A stretch of 64,000 nt of DNA. It comes from Thiomicrorhabdus chilensis DSM 12352. GTDB taxonomy: Bacteria > Pseudomonadota > Gammaproteobacteria > Thiomicrospirales > Thiomicrospiraceae. A program made the translations under genes and the position numbers. The notes below the pieces were generated by a model that saw only the letters and a list, made by a program, of their open reading frames with translations, searched no databases and was not told the DNA's origin. Shown in pieces: positions 1 through 64,000 of the stretch; position 1 is the first letter of the stretch; the number at the start of each line of letters is the position of its first letter. The stretch lies in the NCBI RefSeq assembly GCF_000483485.1, contig NZ_KI519609.1, positions 959,460-1,023,459 on the forward strand, in the 5' to 3' direction.

Positions 1-154
1 GGCCGCTACCCAAATCAATGAAATGACATTGAGTTTTATTCCTAAATTGGCCATTGTTGGAGTCGCTTTAGTGGTGTTTGGCCCTTGGATGCTGACTACG
101 CTGTTATCCTTTACCCGAGAGCTATATGAAAATATTCCAGCTCTGATTGGTTGA
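1..154 (+). CDS. fliQ: FliQ, flagellar export apparatus protein (C-terminal part)
   Basis: The first 50 codons of the window are the C-terminal half of a small hydrophobic protein. It contains one clear membrane segment (IVGVALVVFGPWMLTTLL) and ends in the FliQ-like tail FTRELYENIPALIG before TGA at 152-154. FliQ is a short two-helix membrane subunit of the flagellar type III export gate. The 5' half lies outside the window. Identity is supported by position: fliR follows at once, and its ribosome binding site overlaps this stop codon. Confidence 0.85.
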   Translation, partial: AATQINEMTLSFIPKLAIVGVALVVFGPWMLTTLLSFTRELYENIPALIG

Positions 155-163
155 GGTTAAGTG

Positions 164-943
164 ATGGCTTTTAGCTATAACGAATTTCTTCAACTGTTAG
201 GTTTGTATTTCTGGCCATTTGTCAGGATTGGTGCGATGTTGTCAGTCTTGCCAATCTATGGCATTAATTCCGTTTCTCCTCAAACTCGCATCATACTGAC
301 CTTATTTATAACCTTGGTGGTAGCCCCCAACTTGGCACTGCCTCCAGCGGTTGACCCTTTTACTTGGCAGGGAGTGTTGTTTCTGATTCAGCAAGTGTTG
401 ATCGGTCTGGCCATGGGCACGGTATTTTTAATTGTGTTCCAAGCCTTTGTGATGGCGGGGCATTTGATTGCCATGGGGATGGGGTTAGCTTTTGCGCAGA
501 TGGTTGATCCTGGAACCGGTGTGAATGCTCCGATCGTTTCCCAATACTTTACGATTATTGTGACCTTGTTATTTTTGGCTATGAATGGCCATTTGTTGAT
601 GATTCAAGTCGTTGTCGACAGTTTTGAATATTTGCCGGTCGGCGTGCATTTTCTGACGCAATCCAGTTTACGGGACTTGGTTGAATTTGGCGCTTATATG
701 TTTTCAGCCGGGGTATTGATTGCGTTGCCGGCTATTACTGCGTTATTGTTAATCAACGTGGCCTTTGGGGTGGTGACTCGAGCAGCACCGGCATTGAATA
801 TTTTTGCAGTGGGCTTTCCGGTTACGTTGTTAGTCGGTTTGGTCATGTTGGCCTTGACGACTCCGGTTGTTTTGCCTCATCTGCAAGAGTTGGTACATCG
901 TTCCGTTGATTTGATCAGCAGCTTCAGATTGGTAGCAGGTTAG
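164..943 (+). CDS. fliR: FliR, flagellar export gate membrane protein
   Basis: This 259-residue integral membrane protein has about six hydrophobic segments and the FliR-type central stretch VMAGHLIAMGMGLAFAQMVD. In the flagellar basal body FliR joins FliP and FliQ to form the export gate. I chose ATG 164 because the GAGG at 153-156 sits 7 nt upstream of it. GTG 161 would also read in frame but is only 4 nt from that site. The gene lies between fliQ and flhB with almost no spacing, so it is an operon member. Length and order fit the family well. Confidence 0.95.
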   Translation: MAFSYNEFLQLLGLYFWPFVRIGAMLSVLPIYGINSVSPQTRIILTLFITLVVAPNLALPPAVDPFTWQGVLFLIQQVLIGLAMGTVFLIVFQAFVMAGHLIAMGMGLAFAQMVDPGTGVNAPIVSQYFTIIVTLLFLAMNGHLLMIQVVVDSFEYLPVGVHFLTQSSLRDLVEFGAYMFSAGVLIALPAITALLLINVAFGVVTRAAPALNIFAVGFPVTLLVGLVMLALTTPVVLPHLQELVHRSVDLISSFRLVAG

Positions 944-948
944 CGGAT

Positions 949-2073
949 ATGGCTGAAAACCAAGACGGCACAGAAAAATCGGAAGAACCCACCGAGAAGA
1001 AATTACGAGAATCCCGTGAGAAAGGGCAAATCCCGAGATCTAGAGAGTTAACAACGGTATTGATGACTTTATCGGCGGGTGTGTTTCTGCTGCTGTATGG
1101 AAGCGTCATGTTCAGCAATATTGAGGAGTTGGCGATCAAAGGCATTCAATTTGATCGCGATATAGCGTTTGATGAACTCAAGATGTGGAGTCTGATTCAA
1201 GGATTGTTGCTCAGTGCCATATATATGATTATGCCGTTCATGTTGTTGATGGCTTTTATCGCCATCGTATCGCCTATGTTATTGGGTGGGTGGTCTTTTA
1301 GCACCAAGGCCATGGCTCCCAAACTCAGCAAGCTAAATCCGGTGTCTGGAATCAAACGCATGTTTTCCGCCAAAGCTCTGTTGGAACTTTTCAAAGCCTT
1401 GGCAAAGTTTACTTTAGTCATTTCGATTGCGACATTCTTTCTGTATTCGATTTTTACTGAGGTGCTAGGGTTGGGCTCTGAACCGCTTAAACAAGGGCTT
1501 GCCCATGCCGGTACCGTAATCATAGAAGCCTTTATTTTCGTGAGTTTGTCGCTGATTGTGGTGGCATTGATCGATGTGCCGTTTCAGCTTTGGGATCACA
1601 ACCGCCAGTTGAAAATGACCAAACAGGAAGTGAAAGAAGAGTTCAAGCAGCAAGAGGGGAATCCCGAGGTTAAGGGGCGCATCCGACAGATACAACGGGA
1701 AATGTCCCAACAGCGCATGATGCAAAAAGTGCCTGAGGCCGATGTGATCATCACCAACCCAACCCATTTCGCGGTGGCCTTGAAGTATGACCCGCAAAGT
1801 ATGCAAGAGCCGGTGGTGGTGGCGATGGGAATCGACTTCATGGCATCTCAAATACGGACCATTGCAAAAGAGCATGATATTCCGATTGTAGAAGCCCCAC
1901 CATTAGCCCGTGCTTTATACTATAATGCGGAAGTCGAGCACGCGATTCCTTATGATTTATTTAAGGCGGTTGCGGCGATATTGGCTTATGTATACCAATT
2001 AAAGACAGGCGGGCAAACGGCTCAAACTAATTTTGAAAACCTTCCCATTCCTGAAGAGATGAAAACCGAGTAG
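949..2073 (+). CDS. flhB: FlhB, flagellar export switch protein
   Basis: FlhB is the substrate-specificity switch of the flagellar type III secretion apparatus. The 374-residue protein starts with the typical charged segment (MAENQDGTEKSEEPTEKKL), has four membrane helices between about residues 35 and 210, then a soluble domain. The autocleavage site NPTH is intact at about residues 270-273, so this copy should self-process between N and P in the normal way. It begins 5 nt after the fliR stop. A separate paralogue of only the C-terminal domain lies on the minus strand at 10927-11232. Confidence 0.97.
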   Translation: MAENQDGTEKSEEPTEKKLRESREKGQIPRSRELTTVLMTLSAGVFLLLYGSVMFSNIEELAIKGIQFDRDIAFDELKMWSLIQGLLLSAIYMIMPFMLLMAFIAIVSPMLLGGWSFSTKAMAPKLSKLNPVSGIKRMFSAKALLELFKALAKFTLVISIATFFLYSIFTEVLGLGSEPLKQGLAHAGTVIIEAFIFVSLSLIVVALIDVPFQLWDHNRQLKMTKQEVKEEFKQQEGNPEVKGRIRQIQREMSQQRMMQKVPEADVIITNPTHFAVALKYDPQSMQEPVVVAMGIDFMASQIRTIAKEHDIPIVEAPPLARALYYNAEVEHAIPYDLFKAVAAILAYVYQLKTGGQTAQTNFENLPIPEEMKTE

Positions 2074-2104
2074 TTTCTTCGAGAGAAAGTGAATTAAAGG
2101 CAAG

Positions 2105-4198
2105 ATGGATCTTCAACAACTGTTTGCAAATATAAAGCAAAACTTCACTCGTGGATTGGGTGTGCCTATTGCCGTTTTGGCACTGCTGGGCATGGTTACG
2201 ATTCCACTTCCGCCGATGTTGCTGGATGTGTTTTTTACCTTCAATATTGCCCTGTCTTTGGTTGTATTGATGGTGACTTTATACGCCAAACGTCCATTAG
2301 ATTTCGCTATTTTCCCAACGATTATTTTATTGGCTACTTTATTTAGACTGGCTTTGAACATTGCCTCTACCCGTGTCATCCTGTTGGAAGGCCACCAAGG
2401 CGGAGCCTCTGCAGGCCATGTGATTGAAGCCTTTGGTGAGTTTGTTATTGGCGGGAATTTCGCAGTCGGTTTGGTGGTGTTTGCAATACTGGTGGTCATA
2501 AACTTTGTGGTCATCACCAAAGGGGCGGGGCGAGTTGCCGAGGTCAGTGCTCGTTTCACCTTGGATTCCATGCCCGGTAAGCAGATGGCGATTGATGCCG
2601 ACTTGAATGCGGGCTTGATCACCCAAGAGCAAGCTCAAGAGCGTCGCCGTGAGATCACCTCTGAAGCCGATTTTTACGGTTCTATGGATGGTGCCAGTAA
2701 GTTCGTGCGCGGTGACGCCGTCGCCGGAATCATTATTTTGTTTATTAATCTTATTGGCGGTTTTGCGATTGGTATGGGTCAACACGACCTAGCATTCAGT
2801 GATGCCATTGAGGTCTATACCATCCTGACCTTAGGGGACGGTCTGGTTGCACAGATTCCGGCTTTATTGCTGTCAACGGCGACGGCGATTATTGTGACCC
2901 GAGTGTCAGGAGACCAAGATAATGACATGGGGCAACAGATGCAGATGCAGATGTTTGCCAATCCGCGCTCTTTGGGAATGACGGCTGGTATCGTTGGTGT
3001 TTTAGGGTTGATTCCTGGTATGCCGAATTTAGCATTTTTATCGTTTGCCGGGGTTGCCGGAGCAGGCGCCTACCTGATTCATCGTAAGCAACTGGAGGCT
3101 CCACCGCCTGAAAGCACCGTCACCCCTGAAGAGGAAGCCGAGGTAAAACCTGCGGAATTGAGTTGGGATGATGTTCAGTCATTGGATGTGTTGGGCTTAG
3201 AGGTTGGTTATCGTTTGATTCCAATGGTGGATCAGTCTCAGAATGGACAGCTTTTAGAGCGCGTAAAGGGTGTAAGACGCAAGGTCTCCCAAGAACTAGG
3301 CTTTTTAGTGCCGCCCGTTCATATTCGCGATAATTTGGACTTAAAACCAAACCAATATAGAATTATGTTGATGGGGGTTAACTCCGGTGAAGGAGAGGTT
3401 TTTCCTGACAAGGAGTTGGCGATCAATCCGGGGCAGGTATTTGGTGAGGTCGCCGGAACGCCGACCAAAGACCCAACTTTTGGCCTAGAAGCGGTTTGGA
3501 TTGATGTAAAAGACAGGGAGCAGGCCCAGGCTCTGGGTTATACGGTAGTGGATGCGAGTACCGTCGTGGCTACCCATATCAGTCAGTTGCTGCAAGACTA
3601 TGCTTATGAGTTGCTTGGGCATGAGGAAACGCAACAGCTGTTGGACAAGTTAAAACAGACTTCTCCCAAGTTGGTGGATGAACTGGTTCCGGATCGTCTG
3701 TCTTTGGCGGCAATCGTTAAGGTTCTTCAGAATCTGCTCCAAGATAAAGTAGCCATTCGTGATATGCGCACTATTTTAGAGGCTTTGACCGCTAAGGCGT
3801 CGCTGACACAAGATGCCAATGAATTGACACAGTTTGTTCGCTCTGCACTCGGTAGGTCGATTGTCCAGGATATATTGGGAGCGGAATCAGAGCTTAAAGT
3901 CATTACCCTTGAGCCAGGACTGGAACAGTTGTTGCTACAGGCTACACAAGGTGCGCCGGAAGGCCAGTTGGCCATTGAGCCGGGATTGGCAGAACGTCTG
4001 CACAGCACCCTAAAAGAAGAATCGCAGAAAATGGAAATGAGTGGTCAGTCGGCGGTATTGTTGGTGGCTCCACAGATTCGTGCCCAGTTAGCGCGGCTGT
4101 TTCGCTATAGCCTTCCAACATTGCATATTCTGGCTTATTCTGAAGTGCCAGAAAACCGACAGATCAGTGTGGTGGCCAACGTAGGACAGGGAGGGTAA
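2105..4198 (+). CDS. flhA: FlhA, flagellar export apparatus protein
   Basis: FlhA is the large membrane and cytoplasmic-ring component of the flagellar type III export machine. The product is 697 residues, the usual family size. The N-terminal half is hydrophobic and carries the FHIPEP-family signature region around FRLALNIASTRVILL. The C-terminal half, from about residue 350, is the soluble domain that docks export chaperones. The ATG is preceded by AAAGGCAAG. The stop at 4196-4198 is followed with no gap by flhF. Confidence 0.97.
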   Translation: MDLQQLFANIKQNFTRGLGVPIAVLALLGMVTIPLPPMLLDVFFTFNIALSLVVLMVTLYAKRPLDFAIFPTIILLATLFRLALNIASTRVILLEGHQGGASAGHVIEAFGEFVIGGNFAVGLVVFAILVVINFVVITKGAGRVAEVSARFTLDSMPGKQMAIDADLNAGLITQEQAQERRREITSEADFYGSMDGASKFVRGDAVAGIIILFINLIGGFAIGMGQHDLAFSDAIEVYTILTLGDGLVAQIPALLLSTATAIIVTRVSGDQDNDMGQQMQMQMFANPRSLGMTAGIVGVLGLIPGMPNLAFLSFAGVAGAGAYLIHRKQLEAPPPESTVTPEEEAEVKPAELSWDDVQSLDVLGLEVGYRLIPMVDQSQNGQLLERVKGVRRKVSQELGFLVPPVHIRDNLDLKPNQYRIMLMGVNSGEGEVFPDKELAINPGQVFGEVAGTPTKDPTFGLEAVWIDVKDREQAQALGYTVVDASTVVATHISQLLQDYAYELLGHEETQQLLDKLKQTSPKLVDELVPDRLSLAAIVKVLQNLLQDKVAIRDMRTILEALTAKASLTQDANELTQFVRSALGRSIVQDILGAESELKVITLEPGLEQLLLQATQGAPEGQLAIEPGLAERLHSTLKEESQKMEMSGQSAVLLVAPQIRAQLARLFRYSLPTLHILAYSEVPENRQISVVANVGQGG

Positions 4199-4199
4199 T

Positions 4200-5378
4200 T
4201 TGAAAATTAAGCGTTACTTCGCTCCTACGATGCGTCAGGCCATGTTGCAGGTAAAAGAATCGCACGGAGACGATGCGGTTATTTTGTCGAGCCGGACCAC
4301 GGACGAAGGGGTCGAAATTGTGGCGGCTGCCGATCCGGAAGCTCAGGCTTATCAGGAAGAAAAAAACAAGAAGTCGAGCGGCAGCAGCTATGTTTCTCCG
4401 GAGCCATCATTGCAATCGGCTATACAGAAAGAAACGCCTTCCCATTCCCCTGAAATCAGTAGCATGGCTCAGGAGTTGAAAATGGTGAGAGCCATGCTGG
4501 AAAATCAGCTTTCCGGTTTGGCTTGGGGGCAAAATGAACAGATGAATCCTGAAAAGGTTCAGCTGATTAAGCGTTTGGTTCAGTTGGGAATTGGATGGAC
4601 ACTGAGTCAAGAGCTGGTTGAAAAAGCCGATTTTCAAAATGGGCAGGCCTGGTCAGAGATACTCTATGAAATTGAGCGCCGTATTCCCATTGAAGAGCGT
4701 GATGTTCTCGAAAACGGTGGGATTGTGGCTTTAGTTGGGCCTACCGGAGTGGGTAAAACCACCACCATCGCGAAAATGGCCAGTCGCTTCGTGATGCGAC
4801 ATAGTCCCAATGATTTGGCTTTGATCACCACGGACTGCTATAAAATTGGTGCCCAAGCACAGCTTAAAACCTTTGCGGATTTGATCAGTGTCCCGGTTCA
4901 CGTGGTCAAGTCTCAAGGCGAGTTGTATGCTTTGTTGACATCCTTGAACAATAAAAAGTTGATTCTAATTGATACTGCCGGAATGAGTCAGCGTGATTTG
5001 CAGTTGTCACAACAATTGACGTCAGCGCACGAAGGGATCCGTACTGTGCGTAATTATTTGGTGATTTCGGCGGCAACGCAGTTGAATGTCATGAAAGACA
5101 TTGTTAAATCTTTCGGGCAGGTGGGTTTACAGGGCTGTATTTTGACCAAGGTGGACGAAGCATTGCAATTAGGTAATATTTTAACGGTTCTGATTGAAGA
5201 ACGTCTTTCATTGGCCTATCTGTCTGAAGGACAAAGGGTGCCAGAAGATTTAATGCCTGTTAAAATTCGTGACCTGATAGATCGGGCCATTGTATTGGGG
5301 CAACAAAACTCAAATATTCAAAGTGATGAGAGTGCATTCCGTATGGGAATGGGAAAGGAGATATCTGATGCTCAATGA
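4200..5378 (+). CDS. flhF: FlhF, SRP-type GTPase for polar flagellum placement
   Basis: FlhF is an SRP-family GTPase that sets number and polar position of flagella. The 392-residue product has the N-terminal B domain (MKIKRYFAPTMRQAMLQVK) and an NG domain with P-loop GPTGVGKTTT at about residue 180, plus DTAGM and TKVDE motifs. The start is a TTG at 4200, one base after the flhA stop, with GGGAGG upstream; no better start exists. The 3' end overlaps flhG by 11 bp. A CAGGCCTG repeat is embedded in frame at 4644 and encodes part of NGQAWSE. Confidence 0.95.
   Translation: MKIKRYFAPTMRQAMLQVKESHGDDAVILSSRTTDEGVEIVAAADPEAQAYQEEKNKKSSGSSYVSPEPSLQSAIQKETPSHSPEISSMAQELKMVRAMLENQLSGLAWGQNEQMNPEKVQLIKRLVQLGIGWTLSQELVEKADFQNGQAWSEILYEIERRIPIEERDVLENGGIVALVGPTGVGKTTTIAKMASRFVMRHSPNDLALITTDCYKIGAQAQLKTFADLISVPVHVVKSQGELYALLTSLNNKKLILIDTAGMSQRDLQLSQQLTSAHEGIRTVRNYLVISAATQLNVMKDIVKSFGQVGLQGCILTKVDEALQLGNILTVLIEERLSLAYLSEGQRVPEDLMPVKIRDLIDRAIVLGQQNSNIQSDESAFRMGMGKEISDAQ
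4644..4651 (+). repeat. CAGGCCTG dispersed repeat copy, in flhF
   Basis: Extended match AAAATGGGCAGGCCTGGTCA, nearly the full consensus. It is read in the QAW frame inside the FlhF linker before the GTPase domain. Confidence 0.8.
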
Positions 5379-6246
5379 TCAAGCAGCAGGCTTGCGAGCA
5401 ATGCAATCCGGGCAAATGCAAAATGCCAAACCAGCCGGAAATCCGGTTAGAGTCATCGCGGTCGCCAGCGGTAAGGGCGGAGTGGGCAAGACCAATGTAT
5501 CGGTTAATCTAGGGGTGTCGCTCAGTAAAATGGGCCAGCGTGTTTTGTTGATGGATGCGGATATGGGCTTGGCCAATGTCGATATTATGCTGGGTCTGCA
5601 AACCCGATACAATTTGGCCCATGTGCTGGATGGCGAGAAAACTTTGAAAGAAGTCATTGTCGAAGGTCCGGCAGGTTTAAAGATTATTCCCGCCGCTTCG
5701 GGCGTCAAACGCATGGCGCAGCTAACGGCTATGGAAAATGCGGGAATCATCAATGCATTTTCGGAATTGAATGGCGAACTGGATGTACTGATCATAGATA
5801 CCGCAGCCGGGATTGCCGACAGTGTGGTGAGCTTTTGCCGAGCCTCCCAAGAGGTGGTGGTGGTGGTAACGGACGAGCCAGCGTCGATCACGGATGCTTA
5901 TGCATTGGTTAAGGTGCTTAGCCGGGATTATCAAGTTTCACGTTTTCGGTTATTAGCCAATATGAGTCGTTCCGAGCAACACGGTCGTCAGTTATATGAG
6001 AAGTTTTCACGGGTTTGCGAGCAATTTTTGGACGTGAGCCTTGATTATTTGGGTACCGTGCCTTATGACAACGATTTGAGGGAAGCGGTGCAAAGACAGG
6101 TTCCGGTTACGATTAGCAAGCCCAACAGTGCGGCGGCAAAATCGTTTAAAGAGATGGCTCATGTCATAGATTCATGGCCGGTACCGCAAGGCGTCACAGG
6201 TTACCTGCAGTTTTTCGTTGAAAGTTTGTTTCAATCGGGTCATTAG
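5368..6246 (+). CDS. flhG: FlhG/FleN, MinD-like ATPase regulating flagellar number
   Basis: This 292-residue ParA/MinD-family ATPase has the deviant Walker A motif KGGVGKTN near residue 35, a VLLMDADMGLANVD switch region and a LDVLIIDTAAG Walker B strand. FlhG partners FlhF to limit flagellar number. The longer reading frame begins at 5290, but ATG 5368 has a strong AAGGAG 8 nt upstream and gives the normal N-terminus MLNDQAAGLRAMQ, so I use it. It overlaps the end of flhF, indicating coupled translation. Confidence 0.95.
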   Translation: MLNDQAAGLRAMQSGQMQNAKPAGNPVRVIAVASGKGGVGKTNVSVNLGVSLSKMGQRVLLMDADMGLANVDIMLGLQTRYNLAHVLDGEKTLKEVIVEGPAGLKIIPAASGVKRMAQLTAMENAGIINAFSELNGELDVLIIDTAAGIADSVVSFCRASQEVVVVVTDEPASITDAYALVKVLSRDYQVSRFRLLANMSRSEQHGRQLYEKFSRVCEQFLDVSLDYLGTVPYDNDLREAVQRQVPVTISKPNSAAAKSFKEMAHVIDSWPVPQGVTGYLQFFVESLFQSGH

Positions 6247-6255
6247 GAAATTGCC

Positions 6256-6984
6256 ATGAGTGCAACCGAGGTTTATACGTCAGTACAGAAACATGCATGT
6301 AATACGCAGGCAGACAGCCTTGAGGAATACTTGCCGCTGGTTAAGCGCATTGCCTATCACCTGAAAGGGCGTTTGCCGGATAGTGTATTTGTGGACGATT
6401 TGATTCAATCCGGCATTATCGGATTGATTGAAGCGATGCAGAAGTTTGATGCCACTCAGGGAGCCAGTTTTGAAACCTATGCCGGTATCCGGGTGCGTGG
6501 TGCCATGTTGGATGAAATTCGGAAAGGCGATTGGACGCCGAGATCCGTGCATCGTAAATCACGGGAAGTGAGTGATGCGATCAATCGTCTTGAATCTCGC
6601 AACGGTCGCGAGGCCAAAGCGGATGAAATTGCTCTGGAAATGGGAATCACGGTGAATGAGTATCACGCGATTTTAAAAGATACCAGCGGGGCACAACTGC
6701 TCTCTATCGATCAGCCTGATCACGATGAGTTGTCCGAAGACCGTATGTTGGGTTCTTTTTTATCGCCATTTGCCGAGCTCACAGAGGCTGGATTTCAGCA
6801 AGCTTTAGCCGAGCAAATTATGGAATTGCCGGAAAAAGAGAAGTTGGTGATGGCTTTGTATTATGACGAAGAATTGAACCTCAAAGAGATAGGTGAAGTC
6901 CTTGAGGTGAGTGAGTCCAGGGTCAGTCAGATTCACAGTCAGGCAATCAAGCGTTTACGGGCGCGGTTGGCTGACTGGATTTAA
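6256..6984 (+). CDS. fliA: FliA, sigma-28 factor for late flagellar genes
   Basis: FliA is the RNA polymerase sigma factor for late flagellar and chemotaxis promoters. The 242-residue product contains region 2 (LVKRIAYHLKGRLPDSV, DLIQSGIIGLIEAM), region 3 and the region 4 helix-turn-helix (LNLKEIGEVLEVSESRVSQ). It follows flhG by 9 nt in the conserved flhF-flhG-fliA order. I could not find a convincing sigma-28 promoter in the gaps nearby by eye. Confidence 0.96.
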   Translation: MSATEVYTSVQKHACNTQADSLEEYLPLVKRIAYHLKGRLPDSVFVDDLIQSGIIGLIEAMQKFDATQGASFETYAGIRVRGAMLDEIRKGDWTPRSVHRKSREVSDAINRLESRNGREAKADEIALEMGITVNEYHAILKDTSGAQLLSIDQPDHDELSEDRMLGSFLSPFAELTEAGFQQALAEQIMELPEKEKLVMALYYDEELNLKEIGEVLEVSESRVSQIHSQAIKRLRARLADWI

Positions 6985-7019
6985 ATTTATGATAAGAATA
7001 GACGTTTAAGGAAAGCGAA

Positions 7020-7424
7020 ATGCAAATTAATAGAGATATGAATATTTTGGTTGTCGATGATTTCTCAACCATGCGTCGCATTGTGAAAAACCTTTTAAAA
7101 GAGTTGGGGTTCAGTAAGTTTGATGAAGCCGACGATGGCTCGACAGCTTGGCCCATGGTGCAATCTGGAAAATACGATTTCATTGTGAGTGACTGGAATA
7201 TGCCGCAAATGACCGGAATTGATTTGCTGCGTCACGTCCGTGCAGATGAGAATCTTAAGGATACTCCTTTCTTATTGATTACTGCAGAAGCGAAACGAAG
7301 CCAGATTCTTGAAGCCGCACAGGCGGGTGTGGATGGTTATATCGTCAAGCCTTTTACAGCCGCCACTCTGAATGAGAAAATACAAAAAATATTCGCACGT
7401 GTTGCTGAAAGACAATCATCTTAA
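7020..7424 (+). CDS. cheY: CheY, chemotaxis response regulator
   Basis: This 134-residue single receiver domain is very close in pattern to enterobacterial CheY. It has the acidic pair D13/D14 in LVVDDFSTMRR, phospho-acceptor D58 in VSDWNMPQM, the TAEAK switch threonine segment and K110 in VKPFTAATL. Phosphorylated CheY binds FliM at the motor. AAGGAAAG lies just before the ATG. It sits between fliA and cheZ, with a hairpin terminator directly downstream. Confidence 0.96.
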   Translation: MQINRDMNILVVDDFSTMRRIVKNLLKELGFSKFDEADDGSTAWPMVQSGKYDFIVSDWNMPQMTGIDLLRHVRADENLKDTPFLLITAEAKRSQILEAAQAGVDGYIVKPFTAATLNEKIQKIFARVAERQSS

Positions 7425-7447
7425 GTCCTTTAATGAACTAAGAATGT

Positions 7448-7492
7448 AAAAAAACCCTTGAGTGATCCGTTCACTGTTGAGGGTTTTTTTTT
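7448..7492 (+). terminator. Hairpin terminator between cheY and cheZ
   Basis: AAAAACCCT and AGGGTTTTT arms enclose a second short pairing (AGTGA/TCACT), followed by a run of T. It ends 6 nt before the cheZ ribosome binding site (GAGGAA at 7498), so transcription of cheZ and cheA from upstream must read through it or start within it. Confidence 0.7.
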
Positions 7493-7508
7493 GACCAGAG
7501 GAAATACC

Positions 7509-8192
7509 ATGACATTTGCCACCCAAATAGATAAACAACAGGTTCAGGCTTTATTGGAGGCTTTGGAGCAGGATGATCGCTCTCAAGCCAGTCATCTATT
7601 GGATGAACTCACAAAAATCAGAGAAGGTGAGTTGCATCAACAATTGCGTGTCTTGACGCAAAATTTGCATCAGACACTGGATGACTTGGATTTGGATACG
7701 CCGATATTATTACATGCTAAACACGATCTGCCTGATATTACTGAGCGGTTGAGATATGTGATTGATGAAACCCAGACAGCCAGTGAAAAAACCCTGGGTT
7801 CGGCTGAAAATGCCCTGAGTTTCTTGGAACAACTTGAGTCAATATTGAGTGAAGGCATGACCGAGGAGTCGCGTAAGGATGGTAAGCCATTAATTGAACA
7901 GTGTAGTTCGGAGTTGACCAACATTATGCTGGCTCAATCTTATCAAGATTTGACGGGCCAGGTATTGAATCGGGTGATCTTAATTGTCACGGCGCTCGAA
8001 GAGAGCTTAAGAGAATTGATTCAACGCTCCAAGCACGAATTTCACGCCATTCCTGATAAGCATGTGGATGAAATGCAACGAAAGCAGCAAGAGGCTCATG
8101 GGGTGGGGCCTAATGTGACGGCCAAATCGAAACAAGATGCGGTCGAGAGTCAGGATGATGTGGATGATCTGCTAGACGATTTGGGTATCTAG
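7509..8192 (+). CDS. cheZ: CheZ, CheY-phosphate phosphatase
   Basis: CheZ dephosphorylates CheY. The 227-residue helical protein has the catalytic motif in QSYQDLTGQV (D147 and Q151, equivalent to the E. coli D143/Q147 pair) and the C-terminal CheY-binding tail VDDLLDDLGI. The open frame extends back to 7458, but that stretch is the terminator hairpin. ATG 7509 with GAGGAA 5 nt upstream is the real start. It lies between cheY and cheA, as in other polar-flagellate gammaproteobacteria. Confidence 0.95.
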   Translation: MTFATQIDKQQVQALLEALEQDDRSQASHLLDELTKIREGELHQQLRVLTQNLHQTLDDLDLDTPILLHAKHDLPDITERLRYVIDETQTASEKTLGSAENALSFLEQLESILSEGMTEESRKDGKPLIEQCSSELTNIMLAQSYQDLTGQVLNRVILIVTALEESLRELIQRSKHEFHAIPDKHVDEMQRKQQEAHGVGPNVTAKSKQDAVESQDDVDDLLDDLGI

Positions 8193-8318
8193 AGTGGCCA
8201 ACGGCGTTAAAGGTGATGGCCTCGCAGATTTATGGCATGACGTTTGCTAACTATTCTTAAGTTATTAAATACAGAGCATAAAGAGTCAGAGATGGCTTAG
8301 CGAGAAGAGGTAAAGGTT

Positions 8319-10307
8319 GTGGATGAAGATATTTTACAAGACTTTTTAGTCGAAGCGACCGAGCTGGTTGATCAACTCAATGAGCAACTGGTTGATCTGG
8401 AGCATTCGCCTGATGATCGTGATTTATTAAATGCGGTTTTTAGAGGGTTTCATACCATTAAAGGCGGCGCTGGCTTTTTAGGAATCACTCCCCTTATTGA
8501 AGTCTGTCACCGTGCAGAAAACGTGTTTGATAAGATTCGTAATGGAGAAGTTGAATACGATGCCGTGACTGCAGATGTAATTCTGAGAGCGTTTGATATT
8601 ATTTCTGATGCCATTGTCCAACTCAACGACGGTCAACGTGATCTACCTGAAAATGACCCGGGTTTATTGAGTGAACTGGATGCCCTGACCAAAAAACAAC
8701 ACGCACCGGACGTGGCCGCTGCAGATGAAAACATGACGGACGAACCTAAATTGCAGTTGGCCGAGGGGTTAGATCCAGATGGTGAGATTACCGATGATGA
8801 ATTCGAAGCACTATTGAATCAGCGAGACAGCTTGGAGGGGGCTGGAGCCGCGTCTGAGTCATCAGAAGCGGGTGATTCAACTCCGAAGGTTGAGCTGACG
8901 TTGGATGAGGGTTTGGATCCTGATGGCGAGATTTCGGATGATGAATTTGAGGCATTGTTGAATCAGCGTGACATGTTAGAGATGGCGGCAATGGATAGTG
9001 AAATGCCGCCGGAACCTGAACCAAAACCTGTTGAAGAGGCAATACCTGCCGCTGTGGTGCCCAAAAAAGAACCGGAGCCTGCCCCCAAAAAGGTGGCGAC
9101 AAAAGCCGAGTCCTCACCGGCTAAAGCGCCATCTAAAAATACAGCAGAATCGACGGTCAGGGTCGATACCAAAAGGCTTGACGAGATTATGAATCTCGTG
9201 GGTGAGTTGGTGTTGGTCAGAAACCGCTTATTGACACTGAGAACAACCCAGGGAAGCAGTGAAGATTTGTCTAATGCCGTTGCTAACTTGGATCATGTGA
9301 CCACGGACCTTCAGACATCGGTTATGAAAACGCGTATGCAACCGGTTAAAAAGGTGTTTGGAAGATTTCCTCGAGTGGTCAGGGATTTGGCACGCAAACT
9401 CGGAAAAGAGATTGATTTGGAGTTGCGTGGTGAAGAGACCGATTTGGATAAAAACCTGGTAGAGGCATTGGCCGATCCATTGGTGCATTTGGTCCGCAAC
9501 TCGGTTGATCACGGGATTGAAATGCCAGAGGATAGAGCACAGGCAGGCAAGCCTCGCAAAGGCACGGTTATTTTGGCCGCCGAGCAGGAAGGAGACCATA
9601 TATTATTGTCGATTACCGACGACGGAAAAGGCATGGATCCTGATGTTCTGCGTCAAAAGGCCGTCGAAAAGGGCATGATGGATGAAATGACGGCCAATCA
9701 GCTTGATGACAAGTCTGCATTTGAACTGATCATGTCGGCCGGATTTTCCACAGCGGATCAAATCAGTGATATTTCCGGGCGCGGGGTCGGTATGGATGTG
9801 GTCAAAAGTATGATCACCAAATTGAATGGCAGTATTGATATCCATTCCGTGCTTGGTGAAGGTACACGTATGAGTATCCGTGTGCCTCTGACGCTGGCCA
9901 TTCTGCCTACCTTAATGGTTTCATTTGAGGAAGACAATTATGCGATTCCGTTGACCAGTGTTCAGGAAATCTTTGATTTCGATCCGGAAAAAACCAATAA
10001 GATCGACGGCCAAATGATGGTCAGATTGAGAGATAAAAGTATCCCGCTTTACTTTTTGGGCGAATGGCTAACTCCCGGGCAACAAAAGGACAGCTATGCC
10101 GAGGATAAGGTGGTCATTGTATCGATTGGAAATCAAAGGGTTGGCTTGGTCGTAGAGCAGGTTAATGGTCAGGAAGAAGTCGTGATCAAACCTTTAGGCA
10201 TGATGCTTAAGAAAGTACCAGGCTATGCCGGAGCAACCATTACCGGTAACGGAAGCATTGCACTGATTTTGGACTTGCCAGGTGTGATACACCGCTTTCA
10301 GTACTAA
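8319..10307 (+). CDS. cheA: CheA, chemotaxis histidine kinase
   Basis: This 662-residue class II histidine kinase has a P1 domain with phospho-accepting His in FHTIKGGAGFLG (H45), a P3 dimerisation region, the P4 ATPase with N-box LVHLVRNSVDHGIE near residue 390, G boxes, and a C-terminal CheW-like P5. The start is GTG 8319 with GAGGTAAAGG upstream. The region where P2 usually sits (about 130-280) is acidic and proline-rich and shows no recognisable P2 fold. Instead it carries two copies of a 22-residue block at 149-170 and 197-218 sharing DDEFEALLNQRD, which resembles the FliM N-terminal CheY-binding peptide. Confidence 0.96.
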   Translation: MDEDILQDFLVEATELVDQLNEQLVDLEHSPDDRDLLNAVFRGFHTIKGGAGFLGITPLIEVCHRAENVFDKIRNGEVEYDAVTADVILRAFDIISDAIVQLNDGQRDLPENDPGLLSELDALTKKQHAPDVAAADENMTDEPKLQLAEGLDPDGEITDDEFEALLNQRDSLEGAGAASESSEAGDSTPKVELTLDEGLDPDGEISDDEFEALLNQRDMLEMAAMDSEMPPEPEPKPVEEAIPAAVVPKKEPEPAPKKVATKAESSPAKAPSKNTAESTVRVDTKRLDEIMNLVGELVLVRNRLLTLRTTQGSSEDLSNAVANLDHVTTDLQTSVMKTRMQPVKKVFGRFPRVVRDLARKLGKEIDLELRGEETDLDKNLVEALADPLVHLVRNSVDHGIEMPEDRAQAGKPRKGTVILAAEQEGDHILLSITDDGKGMDPDVLRQKAVEKGMMDEMTANQLDDKSAFELIMSAGFSTADQISDISGRGVGMDVVKSMITKLNGSIDIHSVLGEGTRMSIRVPLTLAILPTLMVSFEEDNYAIPLTSVQEIFDFDPEKTNKIDGQMMVRLRDKSIPLYFLGEWLTPGQQKDSYAEDKVVIVSIGNQRVGLVVEQVNGQEEVVIKPLGMMLKKVPGYAGATITGNGSIALILDLPGVIHRFQY

Positions 10308-10319
10308 TGGAGTTAGGAT

Positions 10320-10826
10320 ATGAATATGGATGGGCAGCAAGAGATGTCAGGTAATCAATTAATAGATGCGGGGATGGATGAGGATGTCAGTTATTTAGGA
10401 CCCAGTGCCCGTTGTGTTTTGTTTACCCTTGAAGATGAGATCTATGGCATTCATGTCAAGAAAATCAGAGAAGTTCTGAGGGTCGGCAAGATTCGCGAGG
10501 TGGCAGGCACACCAGCCAATGTGCTGGGGGTGATTAATGTTCGTGGGGTGATCGTTACGGTGGTGGATACGCGTATTATTTATGGCATGCCACCTAAACC
10601 GGTTACCGACCTCTCCAGAATCATTATTGTCGAGATCGATGATGAAAATACCGTGGGAATGATGGTCGACTTTGTGATGGAGGTGAAGGACATACCTGAA
10701 AGCAAGTTCGAAGCTCTGTCATCAACCAAAGAAAATGCTTCCCGCTATATTCAAGGTATTGCGCACTATCAAGATAATGTCATTATTCTTGTAGACGTTG
10801 ATAATATGCTGACCCAACTAGAGTGA
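10320..10826 (+). CDS. cheW: CheW, chemotaxis coupling protein
   Basis: This 168-residue CheW-domain protein has an extra acidic N-terminal 30 residues. The core shows FTLEDEIYGIHVKKIREVL, GVINVRGVIVTVVD and an IILVDVDNML end. CheW links receptors to CheA. It starts 13 nt after cheA with GGAG upstream, so it is co-transcribed. A second CheW gene is on the opposite strand at 12038-12562; which one serves the flagellar pathway cannot be told from sequence alone. Confidence 0.93.
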   Translation: MNMDGQQEMSGNQLIDAGMDEDVSYLGPSARCVLFTLEDEIYGIHVKKIREVLRVGKIREVAGTPANVLGVINVRGVIVTVVDTRIIYGMPPKPVTDLSRIIIVEIDDENTVGMMVDFVMEVKDIPESKFEALSSTKENASRYIQGIAHYQDNVIILVDVDNMLTQLE

Positions 10827-10926
10827 CCGATGTAGGCGAGTCACTTACTTTTGCTTCCCTGTTTTATTCTGTTTTAGGTCGCAGATTTGGTTTGAGTTAG
10901 GCCCTTACATTTTTTGTTGGGGCTTA

Positions 10927-11232
10927 TTATTCAGAGGACTGCCCGGGAATCGGTTTTTCATTGATCTGATAAGCGAAAATCAATACTTGGGCAATGGCTT
11001 CGTAGAGCACTTCTGGAATTTCTTGGTTTAATTCGACTTGACTGAGCAGCTCAACCAGTTGTTGATCTTCTTTAATCGGGATATTGTGCTGTTTGGCGAT
11101 TTCCAAAATCTGTTCGGCAACCAGGCCTGCCCCTTTTGCCGTAACCAGCGGAGCCCCTTTACCTTCATATTCAAGCGCAACCGCTACTTTTTGGTTAAGG
11201 GTGGTTGTGGTGGACTTGTCCATGTCTGCCAA
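10927..11232 (-). CDS. FlhB C-terminal-domain paralogue (EscU/YscU/HrcU family, no membrane part)
   Basis: This 101-residue soluble protein corresponds only to the cytoplasmic domain of FlhB-type export switch proteins (KVAVALEYEGKGAPLVTAKG, EIAKQHNIPIKED, EVLYEAIAQVLIFAYQ). It has no membrane helices and no NPTH autocleavage motif; the equivalent stretch begins directly after that site, as if it were the cleaved fragment on its own. Family knowledge: such small FlhB-like proteins occur with flagellar genes in several proteobacteria and can complement the cleaved fragment. It is the last gene of the minus-strand group. A CAGGCCTG repeat lies within it at 11122. Confidence 0.85.
   Translation of the reverse strand: MADMDKSTTTTLNQKVAVALEYEGKGAPLVTAKGAGLVAEQILEIAKQHNIPIKEDQQLVELLSQVELNQEIPEVLYEAIAQVLIFAYQINEKPIPGQSSE
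11122..11129 (-). repeat. CAGGCCTG dispersed repeat copy, in flhB-like gene
   Basis: On the minus strand it reads GGGGCAGGCCTGGTTGCC, in the AGL frame (GAGLVAEQ). Confidence 0.75.
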
Positions 11233-11259
11233 GCATTCTACGGCGTGAAGTGGGGCTGA

Positions 11260-11535
11260 TTAATTGAGCTGTAAAGCTTGAGCAAGCCCGATTTTCTCAG
11301 CAGAGGTCTTCAGAAGTTCGTTGGCATTTTGCCATTCGATGCTTTTCTGGTTTTTCCTGGCGGATTCAATCAACATCAACAAGGCTTGAAGCCCACTTGT
11401 GTCAATGGTCTCAATTGCCTGGGCATTGAGAACGATGTTATCTCCAGTGTTCAAAAAGGCTTGGTTGAGTTCTGTGTAAGTACTGTCAATGGTGTGAATG
11501 GTGAGACTCTCTGGAAGGGTGATGGTGTCACTCAT
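11260..11535 (-). CDS. STAS-domain protein (anti-sigma antagonist-like)
   Basis: This 91-residue single STAS domain has the conserved loop ETIDTSGLQALLMLI, whose serine is the usual phosphorylation site in anti-sigma-factor antagonists. It sits between a lone CheY and the FlhB-like gene in a chemotaxis neighbourhood, so a role as a small signalling partner of that CheY/CheW set is plausible. No kinase or phosphatase partner is visible in this window. Start ATG 11535. Confidence 0.85.
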   Translation of the reverse strand: MSDTITLPESLTIHTIDSTYTELNQAFLNTGDNIVLNAQAIETIDTSGLQALLMLIESARKNQKSIEWQNANELLKTSAEKIGLAQALQLN

Positions 11536-11573
11536 CTTGTTACCTCTGAAATCAAATGATTGGAAATCCCGCT

Positions 11574-11611
11574 AAAGCCACTTTCATGATGTAAATCCTG
11601 AAGGTGGCTTT
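11574..11611 (-). terminator. RNA hairpin between cheY2 and the STAS gene
   Basis: Thirteen-base arms (AAAGCCACTTTCA at 11574-11586 against 11599-11611) with one mismatch and a 12-nt loop. There is no long T tract, so it may be a weak terminator or an mRNA-processing stem between two genes of one operon. Confidence 0.45.
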
Positions 11612-11617
11612 GATAGA

Positions 11618-11977
11618 TTAAAGGACTCGGTTAATAACCGAAAGCAGCTTTTCCGGGCTGAATGGTTTTACAATCCAGCCCGTTGCACCCGCTTCTTTAC
11701 CTTTGGTTTTCATATCACCGGAAGATTCCGTGGTAAGACACAAAATAGGGGTGAACTTGTAGTTTGGCATGGCACGCAAAGCCGTAATCAGTTCAATACC
11801 ATTCATGTTTGGCATGTTGATGTCGGTGACAATTAGGTCAAACTGGTTTTGTTTGGCGATATCTAATGCGATTGCACCATCTTCTGCTTCGCTGACGTCA
11901 TGCCCGGCGGACTTTAACGACATACTCACCATTTGGCGCATTGATTTAGAATCGTCTACAGCTAAGATTTTTGACAT
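11618..11977 (-). CDS. Second CheY-like response regulator
   Basis: This 119-residue stand-alone receiver has D8/D9, phospho-acceptor D52 in VTDINMPNMNG, CLTTES at the threonine position and K103 in WIVKPFSPEKL. It is of the PatA/PilH-like or CheY-II type that often accompanies a CheW, and differs clearly from the motor-type CheY at 7020. It is encoded after the second cheW on the minus strand, 60 nt away. It has no output domain, so it probably acts on CheA or acts as a phosphate sink (inference). Confidence 0.9.
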   Translation of the reverse strand: MSKILAVDDSKSMRQMVSMSLKSAGHDVSEAEDGAIALDIAKQNQFDLIVTDINMPNMNGIELITALRAMPNYKFTPILCLTTESSGDMKTKGKEAGATGWIVKPFSPEKLLSVINRVL

Positions 11978-12037
11978 TGTAACTCTCTCACGGTCTAATT
12001 TTTTTACTAGAAACTAATACGGCTAACTTACTTGGTT

Positions 12038-12562
12038 TTATTCGGCATTTAAGCTTTTTTTGATGGATGCCAGGATGCCATCGTTAATCAACTGGTTAAC
12101 GTTCAGTACGACAATCATTTTATCTGCTACTGTGGCTAAGCCGTTGACATATTCGGTATGGATGGTCCCACTCATGTCAGGAGAGGATTGTATCTCTTTA
12201 GGGTTTAAAGAATATACATCAGAAACACCATCGACAACCAAACCGATAATCTTTTGGCTGCCATTGGAGTCCACTGCACGAAGAATAATCACTACGGTTG
12301 AATCATTGTAGGTGACCTCATTCAATCCAAAACGAACCCTAAGGTCAATGATAGGGACGACGGCACCTCGAAGGTTGATTGCTCCCATGACATATTTTGG
12401 CGTGTTTGGAATAGAGGTGGTTTTTTCCCAACCCTTAATTTCTTGGACGGTTAAGATGTCCACACCGTATTCTTCGTTGCCCAAAATAAAACTTAAAACC
12501 TGATCATCATGTTCATTTTTATGATCAATCTGCTCTTGAATTGTATCAAGATTCGTATCCAT
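12038..12562 (-). CDS. Second CheW coupling protein
   Basis: This 174-residue CheW-domain protein shows VLSFILGNEEYGVDILTVQE, IPNTPKYVMGAINLRGAVVP and SIKKSLNAE at the end. It is the canonical-length CheW of the two in the window. It is transcribed away from the cheA-cheW block with the second CheY, the STAS and the FlhB-like genes. Since only one CheA is present here, both CheW proteins may share it. Confidence 0.93.
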   Translation of the reverse strand: MDTNLDTIQEQIDHKNEHDDQVLSFILGNEEYGVDILTVQEIKGWEKTTSIPNTPKYVMGAINLRGAVVPIIDLRVRFGLNEVTYNDSTVVIILRAVDSNGSQKIIGLVVDGVSDVYSLNPKEIQSSPDMSGTIHTEYVNGLATVADKMIVVLNVNQLINDGILASIKKSLNAE

Positions 12563-12729
12563 AGTTAGTCTCTCAATTCGTTGAAACTATTGACGGTAAA
12601 GTACCCTATTCAAATTCAAACGTCCAGCCCTTTATGGGGTTATTTTGTCTAAACCCGGGATTAAATCGTCCCTCATGGCATCTATTGTTCAAAAAAACAG
12701 TAACTTGTTAAACAGGACTAAAGCAATCC

Positions 12730-13767
12730 TCATACCTTAATATCAATAAGTGTGACTTGAGTCGTAAAATTCGATTGCTGTGGCTTGGTTTCCGTTACGG
12801 TTAGGCTAGAGAGCTCTAGCCCCAGTTCTTTCAATTGAGTGGAAAGCTGCTCCAAAGATCTTGCAACTCGTTGCTTCAAGGGGTCGGTTTCGCACCATAT
12901 CTGACAATTCAGGCTCTGTTGCTCACCGTTTAGGGTCAGTTTGACCACCATTTCATCGTTTTCCACATTCAGCTGCAGGATGACTTCCCAATCGGAGTTC
13001 GGCTTGGTGTGTTTGCGAAAAATCTCAATTTGTATGGATTCCAATCGATCTTGGTTGGCCAATGGCAGTTCCAAAGAGAACAACTGAGGGTTTTCAAACA
13101 GTTGGAGTTGTTGAATGCTGAGTTTGTTGATTGCTTGACTGATCAGGTTTGAAAGCTGTTTGAGAGGACCGGAAGACGGGGCCTGCTCCAGGGCTTTAAA
13201 GGTGTTTTGTTGAAGCTTGAGAAGTTGAGCTTTGGTGTCGGAGCCGAGCTTTTTGTCATCGGATTTAGTGCGAAGTTTGTTTTCTAAAAAAAGTCCACTG
13301 TTACTGATACTGGTTTTGAGTTGGGATCCGTTTAAAAGCGGAGTTGGCTTTAAGGTCAGTTCAATCAGTTGATTAATGATGGTTTGAATGTTTTGCGGCA
13401 AATTGGGTAGTTGGTTGATGCGTTGCAGGGCTTGATGAATCGCTAATTGACTGCCTAAGGATTGCTTATAGCCAGTTTGTAAACTCAATTGCGTACTTGA
13501 ATGAAGTGACGGTTCTGGCTTGGGGATGGTTAAGACCAAAGTTGGCTGGGTTTGTTTGACGGTGACTTGAAACGGTCCTTTGGGCACCGGATTCAACTGG
13601 TGCTCGGCCAATAACACTTGTTTGCCAACCAGAAGCTGTACCTGATTTCCATTGACCTGTTGCGCACTGACCGTTAAGGTTTGCCCAATTTTGAAATCCG
13701 AAATCAATAGAGGCGCATTTGGTTTTATGTGAAGTTGACCAGTTTTTAAGTCGGAGATATTTACCAT
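12730..13767 (-). CDS. FliK-like flagellar hook-length control protein
   Basis: This 345-residue protein has a Gln/Leu-rich, low-complexity N-terminal two thirds and a folded C-terminal part (VILQLNVENDEMVVKLTLNG, RVARSLEQLSTQLKELGLEL) that matches the Flg_hook/FliK C-terminal pattern. FliK is the molecular ruler that triggers the FlhB substrate switch. Its location next to an FlhB-type paralogue fits that pairing. The N-terminus (VNISDLKTGQL) differs from classic FliK, so this may be a second FliK-like protein, with the main fliK outside the window. Confidence 0.6.
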   Translation of the reverse strand: MVNISDLKTGQLHIKPNAPLLISDFKIGQTLTVSAQQVNGNQVQLLVGKQVLLAEHQLNPVPKGPFQVTVKQTQPTLVLTIPKPEPSLHSSTQLSLQTGYKQSLGSQLAIHQALQRINQLPNLPQNIQTIINQLIELTLKPTPLLNGSQLKTSISNSGLFLENKLRTKSDDKKLGSDTKAQLLKLQQNTFKALEQAPSSGPLKQLSNLISQAINKLSIQQLQLFENPQLFSLELPLANQDRLESIQIEIFRKHTKPNSDWEVILQLNVENDEMVVKLTLNGEQQSLNCQIWCETDPLKQRVARSLEQLSTQLKELGLELSSLTVTETKPQQSNFTTQVTLIDIKV

Positions 13768-13878
13768 TTGGGTTAACTTTTAAGTTATTCTTGCAAATTA
13801 TCCACAATGCCACTGAAACCATTTTGCTTTTTGACGGTAGTAGGGGATAATTTTTACAAATTTTAGAGTTATCTTACT

Positions 13879-14706
13879 ATGAGTGATCGTGAATTTGAGT
13901 TTACCGAAAAAGATTTTGCCAGGATTAAAAAACTGGTTTACGACTTTGCGGGTATTGACTTAAATGAATCAAAAAAGAATTTGGTCTATAACCGTTTGTC
14001 GAAACGAATTCGATTTTTGGGTTTACAGAGCTTCAGGCGCTACCTGGATTACGTTGAAGAACAAGGGGAAAGTGAGTTTGTTAATCTAATTAACTCGATT
14101 ACGACCAATTTGACGTTCTTTTTTAGAGAAAACCACCATTTTGAGTATTTGGCCAACACCGTCATCCCGATGTTGTTGCAGCAAAATCAAACAAGTCGCA
14201 AGCTTCGTATCTGGTCCGCCGGTTGTTCAACCGGTGAGGAACCTTATTCACTGGCCATTACCTTAAAAGAGACGGTACCCGCGGGTTGGGATGCCAAGGT
14301 CATTGCGACCGATCTTGATACTACCGTGGTTGAAACAGCTCTAAATGGGGTTTATCCGATGGAGCGTTTAAAAGGGGTGAGTGAGACCCGTAAAAAAAGA
14401 TGGTTCTTGAAAGGTAAGGGAGCACAAGACGGCTTGGTAAAAGTAAAGAGCGAATTGCGGGATGTGATTGACTTCGGGCAAATCAATTTGATGAATGAAT
14501 GGCCCTTAAAAGATAAAATAGATGTCATATTTTGCCGAAATGTTGTGATTTATTTCGATAAGCCGACGCAGTCGAAATTGTTTGGACGTTACGCGGATTT
14601 ATTGCCTGACCACGGTCACCTGTTTATCGGTCACTCCGAATCCTTGTACAAGGTCTGCGACCGTTTTTCGTTAATTGGTCAGACCATATACAAAAAAGAA
14701 TATTAA
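13879..14706 (+). CDS. cheR: CheR, receptor glutamate methyltransferase
   Basis: This 275-residue SAM-dependent methyltransferase methylates chemoreceptors. The N-terminal CheR helical domain (FTEKDFARIKKLVYDFAGI) is followed by the SAM-binding strand IWSAGCSTGEEPYSLA, VIATDLDTTVV and the catalytic-domain motif IFCRNVVIYFDKP. No C-terminal pentapeptide-binding extension is seen. It starts a plus-strand unit with cheB 42 nt downstream. Confidence 0.95.
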   Translation: MSDREFEFTEKDFARIKKLVYDFAGIDLNESKKNLVYNRLSKRIRFLGLQSFRRYLDYVEEQGESEFVNLINSITTNLTFFFRENHHFEYLANTVIPMLLQQNQTSRKLRIWSAGCSTGEEPYSLAITLKETVPAGWDAKVIATDLDTTVVETALNGVYPMERLKGVSETRKKRWFLKGKGAQDGLVKVKSELRDVIDFGQINLMNEWPLKDKIDVIFCRNVVIYFDKPTQSKLFGRYADLLPDHGHLFIGHSESLYKVCDRFSLIGQTIYKKEY

Positions 14707-14747
14707 ATGCGTTATTTTTCAAAAGAGTGTGAGATTGAGGGAACGGA

Positions 14748-15875
14748 ATGTCTAAAACGAAAGTCTTAATCGTTGACGATTCAGCGCTAGTGCGCAATAT
14801 GCTTGAGGAAATGTTGTCATCCGATCCGGCGATTGAAGTGGTGGGCACGGCCTCAGACCCTTATATGGCCCGAGATAAAATTAAACAGTTGCATCCGGAT
14901 GTCTTGACCTTGGATGTTGAAATGCCGCGTATGGATGGTGTGACATTTTTGAAAAACCTGATGCGTTTACACCCCATGCCGGTGGTGATGGTGTCTACAT
15001 TGACCGAAGTCGGGGCAGATGTCACCTTTGAAGCGCTTGAACTAGGGGCGGTGGATTTTGTCACCAAGCCTAAAATTGACTTAGTGAACACGTTTGAAGA
15101 TTATACGGCTGAAATTTGTCGAAAGGTTAAGGCTGCGGCTGGAGTCAGTAAGATGGCCTTAGAGCGGAAGTATGCCCGTTACAGTGCCAATCTGCAGAGT
15201 AAGGCTCCGGTTGTTAGCTCTAGCCCCGCAAAAAAAGTGGCTGAAAAATATACCGCAGATGCAGTCTTGGCGAAACGTAGCTTCAATAACCGGCATTTTC
15301 GCACCACTGATAAAGTTATTGCCTTGGGTGCCTCGACCGGCGGTACCGAAGCGATTAAAGAGGTGTTGATGCGGTTGCCGGCTCGCACTCCCGGGATAGT
15401 GATCACACAGCACATTCCGGCCGCGTTCAGTTTGCCTTTTGCGAAAAGAATGGATTCGGTTTCCGAAATGACTGTCATGCAGGCGGAGGATGGGCAGCAA
15501 ATATTGCCTGGCCATGTCTACATCGCCCCGGGTGGCCGGCACCTTTTGATTGCTCGTGATGGCGCTCGTTATATTTGCCGCTTGAATGATGGGCCTCCGG
15601 TGAATCGCCATAAACCTTCGGTTGATGTCATGTTTCGCTCGGTCGTACAGAATGTCGGTCCAAATTCAATCGGCGTATTGTTAACCGGAATGGGGAACGA
15701 TGGGGCGGAAGGTCTCAAAGAGCTTCAAGGTGTGGGTGCGCCTACTCTGGCCCAGGATGAAAAAACCAGTGTGGTCTGGGGCATGCCTGGAGAAGCGGTG
15801 AAACTGGGGGCCGCCGATATGGTTTTGCCTCTGGAGAAAATCGCTCAAAAAATTATAGATTTTGCTGATCAATAG
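14748..15875 (+). CDS. cheB: CheB, receptor methylesterase response regulator
   Basis: CheB removes methyl groups from, and deamidates, chemoreceptors when phosphorylated. The 375-residue protein has an N-terminal receiver (D10/D11, phospho-acceptor D56 in [13 protein letters not shown] in VTKPKIDL) and a C-terminal methylesterase domain with the triad segments GASTGGTEA (Ser), ITQHIPAAF (His) and GMGNDGAEG (Asp). An extended, variable linker of about 50 residues joins them. GGAACGGA lies before the ATG. Confidence 0.96.
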
Positions 15876-15925
15876 CACTCTCAAATCAATCAAATTCATC
15901 ATCATGACCAAGTTTGGCATGCACC

Positions 15926-16015
15926 ATGCTAAAATTCCGTTGGTTCAAGCAGGCCTGGCTGCATCGTCAAGAAGCGGTTCAACCTGCTGCAGTTCATATT
16001 AAGAGCGCTGAATAA
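15926..16015 (+). CDS. Possible 29-residue small protein
   Basis: An ATG at 15926 opens a 29-codon frame (MLKFRWFKQAWLHRQ, ending VHIKSAE) between cheB and the MCP-like gene. It contains a CAGGCCTG copy in the QAW frame. It has no obvious ribosome binding site and no family I recognise. It may be a small gene, or simply spacer DNA with a repeat in it. Confidence 0.25.
   Translation: MLKFRWFKQAWLHRQEAVQPAAVHIKSAE
15950..15957 (+). repeat. CAGGCCTG dispersed repeat copy, cheB-MCP gap
   Basis: AAGCAGGCCTGGCTGCA. The flanks are less conserved than in most copies. Confidence 0.7.
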
Positions 16016-16063
16016 AAGCCTCGTCAATATTCATATAGTTAATTAGAGTTAAGGAAAGGTCGC

Positions 16064-17302
16064 ATGCTTCAAGTCATTAAAAGTTATTGGGCGGCATGGT
16101 TGTTCACCGTTTTGGGTGTCGTTTTGAGTTTCTTGGATATCCCTTACATCGCACCGGCCAGTATGGTCATTATTTCGCTTGTTTGGAGCCTTCAGGCGGC
16201 AAATTTTGCCAGCACGGCTCAATCAAAGCAAAAGGAGCATGTTGACCTTACCTCTGTAGAGCCGCCCCGTTCTTCAGCAAGCGTTTCCATTTCGACAGTG
16301 GACGCGTCGATTCAAACAGTGGTCGGCGATTATGAAGGTGTTATTGAGAGAGAAGTCGAGGTCATCAGCGAAGAGATGGTTCAGGTCAAGGAGTTGATCT
16401 CTGAAGCGATTGAAACACTTAATAATAGTTTCTCTGGTTTGCACGAGCAAACCCAAGCCGAATATAAAATGGTATTGTCTCTGTTGGAAAATTTGGGGGG
16501 AGATGCCAGTTCTGAGCACATGAGCGTACAGCGTTTCTCTTCTGAGATTAAGGTGGTGTTGCAGTATTTGATTGATCTGTTGACCAATGCCAGTCAACGA
16601 AGCACTCAAACCGTTGCTAAAATTGATGATATGGTCGGCCAGATTGAAGCCATCTTCACTCTTTTGGAAGATGTGAAAGGGATTGCCGATCAGACAAACT
16701 TACTCGCCTTGAATGCGGCTATTGAGGCGGCGCGTGCCGGTGAAGCAGGGCGCGGATTCGCTGTGGTAGCGGATGAGGTGCGTAAGCTTTCCTTGAACTC
16801 CAACTTGCTGAATGAGCAGATTCGTAAACAGGCGGAAAAGGCGCGGGGCACCGTCGATCAAGTTCGCAGCATTGTCAGTGAAACGGCCTCTAAGGATATG
16901 GAGCATGCCGTTTCTTCTCAGTCCAAAGTGGATGGCATGCTGAATGACCTTGAGCAAATGAACGTGGGGATTTCCGATAAACTGGGTGATATCTCTTCCG
17001 TGATTTCCGAAATTGAGGTCAGTGTATCGAATGCCATGCGTTCCTTGCAGTTTGAAGACATTGTTCGACAGTTGGTTGAGCAGAGCATGAGTCACTTGTC
17101 CGGTTTGAATGAGTTTTCAAATAAAATCAGTCAGTTCCTGGCCGAAAGTGTGAATGTGCCGGTGGCGTCTGAAGATGAATTTAAAGAACGCGTTGAACAG
17201 CTTAAGTTGATTATGCAGCAGCAGCGACAGCAAATTGAAGACAACCGCATGACTCGAGTGAAAGCGGACAGCATGGATGAAGGCGACGTAGATCTCTTTT
17301 AG
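16064..17302 (+). CDS. Membrane-anchored methyl-accepting chemotaxis-like protein without sensor domain
   Basis: This 412-residue protein has two hydrophobic segments near the N-terminus (about 8-26 and 29-46) with almost no loop between them. A coiled coil and a receptor signalling hairpin follow ([34 protein letters not shown]). It lacks a periplasmic ligand domain and a clear HAMP. Beyond the hairpin, [14 protein letters not shown] at about residue 330 carries a D-x-x-x-Q pattern like the catalytic residues of CheZ. It follows cheR and cheB, so it is probably their target or an adaptor for the same system. Confidence 0.85.
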
Positions 17303-17312
17303 TAAGGAGTAG

Positions 17313-17384
17313 GTTCCCACTTCGCGATACTTATAAAAAAAGCCCCAATCGGGGCTTTTTTTATAAGTATCGCGAAGTGGGAAC
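17313..17384. terminator. Bidirectional terminator with 34-bp perfect stem
   Basis: Arms 17313-17346 and 17351-17384 are exact reverse complements with a 4-nt loop (AATC). The inner part, GCCCC/GGGGC plus seven A/T pairs, is a standard terminator. The outer 20 bp (GTTCCCACTTCGCGATACTT) extend the stem far beyond what termination needs. It lies between convergent genes and ends at the stop codon of the gene at 17385. Confidence 0.9.
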
Positions 17385-17654
17385 TTATGAAGGAACCATC
17401 CCGCCCATTTTATCGTTCCAGAGACTGCCCAAAATTAAACTGAAAAAGATACCGGTTGCAAACACAATATACCAATAGCGTCTTAACTTTATTTGTTGTT
17501 GGCTTTCATGTTCTGGGCGATCCTTAAAAAACACCAATAACAAACCGATTGCCGAAATAAAGCCGGCAATATTGGCAAAATAGTGTATTTGTGTGAGTAA
17601 GGATGTCACGCCCAGCAGTAGAATGACAGCGTAAGTAATCAGCAGTGGTTTCAT
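17385..17654 (-). CDS. Small membrane protein of unknown function
   Basis: This 89-residue protein has three predicted membrane helices (LLITYAVILLLGVTSLL, IAGFISAIGLLLVFF, YWYIVFATGIFFSLILGSLW) and a charged loop (KDRPEHESQQQIKLRR). I do not recognise the family. The ATG is preceded on its strand by AAGGAT. Its stop region abuts the 34-bp hairpin. It is divergent from the YqfO-like gene. Confidence 0.6.
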   Translation of the reverse strand: MKPLLITYAVILLLGVTSLLTQIHYFANIAGFISAIGLLLVFFKDRPEHESQQQIKLRRYWYIVFATGIFFSLILGSLWNDKMGGMVPS

Positions 17655-17759
17655 CTAGAATCCTTTTAGATTTGATGGGTTGAACAGTCTGTTGTGTTCG
17701 TATTGTATTGAATTTATGGATTCGAGTTAAGCGTTTATGTAATCGAAGCGAGGTGAAAG

Positions 17760-18077
17760 ATGTATAAGTTTTGTTTTTTTGTACCGGAAAGCCATCTTGA
17801 AGCGGTCAAGAAAGCGGTGTTTGCTGCGGGTGCGGGTAGAATCGGCTCCTACGATCATTGTTGTTGGCAGGCCGAGGGAATGGGACAGTTTAGAGCTCTA
17901 GAGGGAAGCCAGCCGTTTATCGGTGAGTTAGGGCAGGTGGAAAAAGTGAAAGAGTATAAAGTTGAAATGGTCTGTGATGAGGCTTTTATTCGGCAGTCGA
18001 TCGGTGCGTTGCTGGCGGCACACCCATACGAAACTCCAGCTTATGAAGTTTATCAATTAGCCCAATTTCCTGACTAG
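17760..18077 (+). CDS. YqfO/NIF3-associated CutA-like domain protein
   Basis: This 105-residue protein matches the stand-alone form of the domain inserted in some NIF3/YqfO proteins: FFVPESHLEAVKKAVFAAGAG, GSYDHCCWQ, GQFRALEGSQPFIG, and LLAAHPYETPAYEVY. The fold is CutA/PII-like. The function is unknown, and metal binding has been suggested for the family. GAGGTGAAAG just before the ATG is a good ribosome binding site. Confidence 0.88.
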   Translation: MYKFCFFVPESHLEAVKKAVFAAGAGRIGSYDHCCWQAEGMGQFRALEGSQPFIGELGQVEKVKEYKVEMVCDEAFIRQSIGALLAAHPYETPAYEVYQLAQFPD

Positions 18078-18263
18078 AAAAATGGTTAAAGAAGGGAATG
18101 CTTTTATTTGCACTGTTAATGACCTCTTATAATTTTATTTTATAAGTAGGTAAAAATAAACATATAAGAAAAGTTTGATATGGCTACGTAATTCTATTAA
18201 CATGAAACCTGTTGTTAAACAACACTCCTCTTGAAGAGCAACTTCATTTAGCCACTTTGGGCC

Positions 18264-18292
18264 AAACCCAGTTAATTGTTTTAACTGGGTTT
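18264..18292. terminator. Terminator between yqfO-like and fkpA-like genes
   Basis: Twelve-base perfect arms (AAACCCAGTTAA at 18264-18275, and 18281-18292) followed by T7. It serves the minus-strand fkpA-like gene or an upstream transcript. It is 187 nt past the yqfO stop. The AT-rich stretch 18078-18263 between has no gene-like frame and could hold a small RNA ending here. Confidence 0.85.
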
Positions 18293-18321
18293 TTTTATTT
18301 TCGCTTCTTTTGCTTCAGGAC

Positions 18322-19014
18322 TTATTCGGCTTTCTCGAACTTGATTAACTCAATGTTGAAAATCAGGGTTTCATTAGGTCCGATGCGATTCCCAGCCCCT
18401 TTTTCGCCATAGGCCAGTTCTGCAGGAATGTAGACTTCCCATTTTGCACCTGCATTCATTAGCTTAAGTGCTTCTCCCCAGCCTTTGATGACATTGCTCA
18501 TTTGAAATTCCAGTGGAGAGCCGCGTTCATAAGAGCTGTCAAATACGCTGCCGTCAATTAGGCTTCCTTTGTAGTGCGCAGTAATCATATCGTCTTCAGT
18601 CGGTGACGGGCCTTTGCCGGCTGTGATGATTTTGTATTGCAAACCACTTGCTGTGGTTTTGACGCCGGTTTTGCTTTTGTTTTCAGCCAAAAAAGCTGCC
18701 CCGGCCTGGGCGTTTTCATCGGCCAATTTCTTACGCGTTTCCAACTGCTTTTGCATTAAGGCTTGTTTGACCTCGTTTACCGCGGTCTCCATCTCTTCCT
18801 GACTTAATTTTAAAGGTTTATTTTCCAGGCTGTCCTGCATTCCCTGAGCCAAGGCATTGACATCAATCTGCAAGCCTTGCTTGGTGAAGTTTTTAGCCAA
18901 ATCCACTCCCAGTGTATAACTGGCTTTCTGTTCGACTGTTTTAAGTTGTGTGTCAGCCGCCAAGCTAGCTGCTGAGAATGTAAGGCCGATGGCGACCAAT
19001 AATGCTTTTTTCAT
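18322..19014 (-). CDS. FKBP-type peptidyl-prolyl isomerase, FkpA/Mip-like, periplasmic
   Basis: This 230-residue secreted foldase has a signal peptide MKKALLVAIGLTFSAASLAA, an N-terminal dimerisation helix region (SYTLGVDLAKNF, LAQGMQDSLENKPL) and a C-terminal FKBP domain (TAHYKGSLIDGSVFDSSYER, WEVYIPAELAYGEKG, LIFNIELIKFE). It isomerises prolyl bonds in the periplasm. The frame opens at 19047, but ATG 19014 with GGAAAG upstream starts the signal peptide. It ends before a strong terminator. Confidence 0.93.
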   Translation of the reverse strand: MKKALLVAIGLTFSAASLAADTQLKTVEQKASYTLGVDLAKNFTKQGLQIDVNALAQGMQDSLENKPLKLSQEEMETAVNEVKQALMQKQLETRKKLADENAQAGAAFLAENKSKTGVKTTASGLQYKIITAGKGPSPTEDDMITAHYKGSLIDGSVFDSSYERGSPLEFQMSNVIKGWGEALKLMNAGAKWEVYIPAELAYGEKGAGNRIGPNETLIFNIELIKFEKAE

Positions 19015-19060
19015 AAATCTTTCCTTATCAATAGCGGAGGTAAGCAAGTAGATGTAATAA

Positions 19061-19085
19061 AAAAACCACCAGGATGGTGGTTTTT
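19061..19085 (-). terminator. Terminator downstream of trxB
   Basis: AAAAACCACCA/TGGTGGTTTTT arms with a 3-nt loop, 11 nt beyond the trxB stop on the minus strand. It separates trxB from the fkpA-like gene. Confidence 0.85.
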
Positions 19086-19095
19086 GAAGACGAAA

Positions 19096-20103
<1,008 letters not shown>

Positions 20104-20250
20104 TTAAATTCAACTGGCTTTGTTTTCTTCCCGGTCATCTCTGAATTATTCAGAATTATTAATTTACCGATATGCTAAAATTTTAGCAGTTTTTAATGGA
20201 TAAACCAGACCCACCGGTACGAATATTCACGAATCGCGAGGAACTGGTTT

Positions 20251-22842
20251 ATGTCATTGTCTTCGCCCCAAGGGCAAAATTTTCATGTAGTTGAGTGTAA
20301 CAGAGAACCCATATTTTCAATGACCTTTAAACCCGTTAAATCACGAGCCGATTCAAATTCAACCTCAAGCGACGAACCTCAAAGCAAAAGTCGTTTCAAC
20401 TGGGTGCTCAAGGATGCCTTGGTACTCAGTTGCATTGGATTGGCTTTTTTCCTGTTTATTGTGTTGTTCAGTTACGATCCACAAGATCCCGGGTTTGATT
20501 CGGCAGGGGGCGTCTATGAACTGAATAATTATGGAGGTAAAACCGGAGCCTGGTTATCCTCGATGATTCTATACGTGTTCGGTATTTTTGGCTTTCTGAT
20601 CCCATTCGGGATTCTCCTGGCCGGCTGGGTCACCCTCAAAATTCGTTCCGAAAGTGATTTGGATTATGTGCGTTTTGGTCTGAGTCTGGTCGGCTTGCTG
20701 CTGCTGATTTCTGCCGGTGCGGGCTTGGCCAATCTGTATCTGCAACCGGACAACGCCATGATACGTTTGCCATACTCCGCAGGGGGCGTCTGGGGCTACG
20801 AGCTCAGCAGCTGGTTGGTCAGCAGCATCGATTTGCTAGGAGCGACCTTGTTTCTATTGGTGGTGTTTGCCATCGCCTTAAGCATGCTCAGCAGTTATTC
20901 GTGGCTGACGATCATTGAAGTGACTGGGCGCCTTGCTTGGCTATTAAGCCAAAGCATTCAACAAAAATTACAAAAGCAATTGGATCAGAACGAGGGTCTA
21001 AAAAAATGGTCTGATAAAGTCCGCTCTAAATCCGGCCGAGCAGAATCGGCAGGCCTGGTCTCGACAAGTAAAACGAGCGAACCTCGGGTAAAGGATAAGG
21101 CTCGATCCAAAATTATCGCTGCATTTAAAAAGTCGGACTCGGTCAGTCAAGAATCGGCTATCCAGCCGAACGAACCCACTTTGGAAAGTGCTTCAATCAA
21201 AGAGACCGACTTGGAGGATAACAGCCCGCCGTTTGAAATCGATCAGCCTGCCGTATCTAAAGCTGCCTCCGAACCCAAAGTGGGTAACTTATCGCACGTT
21301 AAGGTCGGTAGTAAACAAAAAGCCAGTAGCACGGTGCCGATTGTGCAAAGCGGTGACTTGCCGAGTCTGGATCTGCTCGATCCGCCACCTGATTATGAAG
21401 AAGGCTTTTCGGAAGAAGATTTGAAATCGCTCTCAAGCTTGTTGGAGCAGCGTTTATTGGAATTTGGCGTGACCGTCAAGGTAGAATCGGTGCAGCCCGG
21501 TCCGGTGGTCACTCGTTTTGAGATCCTGCCGGCACCCGGGGTGAAGGTCAGCCAGATCAACAATTTGGCGAAAGATTTGGCTCGTGTTTTATCCGTTAAA
21601 TCGGTGCGTGTCGTGGACATTATTCCAGGCAAGGCGTTTGTGGGTATCGAGATCCCGAACGAGCAACGTGAATTGGTGAGTTTCAGAGAAGTCCTGTCTT
21701 CAGACGAGTTTCAACGTGCTAAGTCGCCGTTGACGGTAGCGTTAGGTAAAGACATTTCCGGCAAGCCGGTGGTCGCCGACATCGGCAAAATGCCGCATCT
21801 GTTGGTGGCGGGGACCACCGGTTCGGGTAAATCGGTGGGGGTCAACAGCATGATTCTAAGCTTGCTTTATAAGAGCCGGCCGGATGAAGTGCGTCTGATC
21901 ATGGTCGACCCTAAAATGTTGGAACTGTCGATTTATGAGGACATTCCACATTTGTTGACGCCGGTTGTCACGGATATGAGCGATGCCGCCAACGCCTTGC
22001 GCTGGTGTGTATTTGAAATGGATCGACGTTACCAATTGATGGCCAAAATGGGTGTGCGTAATATCGCCGGTTTCAATCTTAAGGTTCAAGAAGCAATCGA
22101 TAAGGGAGAACCGATCATCGATCCGATGTATCAACAGGCCGCTAATTACGGCCATGATATGGGAGAAGCGCCGCCAACGCTTGAGACATTGCCTTACATC
22201 GTGGTGGTGGTCGATGAATTTGCCGACATGATCATGGTGGTGGGCAAGGAAGTCGAGCAGTTGATTGCACGTATTGCGCAGAAAGCCCGTGCGGCTGGGA
22301 TTCACTTGATTTTAGCGACTCAGCGTCCGTCGGTGAACGTCATTACCGGTTTGATCAAGGCGAACATTCCCACCCGTATCTCTTTTATGGTCAATACCAA
22401 AATCGATTCGCGCACCATTCTTGACCAAGGTGGGGCGGAACAGCTGTTGGGCATGGGGGACATGCTGTTTCTGCCTCCGGGTTCCGGTTCGCCGCGTCGT
22501 GTTCACGGTGCCTTTATGACGGACGAAGAGGTGCATAAGGTTGCCGAGTTCATCAAGTCACAAGGGCAGCCGCAGTATCTGGAAACCATTACGCAGGGTC
22601 CAACTTCGGATAACGGTGGTGATGGCGGTTATGAAGATGCCGAGCAGGATGCCTTGTATGATGAGGCGGTAGAATTTGTGGTTCAGGGACGACGGGTTTC
22701 GATCTCATCGATTCAGCGGCGTTTCAAAATCGGTTATAACCGCGCCGCGCGGATTGTGGAAACCATGGAAGCCGCAGGCGTGGTGTCGTCGATGCAATCC
22801 AACGGCAACCGTGAAGTATTGGCGCCTAAACCGCAGGAGTAA
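20251..22842 (+). CDS. ftsK: FtsK, septal DNA translocase
   Basis: FtsK pumps chromosome ends through the division septum and activates XerCD at dif. The 863-residue protein has four membrane helices (about residues 55-215), a charged linker to about 370, and the motor with Walker [14 protein letters not shown] near residue 521 and Walker [11 protein letters not shown]. The C-terminal gamma DNA-reading domain has [23 protein letters not shown] 20251 has GAGGAA 7 nt upstream. The linker carries the in-frame block ESAGLV, made by a CAGGCCTG repeat at 21050 that is also found in rarA. Confidence 0.97.
21050..21057 (+). repeat. CAGGCCTG dispersed repeat copy, in ftsK linker
   Basis: It shares 19 identical bases (CAGAATCGGCAGGCCTGGT) with the copy in rarA. 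Both are read as ESAGLV. Confidence 0.9.
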
Positions 22843-22919
22843 GATGGTGGATTGCCCGTGTCATTGCTGTGCACCTGATCAATTAGCTTGAATTTAAACC
22901 CCATAAAGAAGAGTCTTCG

Positions 22920-23540
22920 ATGAAAATCAAAAAAAGTGTGAAATGGCTTGCCGCCATCAGTTTATGGGCGGCTTGGCCGGTGTATGCCGAATCGGCTTTA
23001 CAAACTTACGTGAACCAGCTGAAAACCTTCAGTGCCGATTTTGAGCAGATTCAGCCGGATGAGACCTTATTTGAAACCTATCCTTCCAGTGGCTACTTCA
23101 AACTGCAGCGTCCGGGTAAGCTGGTATGGCACTATCTCAAGCCCGAATCGCAGAAGATTGTGGTGGATGGGGTCAACCTTTGGGTGCAGGACGATGACCT
23201 GGAACAGGTGACAGTGCGTTCTATTGATGATATCAAGGCTGAGATTCCGTTGAGTTGGTTGCTTTATGACGAGCCGATTGAAGACCGTTTTACCATTATT
23301 CCGGCTGGAAACCGTAAAGGCATGGAGTGGTTTAACCTTCAGCCAAAAGCGGCGACTTATTTCCAGAGCATTGAAATCGGTCTGAAAGACGGGCAGATGA
23401 AAGAGGTGTGGATGTATCAGAGTGCCGATAACGTCACCCGAGTACGCTTTAAAAACATAAAAATGAACCAGAGTATTCCTGGCAGTGAATTTGTGTTCAT
23501 TCTTCCGCAGAATTTTGATCAAGTAGGACAGCCTCGATAA
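22920..23540 (+). CDS. lolA: LolA, periplasmic lipoprotein carrier
   Basis: LolA ferries outer-membrane lipoproteins across the periplasm from LolCDE to LolB. The 206-residue product has a signal peptide ending near VYAES, then the LolA core (TFSADFEQIQPDE, GYFKLQRPGKLVWHYLKPE, VVDGVNLWVQDDDLEQVTV). It sits between ftsK and rarA, a conserved gammaproteobacterial order. Its stop overlaps the rarA ATG by one base (TAATG). Confidence 0.95.
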   Translation: MKIKKSVKWLAAISLWAAWPVYAESALQTYVNQLKTFSADFEQIQPDETLFETYPSSGYFKLQRPGKLVWHYLKPESQKIVVDGVNLWVQDDDLEQVTVRSIDDIKAEIPLSWLLYDEPIEDRFTIIPAGNRKGMEWFNLQPKAATYFQSIEIGLKDGQMKEVWMYQSADNVTRVRFKNIKMNQSIPGSEFVFILPQNFDQVGQPR

Positions 23541-24904
23541 TGACTGTCTATCAGCCGCTTTCCGACAGACTGCGCCCTCAAAAACTTGAGGACTATGTTG
23601 GGCAGACCCATCTGTTGGGCTCCAATCGCGCCTTGTCGAGAATGTTTTCAAGTGGTAATTTGCATTCTATGGTGTTCTGGGGGCCGCCGGGAACTGGAAA
23701 AACCACCCTGGCACGCCTGATTGCAAAGCAGTCTGACTTGCAGTTCATCAGCCTGTCCGCCGTGCTGGACGGCGTCAAGGAAGTGCGCGCCGCGGTGGAA
23801 CAAGCCAAACTGCATCGCCAGCAGTTTCAGCAAGGCACACTGTTGTTTGTGGATGAAGTGCACCGTTTCAATAAAGCGCAGCAGGATGCATTTTTACCGT
23901 TTGTGGAAGACGGCACCTTTATTTTTATTGGGGCCACCACTGAAAACCCATCGTTTGAGCTCAATAATGCCTTGTTGTCACGTGCCCGGGTTTACGTGCT
24001 GCGCAGTCTAGAAGAGTCGGAATTGGCGCAGGTTTTAGAGCGCGGCATCGACTTACTGTCCGCAGATTTGCAGCAGGCGGCGGGATTGCGTCTGCAGGTT
24101 GAGGAATCCGCCTGCCAGTTGCTTTTGGAGGCGGCGGATGGCGATGCCCGGCGTTTGCTGAACCTCTTGGAACAGGCCGCCGATTTTGCCGAACCGGTAA
24201 GTGATGACGAGAACTCCGAAAGCGACCCGACAGAATCGGCAGGCCTGGTGGTTTTGAATCAAGATCATTGTAAAGAGGTTATTCAAGGCGGGTTAAGACG
24301 TTTTGACAAGGGAGGCGAGGCGTTTTACGATCAGATTTCCGCTTTGCATAAATCGGTGCGCGGTTCCGATCCCAATGCGGCACTCTATTGGTTGGTGCGT
24401 ATGTTGGACGGTGGCGTCGATCCACGCTATCTGGCAAGACGTCTGGTGCGCATGGCCAGCGAAGAGATCGGCAATGCCGACAATCGCGCCTTGCAGGTGG
24501 CCGTCAATGCGGCCGAAGCCTATGAGCGCCTGGGTTCACCGGAAGGCGACCTGGCACTGGCGCATGCCGCCACCTATCTGGCGGTGGCCCCCAAGTCGAA
24601 TGCAGTTTACATGGCCTATAAAGCCGCTCTGAAAGACGTTCAGCAACATGGCTCTTTTGAGGTGCCCTTGCATTTGCGCAATGCGCCGACCAAACTCATG
24701 AGTGAAATGGATTACGGTAAAGGCTATCGTTATGCGCACGACGAACCGGATGCGTTTGCGGCGGGTGAGAGTTATTTTCCGGAAGAGATGCCGGAACGCG
24801 ATTATTATGAGCCGGTCGAGCGGGGCTTGGAAATTAAAATCGCGGCTAAAATGCAGCATCTGCGCGAGCTCAATGCAAAGGCCATTTACAAACGCAGAAG
24901 CTAA
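23540..24904 (+). CDS. rarA: RarA/MgsA, replication-associated AAA+ ATPase
   Basis: This 454-residue clamp-loader-like ATPase acts at stalled forks. It has Walker A GPPGTGKTTLARL near residue 50, Walker B LLFVDEVHRFNKAQQDA, sensor I GATTENPSFELN, and C-terminal tetramerisation and DNA-binding helices with LRNAPTKLM. A linker around residues 218-240 holds DPTESAGLVVLN, whose ESAGLV is encoded by the CAGGCCTG repeat at 24240. Translation is coupled to lolA. Confidence 0.96.
   Translation: MTVYQPLSDRLRPQKLEDYVGQTHLLGSNRALSRMFSSGNLHSMVFWGPPGTGKTTLARLIAKQSDLQFISLSAVLDGVKEVRAAVEQAKLHRQQFQQGTLLFVDEVHRFNKAQQDAFLPFVEDGTFIFIGATTENPSFELNNALLSRARVYVLRSLEESELAQVLERGIDLLSADLQQAAGLRLQVEESACQLLLEAADGDARRLLNLLEQAADFAEPVSDDENSESDPTESAGLVVLNQDHCKEVIQGGLRRFDKGGEAFYDQISALHKSVRGSDPNAALYWLVRMLDGGVDPRYLARRLVRMASEEIGNADNRALQVAVNAAEAYERLGSPEGDLALAHAATYLAVAPKSNAVYMAYKAALKDVQQHGSFEVPLHLRNAPTKLMSEMDYGKGYRYAHDEPDAFAAGESYFPEEMPERDYYEPVERGLEIKIAAKMQHLRELNAKAIYKRRS
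24240..24247 (+). repeat. CAGGCCTG dispersed repeat copy, in rarA
   Basis: Same 19-base block and same reading frame as in ftsK. It falls in a variable loop of RarA. Confidence 0.9.
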
Positions 24905-24932
24905 AAATTTTTCAGATTGAAATCGGGGAGAC

Positions 24933-25328
24933 ATGATGGGGTTAAACATGACGGCATGGGCTTGGTTTGCAATCGCCGCTGGAGGTGCTTTGGGCGCTTT
25001 GTCGCGTTTTGCGCTGTCTCACCAGGTGTATCAATGGTTGGGGCGTGATTTTGCCTGGGGAACCCTGTCGGTGAACCTGTTGGGCTCCTTTGTAATGGGG
25101 TTGGCCGCCGTTCTGTTGGTCGATAAGCTGGGCGCGTCCAACGAGTGGCGTCTGTTTATCATGGTCGGCTTTCTCGGCGCCTTCACCACCTTCTCCACTT
25201 TTTCCTATGAAACCATGCAGTACCTGCAAGTCGGCGAGTTCAATAAAGCTTTTTTCAATATCGCTGTCAGTGTCATCACCTGTCTGCTGGCTGTATGGGT
25301 CGGCATGCTCGCCGCAAGGCAAATGTAA
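24933..25328 (+). CDS. crcB: CrcB/Fluc fluoride channel
   Basis: This 131-residue four-helix membrane protein forms dimeric fluoride-export channels. It has the signature AAGGALGALSRFALS, a WGTLSVNLLGSFVMG helix with the conserved Asn, and GFLGAFTTFSTFSYE with the phenylalanine-rich pore segment. GGGGAG precedes the ATG. It lies between rarA and serS with no sign of a fluoride riboswitch in the 28-nt gap upstream. Confidence 0.94.
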   Translation: MMGLNMTAWAWFAIAAGGALGALSRFALSHQVYQWLGRDFAWGTLSVNLLGSFVMGLAAVLLVDKLGASNEWRLFIMVGFLGAFTTFSTFSYETMQYLQVGEFNKAFFNIAVSVITCLLAVWVGMLAARQM

Positions 25329-25470
25329 ATGGGTGTGGGCGTTTGGCTAACATCTGCCTGTTTGGGTTTACATTTGCGCCTTTTTCAAACCTATTCACCT
25401 GTGCACGCATTTGACCTTGGAATCGATGTGTAAATTCGCTCTGAATTCGTCGGAGCGCCATCAAATTAGT

Positions 25471-25478
25471 GTTAAAAT
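25471..25478 (+). promoter_or_regulatory. Possible extended -10 promoter for serS
   Basis: TGTTAAAAT has a TGn extension before TAAAAT, 66 nt upstream of serS. There is no good -35 match. The rest of the 215-nt gap 25329-25543 shows nothing else clear. Confidence 0.35.
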
Positions 25479-25528
25479 AGGGCGCAAATTTTCAGGTGTT
25501 TTTGACACTGCAAAACAGAATGAATTAA

Positions 25529-26830
<1,302 letters not shown>

Positions 26831-26880
26831 TCCTTCTTTGCAAATAGCCGCAAATTTAAAAGCATTTTCTGCTGAGCATA

Positions 26881-26917
26881 AAAACCAGGCCTGCTCATTT
26901 TCGGCAGGCCTGGTTTT
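26881..26917. terminator. Terminator made of an inverted pair of CAGGCCTG repeats
   Basis: Perfect 14-bp arms (AAAACCAGGCCTGC at 26881-26894, and 26904-26917) with a 9-nt loop and a following T run. Both arms are copies of the dispersed repeat in opposite orientation (cores 26886 and 26905). It sits between serS and the convergent alkyltransferase gene and can serve both. Confidence 0.92.
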
Positions 26918-26952
26918 TTTATGTCTTGAGGTAAAGCAGGCGTAAACACAGT

Positions 26953-27291
26953 TTACTGCTTAAAGTCATATAACCGCGTTTCAAACTCCACCACCTTATT
27001 ATTCACTACCTTCACACCTTCCTGTTCCAAAAGTTCGATTTTGGTCGCGCTTCCCAACGCATACTGACCCACTTCGCCATTACTTTTCACCACTCGGTGG
27101 CAGGGCACCTTTATTAAATTCGGGTTGTGCGCCATCGCATTGCCCACCGCTCGGTATGCCTTGCTATTCAAAACCTCTGCAATGGCTTTGTAGGTAGTAA
27201 CTCGCCCCTTGGGAATACGCTTCAGCAACGCGTAACAACATTGGTTAAAGTCGCAAATCTGTGAATCTGATGGGTCAGTGGATTGGGTCAT
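26953..27291 (-). CDS. Short O6-alkylguanine-DNA alkyltransferase-family protein
   Basis: This 112-residue protein consists only of the C-terminal DNA-binding/alkyl-transfer domain: IPKGRVTTYKAIAEVL, YRAVGNAMAHNPN and VPCHRVVKSNGEVG. The acceptor cysteine in PCHRV is present. Short proteins of this size are often alkyltransferase-like (ATL) proteins in which Cys is replaced by Trp, so the retained Cys suggests a working suicide repair enzyme. There is no N-terminal domain. A dispersed repeat lies just upstream of the start. Confidence 0.85.
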   Translation of the reverse strand: MTQSTDPSDSQICDFNQCCYALLKRIPKGRVTTYKAIAEVLNSKAYRAVGNAMAHNPNLIKVPCHRVVKSNGEVGQYALGSATKIELLEQEGVKVVNNKVVEFETRLYDFKQ

Positions 27292-27300
27292 AGAAATGAA

Positions 27301-27308
27301 CAGGCCTG
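27301..27308 (+). repeat. CAGGCCTG dispersed repeat copy, upstream of the alkyltransferase gene
   Basis: AAATGAACAGGCCTGGTTAA, 10 nt from the ATG of the minus-strand gene. Confidence 0.8.
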
Positions 27309-27378
27309 GTTAAAAAATTGATATCTAAGAGTTTAAATCAGCGTGGATAAAATTTTACAAAAATATGACCAAAACGCC

Positions 27379-27406
27379 TTGCAAAAAACTCTCAGGGCTC
27401 TATAAT
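27379..27406 (+). promoter_or_regulatory. Promoter of tRNA-Ser
   Basis: TTGCAA and TATAAT with a 16-nt spacer, 18 nt before the tRNA. A GC-containing discriminator (ACGCC) fits stringent control of stable RNA. Confidence 0.75.
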
Positions 27407-27423
27407 ACGCCACATCAAACATT

Positions 27424-27514
27424 GGTGGACTGGCTGAGCGGTTGAAGGCGGCGGTCTTGAAAACCGTTGTAGGTTTGTAGCCTACCTGGGGTTCGAATCC
27501 CTAGTCCACCGCCA
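27424..27514 (+). tRNA. tRNA-Ser (anticodon TGA)
   Basis: A 91-nt class II tRNA. The acceptor stem GGTGGAC pairs with GTCCACC, the discriminator is G and CCA is encoded. The anticodon loop CTTGAAA puts TGA at 27458-27460. There is a long variable arm (TTGTAGGTTTGTAGCC) and the T loop GTTCGAATC. The long variable arm and the UGA anticodon both identify serine. Confidence 0.97.
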
Positions 27515-27520
27515 TATCCT

Positions 27521-27554
27521 AAAACCTCGTATCGGGTAACTGATACGGGGTTTT
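27521..27554 (+). terminator. Terminator after tRNA-Ser
   Basis: Arms AAAACCTCGTATC (27521-27533) and 27542-27554 with one G-T pair, followed by a T run. The 334-nt gap 27292-27625 is fully accounted for by the repeat, promoter, tRNA and this hairpin. Confidence 0.88.
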
Positions 27555-27625
27555 TTTATGCCTGTTTACTTACTTCTCAAGCCTTGAAACGCTTATCACC
27601 TTAACGTTCCTGAACTAATGTGAAC

Positions 27626-29302
27626 TCAGCGCTCAGCCAGACAAATTTTGTCTTCTTTATTTTGTTTAGCTTGATACATGGCGGCATCGGCCATAGCAAT
27701 AAGGTGTTCAAGGTTTTCACCATGTTGTGCAGAAAGGGCGATACCGATGCTGCCGCTTAAATGCAGTGTGTGAGGCGCGACTTGAATCGGCGCGCTGATC
27801 TGTTCATTCAATTTGTCGGCCAGATGTCTGGCATCTAGGGGACGTTTGATATTTGGGGTGATAATAGCAAACTCATCTCCACCCAGTCTTACCACTATGT
27901 CTGAAGTACGAACGCTGTTTTGAATGCGTTTGGCAATGATCTTGAGGACTTCGTCTCCAATGTTGTGGCCATATTGATCGTTAACCGGTTTAAAACCATC
28001 CAGGTCTAGAAAGAATACCGCGTAGGGAATGTTGTTGAGGCCGTTTAAAATCTTATTGCGTGTGCTTTTCTGATAGAGCGTGTGGCGATTGTAGAGTCCG
28101 GTCAGTTCATCATGATAGGCCATGAAATGGGTTTTGTTTTGAAAGTAGAGTTTATCTTGACGATAGGTGGCAAGAAGATAGGCGAATATGGCAAGTATGA
28201 TCAGCGACGCGGCCAAAAAGGGGAGCGCTTCTCTGAGCAACGCATCCGTTTGCGGGGAAAAGGAGTCTTTGGGTATGAAACTGACTAATATCCAGCTGTA
28301 GTCGTTCAGGTCTTTTTGGGTTGCAAAGGGGTGATTGTCAAAATCATAGCGCCAGCTGTCCGGGAAGGTGTCAGGTTTTAACGGCAGAATGGTTCGGAAT
28401 GTGTATAAGCCCTCAGGGGTATTGATTTGACCAAGGGATTGTTTTTGAATGCTTTGCCACAGTTCAGGCTCTTGGTAAGCAAATGAGACTTGCTGTTTGT
28501 CGGCGAACATGAACCCCCATGCCTGATTGGGTTTCAGGCCTTTCAACCAGTAACCGTCTTGGTCGAGCAACATCATTTTTGCAGGTGAATCCACAATATG
28601 TGCTGCATATTCGAGTGCTTCAAAAATGCGGTTACCCAAATAGTTTAAAACCAGAATGCCTTGTGGGTTGCCGGCATCGTCAAAGATATTCATTCCTGCA
28701 CGGATCATCGGTTTATACGGAATCTCCAGTTGGTTGTTCTCTATGTTCAGATCCATTCTGGATACATAAATTTGCCCGGATTGTAGGTTGCAAATGTCGC
28801 TCACATAATAACGGTGTGCTTTGTTTTGCAGTTCGTCTTCGGGCACAATGTTTGGCAGGCCGTCGTTGAAGTTGACGCGAACCAATTCTTGTCCTTGGTG
28901 GCTGATGTAGCGAATTTGGTCATAGCGCCCACGTCCTTTGGTAACCGTCAAGTAAGTGTCTGACAGCATTTTTTTGTAGGCCTTAAGCGCTTTCTCAGAC
29001 TTGGGGGCGGTGTTATGGATTGGCAGAGAGGCAAGGGTTAAGAGGTCAGAAAGCATCTCTTCATACTCTTGCATAATGGCTTTTTCATGAATGCTGAGTA
29101 CGTGCTGCTCTTGATGTTTTAAAAAATCAAATTCCTGTTGAGATTTCAGTAAATACCAAAAGATGACAACGCTAAGAAGAATGAATGTCAATCCGCTGAA
29201 AATGATTGCGAACTGTTTTAAAAGCGAGGTGTTTATTGATTTGTATCTTGCCATTGCCATAGTATAAATCAAACTGCAGTGGCGACTGTTTGAGTTTGAC
29301 AA
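27626..29302 (-). CDS. Membrane sensor diguanylate cyclase (GGDEF)
   Basis: This 558-residue protein is predicted to make cyclic di-GMP. It has an N-terminal helix (about 31-52), a large periplasmic region of Cache type (to about residue 350), a second helix (LREALPFLAASLIILAIFAYL) and a C-terminal GGDEF domain. The active-site GGDEF is intact near residue 472, and an RxxD inhibitory site (RTSD) lies exactly five residues before it, so product inhibition is expected. Start is uncertain: ATG codons at 29302, 29260 and 29254 are all possible. It is monocistronic. Confidence 0.92.
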   Translation of the reverse strand: MSNSNSRHCSLIYTMAMARYKSINTSLLKQFAIIFSGLTFILLSVVIFWYLLKSQQEFDFLKHQEQHVLSIHEKAIMQEYEEMLSDLLTLASLPIHNTAPKSEKALKAYKKMLSDTYLTVTKGRGRYDQIRYISHQGQELVRVNFNDGLPNIVPEDELQNKAHRYYVSDICNLQSGQIYVSRMDLNIENNQLEIPYKPMIRAGMNIFDDAGNPQGILVLNYLGNRIFEALEYAAHIVDSPAKMMLLDQDGYWLKGLKPNQAWGFMFADKQQVSFAYQEPELWQSIQKQSLGQINTPEGLYTFRTILPLKPDTFPDSWRYDFDNHPFATQKDLNDYSWILVSFIPKDSFSPQTDALLREALPFLAASLIILAIFAYLLATYRQDKLYFQNKTHFMAYHDELTGLYNRHTLYQKSTRNKILNGLNNIPYAVFFLDLDGFKPVNDQYGHNIGDEVLKIIAKRIQNSVRTSDIVVRLGGDEFAIITPNIKRPLDARHLADKLNEQISAPIQVAPHTLHLSGSIGIALSAQHGENLEHLIAMADAAMYQAKQNKEDKICLAER

Positions 29303-29462
29303 AAATCGCAGGGGGCAGACCGATTATAGCTGCCAAGTTGAAGAGGGGAGTTGTGGGTCATGATTCATCGCCAGTTTCTATTGACTAGAATTATAGGTAA
29401 AAATAGAGAGTTTTTATAGAGGCGATTGTCTGAAATTGACAGGGTTTGTTGGCCATGTCGGC

Positions 29463-29996
29463 TTACTTTGGATGTTGATTGCGCAATCGACTGTGTATAG
29501 CACGTACGGTTTGAAACAAATGAAAGTGTTGGATTATGAAGTACAGAATGCCTCCAAAAATCACGCCAAGCAGGATATTGCCCAGAAAAAACGGTTGCCA
29601 TATATGCGGAAACACTTCATTAAACCAAGCTTCGGAAGCGATGGGGATATTAGATGAGATGTCGTAGAGGTCTGGTGTGCCCATCACCAAGACACCGAAC
29701 TTGTATCCGCCATACCAGATGGGCCACATGGTCAGCGGGTTGGTAATCCAGGCAAGGGCGGTGGCCAGTGGGATATTGGCTCTGATGTAATAGGCGAGTA
29801 CCGAGCCGAGCACCATTTGAAAAGGAATCGGCAGCATCATACAGAATGCACCAATAAAGCCGGCACGAGCGAACGACTGGCGGTCTCCGGCCCAATACAC
29901 ACGATCTTTGAATCGTGGAAAATATTTTTTCAGAAAAACCGACTGCTTGGTCTTGCGGCCGATCTGATGAATTTTTAAGCGTATGAATCTTAACAT
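29463..29996 (-). CDS. DUF2062 membrane protein
   Basis: This 177-residue membrane protein has the DUF2062 pattern: FARAGFIGAFCMMLPIPFQM, LATALAWITNPLTMWPIWYG and a late helix FFLGNILLGVIFGGILYF. The function is unknown. The family occurs widely in proteobacteria. It is a lone minus-strand gene between the GGDEF protein and the phosphofructokinase. Confidence 0.85.
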   Translation of the reverse strand: MLRFIRLKIHQIGRKTKQSVFLKKYFPRFKDRVYWAGDRQSFARAGFIGAFCMMLPIPFQMVLGSVLAYYIRANIPLATALAWITNPLTMWPIWYGGYKFGVLVMGTPDLYDISSNIPIASEAWFNEVFPHIWQPFFLGNILLGVIFGGILYFIIQHFHLFQTVRAIHSRLRNQHPK

Positions 29997-30066
29997 TTTT
30001 TAATCATATCAAACTTCAGGAGCTAGGGTGTGGATAAGATTCTAAAACCATCTTGGGTTTTGCGCA

Positions 30067-31362
30067 TCATTTGATTGCAATAAACTCACTCAGCTGTTTG
30101 GGGACGCAATCGAATTTCAGCGGGTGAATGTCGGGTAGCCCATTTTTAAAGCTCACCGGACGTTCTCCTTGGATCAAGGGTTGCAGATATCCCAAGGCGC
30201 TGGGCGTGATGTCCATGCCATCCTCGCTCAGAAAGTCGTCGGGGACCAGATACTCCAGATCCGCAACCGCATTCAGTTCCACGTTTTTATAGTGCCAGCT
30301 CAGCGGCTGTTCACTGGTCAGCTTGATGACGGGCAATACTCCATGTTCACCGTCCAGCGCGGCTTGCACGGCAGCTTCGCCCGCTCCATAAGCCATCTCC
30401 CAATCGGTTTGGGATACAAGGTGACTGGCGGCGCGTTGCAGATAGTCCGGCACGGCACTGTGCGTTTTGCAGTCAAACGTCTGGCTGACGATTTTGGCAA
30501 TAGTATGAGCCACACCACCCAGCTGGGTGTAGTCTTTGAGATGGGTGTGCTCGACATTCTCAATGGATATGTATTGGCCGTTCTCATCGGTCAGCCCTTC
30601 GGAGACGATGCAGGTGCAGTAACCGTGACTCTTGATGAAAGAATCCACTTTTTCAAGAAACGCCTGACGGTTGAAAGCGCGTTCGGCAGGCAGAATGATG
30701 AGGGGGGCGTCGGGAATTTGCTTTTTAATCAGGCCTCCGGCAATCGCCAGCCAGCCCGCATTGCGCCCCATTGCCTCTATGGCAAAAAAACGGGTGGAGG
30801 TGTTGCGCATGGAGTATAAGTCCAACGTCGCTTCAAGCAGACTGGTAGCCAGATATTTGGCGGCACTGCCGAATCCCGGGCTGCAATGCGAAAATGCCAA
30901 GTCATTGTCAATGGTTTTGGCGACGCCGATGCAGATCACCGGATGACCATGTTCGCAGCAATAATCCGCCACCTTTTGAGCCGTGACCATTGAGCCGTTG
31001 CCGCCGTTGTAGAAAAAGTAGCCGATATCGTAGGTTTTAAGAACCTCCAGAACACGCTGATATTGCTGAGGATTGTCTTCGATCGGGTCCAGATCGAATC
31101 GGCAAGCCTCAAAAGCCGCTCCAGGCTGGTTCTTGATGCGTTCCATGGTGTTTTCAGGCAGGTTGGTGATGTCCACCAAAGCCTCTTCCAGCACGCCCTT
31201 TATGCCGTTAATGGCGGCGTAAATACGATTGAAATGCTTAGGATGGCGTTGACATGTTTCGATGACACCCGCCGCACTGGCGTTGATCACAGCAGTTGGG
31301 CCGCCGGCCTGTGCGTAAAGTACGTTTTTTGAAGGAGTGGTTCTTGAAGGTGAAATGCCCAT
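30067..31362 (-). CDS. 6-phosphofructokinase, probably pyrophosphate-dependent
   Basis: This 431-residue phosphofructokinase-family enzyme has AQAGGPTAVINAS, GGNGS at about 120-124, AKTIDND at 148-154 and MGRNAGW. It phosphorylates fructose 6-phosphate. The Lys in AKTIDND (ATP enzymes of the E. coli type have Gly there) points to PPi use, or to the Lys-containing ATP group. The other donor-determining position reads GGNG rather than the GGDD typical of PPi enzymes, so the donor is not settled by sequence. PPi-PFK is common in autotrophic and methylotrophic gammaproteobacteria. Confidence 0.85.
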   Translation of the reverse strand: MGISPSRTTPSKNVLYAQAGGPTAVINASAAGVIETCQRHPKHFNRIYAAINGIKGVLEEALVDITNLPENTMERIKNQPGAAFEACRFDLDPIEDNPQQYQRVLEVLKTYDIGYFFYNGGNGSMVTAQKVADYCCEHGHPVICIGVAKTIDNDLAFSHCSPGFGSAAKYLATSLLEATLDLYSMRNTSTRFFAIEAMGRNAGWLAIAGGLIKKQIPDAPLIILPAERAFNRQAFLEKVDSFIKSHGYCTCIVSEGLTDENGQYISIENVEHTHLKDYTQLGGVAHTIAKIVSQTFDCKTHSAVPDYLQRAASHLVSQTDWEMAYGAGEAAVQAALDGEHGVLPVIKLTSEQPLSWHYKNVELNAVADLEYLVPDDFLSEDGMDITPSALGYLQPLIQGERPVSFKNGLPDIHPLKFDCVPKQLSEFIAIK

Positions 31363-31426
31363 GGTTTTGCCTGTCGTTTTCGATGAATGGCATTATAACG
31401 AATTGAGGCAGGCACTAAGTTGCTTT

Positions 31427-32602
31427 TTAATGACGCTTTAAAAACACTATTCCCTGTTCGATGTGCAGGTCAGCCTGACCCTTCAATAAGCTTTGCAGAG
31501 GTTTTAAAACCAGCAGGGCGCGCCATCCGCTCAAGGAATCGCTGCTAGACGTTCGGATCAACTCCTGCAACTCGGATTTGTGGATCAGATTATGCATATT
31601 AATGCGGTAATCCAGAGCGATCTGCTGGCAATAACTCAGGCACAGGTTAAGCAACACGTCTTCCTGTGGCGTGACGGGCGCCGGTTTTGGCTCGGGTTGC
31701 GGCCAGTTTTCCGGGGAAGTGGCAAACACCTGGTCAATGCATTCAATCCATTGCGTCCCATAGTCTTTTACCGAAGAGGGTTTGACGTGCGGCACTTTAT
31801 AAAGTGCTTCAACCGTTTGCGGCGGACGTTTGGCAATGCCGACAATGACCTCGTCGCTCATGACCCATTTTTTGGGTTGGTTATGCTCTATCGCAAAACG
31901 CTCGCGCCATTCTGCCAATGCGTACACGATGGCCAGTTGCTTGGGTTTGAAATTACGAACCCCTTTGACCTTGCGACCGGCCTGCTTCGTGTCGGGTTTA
32001 TATAAGCTTTCGTCAAGCAGGGCTTGGCAATCTTGTTGAACTGCATGCAACTGTTGCGGCGTGAGCGCCTGCATGAATTTTTCATATAGGGGAGCTAGAT
32101 AATGGACGTCATCGATGGCGTATTGAATCTGCTCTTCGCTTAAGGGGCGGGCATGCCAGTTGGTGCGGGTTTGGGTCTTGGGCAGTTTGTGATTGAATTC
32201 GGCTTCAACCACCCGCGCAAACCCGGCAATATCACCGTGTTTGAAAAAAATGGCTGCCAATTGGGTGTCGAAAATTGACACCGGCATTTTGTGCGCAAGT
32301 TGATACAATACCTCAATGTCCTGACGGGCGGAATGGAACACTTTGAGCAGGCCTGGTTCACAAAGCAGGTCAATCAAGCCGGTAAGTTGACCGTTTTCCT
32401 GAATGGCCAGCGGATCGATGATCGCCACTTCACCCTGATTGTCCTGAATTTGCACCAGACTCAATTCGGCAAAGTAAGTGTCGGTTCGGATGAATTCGGT
32501 ATCGATGGCGATCCAGTTGATATCGGCATCATCAATCAAATGTTGGCTATAACGGTTAAGTTCGTCTTCGGTTTGGATTGAGAGATAGGGTATGGTTTGC
32601 AT
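31427..32602 (-). CDS. rnd: Ribonuclease D
   Basis: This 391-residue 3'-5' exonuclease for tRNA maturation has the DEDD domain (WIAIDTEFIRTD, VFHSARQDIEVLYQL, YAIDDVHYLAPLY), then HRDC domains (about 215-290 and after). ATG 32602 is preferred over the TTG at 32608; neither has a strong ribosome binding site. It is divergent from mpl. A dispersed repeat at 32348 is embedded in the sequence encoding CEPGLLKVF. Confidence 0.94.
   Translation of the reverse strand: MQTIPYLSIQTEDELNRYSQHLIDDADINWIAIDTEFIRTDTYFAELSLVQIQDNQGEVAIIDPLAIQENGQLTGLIDLLCEPGLLKVFHSARQDIEVLYQLAHKMPVSIFDTQLAAIFFKHGDIAGFARVVEAEFNHKLPKTQTRTNWHARPLSEEQIQYAIDDVHYLAPLYEKFMQALTPQQLHAVQQDCQALLDESLYKPDTKQAGRKVKGVRNFKPKQLAIVYALAEWRERFAIEHNQPKKWVMSDEVIVGIAKRPPQTVEALYKVPHVKPSSVKDYGTQWIECIDQVFATSPENWPQPEPKPAPVTPQEDVLLNLCLSYCQQIALDYRINMHNLIHKSELQELIRTSSSDSLSGWRALLVLKPLQSLLKGQADLHIEQGIVFLKRH
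32348..32355 (+). repeat. CAGGCCTG dispersed repeat copy, in rnd
   Basis: TTTGAGCAGGCCTGGTTCA on the plus strand, antisense to rnd (read as EPGLL). Confidence 0.8.
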
Positions 32603-32647
32603 AGCCAAAGTTTAAGAGCAACCTCAGCAGAGAGCAAGGATAATTGT

Positions 32648-34036
32648 GTGAAAAGGCAAAAGATTCATATTTTGGGCATTGCGGGTACCTTTATGGGAGG
32701 CATCGCGCAGATTGCCAAGGCGATGGGTCATGAGGTCAGCGGTTCCGACAAGGCAATCTACCCACCGATGAGCACGCAATTGGAACAAGCTGGTATCGAG
32801 GTCAGCAATGAGCAGGATCTGGATTTTTTAAAAGCCGAACCCGATGCGGTGGTTATTGGCAATGCGTTGAGTCGCGGGCATGTTGCGGTCGAGGCCACTT
32901 TGAATGCGCAACAGGTCTACACCTCGGGGCCCCAATGGCTGGCGGAAGAGATTTTGAAAGACCGCTGGGTGATTGCGGTGGCGGGCACGCACGGCAAAAC
33001 CTCAACCGCGTCCATGGTGGCGTGGATATTGGAATACGCCAAACTCAATCCCGGCTTTTTGATCGGTGGCGTGCCGGAAAACTTTGGCGTGTCGGCGCGA
33101 CTCGGGGATTCTCCATTTTTTGTGGTGGAAGCCGACGAATACGACACCGCCTTTTTCGACAAGCGTTCCAAGTTTGTGCATTACCACCCAAGAACGTGTG
33201 TGCTCAATAATCTGGAGTTCGACCACGCCGATATCTTCGATTCCATCAAGGACATTCAAAAACAGTTTCATCATTTGGTACGCACCGTGCCGGGCAATGG
33301 TTTGATTGTGATGCCCAGCGATGAATCCAACTTGGAAGAGGTGATCGAACAGGGCTGTTGGACCCCGGTCGAAAAGCAGGGCTCATCTGGAGACTGGAGT
33401 TACGCACTCTACGAGCAAGATGGCTCCGAGTTTGAAGTGAGGTATCAAGGCAGCTGTTTGGGACGGGTCAAATGGGATATGAACGGTTTGCACAATGTTC
33501 GCAATGCCTTAAGTGCGGTGGCCGCCGCAGTACATTGCGGCGTGCCGGCGCGCATAGCGGTGGAAAGCTTATCAAGCTTTAAAGGTATTCGCCGCAGAAT
33601 GTCGTTGGTGGGTGAGGTCAATGGTATCCGCATTTATGACGATTTCGCCCATCATCCAACCGCCATCGCCACCACCTTGCAAGGCGCCAAACAGCGGTTG
33701 AGCAAAATGAGCAGGCCTGGTTCAAGTTCGTCGGGCCGGCTGGTGGCGGTGTTTGAACCGCGTTCCAATACCATGCGTTTGGGCGTGCATGCGCAAACCT
33801 TACCGGCTGCGTTTGATCAAGCCGATGCGGTTTATGCGTTTATCGACCCGGAATGGAACTGGCAATTGCCGCTCGAGGACTTTAAGTCCGAAGTGTTGGT
33901 GAGCCACAGTTACGATGACTTGTTGGAGTCTCTGTTGAAGAATCTGGCGAGTGGCGATACGGTGGTGATTATGAGCAATGGCGGATTTGGCGGTCTGCAC
34001 CAAAAGTTGCTTTATGCCTTGATTGAAGCAAGTTAA
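32648..34036 (+). CDS. mpl: Mpl, murein tripeptide ligase (UDP-MurNAc:tripeptide)
   Basis: Mpl reattaches recycled L-Ala-gamma-D-Glu-mesoDAP tripeptide to UDP-MurNAc. The product is 462 residues of Mur-ligase fold: IHILGIAGTFMGGIAQIAK, ATP loop VAGTHGKTSTASMVAW, YDDFAHHPTAIATTL and VIMSNGGFGGLHQKL. The open frame goes back to 32597, but GTG 32648 with AAGGAT upstream gives the family N-terminus. A repeat copy at 33712 encodes MSRPGS in a loop before LVAVFEPRSNTM. Confidence 0.95.
   Translation: MKRQKIHILGIAGTFMGGIAQIAKAMGHEVSGSDKAIYPPMSTQLEQAGIEVSNEQDLDFLKAEPDAVVIGNALSRGHVAVEATLNAQQVYTSGPQWLAEEILKDRWVIAVAGTHGKTSTASMVAWILEYAKLNPGFLIGGVPENFGVSARLGDSPFFVVEADEYDTAFFDKRSKFVHYHPRTCVLNNLEFDHADIFDSIKDIQKQFHHLVRTVPGNGLIVMPSDESNLEEVIEQGCWTPVEKQGSSGDWSYALYEQDGSEFEVRYQGSCLGRVKWDMNGLHNVRNALSAVAAAVHCGVPARIAVESLSSFKGIRRRMSLVGEVNGIRIYDDFAHHPTAIATTLQGAKQRLSKMSRPGSSSSGRLVAVFEPRSNTMRLGVHAQTLPAAFDQADAVYAFIDPEWNWQLPLEDFKSEVLVSHSYDDLLESLLKNLASGDTVVIMSNGGFGGLHQKLLYALIEAS
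33712..33719 (+). repeat. CAGGCCTG dispersed repeat copy, in mpl
   Basis: AAAATGAGCAGGCCTGGTTC, among the best matches to the extended consensus. Read in the RPG frame. Confidence 0.85.
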
Positions 34037-34051
34037 GCCGGCTGGTTTGGT

Positions 34052-34153
34052 ATGTGGGCCTTATTGGAAGTTGGCATTTTGCTGTTGGTGGTGTTTTGGA
34101 TTGTATGGATGATCAAGCCGCCTAAGTCCAAAAATCCGCCAAAAGGAAAGTAG
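34052..34153 (+). CDS. 33-residue single-helix membrane protein
   Basis: An ATG frame of 33 codons encodes MWALLEVGILLLVVFWIVW followed by the basic tail KPPKSKNPPKGK. It has one membrane span with a positive C-terminus. It lies in the 124-nt gap between mpl and the J-domain gene, same strand. There is no strong ribosome binding site. The clean membrane-plus-basic-tail pattern argues for a real gene. Confidence 0.5.
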   Translation: MWALLEVGILLLVVFWIVWMIKPPKSKNPPKGK

Positions 34154-34160
34154 TCTTTAA

Positions 34161-34811
34161 ATGGAAGCAAAGCACAACGGGAGTTCAGCACAGCCACCGA
34201 TTTCCGATGCGTTTGAAACGCTGATCTGGGAGTGTTTGAAGGGGGGTGGGCGCGTCCGCGAATATGAGTTGATGCAGTACCTGAGTGCCGAAGGCTGGCT
34301 TGAGTTTAAACCGAGTTTGGACGAATTGGCGTTGTTTCGCGCACACTTTCTGCTGTTTCATCTGCTTTATCGGCTTCAAGATCGCTGGCAAGTCGAAGGG
34401 CGTGGCCGTTTGTCGATTCATACTACCTGCATCCAACTGCAAAAAAGCGCTTTGGATGTTGACGCTGATGGGGATTCTAAAAATTCGGCAGGCCTGTCCA
34501 AATCCGATCCGATCAAAGCCTATTACCTTGATTACAACGAGTTTCTGAACACCCAGAAAGAGGAGGTCATCGGCTTGCTGGAAGATTTCTGGCGGCGCTT
34601 GGCCGGACACCAGCCGGTTTCTTTGAAAACAAACACCAAAGCAGAGGCTTTGCAGTTACTGGGCATGGTTCATGCGGATGTTACGCCTCAAGCCGTCAAA
34701 CAGCGATTCCGTACACTGAGTCAACAATATCACCCGGACAAGGGCGGTGACGCACATCAATTTCGGCAGATTTGCGAGGCCAGGGATATTCTGCTGTCGA
34801 GTTTAGGATAA
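34161..34811 (+). CDS. DNAJ-related protein with C-terminal J domain
   Basis: This 216-residue protein has an N-terminal DNAJ-related domain (VREYELMQYLSAEGWLEF, DELALFRAHFLLFHLLYRL) and a compact J domain at the end with the HPD motif (QQYHPDKGGDAHQF). J proteins stimulate Hsp70 ATPase; the client is unknown. An insert near residue 110 reads SKNSAGLSKSDP, where SAGL comes from the repeat at 34489. The ATG follows AAAGGAAAG. Confidence 0.88.
   Translation: MEAKHNGSSAQPPISDAFETLIWECLKGGGRVREYELMQYLSAEGWLEFKPSLDELALFRAHFLLFHLLYRLQDRWQVEGRGRLSIHTTCIQLQKSALDVDADGDSKNSAGLSKSDPIKAYYLDYNEFLNTQKEEVIGLLEDFWRRLAGHQPVSLKTNTKAEALQLLGMVHADVTPQAVKQRFRTLSQQYHPDKGGDAHQFRQICEARDILLSSLG
34489..34496 (+). repeat. 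CAGGCCTG dispersed repeat copy, in the J-domain gene
   Basis: AAAATTCGGCAGGCCTGTCC, read as SAGLS, the same frame as in ftsK and rarA. Confidence 0.85.
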
Positions 34812-34845
34812 GCTGAAAAGAGCGAATGAGATTATTGGGGGCTGT

Positions 34846-35388
34846 TCAATCAAGCCGTTCCAATGAGAATTCTGCTTTGCAGAGTGGTTTATTTTTACGG
34901 TAGTGACTGATTAAAGTCTCGGACCACATTAAGGCACGTTTAGGCAGGCCTGTCTCCAGATAGTCATGGACTTGTTTGAGCACCGCTTGTTTAAAGTTTT
35001 CTGAAACTCCGGCTTCGCCATTCAGATTGTCGGCGCTGAAATGGAATCGAAAATCGGCCGATTGCGAAAAAATCCACTCCAATGCCTGAGGTTTGACTTC
35101 CACTTTTTCAAATTGGACTTGCTGTTGAGCACTGCGTCCATCCGGTTCATACCAGTAACCGAAATCTTCCAATAAGCGTCTTTCTTTACCGGCAACACAC
35201 CAATGGGCAATTTCATGGAGAGCGCTGGCAAAAAAACCATGTGCAAAGATAATACGGTGAAAGGGATGTTGGTCATCGGCAGGGCGATAGATCGGTTCCG
35301 CTTCGCAGCATACCAGTTGGGTACGGTAGGTGGATGAGAAGGTTTCATTAAACAGGGCTACCGCCTGTTCGGGAGTGTGTTCAGACAT
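34846..35388 (-). CDS. epmC: EpmC (YfcM), elongation factor P hydroxylase
   Basis: This 180-residue protein matches the YfcM/EpmC family: FHRIIFAHGFFASALHEIAHW with metal-binding HExxH, FGYWYEPDGRSAQQQ and a C-terminal EFSLERLD. EpmC hydroxylates beta-lysylated EF-P in Enterobacteriaceae. The partner genes epmA, epmB and efp are not in this window. A dispersed repeat at 34945 encodes ETGLP. Confidence 0.88.
   Translation of the reverse strand: MSEHTPEQAVALFNETFSSTYRTQLVCCEAEPIYRPADDQHPFHRIIFAHGFFASALHEIAHWCVAGKERRLLEDFGYWYEPDGRSAQQQVQFEKVEVKPQALEWIFSQSADFRFHFSADNLNGEAGVSENFKQAVLKQVHDYLETGLPKRALMWSETLISHYRKNKPLCKAEFSLERLD
34945..34952 (+). repeat. CAGGCCTG dispersed repeat copy, in epmC
   Basis: TAGGCAGGCCTGTCTCC on the plus strand, antisense to epmC. 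Confidence 0.75.
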
Positions 35389-35475
35389 TTTGATTAATCG
35401 TGTTTGGGATTGCTGATGCAGGGTTGGTCAGACCCAAGGCTCTTTTAGGGAGCCTTGGATCTTGATTTGAAAGCG

Positions 35476-36756
35476 TTACAGTTTAGCCATCACTTTATGG
35501 GCGGCTTCAATGGTGGCGTCAATGTCGGCTTCGGTATGGGCAGCTGAAACAAATCCGGCTTCAAATGCCGAAGGGGCCAGATAAACACCTTCATCCAACA
35601 TGCCGTGGTAAAAGGCTTTGAAGCGTTCCATGTCACCTTTGGCGACTTGGGCAAAGCGGGAGATGTTTTTGTCTTCACTGAAGAAAAAGCCAAACATGCC
35701 GCCAACCTGATTGGTGGTAAAAGGTATGTTGTTGTCATCCGCCGCCGCTTGCAGGCCTTTTACCAAACGGGTGGTTTTCTTTTCCAGTTCTTCGAAGAAC
35801 CCCGGCGCGCTGATCAGTTCCAGGGTTTTCAGACCGGCGGCCATTGCAATCGGGTTTCCGGACAGGGTGCCCGCTTGATAGACCGGGCCCAAAGGCGCGA
35901 TGTGCTGCATGACTTCTTGCTTGCCGCCAAACGCGCCCACCGGCATGCCGCCACCGATGACTTTACCGAAAGTCGTCAAATCTGGAGTGACGTTGTAACG
36001 TCCTTGCGCACCTTGCAGGCCAACGCGGAAACCGCACATGACTTCGTCAAAAATCAACACCGCACCGGATTCGTCACATACTTGACGCAGGGTTTCAAGA
36101 AAGCCTTCTTCCGGCGGAATGCAGTTCATATTGCCCGCTACCGGCTCGACGATGATGCAGGCGATCTGATCACCAATCTCGGCAAACACCTTACGAACCT
36201 CATCCGAATCGTTATGGGTTAAGGTCAAGGTCTCTTCCGCCAGTGCCGCTGGAACCCCGGGAGAAGAGGGTACCCCCAAGGTCAAAGCACCGGAACCGGC
36301 TTTCACCAACAGGGAATCGGAATGGCCGTGGTAACAGCCTTCGAATTTGACGATTTTGTCGCGACCGGTGTAACCACGCGCCAGACGAATTGCCGTCATA
36401 GTGGCTTCGGTTCCGGAACTCACCATGCGCACCATGTCCATGGAGGGGATCAGGTCGCAAACTAGGTCGGCCATGGTGGTTTCGATTTTGGTCGGGGCGC
36501 CGAACGACAAGCCGAATTCGGCTTTTTCCTGAACGGTTTTAATTACTTCGGGGTGGGCGTGCCCCAAGATAGCAGGTCCCCAGGAGCCGACGTAATCGAT
36601 GTAGGTTTTGTCGTCTTCATCGACCAGATAAGCACCTTTTGCCGCTTTAAAGAAGACCGGATCGCCACCGACACTCTTAAAGGCTCGTACAGGTGAGTTT
36701 ACCCCGCCCGGAATATGTTTTTGGGCGGCTTGAAATAGATCATGTGAGTTGCTCAT
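35476..36756 (-). CDS. hemL: Glutamate-1-semialdehyde 2,1-aminomutase
   Basis: HemL makes 5-aminolevulinate for tetrapyrrole synthesis. The 426-residue PLP enzyme has the N-terminal [39 protein letters not shown] and the PLP-lysine segment [18 protein letters not shown]. Start ATG 36756 carries AAAGGAAA upstream. Only an 18-nt gap separates it from the upstream TlpA-like gene, so they are probably co-transcribed. Confidence 0.97.
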
Positions 36757-36774
36757 CGGGTTTCCTTTAATGCT

Positions 36775-37278
36775 TTAGAGTTGAGGGCTCATTTGTTTGA
36801 TGCGTTCGCTGACGAGGTCAAATTGGACTTCTCCCACCTGACGGTAAACGATGTTGCCATTGGGGGCGATTAAAAAACTGGTCGGGGTCAGCAGAACTTC
36901 GCCAAACGCTTCGGCGATCTTGCCGTCCTTATCCATTACAAAAATAAACGGATAGGGATTGTTCTGAATGAATTTTTCCACCTGTTTGGCGGGGTCGTAG
37001 TTCATGGAAACGGCGACGATTTCAAAGCGGTCGCCCAGAGTTTGTTTCATCTTGGCCAGGTGCGGCATCTCTGCAATGCAGCCGGGGCAGGAGGTGGCCC
37101 AAAAATTAACCAGTATCGGTTTTTTAGGTTGGCTGAGGTCGATGCTTTGCCCCTGCGAATCCTTAACGGTGACACTGGGCGCTTTGCCCAAACCGTCCGA
37201 AAAAACCGTGAAGTAAAGTAGGCTGCCTAATAAGGCCACCACTAAAATCCCGAAAAGTTTACTGCCAATGTTTTGCAT
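36775..37278 (-). CDS. TlpA-like membrane-anchored thioredoxin
   Basis: This 167-residue protein has an N-terminal membrane anchor (KLFGILVVALLGSLLYF) and a periplasmic thioredoxin-fold domain. The active site is CPGC in FWATSCPGCIAEMPHL, with the cis-proline segment LTPTSFLI. It is of the TlpA/ResA kind, reducing disulfides in cytochrome or copper-centre maturation. I start at ATG 37278, since the longer frame from 37353 adds 25 residues with no signal character. It lies just upstream of hemL, consistent with a haem/cytochrome link (inference). Confidence 0.88.
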   Translation of the reverse strand: MQNIGSKLFGILVVALLGSLLYFTVFSDGLGKAPSVTVKDSQGQSIDLSQPKKPILVNFWATSCPGCIAEMPHLAKMKQTLGDRFEIVAVSMNYDPAKQVEKFIQNNPYPFIFVMDKDGKIAEAFGEVLLTPTSFLIAPNGNIVYRQVGEVQFDLVSERIKQMSPQL

Positions 37279-37433
37279 AGGAAAAATCACTTCTGTTATG
37301 GGTCTTGTTATCTGATGGGGGAAGCGTGGATATGATGCCGATGCAAGCCCCATTCTTTAACCGTACGCCTAAATAAAAAAACGGGTCGGCATTGTTAGAC
37401 AATGGACCCGCTAATTCCGCCTTGGTTTCCTGA

Positions 37434-37460
37434 GGAACCTCTGATTCAATCAGAGGTTCC
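37434..37460 (-). terminator. Hairpin downstream of rpiA
   Basis: Perfect 13-bp arms (GGAACCTCTGATT and its complement) around a single C. It is 16 nt past the rpiA stop. A second weaker stem (CGGGTC/GACCCG, 37382-37410) with A7 on its left flank reads as a terminator on the minus strand. Confidence 0.6.
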
Positions 37461-37476
37461 CTAAGGGAGACGCTGC

Positions 37477-38142
37477 TTATTTGGCTGTTAGGGTTTCAAC
37501 CCCGTTAGCGGTGCCACATAAGAAAACATCGGCATTGCGAGCCGCAAACAAACCATTGGTGACGACGCCAACAATGCTGTTGAGTTCGTTTTCCATGGCG
37601 ACTGGATCGGTGATTTCTAGGCCGTGGATGTCAAGAATGACGTTTCCGTTATCGGTAATAAAGCCATCACGCAATACCGGTTCGCCACCAAAACGTTTGA
37701 CGATTTCGCGTGCCACATAGCTACGCGCCATCGGGATGACTTCAACCGGTAGCGGGAACTTGCCTAGTACATCGACTTTTTTGCTGTCATCGGCAATACA
37801 GACGAATTTATCGGCCACCGCCAACACGATTTTTTCACGGGTCAAGGCGCCACCGCCGCCTTTGATCAGGTTGAGCCCAGCATCGGCTTCATCGGCACCG
37901 TCAATGTACACGGACATTTCGGCAACAGAGTTCAAATCTAAAACCGGAATACCATGACCTTTAAGACGTTCCGCAGTGGCTTCGGAACTGGCGACGGCGC
38001 CTTCAATGGTCCCTTTGATTTTAGCCAGCTCATCAATGAAAAAGTTGGCGGTTGACCCTGTTCCTACACCGATGATGGTGTCGGGTACAACGTATTCAAT
38101 CGCGGCTTGAGCCACTTTTTGTTTGAGTTCATCTTGTGTCAT
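37477..38142 (-). CDS. rpiA: Ribose-5-phosphate isomerase A
   Basis: This 221-residue enzyme interconverts ribose 5-phosphate and ribulose 5-phosphate, feeding the pentose phosphate and Calvin cycles. It has the substrate loop [16 protein letters not shown], the catalytic region [22 protein letters not shown] and the [11 protein letters not shown] stretch. Typical length. It is monocistronic, flanked by hairpins. Confidence 0.97.
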
Positions 38143-38252
38143 GATTATCTCTTTTCTAATTATTTATGATTTCAATCTGTTTTTTTGTCGCACAATTGTA
38201 ATCAATAACGGGGTCGTTGTATAGCGCCTCGGGGTGTGCCCAAAATTGTGAC

Positions 38253-38287
38253 CAGGCCTGCTTGTTTTCAAAAGTGCGCAGGCCGAG
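38253..38287 (-). terminator. Degenerate inverted pair of CAGGCCTG repeats
   Basis: ACCAGGCCTGC (core 38253-38260, exact) faces GCAGGCCGAGTGG across an AT-rich loop. The second arm is a decayed copy. It lies just past the stop of the gene at 38302 and may end its transcript. Confidence 0.55.
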
Positions 38288-38301
38288 TGGCGAGGGCAGT
38301 C

Positions 38302-38772
38302 CTATTTAGGCGCTTGATATAAAACCGGAGGCGGTTCTACAGTCGGTTTCTCCACAACCAGAGACGGGGGCATTTCGCCTTCTTTACGCTCGTAAACTTC
38401 GACAATCATGCCCGATTGGGAGACGTAGTACATATCCGGGTAGACATGAACCGATTTGAACGTCATCGGACGAATTTGGCGTGACTGTTCGGCCAGAGGT
38501 TTTCCTAAGGCCATGTACATGCCGCACATGGTGGAGGTGGTTCCAACCTGTTTTTTAGGAATGCGTTCATAATCCTTGTGGCTGAGCTGGCCACGAAGAT
38601 CAAGCTCTTTAAAATAGGATTCGCGTAGGACATCAGACTCCAGGGTTGAGTAGTTGACGCATAGATCAAGGTTGCTCATCTTACTGATGGCACTGTCTTC
38701 AGCCATGGCACTGTTAAGGCACAGGCCTGAAATCAGTAATCCGAATAGGTTTCTCTTTAAGTTTATATTCAT
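38302..38772 (-). CDS. Secreted protein of unknown function, copper locus
   Basis: This 156-residue protein has a signal peptide (NLFGLLISGLCLNSAMAEDS). The mature part has two cysteines (LDLCVNYSTL, TSTMCGMYMA), a YPDMYYVSQSGMIVEVYE strand region and a proline-rich tail. I do not recognise the family. It is the last gene of the receptor-SCO1-PCu(A)C group, 79 nt from the PCu(A)C gene, so a role in periplasmic copper handling is plausible. A repeat copy at 38722 is inside the signal-peptide coding part. Confidence 0.65.
   Translation of the reverse strand: MNINLKRNLFGLLISGLCLNSAMAEDSAISKMSNLDLCVNYSTLESDVLRESYFKELDLRGQLSHKDYERIPKKQVGTTSTMCGMYMALGKPLAEQSRQIRPMTFKSVHVYPDMYYVSQSGMIVEVYERKEGEMPPSLVVEKPTVEPPPVLYQAPK
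38722..38729 (-). repeat. CAGGCCTG dispersed repeat copy, in signal peptide
   Basis: Read in frame as SGLCL within the hydrophobic core of the signal peptide. Flanks outside the core are weakly conserved. Confidence 0.7.
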
Positions 38773-38851
38773 TTATCTACCTGTTTTTATTAAGGTTTTT
38801 GTCGGGTTGAAGGCGATATAGTTTACCGCTTCAACTCGCTTGAATCCAATT

Positions 38852-39361
38852 CTAATGCATGTTCTTGTTCATATTTTGGTGTTGCATCGGCATATTCATG
38901 CCTTTGAGTGATTTGACCGGCATGGAAACAGATTTTTGGCTACCGTCTTCAAAGGTCAGTTCCACCTCAACGGTTTGACCGGTTTTAAGGGGTTTGTGCG
39001 GCCCGATCAACATGATGTGCAAGCCACCCGGTTGCAGAACGGCTTGACCGTTGGCAGGTACGGTAATGTTTGGAATCTTGCGCATACGCATGACGCCATT
39101 GTCATTGGTGTGGGTATGCAGTTCCACTACTTTGGACACTTCGGAGTCGGCTTGCAGGATTTTGATGTCTTGGTCGCTATTGTTAGTCAGGGTCATGAAG
39201 CTGGCACTGGCCGGTGCTCCGGGAGGCACTTCACGTGCGTAAGGCTCGCTGACTTCAATATGTTCGGCTTGGGTGGCCATGGCGGCAACAGACAGTAAAG
39301 ATGTCAGCGTGCCTAAAGCCAGAGCGGTCAATTTGGTTTTATAGTTGGTTTTGTAAGACAT
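38852..39361 (-). CDS. PCu(A)C periplasmic copper chaperone
   Basis: This 169-residue secreted protein has the PCu(A)C copper-site pattern: VVELHTHTNDNGVMRMRKIP then GGLHIMLIGPHKPL, the H/M ligands of a Cu(I) site. The family delivers copper to the CuA or CuB centres of cytochrome oxidases together with SCO proteins. The end is Met/His-rich (MNMPMQHQNMNKNMH), a probable extra copper-binding tail. It is encoded just downstream of a SCO1 gene. Confidence 0.93.
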   Translation of the reverse strand: MSYKTNYKTKLTALALGTLTSLLSVAAMATQAEHIEVSEPYAREVPPGAPASASFMTLTNNSDQDIKILQADSEVSKVVELHTHTNDNGVMRMRKIPNITVPANGQAVLQPGGLHIMLIGPHKPLKTGQTVEVELTFEDGSQKSVSMPVKSLKGMNMPMQHQNMNKNMH

Positions 39362-39449
39362 GGTAAAAGTCCTTTTGATAAGTTGCCTGCTCCCGGTATT
39401 TTATTGACACCCGGGTAAAGGCTCAGTCTAGATTAATGGGAATTGTAGG

Positions 39450-40085
39450 TTATTTTTCAAGATATTGGCGTATCGTTTTTATAAATTGTTCAGGATTGGT
39501 GGCATGCGGCAGCTGTTGTTGCAACACGCCATCTTGGTCAACGACATAGGTAAAGGCCGAATGGTCCACGGCATAGTTGGTGCCGTTATTGGGGTCATCG
39601 ACTTTTGCGTAGACCACGCCATATCGTTGTGCAATTTCCGAAATTTTTTGCGGCGAACCGGTCAGACCGATGATGTTGGCTTCAAAATAATCGGCATACT
39701 GTTTCAGTCTGGCGGGCGTGTCACGTTCCGGGTCCACCGAAACAAACAGAATCTGCAATTGGTTCTTTTCTGCAGGCGTCAATTGTCGATAAGCCACCGA
39801 GAGGTTCCCAAGGTTGGTCGGGCAGATATCCGGGCAGTAGGTGTAACCGAAATAGACCAACACCAGTTTGCCGGTGAAATCGCTTAAGGATTGTTCACCT
39901 TGGCTGCTGGTCAAGGTGAAATCCCCGCCATGAGGTCGATCCGAAGAGACCAGGTGAGCCGATTTGGCGCTGCTTTGCTGGCCAGAACCCGGGATGAAAA
40001 AGGAACCGATGCCAATCAGTACACCTAAAAAAACAATGATCAAAAGGGGTTTGGTTTTCAAAACAAATTTCCTGTTGTAATGCAA
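39450..40085 (-). CDS. SCO1/SenC cytochrome oxidase copper-insertion protein
   Basis: This 211-residue protein has an N-terminal membrane anchor (PLLIIVFLGVLIGIGSFFI) and a thioredoxin-like domain with the copper-ligand motif CPDIC in YFGYTYCPDICPT and the distal histidine in VDHSAFTYV. SCO proteins load copper on cytochrome oxidase. It is co-oriented with PCu(A)C (88 nt downstream) and the TonB-copper receptor upstream, although a hairpin separates it from the latter. Confidence 0.94.
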   Translation of the reverse strand: MHYNRKFVLKTKPLLIIVFLGVLIGIGSFFIPGSGQQSSAKSAHLVSSDRPHGGDFTLTSSQGEQSLSDFTGKLVLVYFGYTYCPDICPTNLGNLSVAYRQLTPAEKNQLQILFVSVDPERDTPARLKQYADYFEANIIGLTGSPQKISEIAQRYGVVYAKVDDPNNGTNYAVDHSAFTYVVDQDGVLQQQLPHATNPEQFIKTIRQYLEK

Positions 40086-40122
40086 AAAGCCGCCTAAGAG
40101 AGACTCCTAATGCGGCTTTTGC
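40082..40122 (-). terminator. Terminator after the TonB-copper receptor gene
   Basis: GCAAAAAGCCGC and GCGGCTTTTGC arms with one bulged base, 22 nt beyond the receptor stop, with a T tract on the minus strand. It separates the receptor from SCO1, so the two may be differently expressed. Confidence 0.75.
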
Positions 40123-40144
40123 AAGGGTTTATCAAGTGATAGCG

Positions 40145-42148
40145 TTAAAATTTGGCTGCAACTTTAGCCCAGACATTTCGTCCTGGTTCCATGACATTGT
40201 AATAGCTACCAGAGTTAGAATCTATGCGATTGATGTGATTGTAGTAGGCATGGTCGAATAGATTGTCGATCCCCGCCGACAAGGTGAAGGTTTTATTCAC
40301 ATTATAACCAGCATACAAATCCACCGTGCTCCAAGCCGGAGTTTCGATTTCACTGACCACTTCATAGACCTCGTTTTGCGCGGTGGCGAAGTTGAAGCGT
40401 CCACCGGCGTACATTTGACTGGTCTGGTATTCGGCAAACACATTTCCGGACAGCGGTGTCATGTTGATCAGGTTGTCATTGTCGGTGGTATTTTCGCCCT
40501 GCGTCAGTGCCGCATTGAAACCGGCTTTGAAAGCATGGTTGAAATAATAGGTTCCGGCCATTTCCATACCGTATAGCGTCGCGTCCTTATTGACGTAGAC
40601 GGAAGACCCGGAAGCGTTTTTAGTATTTAGGATGTAATCTTCAACTTGATCATAGAATGCCGAAAGGCTCCAATCGTAGTGTTTTGCGTTTTGGCTGACA
40701 CCCATGTCCAATTGGTTGTGTTTTTCAGGGCTCAAGTCAGGATTGCCCACCCACCAGTCGGCGGGGTTCATGCCACCCTTATTCATAAATCTTTCAGTCG
40801 CATCGGCGGTACGCGTTGTATGACTCAGACCGATATAGCTGTTCCAGCCGTTTTTGTAACCGCGTTCATAACGTGCCAGCGCATTCCAGTTACCTTCTTC
40901 AACTTTAGTGTCGCCGGAATAGTCGCTGTTGGCATTGGTATATAGGTTCGTCGACATCATGTTTGTGTTGCGCGCTTCGGCAGTTACTTGATCATAACGT
41001 AGGCCTAAGATGACTTTTTGGTTGTCGCGGAACAAGGAGGTGCTTTCAGCAAAGACGCTGTTCTGTTCAGTCAAGACATCAGGCCACATTCTAAATAAAA
41101 GCGCATCAGGATCAGGATAACGATTGTATAAGGCTGCTTCCTTGATTTCAGATTGTAAAATCAGACCGTAATCCAGGGTGGTGTGCCCAAGCTGGGTAGT
41201 CAGGGTGATTTTGCCCCCGGTGGTTTCGGTGGTGGATGGTGTTTCCATTAGTTTTGTGGAATCCATAGGCATACGCAATTCAAAGTTGTTCATCACGTGA
41301 TCGACGTTTGATTGGTACACTTCTACCTCCAGCCCCTGAAGGTTTTTTGCCAGGTTTTTGCCTTCATAGCTCAAACGTTTGATTTCACCTTCAGATAATG
41401 GAGCATCCATTCCAGCGCCCTCGTAAAGAGCATCGTCGGTACGGCTCTTTTCATAAGAGAATTTGAACTCATTATTGGCATCCGGACGCCATCCTAGATC
41501 GATATGGCCTTGTTGACTTTCGTAGCTGGAACGGACCTCATCGCCATTACCGTCTTTATAGTTATCAGCCGATTTTTTGGAGCCTTGCAGTACCACATAA
41601 AATTCATCATTGCCGGCTTCGACTTTAGCGTTCAGGTCTTGAGTCAGACCGTTTGAACCGGTTGCCGCGCTGATTTCACCGTTAAAGGGCTTGCCCTCTT
41701 CAAAGGTTGGAGAAGTGCGTTCGAAAATAACCGTTCCACCGGTTCCGCCTGCGCCATATTGCACCGATTGAACCCCTTTGATGACGGTTACGTCATCATA
41801 ACTGGCGATTTCGGCATAAGAAGTGGGAGGATCCATGCGGTTTGGACAGCCGCCGGCGATTTCAGCGCCGTCCAGAATGATGTTCAACTGGGTGTTTTGC
41901 TGGCCGCGAATTTGCACATCCAAGCCGTGTCCCCCCATGCGGGTTGCGTCCACGCCGTTGACCTGTCTTAGGATTTGACCGGTTTCGGTATTGCCGGTTT
42001 GTGTCAGTTCTTCTTTGGTCAAGATCTCCTGTTGCGAAGCCACCTCTTTATCGACAACATGAATTGGAGAAATTTCCGTGGCCATAGCCAGTCCGGGTGC
42101 GGCAACTGCAGACAAAATTGCAATGGAGAGTTTGCTTCTTGAGAACAT
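40145..42148 (-). CDS. TonB-dependent copper receptor (OprC/NosA-like)
   Basis: This 667-residue outer-membrane receptor has a signal peptide ending near LAMATE, a plug domain with VRGQQ-type segment IRGQQNTQLNIILDG and a 22-strand-type barrel ending in the aromatic WAKVAAKF. The plug carries GGCPNRMDPPTSY, which I associate with the TonB-copper receptor family (OprC, NosA). Its neighbours SCO1 and PCu(A)C support copper as the substrate. A start at 42148 gives a normal leader. Confidence 0.9.
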   Translation of the reverse strand: MFSRSKLSIAILSAVAAPGLAMATEISPIHVVDKEVASQQEILTKEELTQTGNTETGQILRQVNGVDATRMGGHGLDVQIRGQQNTQLNIILDGAEIAGGCPNRMDPPTSYAEIASYDDVTVIKGVQSVQYGAGGTGGTVIFERTSPTFEEGKPFNGEISAATGSNGLTQDLNAKVEAGNDEFYVVLQGSKKSADNYKDGNGDEVRSSYESQQGHIDLGWRPDANNEFKFSYEKSRTDDALYEGAGMDAPLSEGEIKRLSYEGKNLAKNLQGLEVEVYQSNVDHVMNNFELRMPMDSTKLMETPSTTETTGGKITLTTQLGHTTLDYGLILQSEIKEAALYNRYPDPDALLFRMWPDVLTEQNSVFAESTSLFRDNQKVILGLRYDQVTAEARNTNMMSTNLYTNANSDYSGDTKVEEGNWNALARYERGYKNGWNSYIGLSHTTRTADATERFMNKGGMNPADWWVGNPDLSPEKHNQLDMGVSQNAKHYDWSLSAFYDQVEDYILNTKNASGSSVYVNKDATLYGMEMAGTYYFNHAFKAGFNAALTQGENTTDNDNLINMTPLSGNVFAEYQTSQMYAGGRFNFATAQNEVYEVVSEIETPAWSTVDLYAGYNVNKTFTLSAGIDNLFDHAYYNHINRIDSNSGSYYNVMEPGRNVWAKVAAKF

Positions 42149-42367
42149 AAAAGAACCTTTTTTTACGTGGTTAATATAATGTCGGCTATTTTACGCAGTC
42201 GACCGTCACAGATCATTGAGATATTCTGACACGATTCCTTTAAAAGGTGGAAAGACTTTGACTGAATGGTTGAGGAATCCTTGAGGAGATTGTGCTGTCT
42301 TGGTATGGCATGACTCAGTTAAATCCAAGGCCTGATTTAGGTTGAGCGGATTTAGCATAGTAGGTGA

Positions 42368-42376
42368 TGCTATAAT
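42368..42376 (+). promoter_or_regulatory. Extended -10 promoter of ilvA
   Basis: TGCTATAAT matches a perfect TATAAT with the TGn extension, 63 nt before ilvA. No clean -35 lies at 17 nt. Upstream, TAAATC/GATTTA form a short inverted repeat around AAGGCCT (42321-42340), a possible operator. The rest of 42149-42367 shows no other clear signal. Confidence 0.6.
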
Positions 42377-42439
42377 GGCGAAAATTTCAAACGCAAAATT
42401 ATTATGTGATTCCGAAAGTCGCGAATCTGAGGAAAAGGA

Positions 42440-43966
42440 ATGCCTGAAGAGATATTACGCCGTGTACTGACGGCACCGGTTTACGATGTGGCCTCTGAAA
42501 CTCCGTTGGAAGTCGCTCCTTTGTTGAGTAAGCGCTTGCAAAATAAAGTGTGGCTAAAACGGGAAGACTTGCAACCGGTGTTTTCGTTTAAGTTGCGGGG
42601 TGCTTATAACTGCATGGTGCATTTGACTGATGAGCAGAAAAAAGCGGGAGTCATCGCGGCTTCGGCAGGCAACCATGCACAAGGCGTTGCATTGTCGGCG
42701 AGCAAAATGGGCATTGATGCGAAAATTGTCATGCCTCAAACCACTCCTCCGATCAAAGTTAACGCCGTTAGAAACTTGGGCGGCAATGTGATTTTGCACG
42801 GCGATACTTATGATGAAGCCTCCAAGTTCGCCAAACAGTTGGTGGCCTCTGAACAACGCACCTATATTCATCCTTATGACGACTTGGATGTTATTGCCGG
42901 GCAGGGCACCATCGCGCTGGAAATGCTCAGACAACATAGCGGTGCGTTTGATGTGATATTTGTTTGTGTCGGCGGCGGCGGCTTGATCTCCGGCATCGCT
43001 TCGGTGATCAAGCAGGTGTCACCCAAAACACGTATTATCGGAGTCGAGCCCGAGGATGCGGCCAGTATGACCGAAGCCTTGAAAGCGGGCGAGCGTATTG
43101 TACTCGATCAGGTTGGCATTTTTGCCGACGGCGTGGCCGTGGCGCAGGTTGGGGAGATACCGTACCGAATCGCACAAACCTGTGTGGACGAAATGATTAC
43201 CGTTAAAACCGATGAGATTTGCGCCGCGGTGAAAGACATTTTTGAGGATACGCGTGCAATCGCTGAACCGGCTGGTGCTTTGGCCGTGGCGGGCATGAAG
43301 AAATTTGTTGAACAGTATTCGGTTTCCGGTTTGGAAATGGCGGCGATTGTCAGTGGTGCGAACATGAATTTTGACCGTTTGCGTCATATTTCGGAACGTA
43401 CTGAGCTGGGTGAAAAACGTGAAGCCATTTTTGCCGTCACCATTGATGAAGAACCGGGTAGTTTCAAGCGTTTCTGTGAGTTGTTGGGCGGGCGTCGAGC
43501 GATTACCGAGTTCAATTACCGATATGCGGATTCCAGTCGGGCAGTGGTGTTTGTTGGTGTTCGAACCGAAGGCGGAAAGCCGGAACGTGAAGCGATTTTG
43601 AGCGAATTGGCCAAACAGGGTTACGCGGTGGAAGACATGACCGATAACGAAATGGCCAAGCTGCATTTGCGTTATTTGGTGGGTGGGCATGCCAAAGGCA
43701 TCGCTAATGAACTTTTGTATCGTTTTGAGTTTCCGGAAAGACCTGGCGCGCTCCTACAGTTTTTGACGCAGATGAGCGAGGAGTGGAATATCAGCCTGTT
43801 CCATTACCGTAATCATGGTGCCGCTTACGGCCGGGTTTTGGTCGGGGTTCAGGTGCCGCCGGAGCAAAACCAGGCGTTTGAATGTTATTTGCAGAACTTG
43901 GGATACACTTATGTGAATGAACAGGAGAACCCGGGGTATCAACTGTTCTTGAAGCCGACGGCTTAA
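42440..43966 (+). CDS. ilvA: Threonine ammonia-lyase, biosynthetic
   Basis: This 508-residue PLP enzyme converts threonine to 2-oxobutanoate, the first step of isoleucine synthesis. It has the PLP-lysine segment SFKLRGAYN, SAGNHAQGVA and the glycine loop VGGGGLISGI. Two C-terminal ACT-like regulatory repeats (FAVTIDEEPGSFKRFCELL and YRFEFPERPGALLQFLTQM) mark the isoleucine-inhibited biosynthetic form. The GGAAAAGGA before the ATG is strong. It ends in a hairpin made of repeats at 44005. Confidence 0.97.
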   Translation: MPEEILRRVLTAPVYDVASETPLEVAPLLSKRLQNKVWLKREDLQPVFSFKLRGAYNCMVHLTDEQKKAGVIAASAGNHAQGVALSASKMGIDAKIVMPQTTPPIKVNAVRNLGGNVILHGDTYDEASKFAKQLVASEQRTYIHPYDDLDVIAGQGTIALEMLRQHSGAFDVIFVCVGGGGLISGIASVIKQVSPKTRIIGVEPEDAASMTEALKAGERIVLDQVGIFADGVAVAQVGEIPYRIAQTCVDEMITVKTDEICAAVKDIFEDTRAIAEPAGALAVAGMKKFVEQYSVSGLEMAAIVSGANMNFDRLRHISERTELGEKREAIFAVTIDEEPGSFKRFCELLGGRRAITEFNYRYADSSRAVVFVGVRTEGGKPEREAILSELAKQGYAVEDMTDNEMAKLHLRYLVGGHAKGIANELLYRFEFPERPGALLQFLTQMSEEWNISLFHYRNHGAAYGRVLVGVQVPPEQNQAFECYLQNLGYTYVNEQENPGYQLFLKPTA

Positions 43967-44004
43967 ACTGCGCCAGTGGCTATAAGTTTATTTTAGGTTA
44001 AATC

Positions 44005-44055
44005 AAAACCGGCAGGCCTGGTGAACACTATATGCACACCAGGCCTGTCGGTTTT
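44005..44055. terminator. Terminator made of a second inverted pair of CAGGCCTG repeats
   Basis: Nineteen-base arms (44005-44023 and 44037-44055) pair fully except for one G-T, with a 13-nt loop. Each arm holds a full repeat (cores 44013 and 44040) in opposite orientation. It lies between convergent ilvA and the gene at 44073, flanked by A and T tracts. Confidence 0.9.
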
Positions 44056-44072
44056 GAAAAGTCCCAATTGTT

Positions 44073-44486
44073 TTATTTGAACTCGTCGCAGATATGACCC
44101 TGAGGTTGGCCGTTTTCATCGGTCTTTAAGGTTGGAAAGGACGGCATAAAGTCGTTGCTCTGCATTTCCTGAGTGCACTTCTGGATCTGTTGGAAGGCTT
44201 TGGATTGATTGATCTGTTTTCCGAATTCCACCGCTTTGCTTTGCGCCTCGTCACGTTTTCCGGCCTGACAAAGCGCTTTTAATTCGGTTTCCAGTTGATT
44301 GATTTGAACTTCATAAGCGCGCAGTTCATTTTCATCCACTTGCTGCAGGCACTGTTGCATTTTCTGCATCTGCATCATCATCTGCTGCATGCCCTGATTG
44401 TTCATAGAGGACATATTCTCCGCATGAGCGGGCATCAGGGTTGCGGAAAGTGTTGTAAAAATCAGCGTTTTTAATAGGTTAGACAT
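44073..44486 (-). CDS. Secreted Met/Gln-rich coiled-coil protein, unknown function
   Basis: This 137-residue protein has a signal peptide (LIFTTLSATLMPAHA), a strikingly Met/Gln-rich start of the mature chain (MNNQGMQQMMMQMQKMQQC), then a helical region with three further cysteines (ALCQAG, IQKCTQ, HICDEF). I do not recognise a family. Methionine-rich periplasmic segments often bind Cu(I) or Ag(I), and the copper locus is 2 kb away, but the link is only suggestive. The ATG is preceded by GGAGAAATC. Confidence 0.6.
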   Translation of the reverse strand: MSNLLKTLIFTTLSATLMPAHAENMSSMNNQGMQQMMMQMQKMQQCLQQVDENELRAYEVQINQLETELKALCQAGKRDEAQSKAVEFGKQINQSKAFQQIQKCTQEMQSNDFMPSFPTLKTDENGQPQGHICDEFK

Positions 44487-44595
44487 GATTTCTCCAGTTT
44501 TGGATTAGGGGAGTGGGGTGTTAAAAGCGCTTGTCCACTTTCAGTGAGGCGCAAGTTATTTATGGATAATCTCAGGCTGATGCCAGGCCAATCCG

Positions 44596-45639
44596 TTAAT
44601 TTTCGGACTGCCTGAAGTCGCTCAGACGCTTCAACAGATATTCTAAATCGGCTCGCTTTTCTTCTTTTTCGTGTACCTTGTCTTCAATGAAATCGACCAC
44701 TTGAATCTGCAGCTTTTTCTTGTCTAGTTTATTAATGTTGCTGATGCCGCCCGGGTTGAGTACATTGACCTCCAAAATTTTATCGCCAATCATGTCCACG
44801 CCCACAAAATAAAGACCATCAGCGGCCAGTCGCGGTCCGATTTTACGGCATACCGCCATTTGTGAATCGGTCATTTTGTATTTGTGTGCGGTGCCGCCCA
44901 CTTGGATGTTGGCTCGCACATCACCTTCTGGTGGTTTGCGGTTGTAGGCCCCCAGGAACTTTCCGTCCAGCATCAGTACACGCACATCGCCGTCTTCGGC
45001 ACCTTCTATGTACTCCTGGATAATGATGTAGTTGTCGTCTCCCTGGCCGTGAATGTAAAAGTCCAGAATCGAGTTGATGTTCGACTGGGCATTTTTTTCC
45101 AGAACGATTACTCCATGTCCACCAGAGCCGACTAGGGGCTTTAGTATCACCTTGTCGCCCGGCATTTCATCAATGGTCTGGCGAATGAATTCTTTGTTTT
45201 TGGAGACGTAGGTAATCGGCAGAAAGTTGTTGTTGGGGTCATTAAAGGTTGTGGTGTAGAGTTTGTTATTGGCTTTACGCACGCCGTCGATATCGTTGAG
45301 GATGACGCATTCGTCTTTGATGGCATCCAAAAAATTAAACATGATCGGATCGATCGGAGGATCCTTGCGAATCATCAGACTGTCCAAACCATGTAGCGGA
45401 GTGAGGGTTTGTTTGAACGTGACTTTTTTGTAGAACTGGGTGATGTTTTCCGGGATTTTTTCCATCTTCTCGATTTTTTTTACGTAGCCATAGGCGATAT
45501 TGTTTCGCACGGTGAGGTTTCTCGGGTAGAGAATGAAAACATTATGCCCCCGTTTCAAGCATTCGCGAATCACGAGTATGGTGGAGTTTTTGAGCGGTTC
45601 GATTTGATCCCAGTCTGCAATAATAAAGCCAATGTTCAT
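44596..45639 (-). CDS. Glutathione synthetase-like ATP-grasp enzyme
   Basis: This 347-residue protein has a GshB-type pre-ATP-grasp domain (MNIGFIIADWDQIEPLKNST) and ATP-grasp core: DKVILKPLVGSGGHGVIVL, IIQEYIEGAEDGDVRVLML, and metal-binding EVNVLNPGGI. Glutathione synthetase joins gamma-glutamylcysteine and glycine. The chain is rich in Asn, Ile, Lys and Asp compared with its neighbours and ends in a charged coiled coil of about 40 residues, longer than E. coli GshB. No gshA is in the window. It may be an acquired form or a ligase with another substrate. Confidence 0.75.
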   Translation of the reverse strand: MNIGFIIADWDQIEPLKNSTILVIRECLKRGHNVFILYPRNLTVRNNIAYGYVKKIEKMEKIPENITQFYKKVTFKQTLTPLHGLDSLMIRKDPPIDPIMFNFLDAIKDECVILNDIDGVRKANNKLYTTTFNDPNNNFLPITYVSKNKEFIRQTIDEMPGDKVILKPLVGSGGHGVIVLEKNAQSNINSILDFYIHGQGDDNYIIIQEYIEGAEDGDVRVLMLDGKFLGAYNRKPPEGDVRANIQVGGTAHKYKMTDSQMAVCRKIGPRLAADGLYFVGVDMIGDKILEVNVLNPGGISNINKLDKKKLQIQVVDFIEDKVHEKEEKRADLEYLLKRLSDFRQSEN

Positions 45640-45823
45640 AAACGGATTACCTTTTTTAAAGGGCTGAAGAGGGGGCGGGACGAGAAAATATTCAAGTCTT
45701 TTCAGGATTATATTGATTAAGGTCGGGTATTTTTTAGATAAAACGGATTATCGGATAATTTGGGAAAATGTAAAGTAAAAATGGCTAAAAGCCATGTGAA
45801 GTTTTAAAGGCGGGTGGAATGCA

Positions 45824-45847
45824 GGGCTGAATGTTAAGATTCAGCCC
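45824..45847 (-). terminator. Hairpin downstream of dcd
   Basis: GGGCTGAAT/ATTCAGCCC arms with a 6-nt loop, 34 nt beyond the dcd stop. It has no T tract, so termination is uncertain. The gap 45640-45881 has no gene-like frame. Confidence 0.45.
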
Positions 45848-45881
45848 CAATGTTTTGCATGGCATACAGGGTTAAATGCGT

Positions 45882-46499
45882 TTAATCACCTAGCAAATCC
45901 AGCTGCACTTCTTCGGGTTGATCTTGGTTGATACGGCTTGCGATGGGCCCTTTTTGGTTGCGGTATTTGGCATCCAACCGTTTGTTGTAGGGTTTGACGG
46001 AAGCGCTGGACAGGGTTTCGAAGTTGATGGCGCAGATGTCCATGCCAGGGCGTAGAGCCAGAGGGAGTTTTCCGCTATTGAAAATTTCCAGTACGATCTG
46101 ACCATGCCAGCCCGGGTCGATACGGTGTGCGGTCACATGCACCATCAAGCCAAGGCGTGCCAGACTGGAGCGGCCATCGAGCCAGCCGACCAGGTCGTCG
46201 GGAATGGTGACGGACTCAAAGGTCGCCGCTAACGCCAACTCGCCGGGGTGGAGAAAGAAAGCTTCTCCTTCCGGGATTAGAATCTCTTCCCCCATGACGG
46301 TATCCATAATCGCCTGCATTTCATCACGCGGGCCGCTTAAATCGATATAAGGCGCAGTATGATCGTTGAATACCCTGAAGCGGTTGTCGAGGCGCAAATC
46401 CACACTGATGCCTTTGATTTTTTCTTGTGGAGGTTGCGGCTCAATGGTGATTTTGCCCACTTTAAGGTGTTGGATGATGTCGCGGTCGCTCAGTTTCAT
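45882..46499 (-). CDS. dcd: dCTP deaminase
   Basis: This 205-residue enzyme deaminates dCTP to dUTP for dTTP supply. Motifs: [17 protein letters not shown], the catalytic segment [33 protein letters not shown], read in two parts, and the C-terminal lid [17 protein letters not shown]. Its start codon overlaps the stop of the DUF3108 gene upstream (ATGA), so the two are coupled. Confidence 0.96.
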
Positions 46500-47257
46500 A
46501 ATGGTTTGGGTGGCTCTTCTAGTAACAGGGTAATGGTTTTCTCAGATTCGATATTATAAACGTCAATGCGACCTGGAAAGTAGTCATATCTTGGCAATAA
46601 CCAGATTTTGACTTTGGCTTTGCTGGTTTCAAAGCGATACTGTTCGGCGTCAATCTTAGTTTTCAGGTCAGCCAATTCAAGGACGTCGTCAGGCTTAACC
46701 AGCTTGATGTCCAATGCGGCCTGATAACCGGTATCCTGCAGGTGGAAACCGGTTAAAGGCTGCTGGTTGAGTCGGTAGAACTGCAAGGCATAAGCAATCG
46801 AAACCATGTCATAGAGTCTATTCTGCAACGGCCAGAAACGATCCTTTTCGACATAATGTACTTGCGGAGGATTTTCCTGGGTTTTGGCGAAATGCACGGT
46901 TTTAACGGAATCGCGGGTGATGGTTTTTTTCAGGTAACTTTGCCAGGTGAGCTGCTGGTCGGTTTGTTTAAGGCGAATGTTTTCTTCGGTGGTCTCTTTG
47001 ATGAATAGACTTGCCAGGCCGCTCGGTTTGGCAGTGGCGGTTAAAACGCATTCCTGATCGACACATCTGAGGGTTTGGCTGGAGGTGCCCAGCTTGATGT
47101 CAAAGGCGTCAACTGCAAATGTTGCGTTAAACTCAGGCAGGGTGGCGGCCTGAATGGAAACAGGTAGAAGCAGCCCAAAGCAAAGTGCCGCACTTTGTTT
47201 TGCGGCCTGGGTGTAAGATAGCAGCAAGTTGAAAAAGCGAGTTATGAGATGAAGCAT
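46496..47257 (-). CDS. DUF3108 periplasmic protein
   Basis: This 253-residue protein has an N-terminal signal segment ([18 protein letters not shown]). The rest is beta-rich with the DUF3108 pattern ([56 protein letters not shown]). The function is unknown. DUF3108 genes frequently follow purine genes (purM, purN) in this group of bacteria, as here. The coding region overlaps dcd by 4 bp. Confidence 0.85.
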
Positions 47258-47316
47258 GTGGATAAACTCCTTTAGCGAATCTTGAAAACACCCCTTAAAT
47301 CGTTTTTTCGGAGGTT

Positions 47317-48000
47317 TCAGATCGATTCGATTTCTTCATATTGTAACGGTTTTTCAAGCGGGTTTTGGTTGAACCAGGCCTGCCCATTTTGGTATTTCAA
47401 TTTTCCTTGTGCAAACCACGCAATCACTCGCGGGTAAGCAAGATGCTCCTTGAGGTGAACCTTGTGCTGGAGGCTTTGCGCATTGTCCTTGGGTGATACG
47501 TCAACCGTTGCCTGTAGAACCACCGGTCCGCCATCCAGCTCAGGGGTCACGAAGTGAACACTCAGCCCGTGTTTGGAATCGCCGGCATCAATGGCTTTTT
47601 GATGAGTGTCCAGTCCCGGGTATTTTGGCAACAGGGAAGGGTGAATGTTGAGCATTCTTCCCAAGTAATGTTCAGTGAAACCGTCAGTCAGGATGCGCAT
47701 GAAGCCTGCCAGCACAACCAGATCGACTTGTTTGACATCAAGTTCCTTTTGCAAAGCGGCATCGAATGCGGCACGATCCGGATAGTTCCGGTGGTCGATG
47801 GCCAGGTGCTCGATGCCGGCGTTTTGCGCACGCACCAAACCATAGGCGTCGGCTTTATTGGATAGAACCAGAACAATCTCGTATAGCTCGGGATGTTGTT
47901 TTTGATATTCGATGATTGCTTGAAGATTAGAACCGCTTCCAGAGATGAGAACGGCAATGCGCAGTGGTAGTTTCATAGGTCGGTTTGTTCGGATGGTCAT
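47317..48000 (-). CDS. purN: Phosphoribosylglycinamide formyltransferase
   Basis: PurN formylates GAR with 10-formyl-THF in purine synthesis. The 227-residue product has IAVLISGSGSNLQAII, the VLAGFMRILTDGF strand, LNIHPSLLPKYPGLDTH with the catalytic His, and HFVTPELDGGPV. ATG 48000 has GAGAGG 8 nt upstream. ATG 47976 is possible but has no such site. It follows purM by 84 nt. A repeat at 47375 encodes NGQAWFN, nearly the same peptide as in FlhF (NGQAWSE). Confidence 0.95.
   Translation of the reverse strand: MTIRTNRPMKLPLRIAVLISGSGSNLQAIIEYQKQHPELYEIVLVLSNKADAYGLVRAQNAGIEHLAIDHRNYPDRAAFDAALQKELDVKQVDLVVLAGFMRILTDGFTEHYLGRMLNIHPSLLPKYPGLDTHQKAIDAGDSKHGLSVHFVTPELDGGPVVLQATVDVSPKDNAQSLQHKVHLKEHLAYPRVIAWFAQGKLKYQNGQAWFNQNPLEKPLQYEEIESI
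47375..47382 (-). repeat. CAGGCCTG dispersed repeat copy, in purN
   Basis: On the minus strand AAAATGGGCAGGCCTGGTTC, a full consensus match near the purN 3' end, read as NGQAWF. Confidence 0.88.
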
Positions 48001-48084
48001 TAAAATGGCCTCTCGTGGATGTGTGTCCAGACTTCAGAGGCCAGATAGTTGGCTGGCGTGTTGCTTTGCCAGCCAGCAGGCTGG

Positions 48085-49134
48085 CTATCCCTTAAATAGG
48101 GAAACGCTTGGTTCTGCTTGATCCGAGGCTTCGATTTGCCCGATCACAGTCACACTTTCACCCATTTTGGTTAGGGCATCAACCGCCTTCTGCTGATCGT
48201 TCTCATCCACCACGATGACCAAGCCAATCCCGCAGTTAAGAGTGCGATGCATCTCTTCATATTCAAGATTGCCAGCTTGTTCCAGCCAATCGAATACCGC
48301 AGGACGCTTCCAGCTGTTGGTATTGATATTAGCCATGGTGTTTTCAGGCATGACGCGAGGAAGGTTTTCCAGTAAACCGCCACCGGTGATGTGAGAGACG
48401 GCATGAATTTCAACCGACTTCATTAATTCCAATAGGGATTTAACATAGATTTTTGTCGGAGCCATCAGGGCGTCGATCAATGGTTGGCCGTCAATATCTT
48501 TTTGTAAGTCAACATTGGAAACTTCGATGATTTTACGAATCAAGGAATAACCATTGGAGTGCGGGCCGCTAGAAGCCAAGCCAAGCATGACGTCACCGGC
48601 TTTGACTTTGGTGCCATCAATCAGATCGGCTTTTTCGACAATGCCGACACAGAAACCGGCCAAATCATAGTCGCCCTTAGGGTACATGCCCGGCATCTCG
48701 GCCGTTTCTCCACCAATCAATGCGCAGCCGGATTGCAAACAGCCTTCACCGATGCCTTTGACCACGTCGGTCGCGACCGTAACATCAAGCTGACCGGTAG
48801 CATAGTAATCCAAGAAGAATAGTGGCTCGGCACCCTGTACAATCAAATCATTGACACACATGGCCACCAAGTCGATCCCAACTTGATCATGTTTGCCGCT
48901 GTCAATTGCTAGACGCAATTTGGTCCCGACCCCGTCGGTTCCAGAGACCAATACCGGATTTTTGTACTTGTCCATTGGCAGTTCGAATAAGGCTCCAAAT
49001 CCACCTAAGGAAGCGGAGACCTCCGGACGTGCCGTGGCTTTGGCAATGGGCTTGATGGCATCAACTAATGCATTACCTGCATCAATATCAACACCGGCAT
49101 CTTTGTAGCTGATCGATTGGTTGTTTGAAGTCAT
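48085..49134 (-). CDS. purM: Phosphoribosylformylglycinamidine cyclo-ligase
   Basis: PurM closes the imidazole ring to form AIR in purine synthesis. The 349-residue protein has [51 protein letters not shown] and [13 protein letters not shown]. It is the head of a purM-purN-DUF3108-dcd minus-strand group. It is divergent from the DUF2066 gene at 49304, a typical gammaproteobacterial arrangement with hda next to it. Confidence 0.97.
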
Positions 49135-49227
49135 AGCGTTTTTCTAATTTCCAATTAAAAGGCTTTGTTAATGCGGCACATCCGTAAGAAAACCCAAAAG
49201 ACTTGAGTGGCCGGATAATGGCTGTGC

Positions 49228-49250
49228 AAAAGTCTCTATAAAAGTCTCTA
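49228..49250. repeat. Tandem 12-bp repeat in purM-DUF2066 gap
   Basis: AAAAGTCTCTA occurs twice, one base apart (49228-49238, 49240-49250), in the 169-nt divergent promoter region. It could be a paired operator half-site. There is no known regulator match. Confidence 0.5.
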
Positions 49251-49303
49251 CCGAGTACACTAAAAAATATTATGATATTGTAACGAAAATTTAAGAGTCA
49301 GAT

Positions 49304-50458
49304 ATGAGAAGTTTTATTCTAATCGCGTTGTTAATGGCATTTATTCCTTTAAATGCGGTTAAGGCCAATTCGGGTTCAAACGGCACACCGAGTTTATTTA
49401 ATCTGGTGGAGACGTTTGATCCCGAAATCGATGCCTCGGGCAAGGTGGTTAAGTCCCCCGATTTAAACGATAAAATCCGTCAAGGCATGCGACATCTGCT
49501 GGTGCGCTTGACCGGTGACCATGCCATTTTGCGTTCGGAGGAAGGTAAAGCCTTTGTGGCGGATGCCAAAGCCTGGTTGACCAGCTATTATTTTGAACCT
49601 CGTAAAGAGGAAGGGGTGACGGTTGGGCAGAATCTGGTATTGGTGTTTGATCGACAGAGAATGCTAAAAGCATTTCAGACAGGTCAGATTCTGATTTGGC
49701 CGCTTTCAGAAAGGCCTGAAACCCTGGTGTATGGTTCCTTTGTGCAGGCCGGATCGATCTTGAAACTCAATCCGGAAACCCTCAGTTACCGTCCTGACAT
49801 AGAATTTCGAGCTTATCCTGGTTTGTTGGCTTTGCCTCTGGATTTTCCAGAAGGTAACCAAGGCTGGATTTACCCGCTTGCGGGGGGCGCAGGCTCGTCC
49901 GATATTCAGGAGCGTTTGATTGAGAGCGCCAGCCAGTATTTGCTGACTTTTCAGGTAACCAAATCTAATAGCCAGCAGTATGAACTGCAGTGGCGAGTTT
50001 ATTCGGCCAGCGGCACAGAGTTGTTTTCCGGGCAGCAGCAGGGAGCGCAATTGCCTGCTTTGATGGAGGCTATGTTTGATCGCTTGATGGCTAATTACTC
50101 CTATGGTTATCGTCAAAACGCAAGCGTATTGGGCGTCGCAACCCTGGGGATCAACCAGGTTGCCAGTGCCGAACAGTTGATTGAACTCGAATCCTATTTA
50201 GTGGCTCAGAAACCCACCATTCATCAAGTCTCATTGAACTCAATCAAGGGACAAAGAGCTGAGTTTGAGGTTGTTTATCAAGGCCGATACGAATCTTTGG
50301 TGGCTTTGTTCAGCCGTATAGACAACGCGCGCTTGCTTTCTGAAAGCGCCTTGACAGGCAAGGTGGAATTGAAATTGCGCGGTTTGGCCGAACGGCCGGA
50401 GACGCAGTTGATCGATCTGTCCAAAGAATATGAAACCAATTTAAGAGAGGAGCGCTAG
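49304..50458 (+). CDS. DUF2066 periplasmic protein
   Basis: This 384-residue protein has a signal peptide (FILIALLMAFIPLNAVKA) and the DUF2066 pattern (GMRHLLVRLTGDHAIL, YYFEPRKEEGVTVGQNLVLVFD, LLALPLDFPEGNQGWIYPL). The function is unknown. The family is regularly encoded between purM and hda in gammaproteobacteria, as seen here. The stop is immediately followed by the hda ATG. Confidence 0.88.
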   Translation: MRSFILIALLMAFIPLNAVKANSGSNGTPSLFNLVETFDPEIDASGKVVKSPDLNDKIRQGMRHLLVRLTGDHAILRSEEGKAFVADAKAWLTSYYFEPRKEEGVTVGQNLVLVFDRQRMLKAFQTGQILIWPLSERPETLVYGSFVQAGSILKLNPETLSYRPDIEFRAYPGLLALPLDFPEGNQGWIYPLAGGAGSSDIQERLIESASQYLLTFQVTKSNSQQYELQWRVYSASGTELFSGQQQGAQLPALMEAMFDRLMANYSYGYRQNASVLGVATLGINQVASAEQLIELESYLVAQKPTIHQVSLNSIKGQRAEFEVVYQGRYESLVALFSRIDNARLLSESALTGKVELKLRGLAERPETQLIDLSKEYETNLREER

Positions 50459-51166
50459 ATGTTTGTACAGATGCCTCTGAAAATTGGCTTAAGGGATGAT
50501 GCTTGCTTTGAGACCTTCGTGACCGAGCAAGAGTCGTTGGCGGTGGCTTTAAACGCCTTGCAGTCGGCGCTTAAACAGGCCAAAGGTGGTGCCTTTTATT
50601 TGTATGCGGAAAGTGGAGCGGGTAAAACGCATCTGTTGCAGGCCGCATGCCGTTATGTCACCGAAAAAGGGCGCGCCAGTGTGTATTTGCCGATGCAGGA
50701 CGCGGGTTTGCCTTTGATTCCGGATGTATTGATCGGGCTGGAGCAGACTCCCTTGGTTTGCTTGGATGATATGGATAAGATTATCGGCCAGCCCAAGTGG
50801 GAATTGGCTTTGGCCAATCTGTTGACGAAGTCGAGCGTACAGGGCCATAATGTGATTTTGGCCGGCGAACAACCGGTTTTGGACTGGTCTTTGGTGACGC
50901 CTGAATTAACCAAAGCATTGATGAATGTTTTGCCTATCAAATTGTCGGTCTTGCATGAGAAAGAGGAGGTCATCATGGCCTTGCAGCGCCACGCTAAACG
51001 TCTGGGCTTTGAACTCCCGGTTGAAGTTGGAAATTATCTGGTCAAGCAGTTTTCCAGCGATCTTCAGGAGCTATTGGCGGTGCTTAAGATGTTGGAGCAG
51101 GCAACCTTGGTTGAAAAACGTCGTCTGACTCTGCCGTTTGTCAAAAAGGTGTTAGGACACAGTTGA
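50459..51166 (+). CDS. hda: Hda, DnaA regulatory inactivator
   Basis: This 235-residue DnaA-like AAA+ protein works with the sliding clamp to hydrolyse DnaA-ATP after initiation. It has the N-terminal clamp-binding QMPLKIGLRDDACFETF, Walker A YAESGAGKTHLLQAA, Walker B VCLDDMDKIIG and the C-terminal box IMALQRHAKRLGFELP. There is no DNA-binding domain IV, which separates it from DnaA. The start abuts the DUF2066 stop. Confidence 0.95.
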   Translation: MFVQMPLKIGLRDDACFETFVTEQESLAVALNALQSALKQAKGGAFYLYAESGAGKTHLLQAACRYVTEKGRASVYLPMQDAGLPLIPDVLIGLEQTPLVCLDDMDKIIGQPKWELALANLLTKSSVQGHNVILAGEQPVLDWSLVTPELTKALMNVLPIKLSVLHEKEEVIMALQRHAKRLGFELPVEVGNYLVKQFSSDLQELLAVLKMLEQATLVEKRRLTLPFVKKVLGHS

Positions 51167-51227
51167 TTTAAATCAGTCGTATTTTCTCGGTTTCGTTGTT
51201 CAAGTGGCGGGTTTAAGTTGTCATCGA

Positions 51228-51235
51228 CAGGCCTG
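51228..51235 (+). repeat. CAGGCCTG dispersed repeat copy, upstream of tlpA-like gene
   Basis: CGACAGGCCTGTTCAAATGG, 45 nt before the chosen ATG of the next gene. Confidence 0.8.
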
Positions 51236-51279
51236 TTCAAATGGAATCGAATTTTTCAAATTATCTAAAAAGGAACAGC

Positions 51280-51822
51280 ATGCAAGCTATGAGGTATTCA
51301 CTAAAAAAAGGTCAAATCAATACGCTGAGAATGTTACGTATTTTCTCGGTCTTTGTTATGATGGGCATGGCTTCGTCAGCCTTCGCAGAGCCACCGAGTG
51401 AACCCATTGAACTGGTCGATTTGGATGGCAAAGCCTCGTTGTTATCCGACTATAAAGGCAAGTGGGTTATTTTGAACCTTTGGGCCACCTGGTGTCCTCC
51501 GTGTTTGGTGGAAATCCCTGATTTGGTGATGTTTCATGAAGCCCATAAGGACAAGGACGCGATTGTCATTGGGGTGAACTACGAAGACAATGACCCGGCT
51601 AAAGTCAAAGCCTTCGCCGAGTCGCAAATGATCAATTATCCGATTGTTCGTTTTAAGCAGAAGGTCGATGGTCGAACCACCCCTTTAGGGAAATTACAGG
51701 GACTGCCGACCACCTATATGGTGGCACCGGATGGAACGGTGGTGGCAGCGAGAACCGGAATGGTCGATCAGAAAATGCTGGAAGAGTTTATTCAACGTTT
51801 CAGCGAAAAACAGAATCAGTAG
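51280..51822 (+). CDS. TlpA/ResA-like periplasmic thioredoxin
   Basis: This 180-residue protein has a signal peptide (MLRIFSVFVMMGMASSAFA) and a thioredoxin fold with CPPC in NLWATWCPPCLVEIPDL and cis-proline LQGLPTTYMV. It is likely a periplasmic thiol-disulfide enzyme. ATG 51280 with AAGGAACAGC just upstream is preferred to the in-frame ATG 51241. It starts the plus-strand cluster of two thioredoxin-fold proteins, a TolC-like channel and a small adaptor. Confidence 0.88.
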   Translation: MQAMRYSLKKGQINTLRMLRIFSVFVMMGMASSAFAEPPSEPIELVDLDGKASLLSDYKGKWVILNLWATWCPPCLVEIPDLVMFHEAHKDKDAIVIGVNYEDNDPAKVKAFAESQMINYPIVRFKQKVDGRTTPLGKLQGLPTTYMVAPDGTVVAARTGMVDQKMLEEFIQRFSEKQNQ

Positions 51823-51865
51823 CGCGGGTTCAATACGCACACTGCAATCAAATAAGGAGCGTAAG

Positions 51866-52399
51866 GTGAAAAAAGTGTTTAAAGTTTGGTTGTTGGCGGC
51901 GGTAACCGTCGGCAGTTTGAGTTTTTCAGCCTGGGTGCAAGCCGCCAGTTTTTTTGATGAATCGTTTGGCAATTATCAAGAAGAACTTGAGGTGGCCAAA
52001 GAGAACGGCAAACAAGGCATTTTCATCTTTTTTCACATGGAAGAGTGCCCGTTCTGCCATCGTATGCGCACGACCATCATGACCGAACCCGACGTGATCA
52101 AATTGTTTAAAAAACACTTTTTAACGTTTGAAGTGGACATCGAAGGCAGCAATGAGGTCACCGATTTTGATGGCACCGTTTCAACCGCACAAGACATGTC
52201 CGAGAAAAAATACCGGGTGCGTGCAACGCCGGTGATGATGATTTTTGATCTGGATGGCAAGCCGATTCTCAAGTACACCGGGCCGACACGCACCAAGGAA
52301 GAGTTCAAGTGGTTGGCCGATTACGTCGTGGACGGAGCTTATGAGCAGATGTCGTTCACCAAATACAAACGTCAGCAGAAGCGAGCGGCTCGTGAGTAA
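51866..52399 (+). CDS. SoxW-like periplasmic thioredoxin-fold protein
   Basis: This 177-residue protein has a signal peptide (VWLLAAVTVGSLSFSAWVQA) and a thioredoxin-like domain with CPFC in FFHMEECPFCHRMRTTIM and cis-proline RVRATPVMMIFD. It resembles the SoxW/thioredoxin_2-type proteins found with sulfur oxidation genes. GTG 51866 with AAGGAGCGTAAG upstream is the start; the longer frame from 51731 runs antisense-like through the previous gene. It overlaps the next gene by 8 bp. Confidence 0.82.
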   Translation: MKKVFKVWLLAAVTVGSLSFSAWVQAASFFDESFGNYQEELEVAKENGKQGIFIFFHMEECPFCHRMRTTIMTEPDVIKLFKKHFLTFEVDIEGSNEVTDFDGTVSTAQDMSEKKYRVRATPVMMIFDLDGKPILKYTGPTRTKEEFKWLADYVVDGAYEQMSFTKYKRQQKRAARE

Positions 52400-53786
52400 C
52401 GTCTATCCAATGAAGCCTTCCTGGCGCGCGTCTTTAAAAAGTGCACTGCTGCAGGCAGGATTGGTTGTGAGCCTGCCTTTCTGTTCATCATCGGTGGCCA
52501 ATGCGGCCACTCTGCCAAATCCACTGACTTTGGATTATGTCCTGTCGTTGCCTCTGACAGAGCACCCTCAACTAAGTTCCCAGCAGGCTCTGCTTGACAA
52601 GCTTCAAGCACAACGGGCTTCGCAGGATGCCGCAGACAATTTCAAACTCGATCTTGTCGGGCGTCTGGCTTGGCGTGAATATGCCGAAAAGGATGAGGAT
52701 TACCATCTGGCGGCTTTGCACGTGCAGAAGTCGTTGTACGATTTCGACCGTAATCAGAATCTGGTCGATGCACTCGGTGCCAAGCAGCAGGCACAAACCA
52801 TTCTTTATGCCGATGCCGAACAAAGAATGAAGCTCGAGATCATGCAGAGTTTTTTCAATGTGCTGTTGGCGGATTTTCAATATCGAATCGACAACGAAGC
52901 CATGGCCGTTGCTTACGTGGGTTTGGATAAGGCTAAAGATCGATTGGAGCTCGAGCGCATTTCCGATGTCGAGTACCTGCAGATGGAAAGCGAGTATGAA
53001 CGTATTATGGTGAAACGCACACGCTCTGAATATAACCAGTTGCAAACACGACTCACCTTGGCGAACCTTCTGGATTTACCTAAGGCCCGACCCGATGAAT
53101 TGAGCTTTCCAAAGCTGGAAAACTACTCTCAACGCGAAACCGAAGATCTAAAACTGGAAGTCTTACAGCAGCGGGTGTTGGATAATAACAGTCGGTTAAC
53201 TGCACTCAAACAACGCATGCAAGGCGCGCAGTTGGCTTTGCAAAGTCAACAGGCTGGAAATAAACCCAATCTCTCGTTGGATGCATGGGCCGGAAAGTTG
53301 TCGAGTTACCCTGAGATCCGCGAGGGCAATTGGCAGGTGGGCCTCACGTTGGACATTCCTTTATATGATGGTGGTCTGACGGCCGCCAAAGTCAGTGAAG
53401 CCAAAGCCGAACTTGAAGAGCTTAAGGCTCAAACTCGACTTTTGCAACAGGCTCTGAGGGATGAAGTCGCCGAACTATATTTCCAAATCAAAATGTTGCA
53501 GGCTGAAAAACAGCAGAATTTGGTGTTTGGAGATTACGCAGACTTGTATCTCGATTACAGCCGTGCACTTTATGAAAACGAAACCGCGACCGATATCGGC
53601 GACTCTATGGTTCGACTTTCTGAAGCCAATTACAATCAGGTGGCCTGGCAGTTCAAGCAAGCCATGTTATGGGCGAAGCTGGATTATCTGACAGGAGAGA
53701 GTCGCCTGACTTCATCTCCATCCGAGGCCGTTTCTGAAGATACTCAACCGGCTGTTTCTAAGCCAAAGCAAGGAAATCCATCATGA
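52392..53786 (+). CDS. TolC-family outer membrane channel protein
   Basis: This 464-residue protein has a signal peptide (ALLQAGLVVSLPFCSSSVANA) and the repeated helical/strand pattern of outer membrane efflux proteins (MKLEIMQSFFNVLLADFQY, RDEVAELYFQIKMLQAEKQ). It should form a trimeric outer membrane-periplasm channel. GTG 52392 overlaps the stop of the previous gene; ATG 52410 is the alternative start. Its adaptor partner follows with a 4-bp overlap, but no inner-membrane pump gene is next to it. Confidence 0.85.
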   Translation: MSNVYPMKPSWRASLKSALLQAGLVVSLPFCSSSVANAATLPNPLTLDYVLSLPLTEHPQLSSQQALLDKLQAQRASQDAADNFKLDLVGRLAWREYAEKDEDYHLAALHVQKSLYDFDRNQNLVDALGAKQQAQTILYADAEQRMKLEIMQSFFNVLLADFQYRIDNEAMAVAYVGLDKAKDRLELERISDVEYLQMESEYERIMVKRTRSEYNQLQTRLTLANLLDLPKARPDELSFPKLENYSQRETEDLKLEVLQQRVLDNNSRLTALKQRMQGAQLALQSQQAGNKPNLSLDAWAGKLSSYPEIREGNWQVGLTLDIPLYDGGLTAAKVSEAKAELEELKAQTRLLQQALRDEVAELYFQIKMLQAEKQQNLVFGDYADLYLDYSRALYENETATDIGDSMVRLSEANYNQVAWQFKQAMLWAKLDYLTGESRLTSSPSEAVSEDTQPAVSKPKQGNPS

Positions 53787-54316
53787 TCTTAAATCGATTC
53801 AGTCACACTTACCGAACCATGCTTGGCGCTTTGACCTTAGGCGTTTGCTTGGGGTTATTGCCACTTCAGGCGCAAGCGCAGACCGCTACTATCGGATCCT
53901 TGGTTGCGGGGCAAATCACTCAGATTAATGTGGAAGAGGGACAGAGTGTCAAGCAAGGCAGCGTGCTGCTTAGAGTCGATCAACAGCTGTATCAGGCTAA
54001 ATTAGACTACCTGAAAGCGGAAGTGGCGCTGAAGCAGGCGCAATACAATGACGCCAAAATCGAGTTGGAACAGGGCTTGGATTTGTATGACCGTACGGTC
54101 ACTTCCAAACGTACCTTGGACGCGGCGCAATTGCAGCATGATTTGGCTAAATCGAGTTTAGCCAAAGCCAAAGCCGAGTTGAAAATGGCACAGGCCTGGT
54201 CAAAATACTATACCGTTCGGGCACCTTATGCCGCTAAGGTGGTGCGAATTCACGCCCCTCTTGGTAGCACGGTTTACAAAGAAAACACGCCGATGATAGA
54301 GCTGGAAAAACAGTAA
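53783..54316 (+). CDS. Short HlyD/MFP-type periplasmic adaptor
   Basis: This 177-residue protein has a signal peptide (LGALTLGVCLGLLPLQAQAQ) and the lipoyl-hairpin-lipoyl core of membrane-fusion proteins: GQITQINVEEGQSVKQGSVL, an alpha-helical hairpin (about 65-140) and YTVRAPYAAKVVRIHAPLGS. It stops where normal adaptors (350-400 residues) continue into beta-barrel and membrane-proximal domains. There is no frameshift sign, so it seems naturally minimal. It is translated with the TolC-like gene through an ATGA overlap. A repeat at 54191 encodes AQAWSK. Confidence 0.82.
   Translation: MILNRFSHTYRTMLGALTLGVCLGLLPLQAQAQTATIGSLVAGQITQINVEEGQSVKQGSVLLRVDQQLYQAKLDYLKAEVALKQAQYNDAKIELEQGLDLYDRTVTSKRTLDAAQLQHDLAKSSLAKAKAELKMAQAWSKYYTVRAPYAAKVVRIHAPLGSTVYKENTPMIELEKQ
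54191..54198 (+). repeat. CAGGCCTG dispersed repeat copy, in adaptor gene
   Basis: AATGGCACAGGCCTGGTCAA, read in the QAW frame as in flhF and purN. Confidence 0.8.
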
Positions 54317-54418
54317 GACTCTGGCAGTGTATTTGATTTGAGATTACACTAGTGTTCAACCAGGGTGTCCATTTTGTTGGGGGCTGAGGAAGACTTTTCA
54401 TTTAAGCAGGAACAAGAT

Positions 54419-54679
54419 ATGTTATCGACCCGTATCCAATATGGTTTCAAGTACTGGCGTTTGGCGCTGCATTTGCTCTTCAAAACCAAGCACTTTGGCG
54501 TCAATAACCTTTGGTGGGCAAAGCAGCCTTCTGCAATTGGCTGGCACTGGTATCAAATTCTATGGGGTCTGTTGACGGTGATGCCGATTGTGCGTAATTA
54601 CCAGTCACTGAAGGTAAGAAGTTGCCTTGGCTGGTTGCCGGAATCGGAATGCATTGCATTGGGCTTTAAATCCAAGTGA
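54419..54679 (+). CDS. 86-residue protein of unknown function
   Basis: This short protein is rich in aromatic residues (FKYWRLALHLLFKTKHFG, LWWAKQPSAIGWHWYQILWG) and has one weakly hydrophobic segment (ILWGLLTVMPIV). I do not recognise it. ATG 54419 has AGGAA 6 nt upstream; an earlier in-frame GTG at 54365 has none. It lies between the mini-adaptor and the PilZ gene in the same direction. Confidence 0.5.
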   Translation: MLSTRIQYGFKYWRLALHLLFKTKHFGVNNLWWAKQPSAIGWHWYQILWGLLTVMPIVRNYQSLKVRSCLGWLPESECIALGFKSK

Positions 54680-54695
54680 CCTGAAGGGGAAGACT

Positions 54696-55514
54696 GTGAT
54701 TCAGTTAGATTTGGAACAACGACAGTCCTCGCGTTTTTCGCGTGAATTTCTGGTCACTGATTACGAAGACCATCGGTTTGCGGAGCCGTTTGAAGGCCAT
54801 GACGTCAATCTGACGGGGTTGAGTTTTTGGGTGCAGCAACCCGACCTGTTTTTTCCCCAGCAGTTGTTAAGCCTGCGCATCAAGAATATCCATACCGATG
54901 AAACCTACTGCTTGGAAGGGGTTGAAATCGTGCATCAACGTGAAGATGGCGGTGAATATCTTTGTGGCTGCCACATCGCACAGGTGACGAGTTCCCAGTT
55001 GCTTGCCCATCATCGTATTGTCATGTCGGATGCCAACAGTGCGTTGATTTCCATGCAGGACAGTCACATTTCCGAATTTAACTTCGTCGAAGACGGTTCG
55101 CCTTTGTCGACTGATCAAGCGGATTATCAGGAAGCCGGCATAGCCTTGAATCTGGCGGTGTCGCAGATGCAGTCGGGCCGCCAACTGGGCGAAGCTTTGT
55201 TGGATGATATGCAGCAATGCTTGAGCAATTTGCAGGGCGAGTCTCTGAAAAGCGAGCTGGGCCGTCAATTTGAGCGTTTTTCCGAAGCCTATCAAGAGAT
55301 GACGGAAACCACGGTGGCATTGGGCATGTTGGCGAAATTATTGGCGCATACGCCGGATCAGTCACAAGACCGTCAGGCCTGGAAAACCATGATTGCCGAT
55401 TTTGAGAACCGCTTCTTAACGGAACAGCAGCAGATCGCTTATGATTTCATGCATCAGGGCATGAATGCCGAAGAAGCGCTAAAGGTTGCAGAACGTTATC
55501 TAAAAGAAGGATAG
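54696..55514 (+). CDS. PilZ-domain protein
   Basis: This 272-residue protein has an N-terminal PilZ-like domain: QRQSSRFSREFLVTDYED, the loop EGHDVNLTGLSFWV, and GGEYLCGCHIAQV. The R-x-x-x-R arm fits c-di-GMP binding, although the D/N-x-S-x-x-G box is changed to D-V-N-L-T-G-L-S. The C-terminal half is helical. The start is GTG 54696, with AAGGGGA 5 nt upstream. A GGDEF protein elsewhere in the window could supply c-di-GMP. A repeat at 55374 encodes RQAWK. Confidence 0.75.
   Translation: MIQLDLEQRQSSRFSREFLVTDYEDHRFAEPFEGHDVNLTGLSFWVQQPDLFFPQQLLSLRIKNIHTDETYCLEGVEIVHQREDGGEYLCGCHIAQVTSSQLLAHHRIVMSDANSALISMQDSHISEFNFVEDGSPLSTDQADYQEAGIALNLAVSQMQSGRQLGEALLDDMQQCLSNLQGESLKSELGRQFERFSEAYQEMTETTVALGMLAKLLAHTPDQSQDRQAWKTMIADFENRFLTEQQQIAYDFMHQGMNAEEALKVAERYLKEG
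55374..55381 (+). repeat. CAGGCCTG dispersed repeat copy, in PilZ gene
   Basis: CGTCAGGCCTGGAAAACC. Only the core and the following G are conserved. Confidence 0.6.
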
Positions 55515-55534
55515 CACACTCAGATTTTGCTTTT

Positions 55535-55554
55535 ACAGAATCGGCAGGCGCCTG
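55535..55554 (+). repeat. Variant repeat CAGGCGCCTG
   Basis: ACAGAATCGGCAGGC is shared with the ftsK and rarA copies. The palindromic core is then extended by two bases to CAGGCGCCTG. It lies in the gap between the PilZ and hydrolase genes. Confidence 0.6.
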
Positions 55555-55620
55555 TCTGTTAAGTTTCAAGTGCTTCGGCGATTGTATTTCAAACCGCATT
55601 TCAGGGCAGACAGTGATTTT

Positions 55621-56289
55621 CTACAAGTGTTTGATAAACCAAGCTTTTGCGGCTAAGGCGGCCGTCTCTAGTGTGCCTGCTTCCTCAAACAGATGGGTCG
55701 CCCCTTCAACCACCTGCAATTCACAATCGGTCGCTTGCATTGCATTTTGGGCAAGTTGATTCAACTCCAAGACCTCCCGGTCAAGTCCTCCAACAATCAG
55801 CAATGTCGGTGCCAGAACCTCCGGAAGAGAGGCCATCGCCAAATCGGGACGACCGCCCCGTGACACCACGCATTCAATTTCGTTTGGTCGGGATTTGGCG
55901 GTATTCAGTGCAGCGGCGGCTCCGGTACTGGCGCCAAACAAGCCGATTGAGAGTTTGCTCAGTTCCGAGTGTTCACTCAACCAGTCAACAGTGGCAATGG
56001 TTCTTTGGGTAAGTAAGTCAATGTCAAAGCGGTATTCACGGGTAAACTCGTCCACCCGGTTTTCTTCTGCAGTCAGCAAGTCAAACAGCAGGGTTGCCAA
56101 GCCTGCGGAATTCAGCAATTGGGCAACATATTGGTTTCGCGGGCTGAATCGGCTGCTCCCGCTGCCGTGCACAAATACCACTAGACCGGTTGCGTTTTGC
56201 GGCCATGTCAACACACCGTCGAGTACGACATTGCCTGCATTCACAGAGAGGTTTTGAGGGGTTCCGTTTTGAAGCCGATAGGCATTCAT
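55621..56289 (-). CDS. Alpha/beta hydrolase (dienelactone hydrolase-like)
   Basis: This 222-residue alpha/beta hydrolase has oxyanion region FVHGSGSSRFSPRN, nucleophile elbow GLFGASTGAAAAL (Ser), the acidic segment IVGGLDREVLEL and the C-terminal catalytic His in EGATHLFEEAG. The substrate is unknown. It overlaps the upstream phosphoribosyltransferase gene by 4 bp; elsewhere these two domains are found fused in one protein, so they probably work together. Confidence 0.87.
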   Translation of the reverse strand: MNAYRLQNGTPQNLSVNAGNVVLDGVLTWPQNATGLVVFVHGSGSSRFSPRNQYVAQLLNSAGLATLLFDLLTAEENRVDEFTREYRFDIDLLTQRTIATVDWLSEHSELSKLSIGLFGASTGAAAALNTAKSRPNEIECVVSRGGRPDLAMASLPEVLAPTLLIVGGLDREVLELNQLAQNAMQATDCELQVVEGATHLFEEAGTLETAALAAKAWFIKHL

Positions 56290-56942
56290 GCTGCACTCCA
56301 TGCTAAATTGAGCAGTTGCGTGACTTCCTCGTCACTGACTTGTGAAAAAGATTGATACCATTGACCAATGGATGAGAATTGGTGTGGCTGAATGGGGCAG
56401 ACAACTTCGTCTACACTGTCACGTAACGCATCAATGGTTTCAGGTGGGGCTACCGGAACCGCGACAACGATTTTTTGGGGGGATTGCAGGCGTACCGCAT
56501 CAATCGCGGCGTGCATGGTTGCTCCTGTGGCCAAGCCATCGTCGACAATGACGACTATCTGGTCAGTCAGATTTGGCACAGGCTTTTGTCCTCGGTAGGC
56601 GTGTTGACGGCGATGCAGTTCGGCACGCTCCTTGGCTTCGACTTCCTCGACTTGCGTCTGGGTGATCGCATAGGCTTGAATAACCTGAGGATTGAGCACT
56701 TTGATGTCTCCACTGGCAATCGCTCCCATGGCCAATTCCGGGAAACTCGGCGTCCCTAATTTTCGAACCAGGAGAAGATCTAAGTTCACTTTTAAAGCGC
56801 GGGCTATTTCAAAAGCGACGGGGACGCCACCACGTGGCAACGCAAGTACAATGACATCCTTGCGGTTGCGGTAGTGCAGCAGCTGTTCTGCTAAAGCTTT
56901 GCCAGCGGTTTCTCGATTTTCGATTGGAACTTGCATTGCCAT
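56286..56942 (-). CDS. Phosphoribosyltransferase-family protein
   Basis: This 218-residue type I PRTase-fold protein has ALPRGGVPVAFEIARAL and the PRPP loop VVIVDDGLATGATMHAA. The substrate is unknown; the family occurs with or fused to dienelactone-type hydrolases. ATG 56942 has AAGGTGG upstream; the frame from 56975 adds 11 unlikely residues. It is coupled to the downstream hydrolase. Confidence 0.87.
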   Translation of the reverse strand: MAMQVPIENRETAGKALAEQLLHYRNRKDVIVLALPRGGVPVAFEIARALKVNLDLLLVRKLGTPSFPELAMGAIASGDIKVLNPQVIQAYAITQTQVEEVEAKERAELHRRQHAYRGQKPVPNLTDQIVVIVDDGLATGATMHAAIDAVRLQSPQKIVVAVPVAPPETIDALRDSVDEVVCPIQPHQFSSIGQWYQSFSQVSDEEVTQLLNLAWSAA

Positions 56943-57115
56943 AGCGTGACCACCTTTGTTAAATCTAAAATACACAGTTCAAGCTTAAAAATGACCACTA
57001 GAATTGTCAATCCAGGCGGTCACCATGTTTGCGCTTTTTGATGAAATGTTGTTTTAAATCAATATTTAATGCGTCTAGATGTTGGACGGGTTGATGATTG
57101 CAAGACGATGCAAGC

Positions 57116-58321
57116 TCACTCATGCCTCAAAGCCACAATCGGGTCAAGCCTTGCGGCTTTGCGAGCAGGGAAATAGCCAAATATCACTCCAATCAGAGCA
57201 GAGAACGCAAAAGCCAGCAGAATAATAAGAGGGTTAAACACTAACGGAATCGACATGAGAACGGAGAGTCCATAAGACGCGAATATGGCCAATAAAATTC
57301 CAAACAGCCCTCCAAAAGAAGACAATACGATCGATTCCACCAAAAACTGCAACAACACCTCTTTTTCCAAAGCGCCGATTGCCAGTCTAATCCCGATTTC
57401 GCGGGTGCGTTCGGTCACCGAAACGAGCATAATGTTCATGATGCCGATTCCCCCAACCAGCAGGCTGACCGCAGCCACCGCTCCCAGCAACATCGTCAGC
57501 ACTTTGGTGATGTTGCTCAGCATGCTGGCGATCTCTTTCATATCCATAATCGAGAAGTCGTTTTCTTCATTGTCAGATAAATGCCGTCGCTCCCTCATCA
57601 AAGATTCGATTTTAGTTTGGTAGTCGGCTGTATCGAGGCCTTCCTGTATCGCGACCTGAATACGACCGACGTCGGTATTGCCGCTGATGCGACGTTGAAA
57701 GGTTTTTAACGGCATCAGGATTAAGTCATCTTGATCCGATCCGAAGCTGCTTTGTCCCTTTGATTCGAGCACGCCGATAACCTGGCAAGCCATTTTGTTG
57801 AAACGGATTTTGCTGCCAACCGGATTGAGTGTGCCAAACAACTCTTCCTGAATGGTTGTGCCTATGACGCACAGCGCTCTTCCAGCGCGGACTTCTGTCT
57901 CGGTAAAGGTTCTGCCTAATTCCGTATCCCATTCGCGCACGGTAAAGTAGTCCGTTGTGGTTCCGTGTAAGGTGGTCGACCAGTTCTCGTTGCTGTAAAT
58001 GATGGTCGCAGCCGCACTCGACATGGGGGCGACCGCTTTTACGCCACGGATGTCACGTTGAATGGCCAGCGCATCGTCGAGTTTGAAAGCGGCGGCGCTG
58101 CTGCGGACCCCCATGCTCATTCGTTGCCCCGGACGGATGCTGAGTAGATTGGAGCCCAGGCTGGCCACATCTTGGGTCACCTGCAAGGTTGCGCCGCTTC
58201 CCAATGTGACCATAGTAATGACCGAGGCCACGCCGATGACGATGCCCAGCACCGTCAGGAAGGAACGCATCAGGTTACGGCGTATTTCGCGTATGGCGAG
58301 TGTCAGGGCATTCCAGATCAT
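57116..58321 (-). CDS. MacB-type ABC transporter permease
   Basis: This 401-residue permease has an N-terminal helix (FLTVLGIVIGVASVITMVTL), a large periplasmic MacB-type domain (about 45-270) and three C-terminal helices with the FtsX-like stretch SLLVGGIGIMNIMLVSVTERTR. It acts with the ATPase and adaptor encoded upstream, with which it overlaps by 4 bp. The ATPase is separate here, unlike the fused E. coli MacB. Confidence 0.93.
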   Translation of the reverse strand: MIWNALTLAIREIRRNLMRSFLTVLGIVIGVASVITMVTLGSGATLQVTQDVASLGSNLLSIRPGQRMSMGVRSSAAAFKLDDALAIQRDIRGVKAVAPMSSAAATIIYSNENWSTTLHGTTTDYFTVREWDTELGRTFTETEVRAGRALCVIGTTIQEELFGTLNPVGSKIRFNKMACQVIGVLESKGQSSFGSDQDDLILMPLKTFQRRISGNTDVGRIQVAIQEGLDTADYQTKIESLMRERRHLSDNEENDFSIMDMKEIASMLSNITKVLTMLLGAVAAVSLLVGGIGIMNIMLVSVTERTREIGIRLAIGALEKEVLLQFLVESIVLSSFGGLFGILLAIFASYGLSVLMSIPLVFNPLIILLAFAFSALIGVIFGYFPARKAARLDPIVALRHE

Positions 58322-59013
58322 AGGCCGGACTCCTCTTTGGAAACGATTTGCCCGTCCTTAAACAGAATATGGCGGTCCGCGTAGGCGGCCATATCTTCTT
58401 CATGGGTGACCATAATAATGGTGATGCCTTTCTGGTTAAGGTTGGAAAGAATCTCCATGATTTCAAGCGAACGCGCAGTGTCGAGGTTCCCGGTAGGTTC
58501 ATCCGCCAAAAGCACTTTGGGTTGAGTGACAATGGCGCGAGCAATCGCAACACGTTGCTGTTGGCCCCCGGATAGTTCTCCCGGCGTGTGATCGACATAG
58601 TCTTCCAAACCGACGGTTTTCAATGCGTCCATGGCCAATTCGTGGCGTTGTTTGCTCGACATGCCCCGGTAGATCAAAGGCAGTTCCACATTCTCCAGTG
58701 CCGAGGTGCGGTTAAGCAGGTTGAAGCCCTGAAAGACGAATCCGAGGTAGTAACGGCGTAATAGAGCCCGTTGACCGGTTGTCATGCTTTCAACCTGCAT
58801 GCCGTCAAACAGGTAATGGCCGGAAGTAGGCGTGTCCAGACAGCCAAGAATATTGAGTGCGGTTGATTTTCCCGAACCGGAGTGACCCATGATGGCGATA
58901 AATTCGCCTTCCTGAATCTTTAGGTCAATGCCATTGAGCACGGTGGATTGAGCCAGCCCTGTGCCGTAGGTTTTGACGATCTGCCGGAATTCGATCAGAG
59001 GCTGGTTCATCAT
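58318..59013 (-). CDS. ABC transporter ATPase (MacB/LolD-type)
   Basis: This 231-residue ATP-binding subunit has Walker A MGHSGSGKSTALNIL, signature ELSGGQQQRVAIARA and Walker B VLLADEPTGNLD. It powers a mechanotransmission exporter of the MacB class, transporting a peptide, antibiotic or similar from the periplasm; the substrate is unknown. It overlaps both neighbours by 4 bp. Confidence 0.94.
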   Translation of the reverse strand: MMNQPLIEFRQIVKTYGTGLAQSTVLNGIDLKIQEGEFIAIMGHSGSGKSTALNILGCLDTPTSGHYLFDGMQVESMTTGQRALLRRYYLGFVFQGFNLLNRTSALENVELPLIYRGMSSKQRHELAMDALKTVGLEDYVDHTPGELSGGQQQRVAIARAIVTQPKVLLADEPTGNLDTARSLEIMEILSNLNQKGITIIMVTHEEDMAAYADRHILFKDGQIVSKEESGL

Positions 59014-60269
59014 TTCTTCTCGTTAAAAGTATCAATGATGACGGCCTGTCCGAGCTCAAGGCCACTTAAAATTTGGGTATTCACACCGTCGGTCAGTCCC
59101 GTGGTGACCTCAACTATCACTGGCTGGTTGTTTTGCAGAACCCAAACGTGGGGTACATTATGGTTGGCTTTTTTCTTTTTGGCCTGCATCGGTGGTCTAG
59201 GCATGAGCTGATTGAGTACACTGCCGGAGCTTTCGCTGGCATCGACTGGGGGTTCGAAACGCAAGGCAGCCTTTGTCACCAAGAGGCTATCTTTGACTCC
59301 GACGATGGTAATGTCGGCGGTCGACGTCATGCCGGGGCGCAGTCTGCCGTCCGGATTGTCTACAATCAGACGGGCTTGATATGTGACCACGCCGTCAACC
59401 GTTTCCGAAGCCAAATGCACTTTGGTAATGGTGGCGGTAAAGCTTTCGTTGGGATAGGCATCCACGGTAAAGGTTGCCTGCTGACCGGCCTTGACTGATC
59501 CGATGTCGGCTTCATCAATGTCCAGCAAGAGTTCCATCTGGGTCAGGTTTCTTGCCAAAGTGAATAGAACCGGTGCCTGCAAAGAGGCGGCTACGGTTTG
59601 CCCGGGGTCGATTTCACGTGACAGGACCACGCCATCAAAGGGTGAGTGGATGGTGGCTTTGCGCAGTTTATCCTGTTGCAGGGCCAATGTCGCTTTGACC
59701 TGCAAAAGTTGCGCTTGACTGGATTCCAAATCGGCTTCGGCTTTCAGGTAGGCTGATCTGGCGTTGTTCAGTTCCTCTTCGGAAACGAACCGGCTGGGCA
59801 GGAGCTTCTCTTTGCGCTCAAAGGTGGTTTTGGCTTCGGATAGCGCGATTTCAGTTTGTTTAACCTGTGCTTTGGAAACTTCGACATTCGCTTTCGCCTG
59901 TGCCACCTGCGCTTCCAGTGTGGTGGTGTCCAGTTTAAGCAGAACCTGTCCCATTTTGACCAGATCATTTTCCTCGACAAATACTTGCTTGACCGTTCCG
60001 GACGTCTCCGAGCTCATTTCGACACTATCCAGTGGTTGCAAGGTTCCGGTTGCCGTGACTTTCACTGTCAGGTCGCCTTTAAAGGTTTTCTCCGTTTGGT
60101 AGTTGAATTCCCCATTATGGCTGGACGGGCCTTGCAGGAAATACCAAAGCGAGCCGCCAAGAAGTGAAAGAATGACTAGAGGAATCCCCCAGCGACGGAT
60201 TGAAGATTTCTTGGGCTGAGCATTAAGTATTTGAGTTTTAAGGTCTTGATCATTGGACGAAACGGGCAT
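59010..60269 (-). CDS. MacA-type periplasmic adaptor
   Basis: This 419-residue membrane-fusion protein has an N-terminal helix (WGIPLVILSLLGGSLWYFL), lipoyl halves (TLQPLDSVEMSSETSGTVKQ, FDGVVLSREIDPGQTVAAS), a coiled-coil hairpin and a beta-barrel/membrane-proximal end. It bridges the MacB-type permease to a TolC channel; the nearest TolC-like gene is at 52392. ATG 60269 with AAGGATTG upstream is preferred over ATG 60311. It is the first gene of the exporter operon. Confidence 0.92.
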   Translation of the reverse strand: MPVSSNDQDLKTQILNAQPKKSSIRRWGIPLVILSLLGGSLWYFLQGPSSHNGEFNYQTEKTFKGDLTVKVTATGTLQPLDSVEMSSETSGTVKQVFVEENDLVKMGQVLLKLDTTTLEAQVAQAKANVEVSKAQVKQTEIALSEAKTTFERKEKLLPSRFVSEEELNNARSAYLKAEADLESSQAQLLQVKATLALQQDKLRKATIHSPFDGVVLSREIDPGQTVAASLQAPVLFTLARNLTQMELLLDIDEADIGSVKAGQQATFTVDAYPNESFTATITKVHLASETVDGVVTYQARLIVDNPDGRLRPGMTSTADITIVGVKDSLLVTKAALRFEPPVDASESSGSVLNQLMPRPPMQAKKKKANHNVPHVWVLQNNQPVIVEVTTGLTDGVNTQILSGLELGQAVIIDTFNEKK

Positions 60270-60397
60270 TTTATCAATCCTTGCGATGATAAATTTACGA
60301 AGATTCATCATATCACGCAGAGAAAAAACCAGTCTAGATTAAGTGTAATCAATATTACCTTTATTGATTCAAATCAAAAAGAAAAGATAAAAATGAG

Positions 60398-60405
60398 CAG
60401 GCCTG
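60398..60405 (+). repeat. CAGGCCTG dispersed repeat copy, upstream of the macA-like gene
   Basis: AAAATGAGCAGGCCTGTCCA, in the intergenic region between the exporter operon and the GTPase gene. Confidence 0.85.
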
Positions 60406-60454
60406 TCCAAAAAAATGAGAGGTAAAGTCTCGAGAACAGAGCGATTAAACAACT

Positions 60455-61396
60455 TTAAGCATTGCGTTTACGGCGTGCGCGACGCGCTTTCTTATCGGCT
60501 TCGCGTGCTTTTTTCTTGTCTTCTTTTTGCTGGCGCAAAAGTTCGACCTGTTTGAGTTCCTGTTGCATCATTTCCGGCGTTTCCAAGGTGATGCCGCCGA
60601 GTTTATGGTCGCGGTACTCCATAATCAAAATCCGTGAAATCTTGTCCAGATCGACCTGGCCGCCGGAACGCAAACATCCTCGCTTGCGGCCGATGGCTTC
60701 CAGAAACTCGATGTCGCTATGCGGCAGCTCGTCCAATTCAAAGCGGGCTTTGAGTGGTTCCGGATAGGCTTGCATCAGGTATTCCGCCGCGTAAGAGGCG
60801 ATGTCAGGCAGTTCAAAAGCGGTCTCTTTGATGCCGCCGGTGATGGCCAAGCGGTAACCGCTGTTTTCGTTTTCGATGTTGGGCCATAGCATGCCCGGGG
60901 TGTCGATCAGGGTAATGTTGTCTTCCAGCTTGATGCGTTGCTGGTTTTTAGTCACCGCCGGTTCGTTACCGGTTTTGGCGATGGTGCGTCCGGTAATGCT
61001 GTTGATCAAGGTGGATTTGCCGACATTGGGAATGCCGATAATCAAGGCGTGAATGGTTTTTACCGTATCGGCTTTTTCAGGCGCCATCTGTTTGATGAGT
61101 TTGAGAACCTGCTCGCGTTTGTCGGATTGTTGGGCATTAAACGCCAGAGTCTGCACGCTCTGTTCCCGTTCCCAAAATTCCTGCCAGACCTGTGTTTTTT
61201 CAGGATCGGCAAGATCCGTCTTGTTAAGGATTTTGATGGTTGGTTTGTCTTTGCGAATCTCTTCAATCAGCGGGTTTTGACTGCTGAAAGGTATGCGGGC
61301 ATCCAGTACTTCGATAAATACATCAACCTGGTTGAAGATTTCGCGTACTTCTTTTTGGGCTTTGTGCATGTGCCCCGGATACCATTGAATTCCCAT
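60455..61396 (-). CDS. YlqF/RbgA-family ribosome assembly GTPase
   Basis: This 313-residue circularly permuted GTPase has the order G4 (ILNKTDLAD), G1 (GIPNVGKSTLINSI) and G3 (DTPGMLWP), plus the N-terminal signature IQWYPGHMHKAQKEV. It assists late 50S assembly. The C-terminal tail is very basic (KKAREADKKARRARRKRNA). It is a single gene, divergent from the 61658 gene. Confidence 0.93.
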   Translation of the reverse strand: MGIQWYPGHMHKAQKEVREIFNQVDVFIEVLDARIPFSSQNPLIEEIRKDKPTIKILNKTDLADPEKTQVWQEFWEREQSVQTLAFNAQQSDKREQVLKLIKQMAPEKADTVKTIHALIIGIPNVGKSTLINSITGRTIAKTGNEPAVTKNQQRIKLEDNITLIDTPGMLWPNIENENSGYRLAITGGIKETAFELPDIASYAAEYLMQAYPEPLKARFELDELPHSDIEFLEAIGRKRGCLRSGGQVDLDKISRILIMEYRDHKLGGITLETPEMMQQELKQVELLRQQKEDKKKAREADKKARRARRKRNA

Positions 61397-61657
61397 TGTA
61401 TTTCCCTGATTTTTGGATAGAAGAATTATAGCGCTTCTGAAGGGTTTTATGTTTTTAAATGGTTTTCGATGCTGCCGTTAAATAGCTTAAATGGAGGGGG
61501 ACTTGAAAGGTTGTGATACCTTATGTATAGGTTTTGATTAATGTGTGTATTCAAATGTTTTATTTCCTAGTAATTTACTTGGTCTTTATACTGTAATTCA
61601 TAAACAAGGTCTTTAGCACCGTTTTCGTTTTATTACGTTTGATCAGGGAGAAGGCCA

Positions 61658-61978
61658 ATGGCAACGGTATCGAGTTTACAGCCTAAGATGACCAGTGGAT
61701 TGGAATCCGTAGAGTCCGTTTTGCACACAGTTCCATCCGATTCGGGAAAGGTGGTGGAGTTTCATTCCAGAGAGTTGGATATGATGCCCGGCGATTGGGC
61801 GGAATCCGGAAATCCAACGCCCTATGAATTAAGGGTGACCCTGCAAACTTGCAAGCGTCTATGGAAGCTCAATCAGGAGGCTTTGCAGCATCCCGATTGT
61901 GATCATCAAATAACACAGCAAAACATTAAAGTCTTGGAAAGGATGTATATCGTTTTGATGGATTATCTGGTGGAGTGA
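61658..61978 (+). CDS. 106-residue protein of unknown function
   Basis: This is a soluble acidic protein with a disordered N-terminal 45 residues and a helical C-terminal part (YELRVTLQTCKRLWKLNQEAL, NIKVLERMYIVLMDYLVE). I do not recognise the family. GGGAGAAGG before the ATG is a strong ribosome binding site, which supports a real gene. The 261-nt AT-rich gap upstream (61397-61657) probably holds its promoter; I could not assign one firmly. Confidence 0.6.
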   Translation: MATVSSLQPKMTSGLESVESVLHTVPSDSGKVVEFHSRELDMMPGDWAESGNPTPYELRVTLQTCKRLWKLNQEALQHPDCDHQITQQNIKVLERMYIVLMDYLVE

Positions 61979-61999
61979 GTTCAGTTGTAAGGTTTTCCA

Positions 62000-62019
62000 G
62001 CCCTGCTGTCCGGCAGGGC
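62000..62019. terminator. Hairpin between convergent genes
   Basis: GCCCTGC/GCAGGGC arms with a 6-nt loop, midway between the stops of the 61658 gene and mtfA. No T tract on either side. Confidence 0.45.
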
Positions 62020-62034
62020 GCAACCCGATCCAGT

Positions 62035-62823
62035 TTATTCTGTCAGCCGCCTTAGCGGGTTTTGGCGGTAGAAAAGGCTTAAGGCTTGGTAAACCTCAGG
62101 AAACTTCTTGAATAGTTGATTCGGCGCCCTGAAGAAGTATTCGCTGCACACCGCAAAGAACTCTGCCGCAGAAGTTGCCGCATAGGGATCTATGTCGGGG
62201 CGCAAGCCATGCTCGGTCTGAAATTGCAGGTGTGAAAAGGCTGAATTGAAAGCCTCTGTCCACTCTTTTCGAATCATGCCGGAATGCAGTGGAGGCAGGC
62301 CGTTGGCCACACCGTTAAGCATGTCCAATTTGTGGGCAAATTCGTGTATCACCACATTGTGTCCTCTTTTCGGTTCAACCAGGTTGGCCTTGACCTGCTC
62401 CCATGAAACAATCACCGGCCCGGTTGACCAGGCCTCCCCGCCCAAAAGTTGTTCCTGCTCAGACACCAGACCGATGGCGTCGGTCACTCTACGTTTGACC
62501 TTGAATGTCGCAGGATACAGTATGATATCGTGCCAGCCGTCGTAATAATCCAGACCTAATTTAAGAATCGGTAAACAGGCTTGTGCGGCCACGGCCACCT
62601 TCATTTCCTCGGTCACCTGCAATTGTTGGGCACCGATGAAATTTTTGTTTTGCAAAAACAGCACGCTGAGTTCGCGCAAATGGGCTTTTTCCACTGAATT
62701 CAAGCCCTTGAAAATCCGCGCTTGATGCATCAGCGAATGCCAAATACCACGGGGGATGGGGTGCTGAATCAGGGTGCTACGGATCAGCAGACGCTTCAGC
62801 CATTTGAACGGATTGATAGTCAC
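62035..62823 (-). CDS. mtfA: MtfA-like zinc peptidase (M90 family)
   Basis: This 262-residue cytoplasmic metallopeptidase has the zinc motif HEFAHKLD with the following MLNGVANGLPPL, and a second conserved block PYAATSAAEFFAVCSEYFF holding the third ligand. In E. coli MtfA binds the glucose regulator Mlc and has aminopeptidase activity. Length and motifs fit well. It is a single gene. Confidence 0.92.
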   Translation of the reverse strand: MTINPFKWLKRLLIRSTLIQHPIPRGIWHSLMHQARIFKGLNSVEKAHLRELSVLFLQNKNFIGAQQLQVTEEMKVAVAAQACLPILKLGLDYYDGWHDIILYPATFKVKRRVTDAIGLVSEQEQLLGGEAWSTGPVIVSWEQVKANLVEPKRGHNVVIHEFAHKLDMLNGVANGLPPLHSGMIRKEWTEAFNSAFSHLQFQTEHGLRPDIDPYAATSAAEFFAVCSEYFFRAPNQLFKKFPEVYQALSLFYRQNPLRRLTE

Positions 62824-63014
62824 TTTGTAAACTTCATTTAAAATTGATCGGTGGTCTCAAGCGTAGCATAATTTCAATTGTTCGTTCAGTCCGGCTTAGG
62901 CCGGCATCAACCCAGATTTTTAATTGCGTTTCAGGCTGCGGGTATGCTGAGGTTGATTGTGGGACTGAAAAGCCTGATGATAACCAGTCATCAAACGTGA
63001 TAAGGAAAGACGTC

Positions 63015-63902
63015 ATGGCTTCAGGGATTTTTGTCATCCTGGATGATATTGCGACCTTATTCGACGATGCCGCCACCATGTCGAAAGTCGCGGTCAAGAA
63101 AACCGCCGGAGTATTGGGAGATGATCTAGCGGTCGGGGCCGAAAGGGCGTCCGGCTTCAAAGCTTCCAGAGAGCTCCCCGTTTTGTGGGCGATTACTCAG
63201 GGGTCATTTAAGAACAAGCTGATCATTTTGCCGATTGCGTTTTTATTGAGCGCTTTTGCACCTTGGTTGATAAAGCCGATATTACTGTTGGGGGGCGTCT
63301 ACTTGAGTTTTGAAGGGGCGCACAAGGTGTATGAGTTTCTGTTTCATCCAAGCAAGTCAAGACCCGTTGCCGAAACCGTTCACAGCAAAACCGAGATTCT
63401 TGAACAAGAAAGCGACAAGATAAAATCCGCGATTTTCATGGACTTCATTTTGTCCATTGAGATTGTGATTTTGGCGCTCAGTTCGGTCTCCGAGCAGACG
63501 CTGCCGATTCAGATTGTCGCCGTGACTTTTGTGGCTCTGCTGGCTACCGTTGGGGTTTACGGAATCGTCGCTTTGTTGGTGCGAATGGACGATGTCGGCC
63601 TAGGACTTTTGCAATTTTCCGAAAAACATCAAGGTTTCAAACGCTTGCTTGCCGAGCAAACCGGTCGTGGATTGATTCTATCCTTGCCCAAAATCATCCG
63701 TCTGCTTTCGGTGGTCGGTACCCTGGCGATGTTGCTGGTAGGCGGGGGAATTTTTGTCCACAATCTTGAAGCGGTGCATCATGCCATTGAGTTCATGCCA
63801 ATACTGCTTGCCGAATTGTTGATCGGCTTGATTGTGGGCCTGGTTGCATTAGGTGTCGAGAGACTGCTTCATCGCTTTTTGAGAAGAAGTGGTAAGGTTT
63901 AG
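63015..63902 (+). CDS. DUF808 inner membrane protein (YedI-like)
   Basis: This 295-residue membrane protein has the family N-terminus FVILDDIATLFDDAATMSKVAVKKTAGVLGDDLAV, read in two parts, and several helices (about 70-105, 155-205, 235-290). Its function is unknown; it is described as DUF808. The frame opens at 62844, but ATG 63015 with AAGGAAAG upstream is the clear start. Confidence 0.93.
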   Translation: MASGIFVILDDIATLFDDAATMSKVAVKKTAGVLGDDLAVGAERASGFKASRELPVLWAITQGSFKNKLIILPIAFLLSAFAPWLIKPILLLGGVYLSFEGAHKVYEFLFHPSKSRPVAETVHSKTEILEQESDKIKSAIFMDFILSIEIVILALSSVSEQTLPIQIVAVTFVALLATVGVYGIVALLVRMDDVGLGLLQFSEKHQGFKRLLAEQTGRGLILSLPKIIRLLSVVGTLAMLLVGGGIFVHNLEAVHHAIEFMPILLAELLIGLIVGLVALGVERLLHRFLRRSGKV

Positions 63903-63908
63903 GCATTA

Positions 63909-63953
63909 GCCCAATAAAAAAAGCGGCCGTAAAAGCCGCTTTTTTTATTGGGC
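63909..63953. terminator. Bidirectional terminator after DUF808 gene
   Basis: Perfect 19-bp arms (GCCCAATAAAAAAAGCGGC at 63909-63927, and 63935-63953) with a 7-nt loop and internal A/T tracts. It serves both this gene and the minus-strand gene entering at the window end. Confidence 0.9.
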
Positions 63954-63958
63954 AGGCT

Positions 63959-64000
63959 TCATTCAAATTCTGCTTCTGGTTCAGGCTTGTCTTCTTGGGG
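63959..64000 (-). CDS. C-terminal end of an unidentified minus-strand gene
   Basis: Thirteen codons of an acidic tail (PQEDKPEPEAEFE) end in TGA at 63961-63959, directly next to the terminator above. The Glu/Pro-rich composition and the terminator position support a real gene end. The identity cannot be told. Confidence 0.4.
   Translation of the reverse strand, partial: PQEDKPEPEAEFE

Follow-up and report, generated by a model that had tools for sequence, protein, structure and literature searches.

A putative two-way terminator behind serS of Thiomicrorhabdus chilensis is built from a genome-wide repeat that is probably a DNA uptake sequence

What is the role of the inverted repeat that separates serS from the gene converging on it in Thiomicrorhabdus chilensis DSM 12352, and what is the repeated word from which it is made? 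Sequence-specific uptake words have been described for the Neisseriaceae and Pasteurellaceae in the sources cited below, and the first-pass annotation of this DNA had regarded the structure as a terminator formed by two facing repeat copies, the pair being taken to strengthen a reading of the repeat as an uptake sequence. We analyzed the locus in a window of 64,000 nucleotides (positions 959460-1023459 of its contig; the genome measures 2.44 Mb), and followed the repeat through the genome and its relatives. The earlier finding is right, and was understated. Our overall explanation, to which we assign a probability of about 0.6, is that the structure is a repeat-built and probably two-way terminator, and that the repeat is most likely the DNA uptake sequence of the family.

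The region 26880-26918 downstream of serS reads AAAAACCAGGCCTGC-TCATTTTCG-GCAGGCCTGGTTTTT, with T continuing to 26920. It forms a perfect 15-bp hairpin at a distance of 49 nt from the serS stop codon, with arms that are 100% complementary and 9 nt apart, and with a stem composed of two facing repeat copies, ACCAGGCCTGC/GCAGGCCTGGT (Table 1). The inverted pair followed by T that had been described earlier was therefore confirmed (perfect arms, seven T). The 14-bp arms given for it (26881-26894 and 26904-26917) are indeed perfect and lie inside the full arms of 15 nt, and the wording that the stem is exactly two repeat copies was slightly generous, as 11 nt of each arm belong to the repeat and the other 4 nt to the A-run or the T-run. 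Folded as RNA, the hairpin has a predicted free energy of -29.0 kcal/mol compared to a mean of -9.5 for shuffled sequences (z -8.0), and the opposite strand, which also ends in a T tail, reaches -27.4 kcal/mol (z -7.6). A stable hairpin with a T-tail behind a gene is characteristic of intrinsic (Rho-independent) terminators. Judged by sequence and predicted fold, the serS hairpin is very probably such a terminator, one at which RNA polymerase would stop, its stem being supplied by two nearby copies of a genome-wide repeat; this supports the earlier proposal of a terminator made from a facing pair. Since the hairpin is T-ended on both strands and the next gene is convergent, it could serve both genes, and the terminator is probably two-way. 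The methyltransferase-domain gene has cores on either side, as a single further one is present at 27301-27308, a short way upstream of its start (27291).

Table 1. Features at the serS 3' end and at the second core pair of the window (window coordinates).
Feature	Position	Strand	Basis or remark
serS, seryl-tRNA synthetase	25544-26830	+	PF00587, PF02403
5' arm of putative serS terminator hairpin, AAAAACCAGGCCTGC	26880-26894	+	sequence, fold
A-run, a 5-T tail on the other strand	26880-26884	-	
Repeat copy 1, GCAGGCCTGGT on - strand (ACCAGGCCTGC on +)	26884-26894	-	core CAGGCCTG at 26886-26893
Flank CTCATTTT of copy 1	26894-26901	+	fits extended-motif tract (NYNRTTTT); last 7 nt are loop
9-nt loop TCATTTTCG separating the perfect arms	26895-26903	+	
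3' arm of hairpin, GCAGGCCTGGTTTTT	26904-26918	+	sequence, fold
Repeat copy 2, GCAGGCCTGGT	26904-26914	+	core CAGGCCTG at 26905-26912
T-run, 7 T	26914-26920	+	
Convergent gene, 6-O-methylguanine DNA methyltransferase DNA-binding domain protein	26953-27291	-	PF01035
Gene left of second pair, threonine dehydratase-domain	42440-43966	+	PF00291/PF00585
Second core pair, cores separated by 19 nt	44013-44047		terminator-like on both strands
Convergent gene right of second pair	44073-44435	-	no Pfam match

The word itself stands out in the window and in the genome. No other 11-mer of the window scored as high as GCAGGCCTGGT (11 copies against 0.06 expected), which occurs 209 times in the genome, compared to one copy of the reversed word, with about equal use of the two strands (111/98; control 1 and 0). 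Its palindromic core CAGGCCTG has 900 copies genome-wide versus 26 for the reversed word. Both this great excess of a short word and the near-equal use of the strands are expected of an uptake sequence. In an unbiased sample of 464 kb, consisting of the window and 20 stretches of 20 kb, we counted 193 cores where 9.6 were expected (two-strand figures halved), and all 20 stretches contained cores (2 to 11 each). The core-poorest 20-kb stretches were L117 (2 cores) and L121 (4 cores); the idea that they are mobile islands was rejected, as L117 holds mainly a respiratory-complex operon and L121 a ribosomal-protein operon (genes recognised from their translations). A hand count of plus-strand 11-mers alone was uneven along contig C1, 69 of the 111 lying below 1.22 Mb.

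When single-mismatch variants were compared in the 464-kb sample, strong enrichment was limited to the exact core. The variants were at most weakly enriched, chiefly at the outermost positions 1 and 8, with the largest excess for AAGGCCTG/CAGGCCTT (2.2) followed by GAGGCCTG/CAGGCCTC (1.5), and inner variants did not exceed expectation except for CAGTCCTG/CAGGACTG (1.6). A palindromic GC-rich octamer that is present in high number and has its mismatches biased to the ends resembles the cyanobacterial HIP1, for which comparable features are reported in passages of PMC4390886. This brings in the main rival explanation, in which DNA methylation and repair create and maintain the repeat as a highly iterated palindrome, with the terminators as a by-product; we consider it unlikely on the evidence of flanks, dialects and methylases given below.

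The placement of the cores is far from even. Genes were predicted for the analyses of placement, stop distance, A-tract, terminators and pairs with our own codon-usage caller at a lower threshold of 10, and because this caller misses genes the genic core counts are probably too low. Within the sample, convergent intergenic DNA holds 37 of the 193 cores where 5.2 were expected, and tandem intergenic DNA holds 52 (27.8 expected; 36 of these nearer the stop); 9 lie in divergent intergenic DNA (8.1 expected) and 93 in predicted genes (150 expected), while a further 2 fall in no class. Among 341 gene ends, 68 had a terminator-like hairpin within 150 nt, where some hairpins between convergent genes, that of serS included, were counted once per side; 13 of the 68 contained a core, and 10 contained two. 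It is very unlikely that the serS structure is just an ordinary terminator for which the repeat word does nothing more than provide a favoured stem: although other stems can sit at the serS end, as do the ordinary hairpins of several motif-poor relatives, nearly half of the sampled cores are inside predicted genes, where they also carry the A-tract described below, and most terminator-like hairpins have no core.

Further inverted pairs, on whose existence the first-pass annotation had made its reading depend, were found throughout the genome: two cores lie within 30 nt of each other at 35 places (control 0; about 10 expected by flat random placement of 900 copies, calculated by hand). A predicted stop codon lies no more than 100 nt upstream of 34 of these places, and 17 of the 35 are located between convergent genes. 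The serS hairpin is thus one of a genome-wide class of repeat-pair structures. Re-dealing the sampled sites within region classes gave 4.7 pairs compared to the 11 observed, a number that was reached in 8 of 2000 rounds. As the reverse complement of CAGGCCTG is CAGGCCTG again, two cores face each other wherever they occur together, and information on the arrangement can come only from the flanking letters. The outer flanks of the pairs are complementary at 5.29 of 8 positions, versus 4.08 with shuffled partners (maximum 4.80 in 2000), a pattern expected under selection for a stem, and 12 of the 35 pairs lack an uninterrupted outer extension of the stem. At the tract position, three or more of the 4 letters are A (or T) on both outer flanks in 23 of the 35 pairs and on at least one flank in 30. 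The cores are separated by 11 nt in eight pairs, that of serS among them, and a CATTTT-like tract occupies the loop at serS and in some other pairs of this spacing. The intergenic excess and the facing pairs at terminators are again features expected of uptake sequences.

We then defined the wider motif from 192 of the 193 sampled sites, one site near the end of a stretch being missing. With both strands averaged, these sites have A at positions -8 to -5, a pyrimidine at -4, a purine at -2 and a sharp edge at -9, which places the A-rich columns about plus/minus 10.5 bp from the motif centre. In cross-validation, a motif model with free orientation performed better than a symmetric one (-15243 versus -15322). 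The A fraction at -8 to -5 was 0.45 in the 93 genic copies compared to 0.26 nearby (P 2e-22), and 0.64 versus 0.29 in the 78 unpaired intergenic copies. The tract is thus part of the word, and more than the tail of a terminator. A possible second A-tract at -23 to -20 was visible in the fitted model, but it was weak when sites were oriented by the near flank alone (A 0.32 versus 0.28, P 0.0045; 15 ties of the 192 dropped). The sharp, footprint-like motif with its A-rich columns could also be the site of an intracellular DNA-binding protein with a role in nucleoid organisation, segregation or recombination. This we regard as improbable, since the 11-mer is about equally frequent on the strands, the occurrence of cores in every sampled stretch speaks against confinement to a single region, and the dialects differ between close relatives.

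These dialects became apparent in 32 genomes of the genus, in which core counts are bimodal (236 to 1173 in 15 genomes, 3 to 74 in 17). In sampled sequence, ACCAGGCCTG/CCAGGCCTGG are the preferred words of G001, G002, G005, G007, G011, G012 and G029, whereas AGCAGGCCTG is preferred in G021, AACAGGCCTG in G027 and ACCGGCCGGT in G006. G003 uses a non-palindromic word, ACAGGCCGGG (the CAGGCCGGG word), with an A-tract of its own; G003 and G006 are thus low in CAGGCCTG yet have other words. G016 has 62 copies of CAGGCCTG compared to 262 matches to the degenerate pattern and probably represents another dialect. Other words were sought in samples of 40 kb each from G004, G008, G009, G010, G022, G030 and G031 and of 20 kb each from G020 and G025; G016-G019, G023 and G024 lay outside this sampling, and the designation 'no word' is provisional. 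The degenerate word extends to other genera of the family (g3, 7 of 11 genomes; g6, 9 of 9; g7, 1 of 1), was not clearly present in g2 (4 genomes), g4 (1) and g5 (4), and at 99 pooled sites from other genera the A-rich flank was found again. Dialects across a family are a further property of uptake sequences. A SerS tree of 30 rows requires 4 changes to account for the motif-poor state, and well-supported branches force 2 of these, which implies that the state was gained or lost on more than one occasion. Close pairs are near random expectation in some relatives, for example G001 (20 versus about 15, by hand, 1106 copies). Three cores with similar surroundings lie 35 bp apart at G005:C1:979086-979163, forming a core-containing short tandem repeat. 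Within the first 20 kb, AGACCTAGCC occurs about 28 times in L260 (G038, a genome without the motif) and GTGGGAACGA about 8 times in L245 (G054), perhaps as arrays such as CRISPR.

The end of serS offers a natural experiment on how terminators respond to the dialect, as one and the same gene end can be compared in 30 of the 32 genus genomes (G015, with a partial serS hit and no locus, and G016, without a true serS hit, were left out). CMGGCCKG is present at most 120 nt from the serS stop in 11 of the 16 motif-bearing genomes and in none of the 14 others (P 9e-5). G027 has a CAGGCCTG pair, G006 has two copies of its own word ACCGGCCGGT, and in G003 the end reads ACCCGGCCTG ... CAGGCCGGGT, a pair of its own word that was folded. 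G002, G007 and G014 carry a single extended palindrome, GCGACCAGGCCTGGTCGC, and the G002 copy, when folded, closes on itself around a GGCC loop. Because the core is palindromic, a single extended copy is foldable, and by prediction the serS ends of G002, G007, G014 and G011 can each form a terminator-like hairpin of this type. In five of the 16 motif-bearing genomes the 120 nt behind the serS stop contain no motif; G012 and G029 show none there, and three of the five, the motif-rich G013, G021 and G028, have ordinary hairpins by eye, as do the motif-poor G008, G009, G010, G022 and G031. Where the serS end uses the word, its stem follows the genome's own word, and a co-opted terminator that tracks the dialect is well supported.

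With respect to HIP1-like iteration, several relatives do have palindromic extensions of the core (CCAGGCCTGG), and low counts occur sporadically together with other palindromic words. A C5-cytosine methylase (PF00145) scored over the cut-off in 7 of the 15 CAGGCCTG-rich genomes, but there is none in the genome studied here or in G002, G003, G005, G006 and G026-G029, and the family is also represented in several motif-poor genomes. A PF01555 methylase is found in 4 of the 15 CAGGCCTG-rich genomes, this one not included. Both families, the two that our methylase searches covered, were therefore rejected as the maker of the word in this genome. Moreover, neither the A-tract at -8 to -5 nor the non-palindromic word of G003 suits a short methylase site.

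The reading of the repeat as a DNA uptake sequence is plausible and, as the best fit, somewhat favoured: it accommodates the copy number, the use of both strands, the dialects with their gain or loss, the terminators, and the combination of a GC core with an AT-tract. The observations that stand against it are the palindromic core, the HIP1-like mismatch pattern and the absence of a ComP_DUS match over the cut-off. Known uptake sequences are non-palindromic according to passages of PMC1939737 and PMC12616744, a property that CAGGCCTG does not share, although this is partly countered by the better fit of an asymmetric model to the extended motif and by the word of G003. Taken alone, two facing copies of a palindromic core carry little weight as evidence. 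The earlier conclusion from the pair thus keeps its plausibility as regards uptake and loses force as an argument from pairing; a core of this kind can pair with another copy whichever way the two are oriented, and better evidence comes from the stem changing with the dialect and from the A-tract of genic copies.

In the mechanism we propose for the uptake reading, a protein of the uptake machinery would bind the GC core (GGCC centre, CAGGCCTG here), with the A-tract, about one helical turn from the core centre, as part of the bound site. Recombination of taken-up DNA from kin would multiply the copies and give rise to lineage-specific dialects, and where two copies came to lie close behind a gene, selection may have preserved the hairpin and lengthened it for use as a terminator. 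The repeat working in uptake is what we infer from these patterns. ComEC was found in 28 of the 32 genus genomes, including this one and motif-poor genomes, and so fails to separate motif-rich from motif-poor genomes. The comEC gene (L139 83-2656) itself contains two cores, at 548 and 1802, and the next open frame one more, at 3289. ComP_DUS was rejected as the receptor, as it had no match over the cut-off in the 32 genomes and one below it, in G031. A regular-expression scan of less than a quarter of the genome, too narrow to establish absence, returned no pilin-like N-termini.

The literature matches listed, mostly outside subscription journals, contained no uptake word for Thiomicrospira, Thiomicrorhabdus or Hydrogenovibrio and nothing relevant on CAGGCCTG and its extensions. 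There is in our estimate an even chance that Thiomicrorhabdus and neighbouring genera represent a further independent uptake-sequence family, with a palindromic GGCC-centred core, A-tracts readable on either side, dialects and dialect-tracking stems. If true, this would provide a separate family, one that has dialects, a palindromic core and a history of repeated gain or loss, on which to test the origins of such words, a possible driving role of a receptor pilin, and the reasons for their recurrence in terminators.

Uptake discrimination by a palindromic site is known from Campylobacter, which has a methylated uptake site, RAATTY, and its methylase; as commonly described, that site is palindromic like the repeat reported here but depends on methylation. 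Recognition of methylated DNA is essential in Campylobacter uptake according to a passage of PMC8468864. The cyanobacterial HIP1 (GCGATCGC) and the present repeat share a palindromic GC-rich octamer, alternate words and end-biased mismatches, as far as described in passages of PMC4390886, in which the words 'terminat' and 'intergenic' are absent; the repeat differs in its A-tract flank, in one non-palindromic dialect and in the lack of a PF00145 or PF01555 methylase in this genome. With the uptake signal sequence (USS) of the Pasteurellaceae (AAGTGCGGT with AT-tracts, predicted to be rigid and slightly bent for the Haemophilus type in a section of PMC7811141), it has in common a GC core with an adjoining AT-tract, whereas the word is unrelated, the core is palindromic, the A-tract may lie on either or both sides and the second tract is weak. 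Its share of terminator hairpins (13/68) is near the 16-29% given for Pasteurellaceae in part of PMC1852404, where the method differs, and contrasts with about 55% for the Neisseriaceae DUS in the same source. The DUS (GCCGTCTGAA) is an unrelated word, and the core here is palindromic and goes without a ComP_DUS over the cut-off; still, as outlined in passages of PMC3630211 and PMC1852404, the two are alike in their very many copies, their family-wide dialects and their terminators made of inverted pairs.
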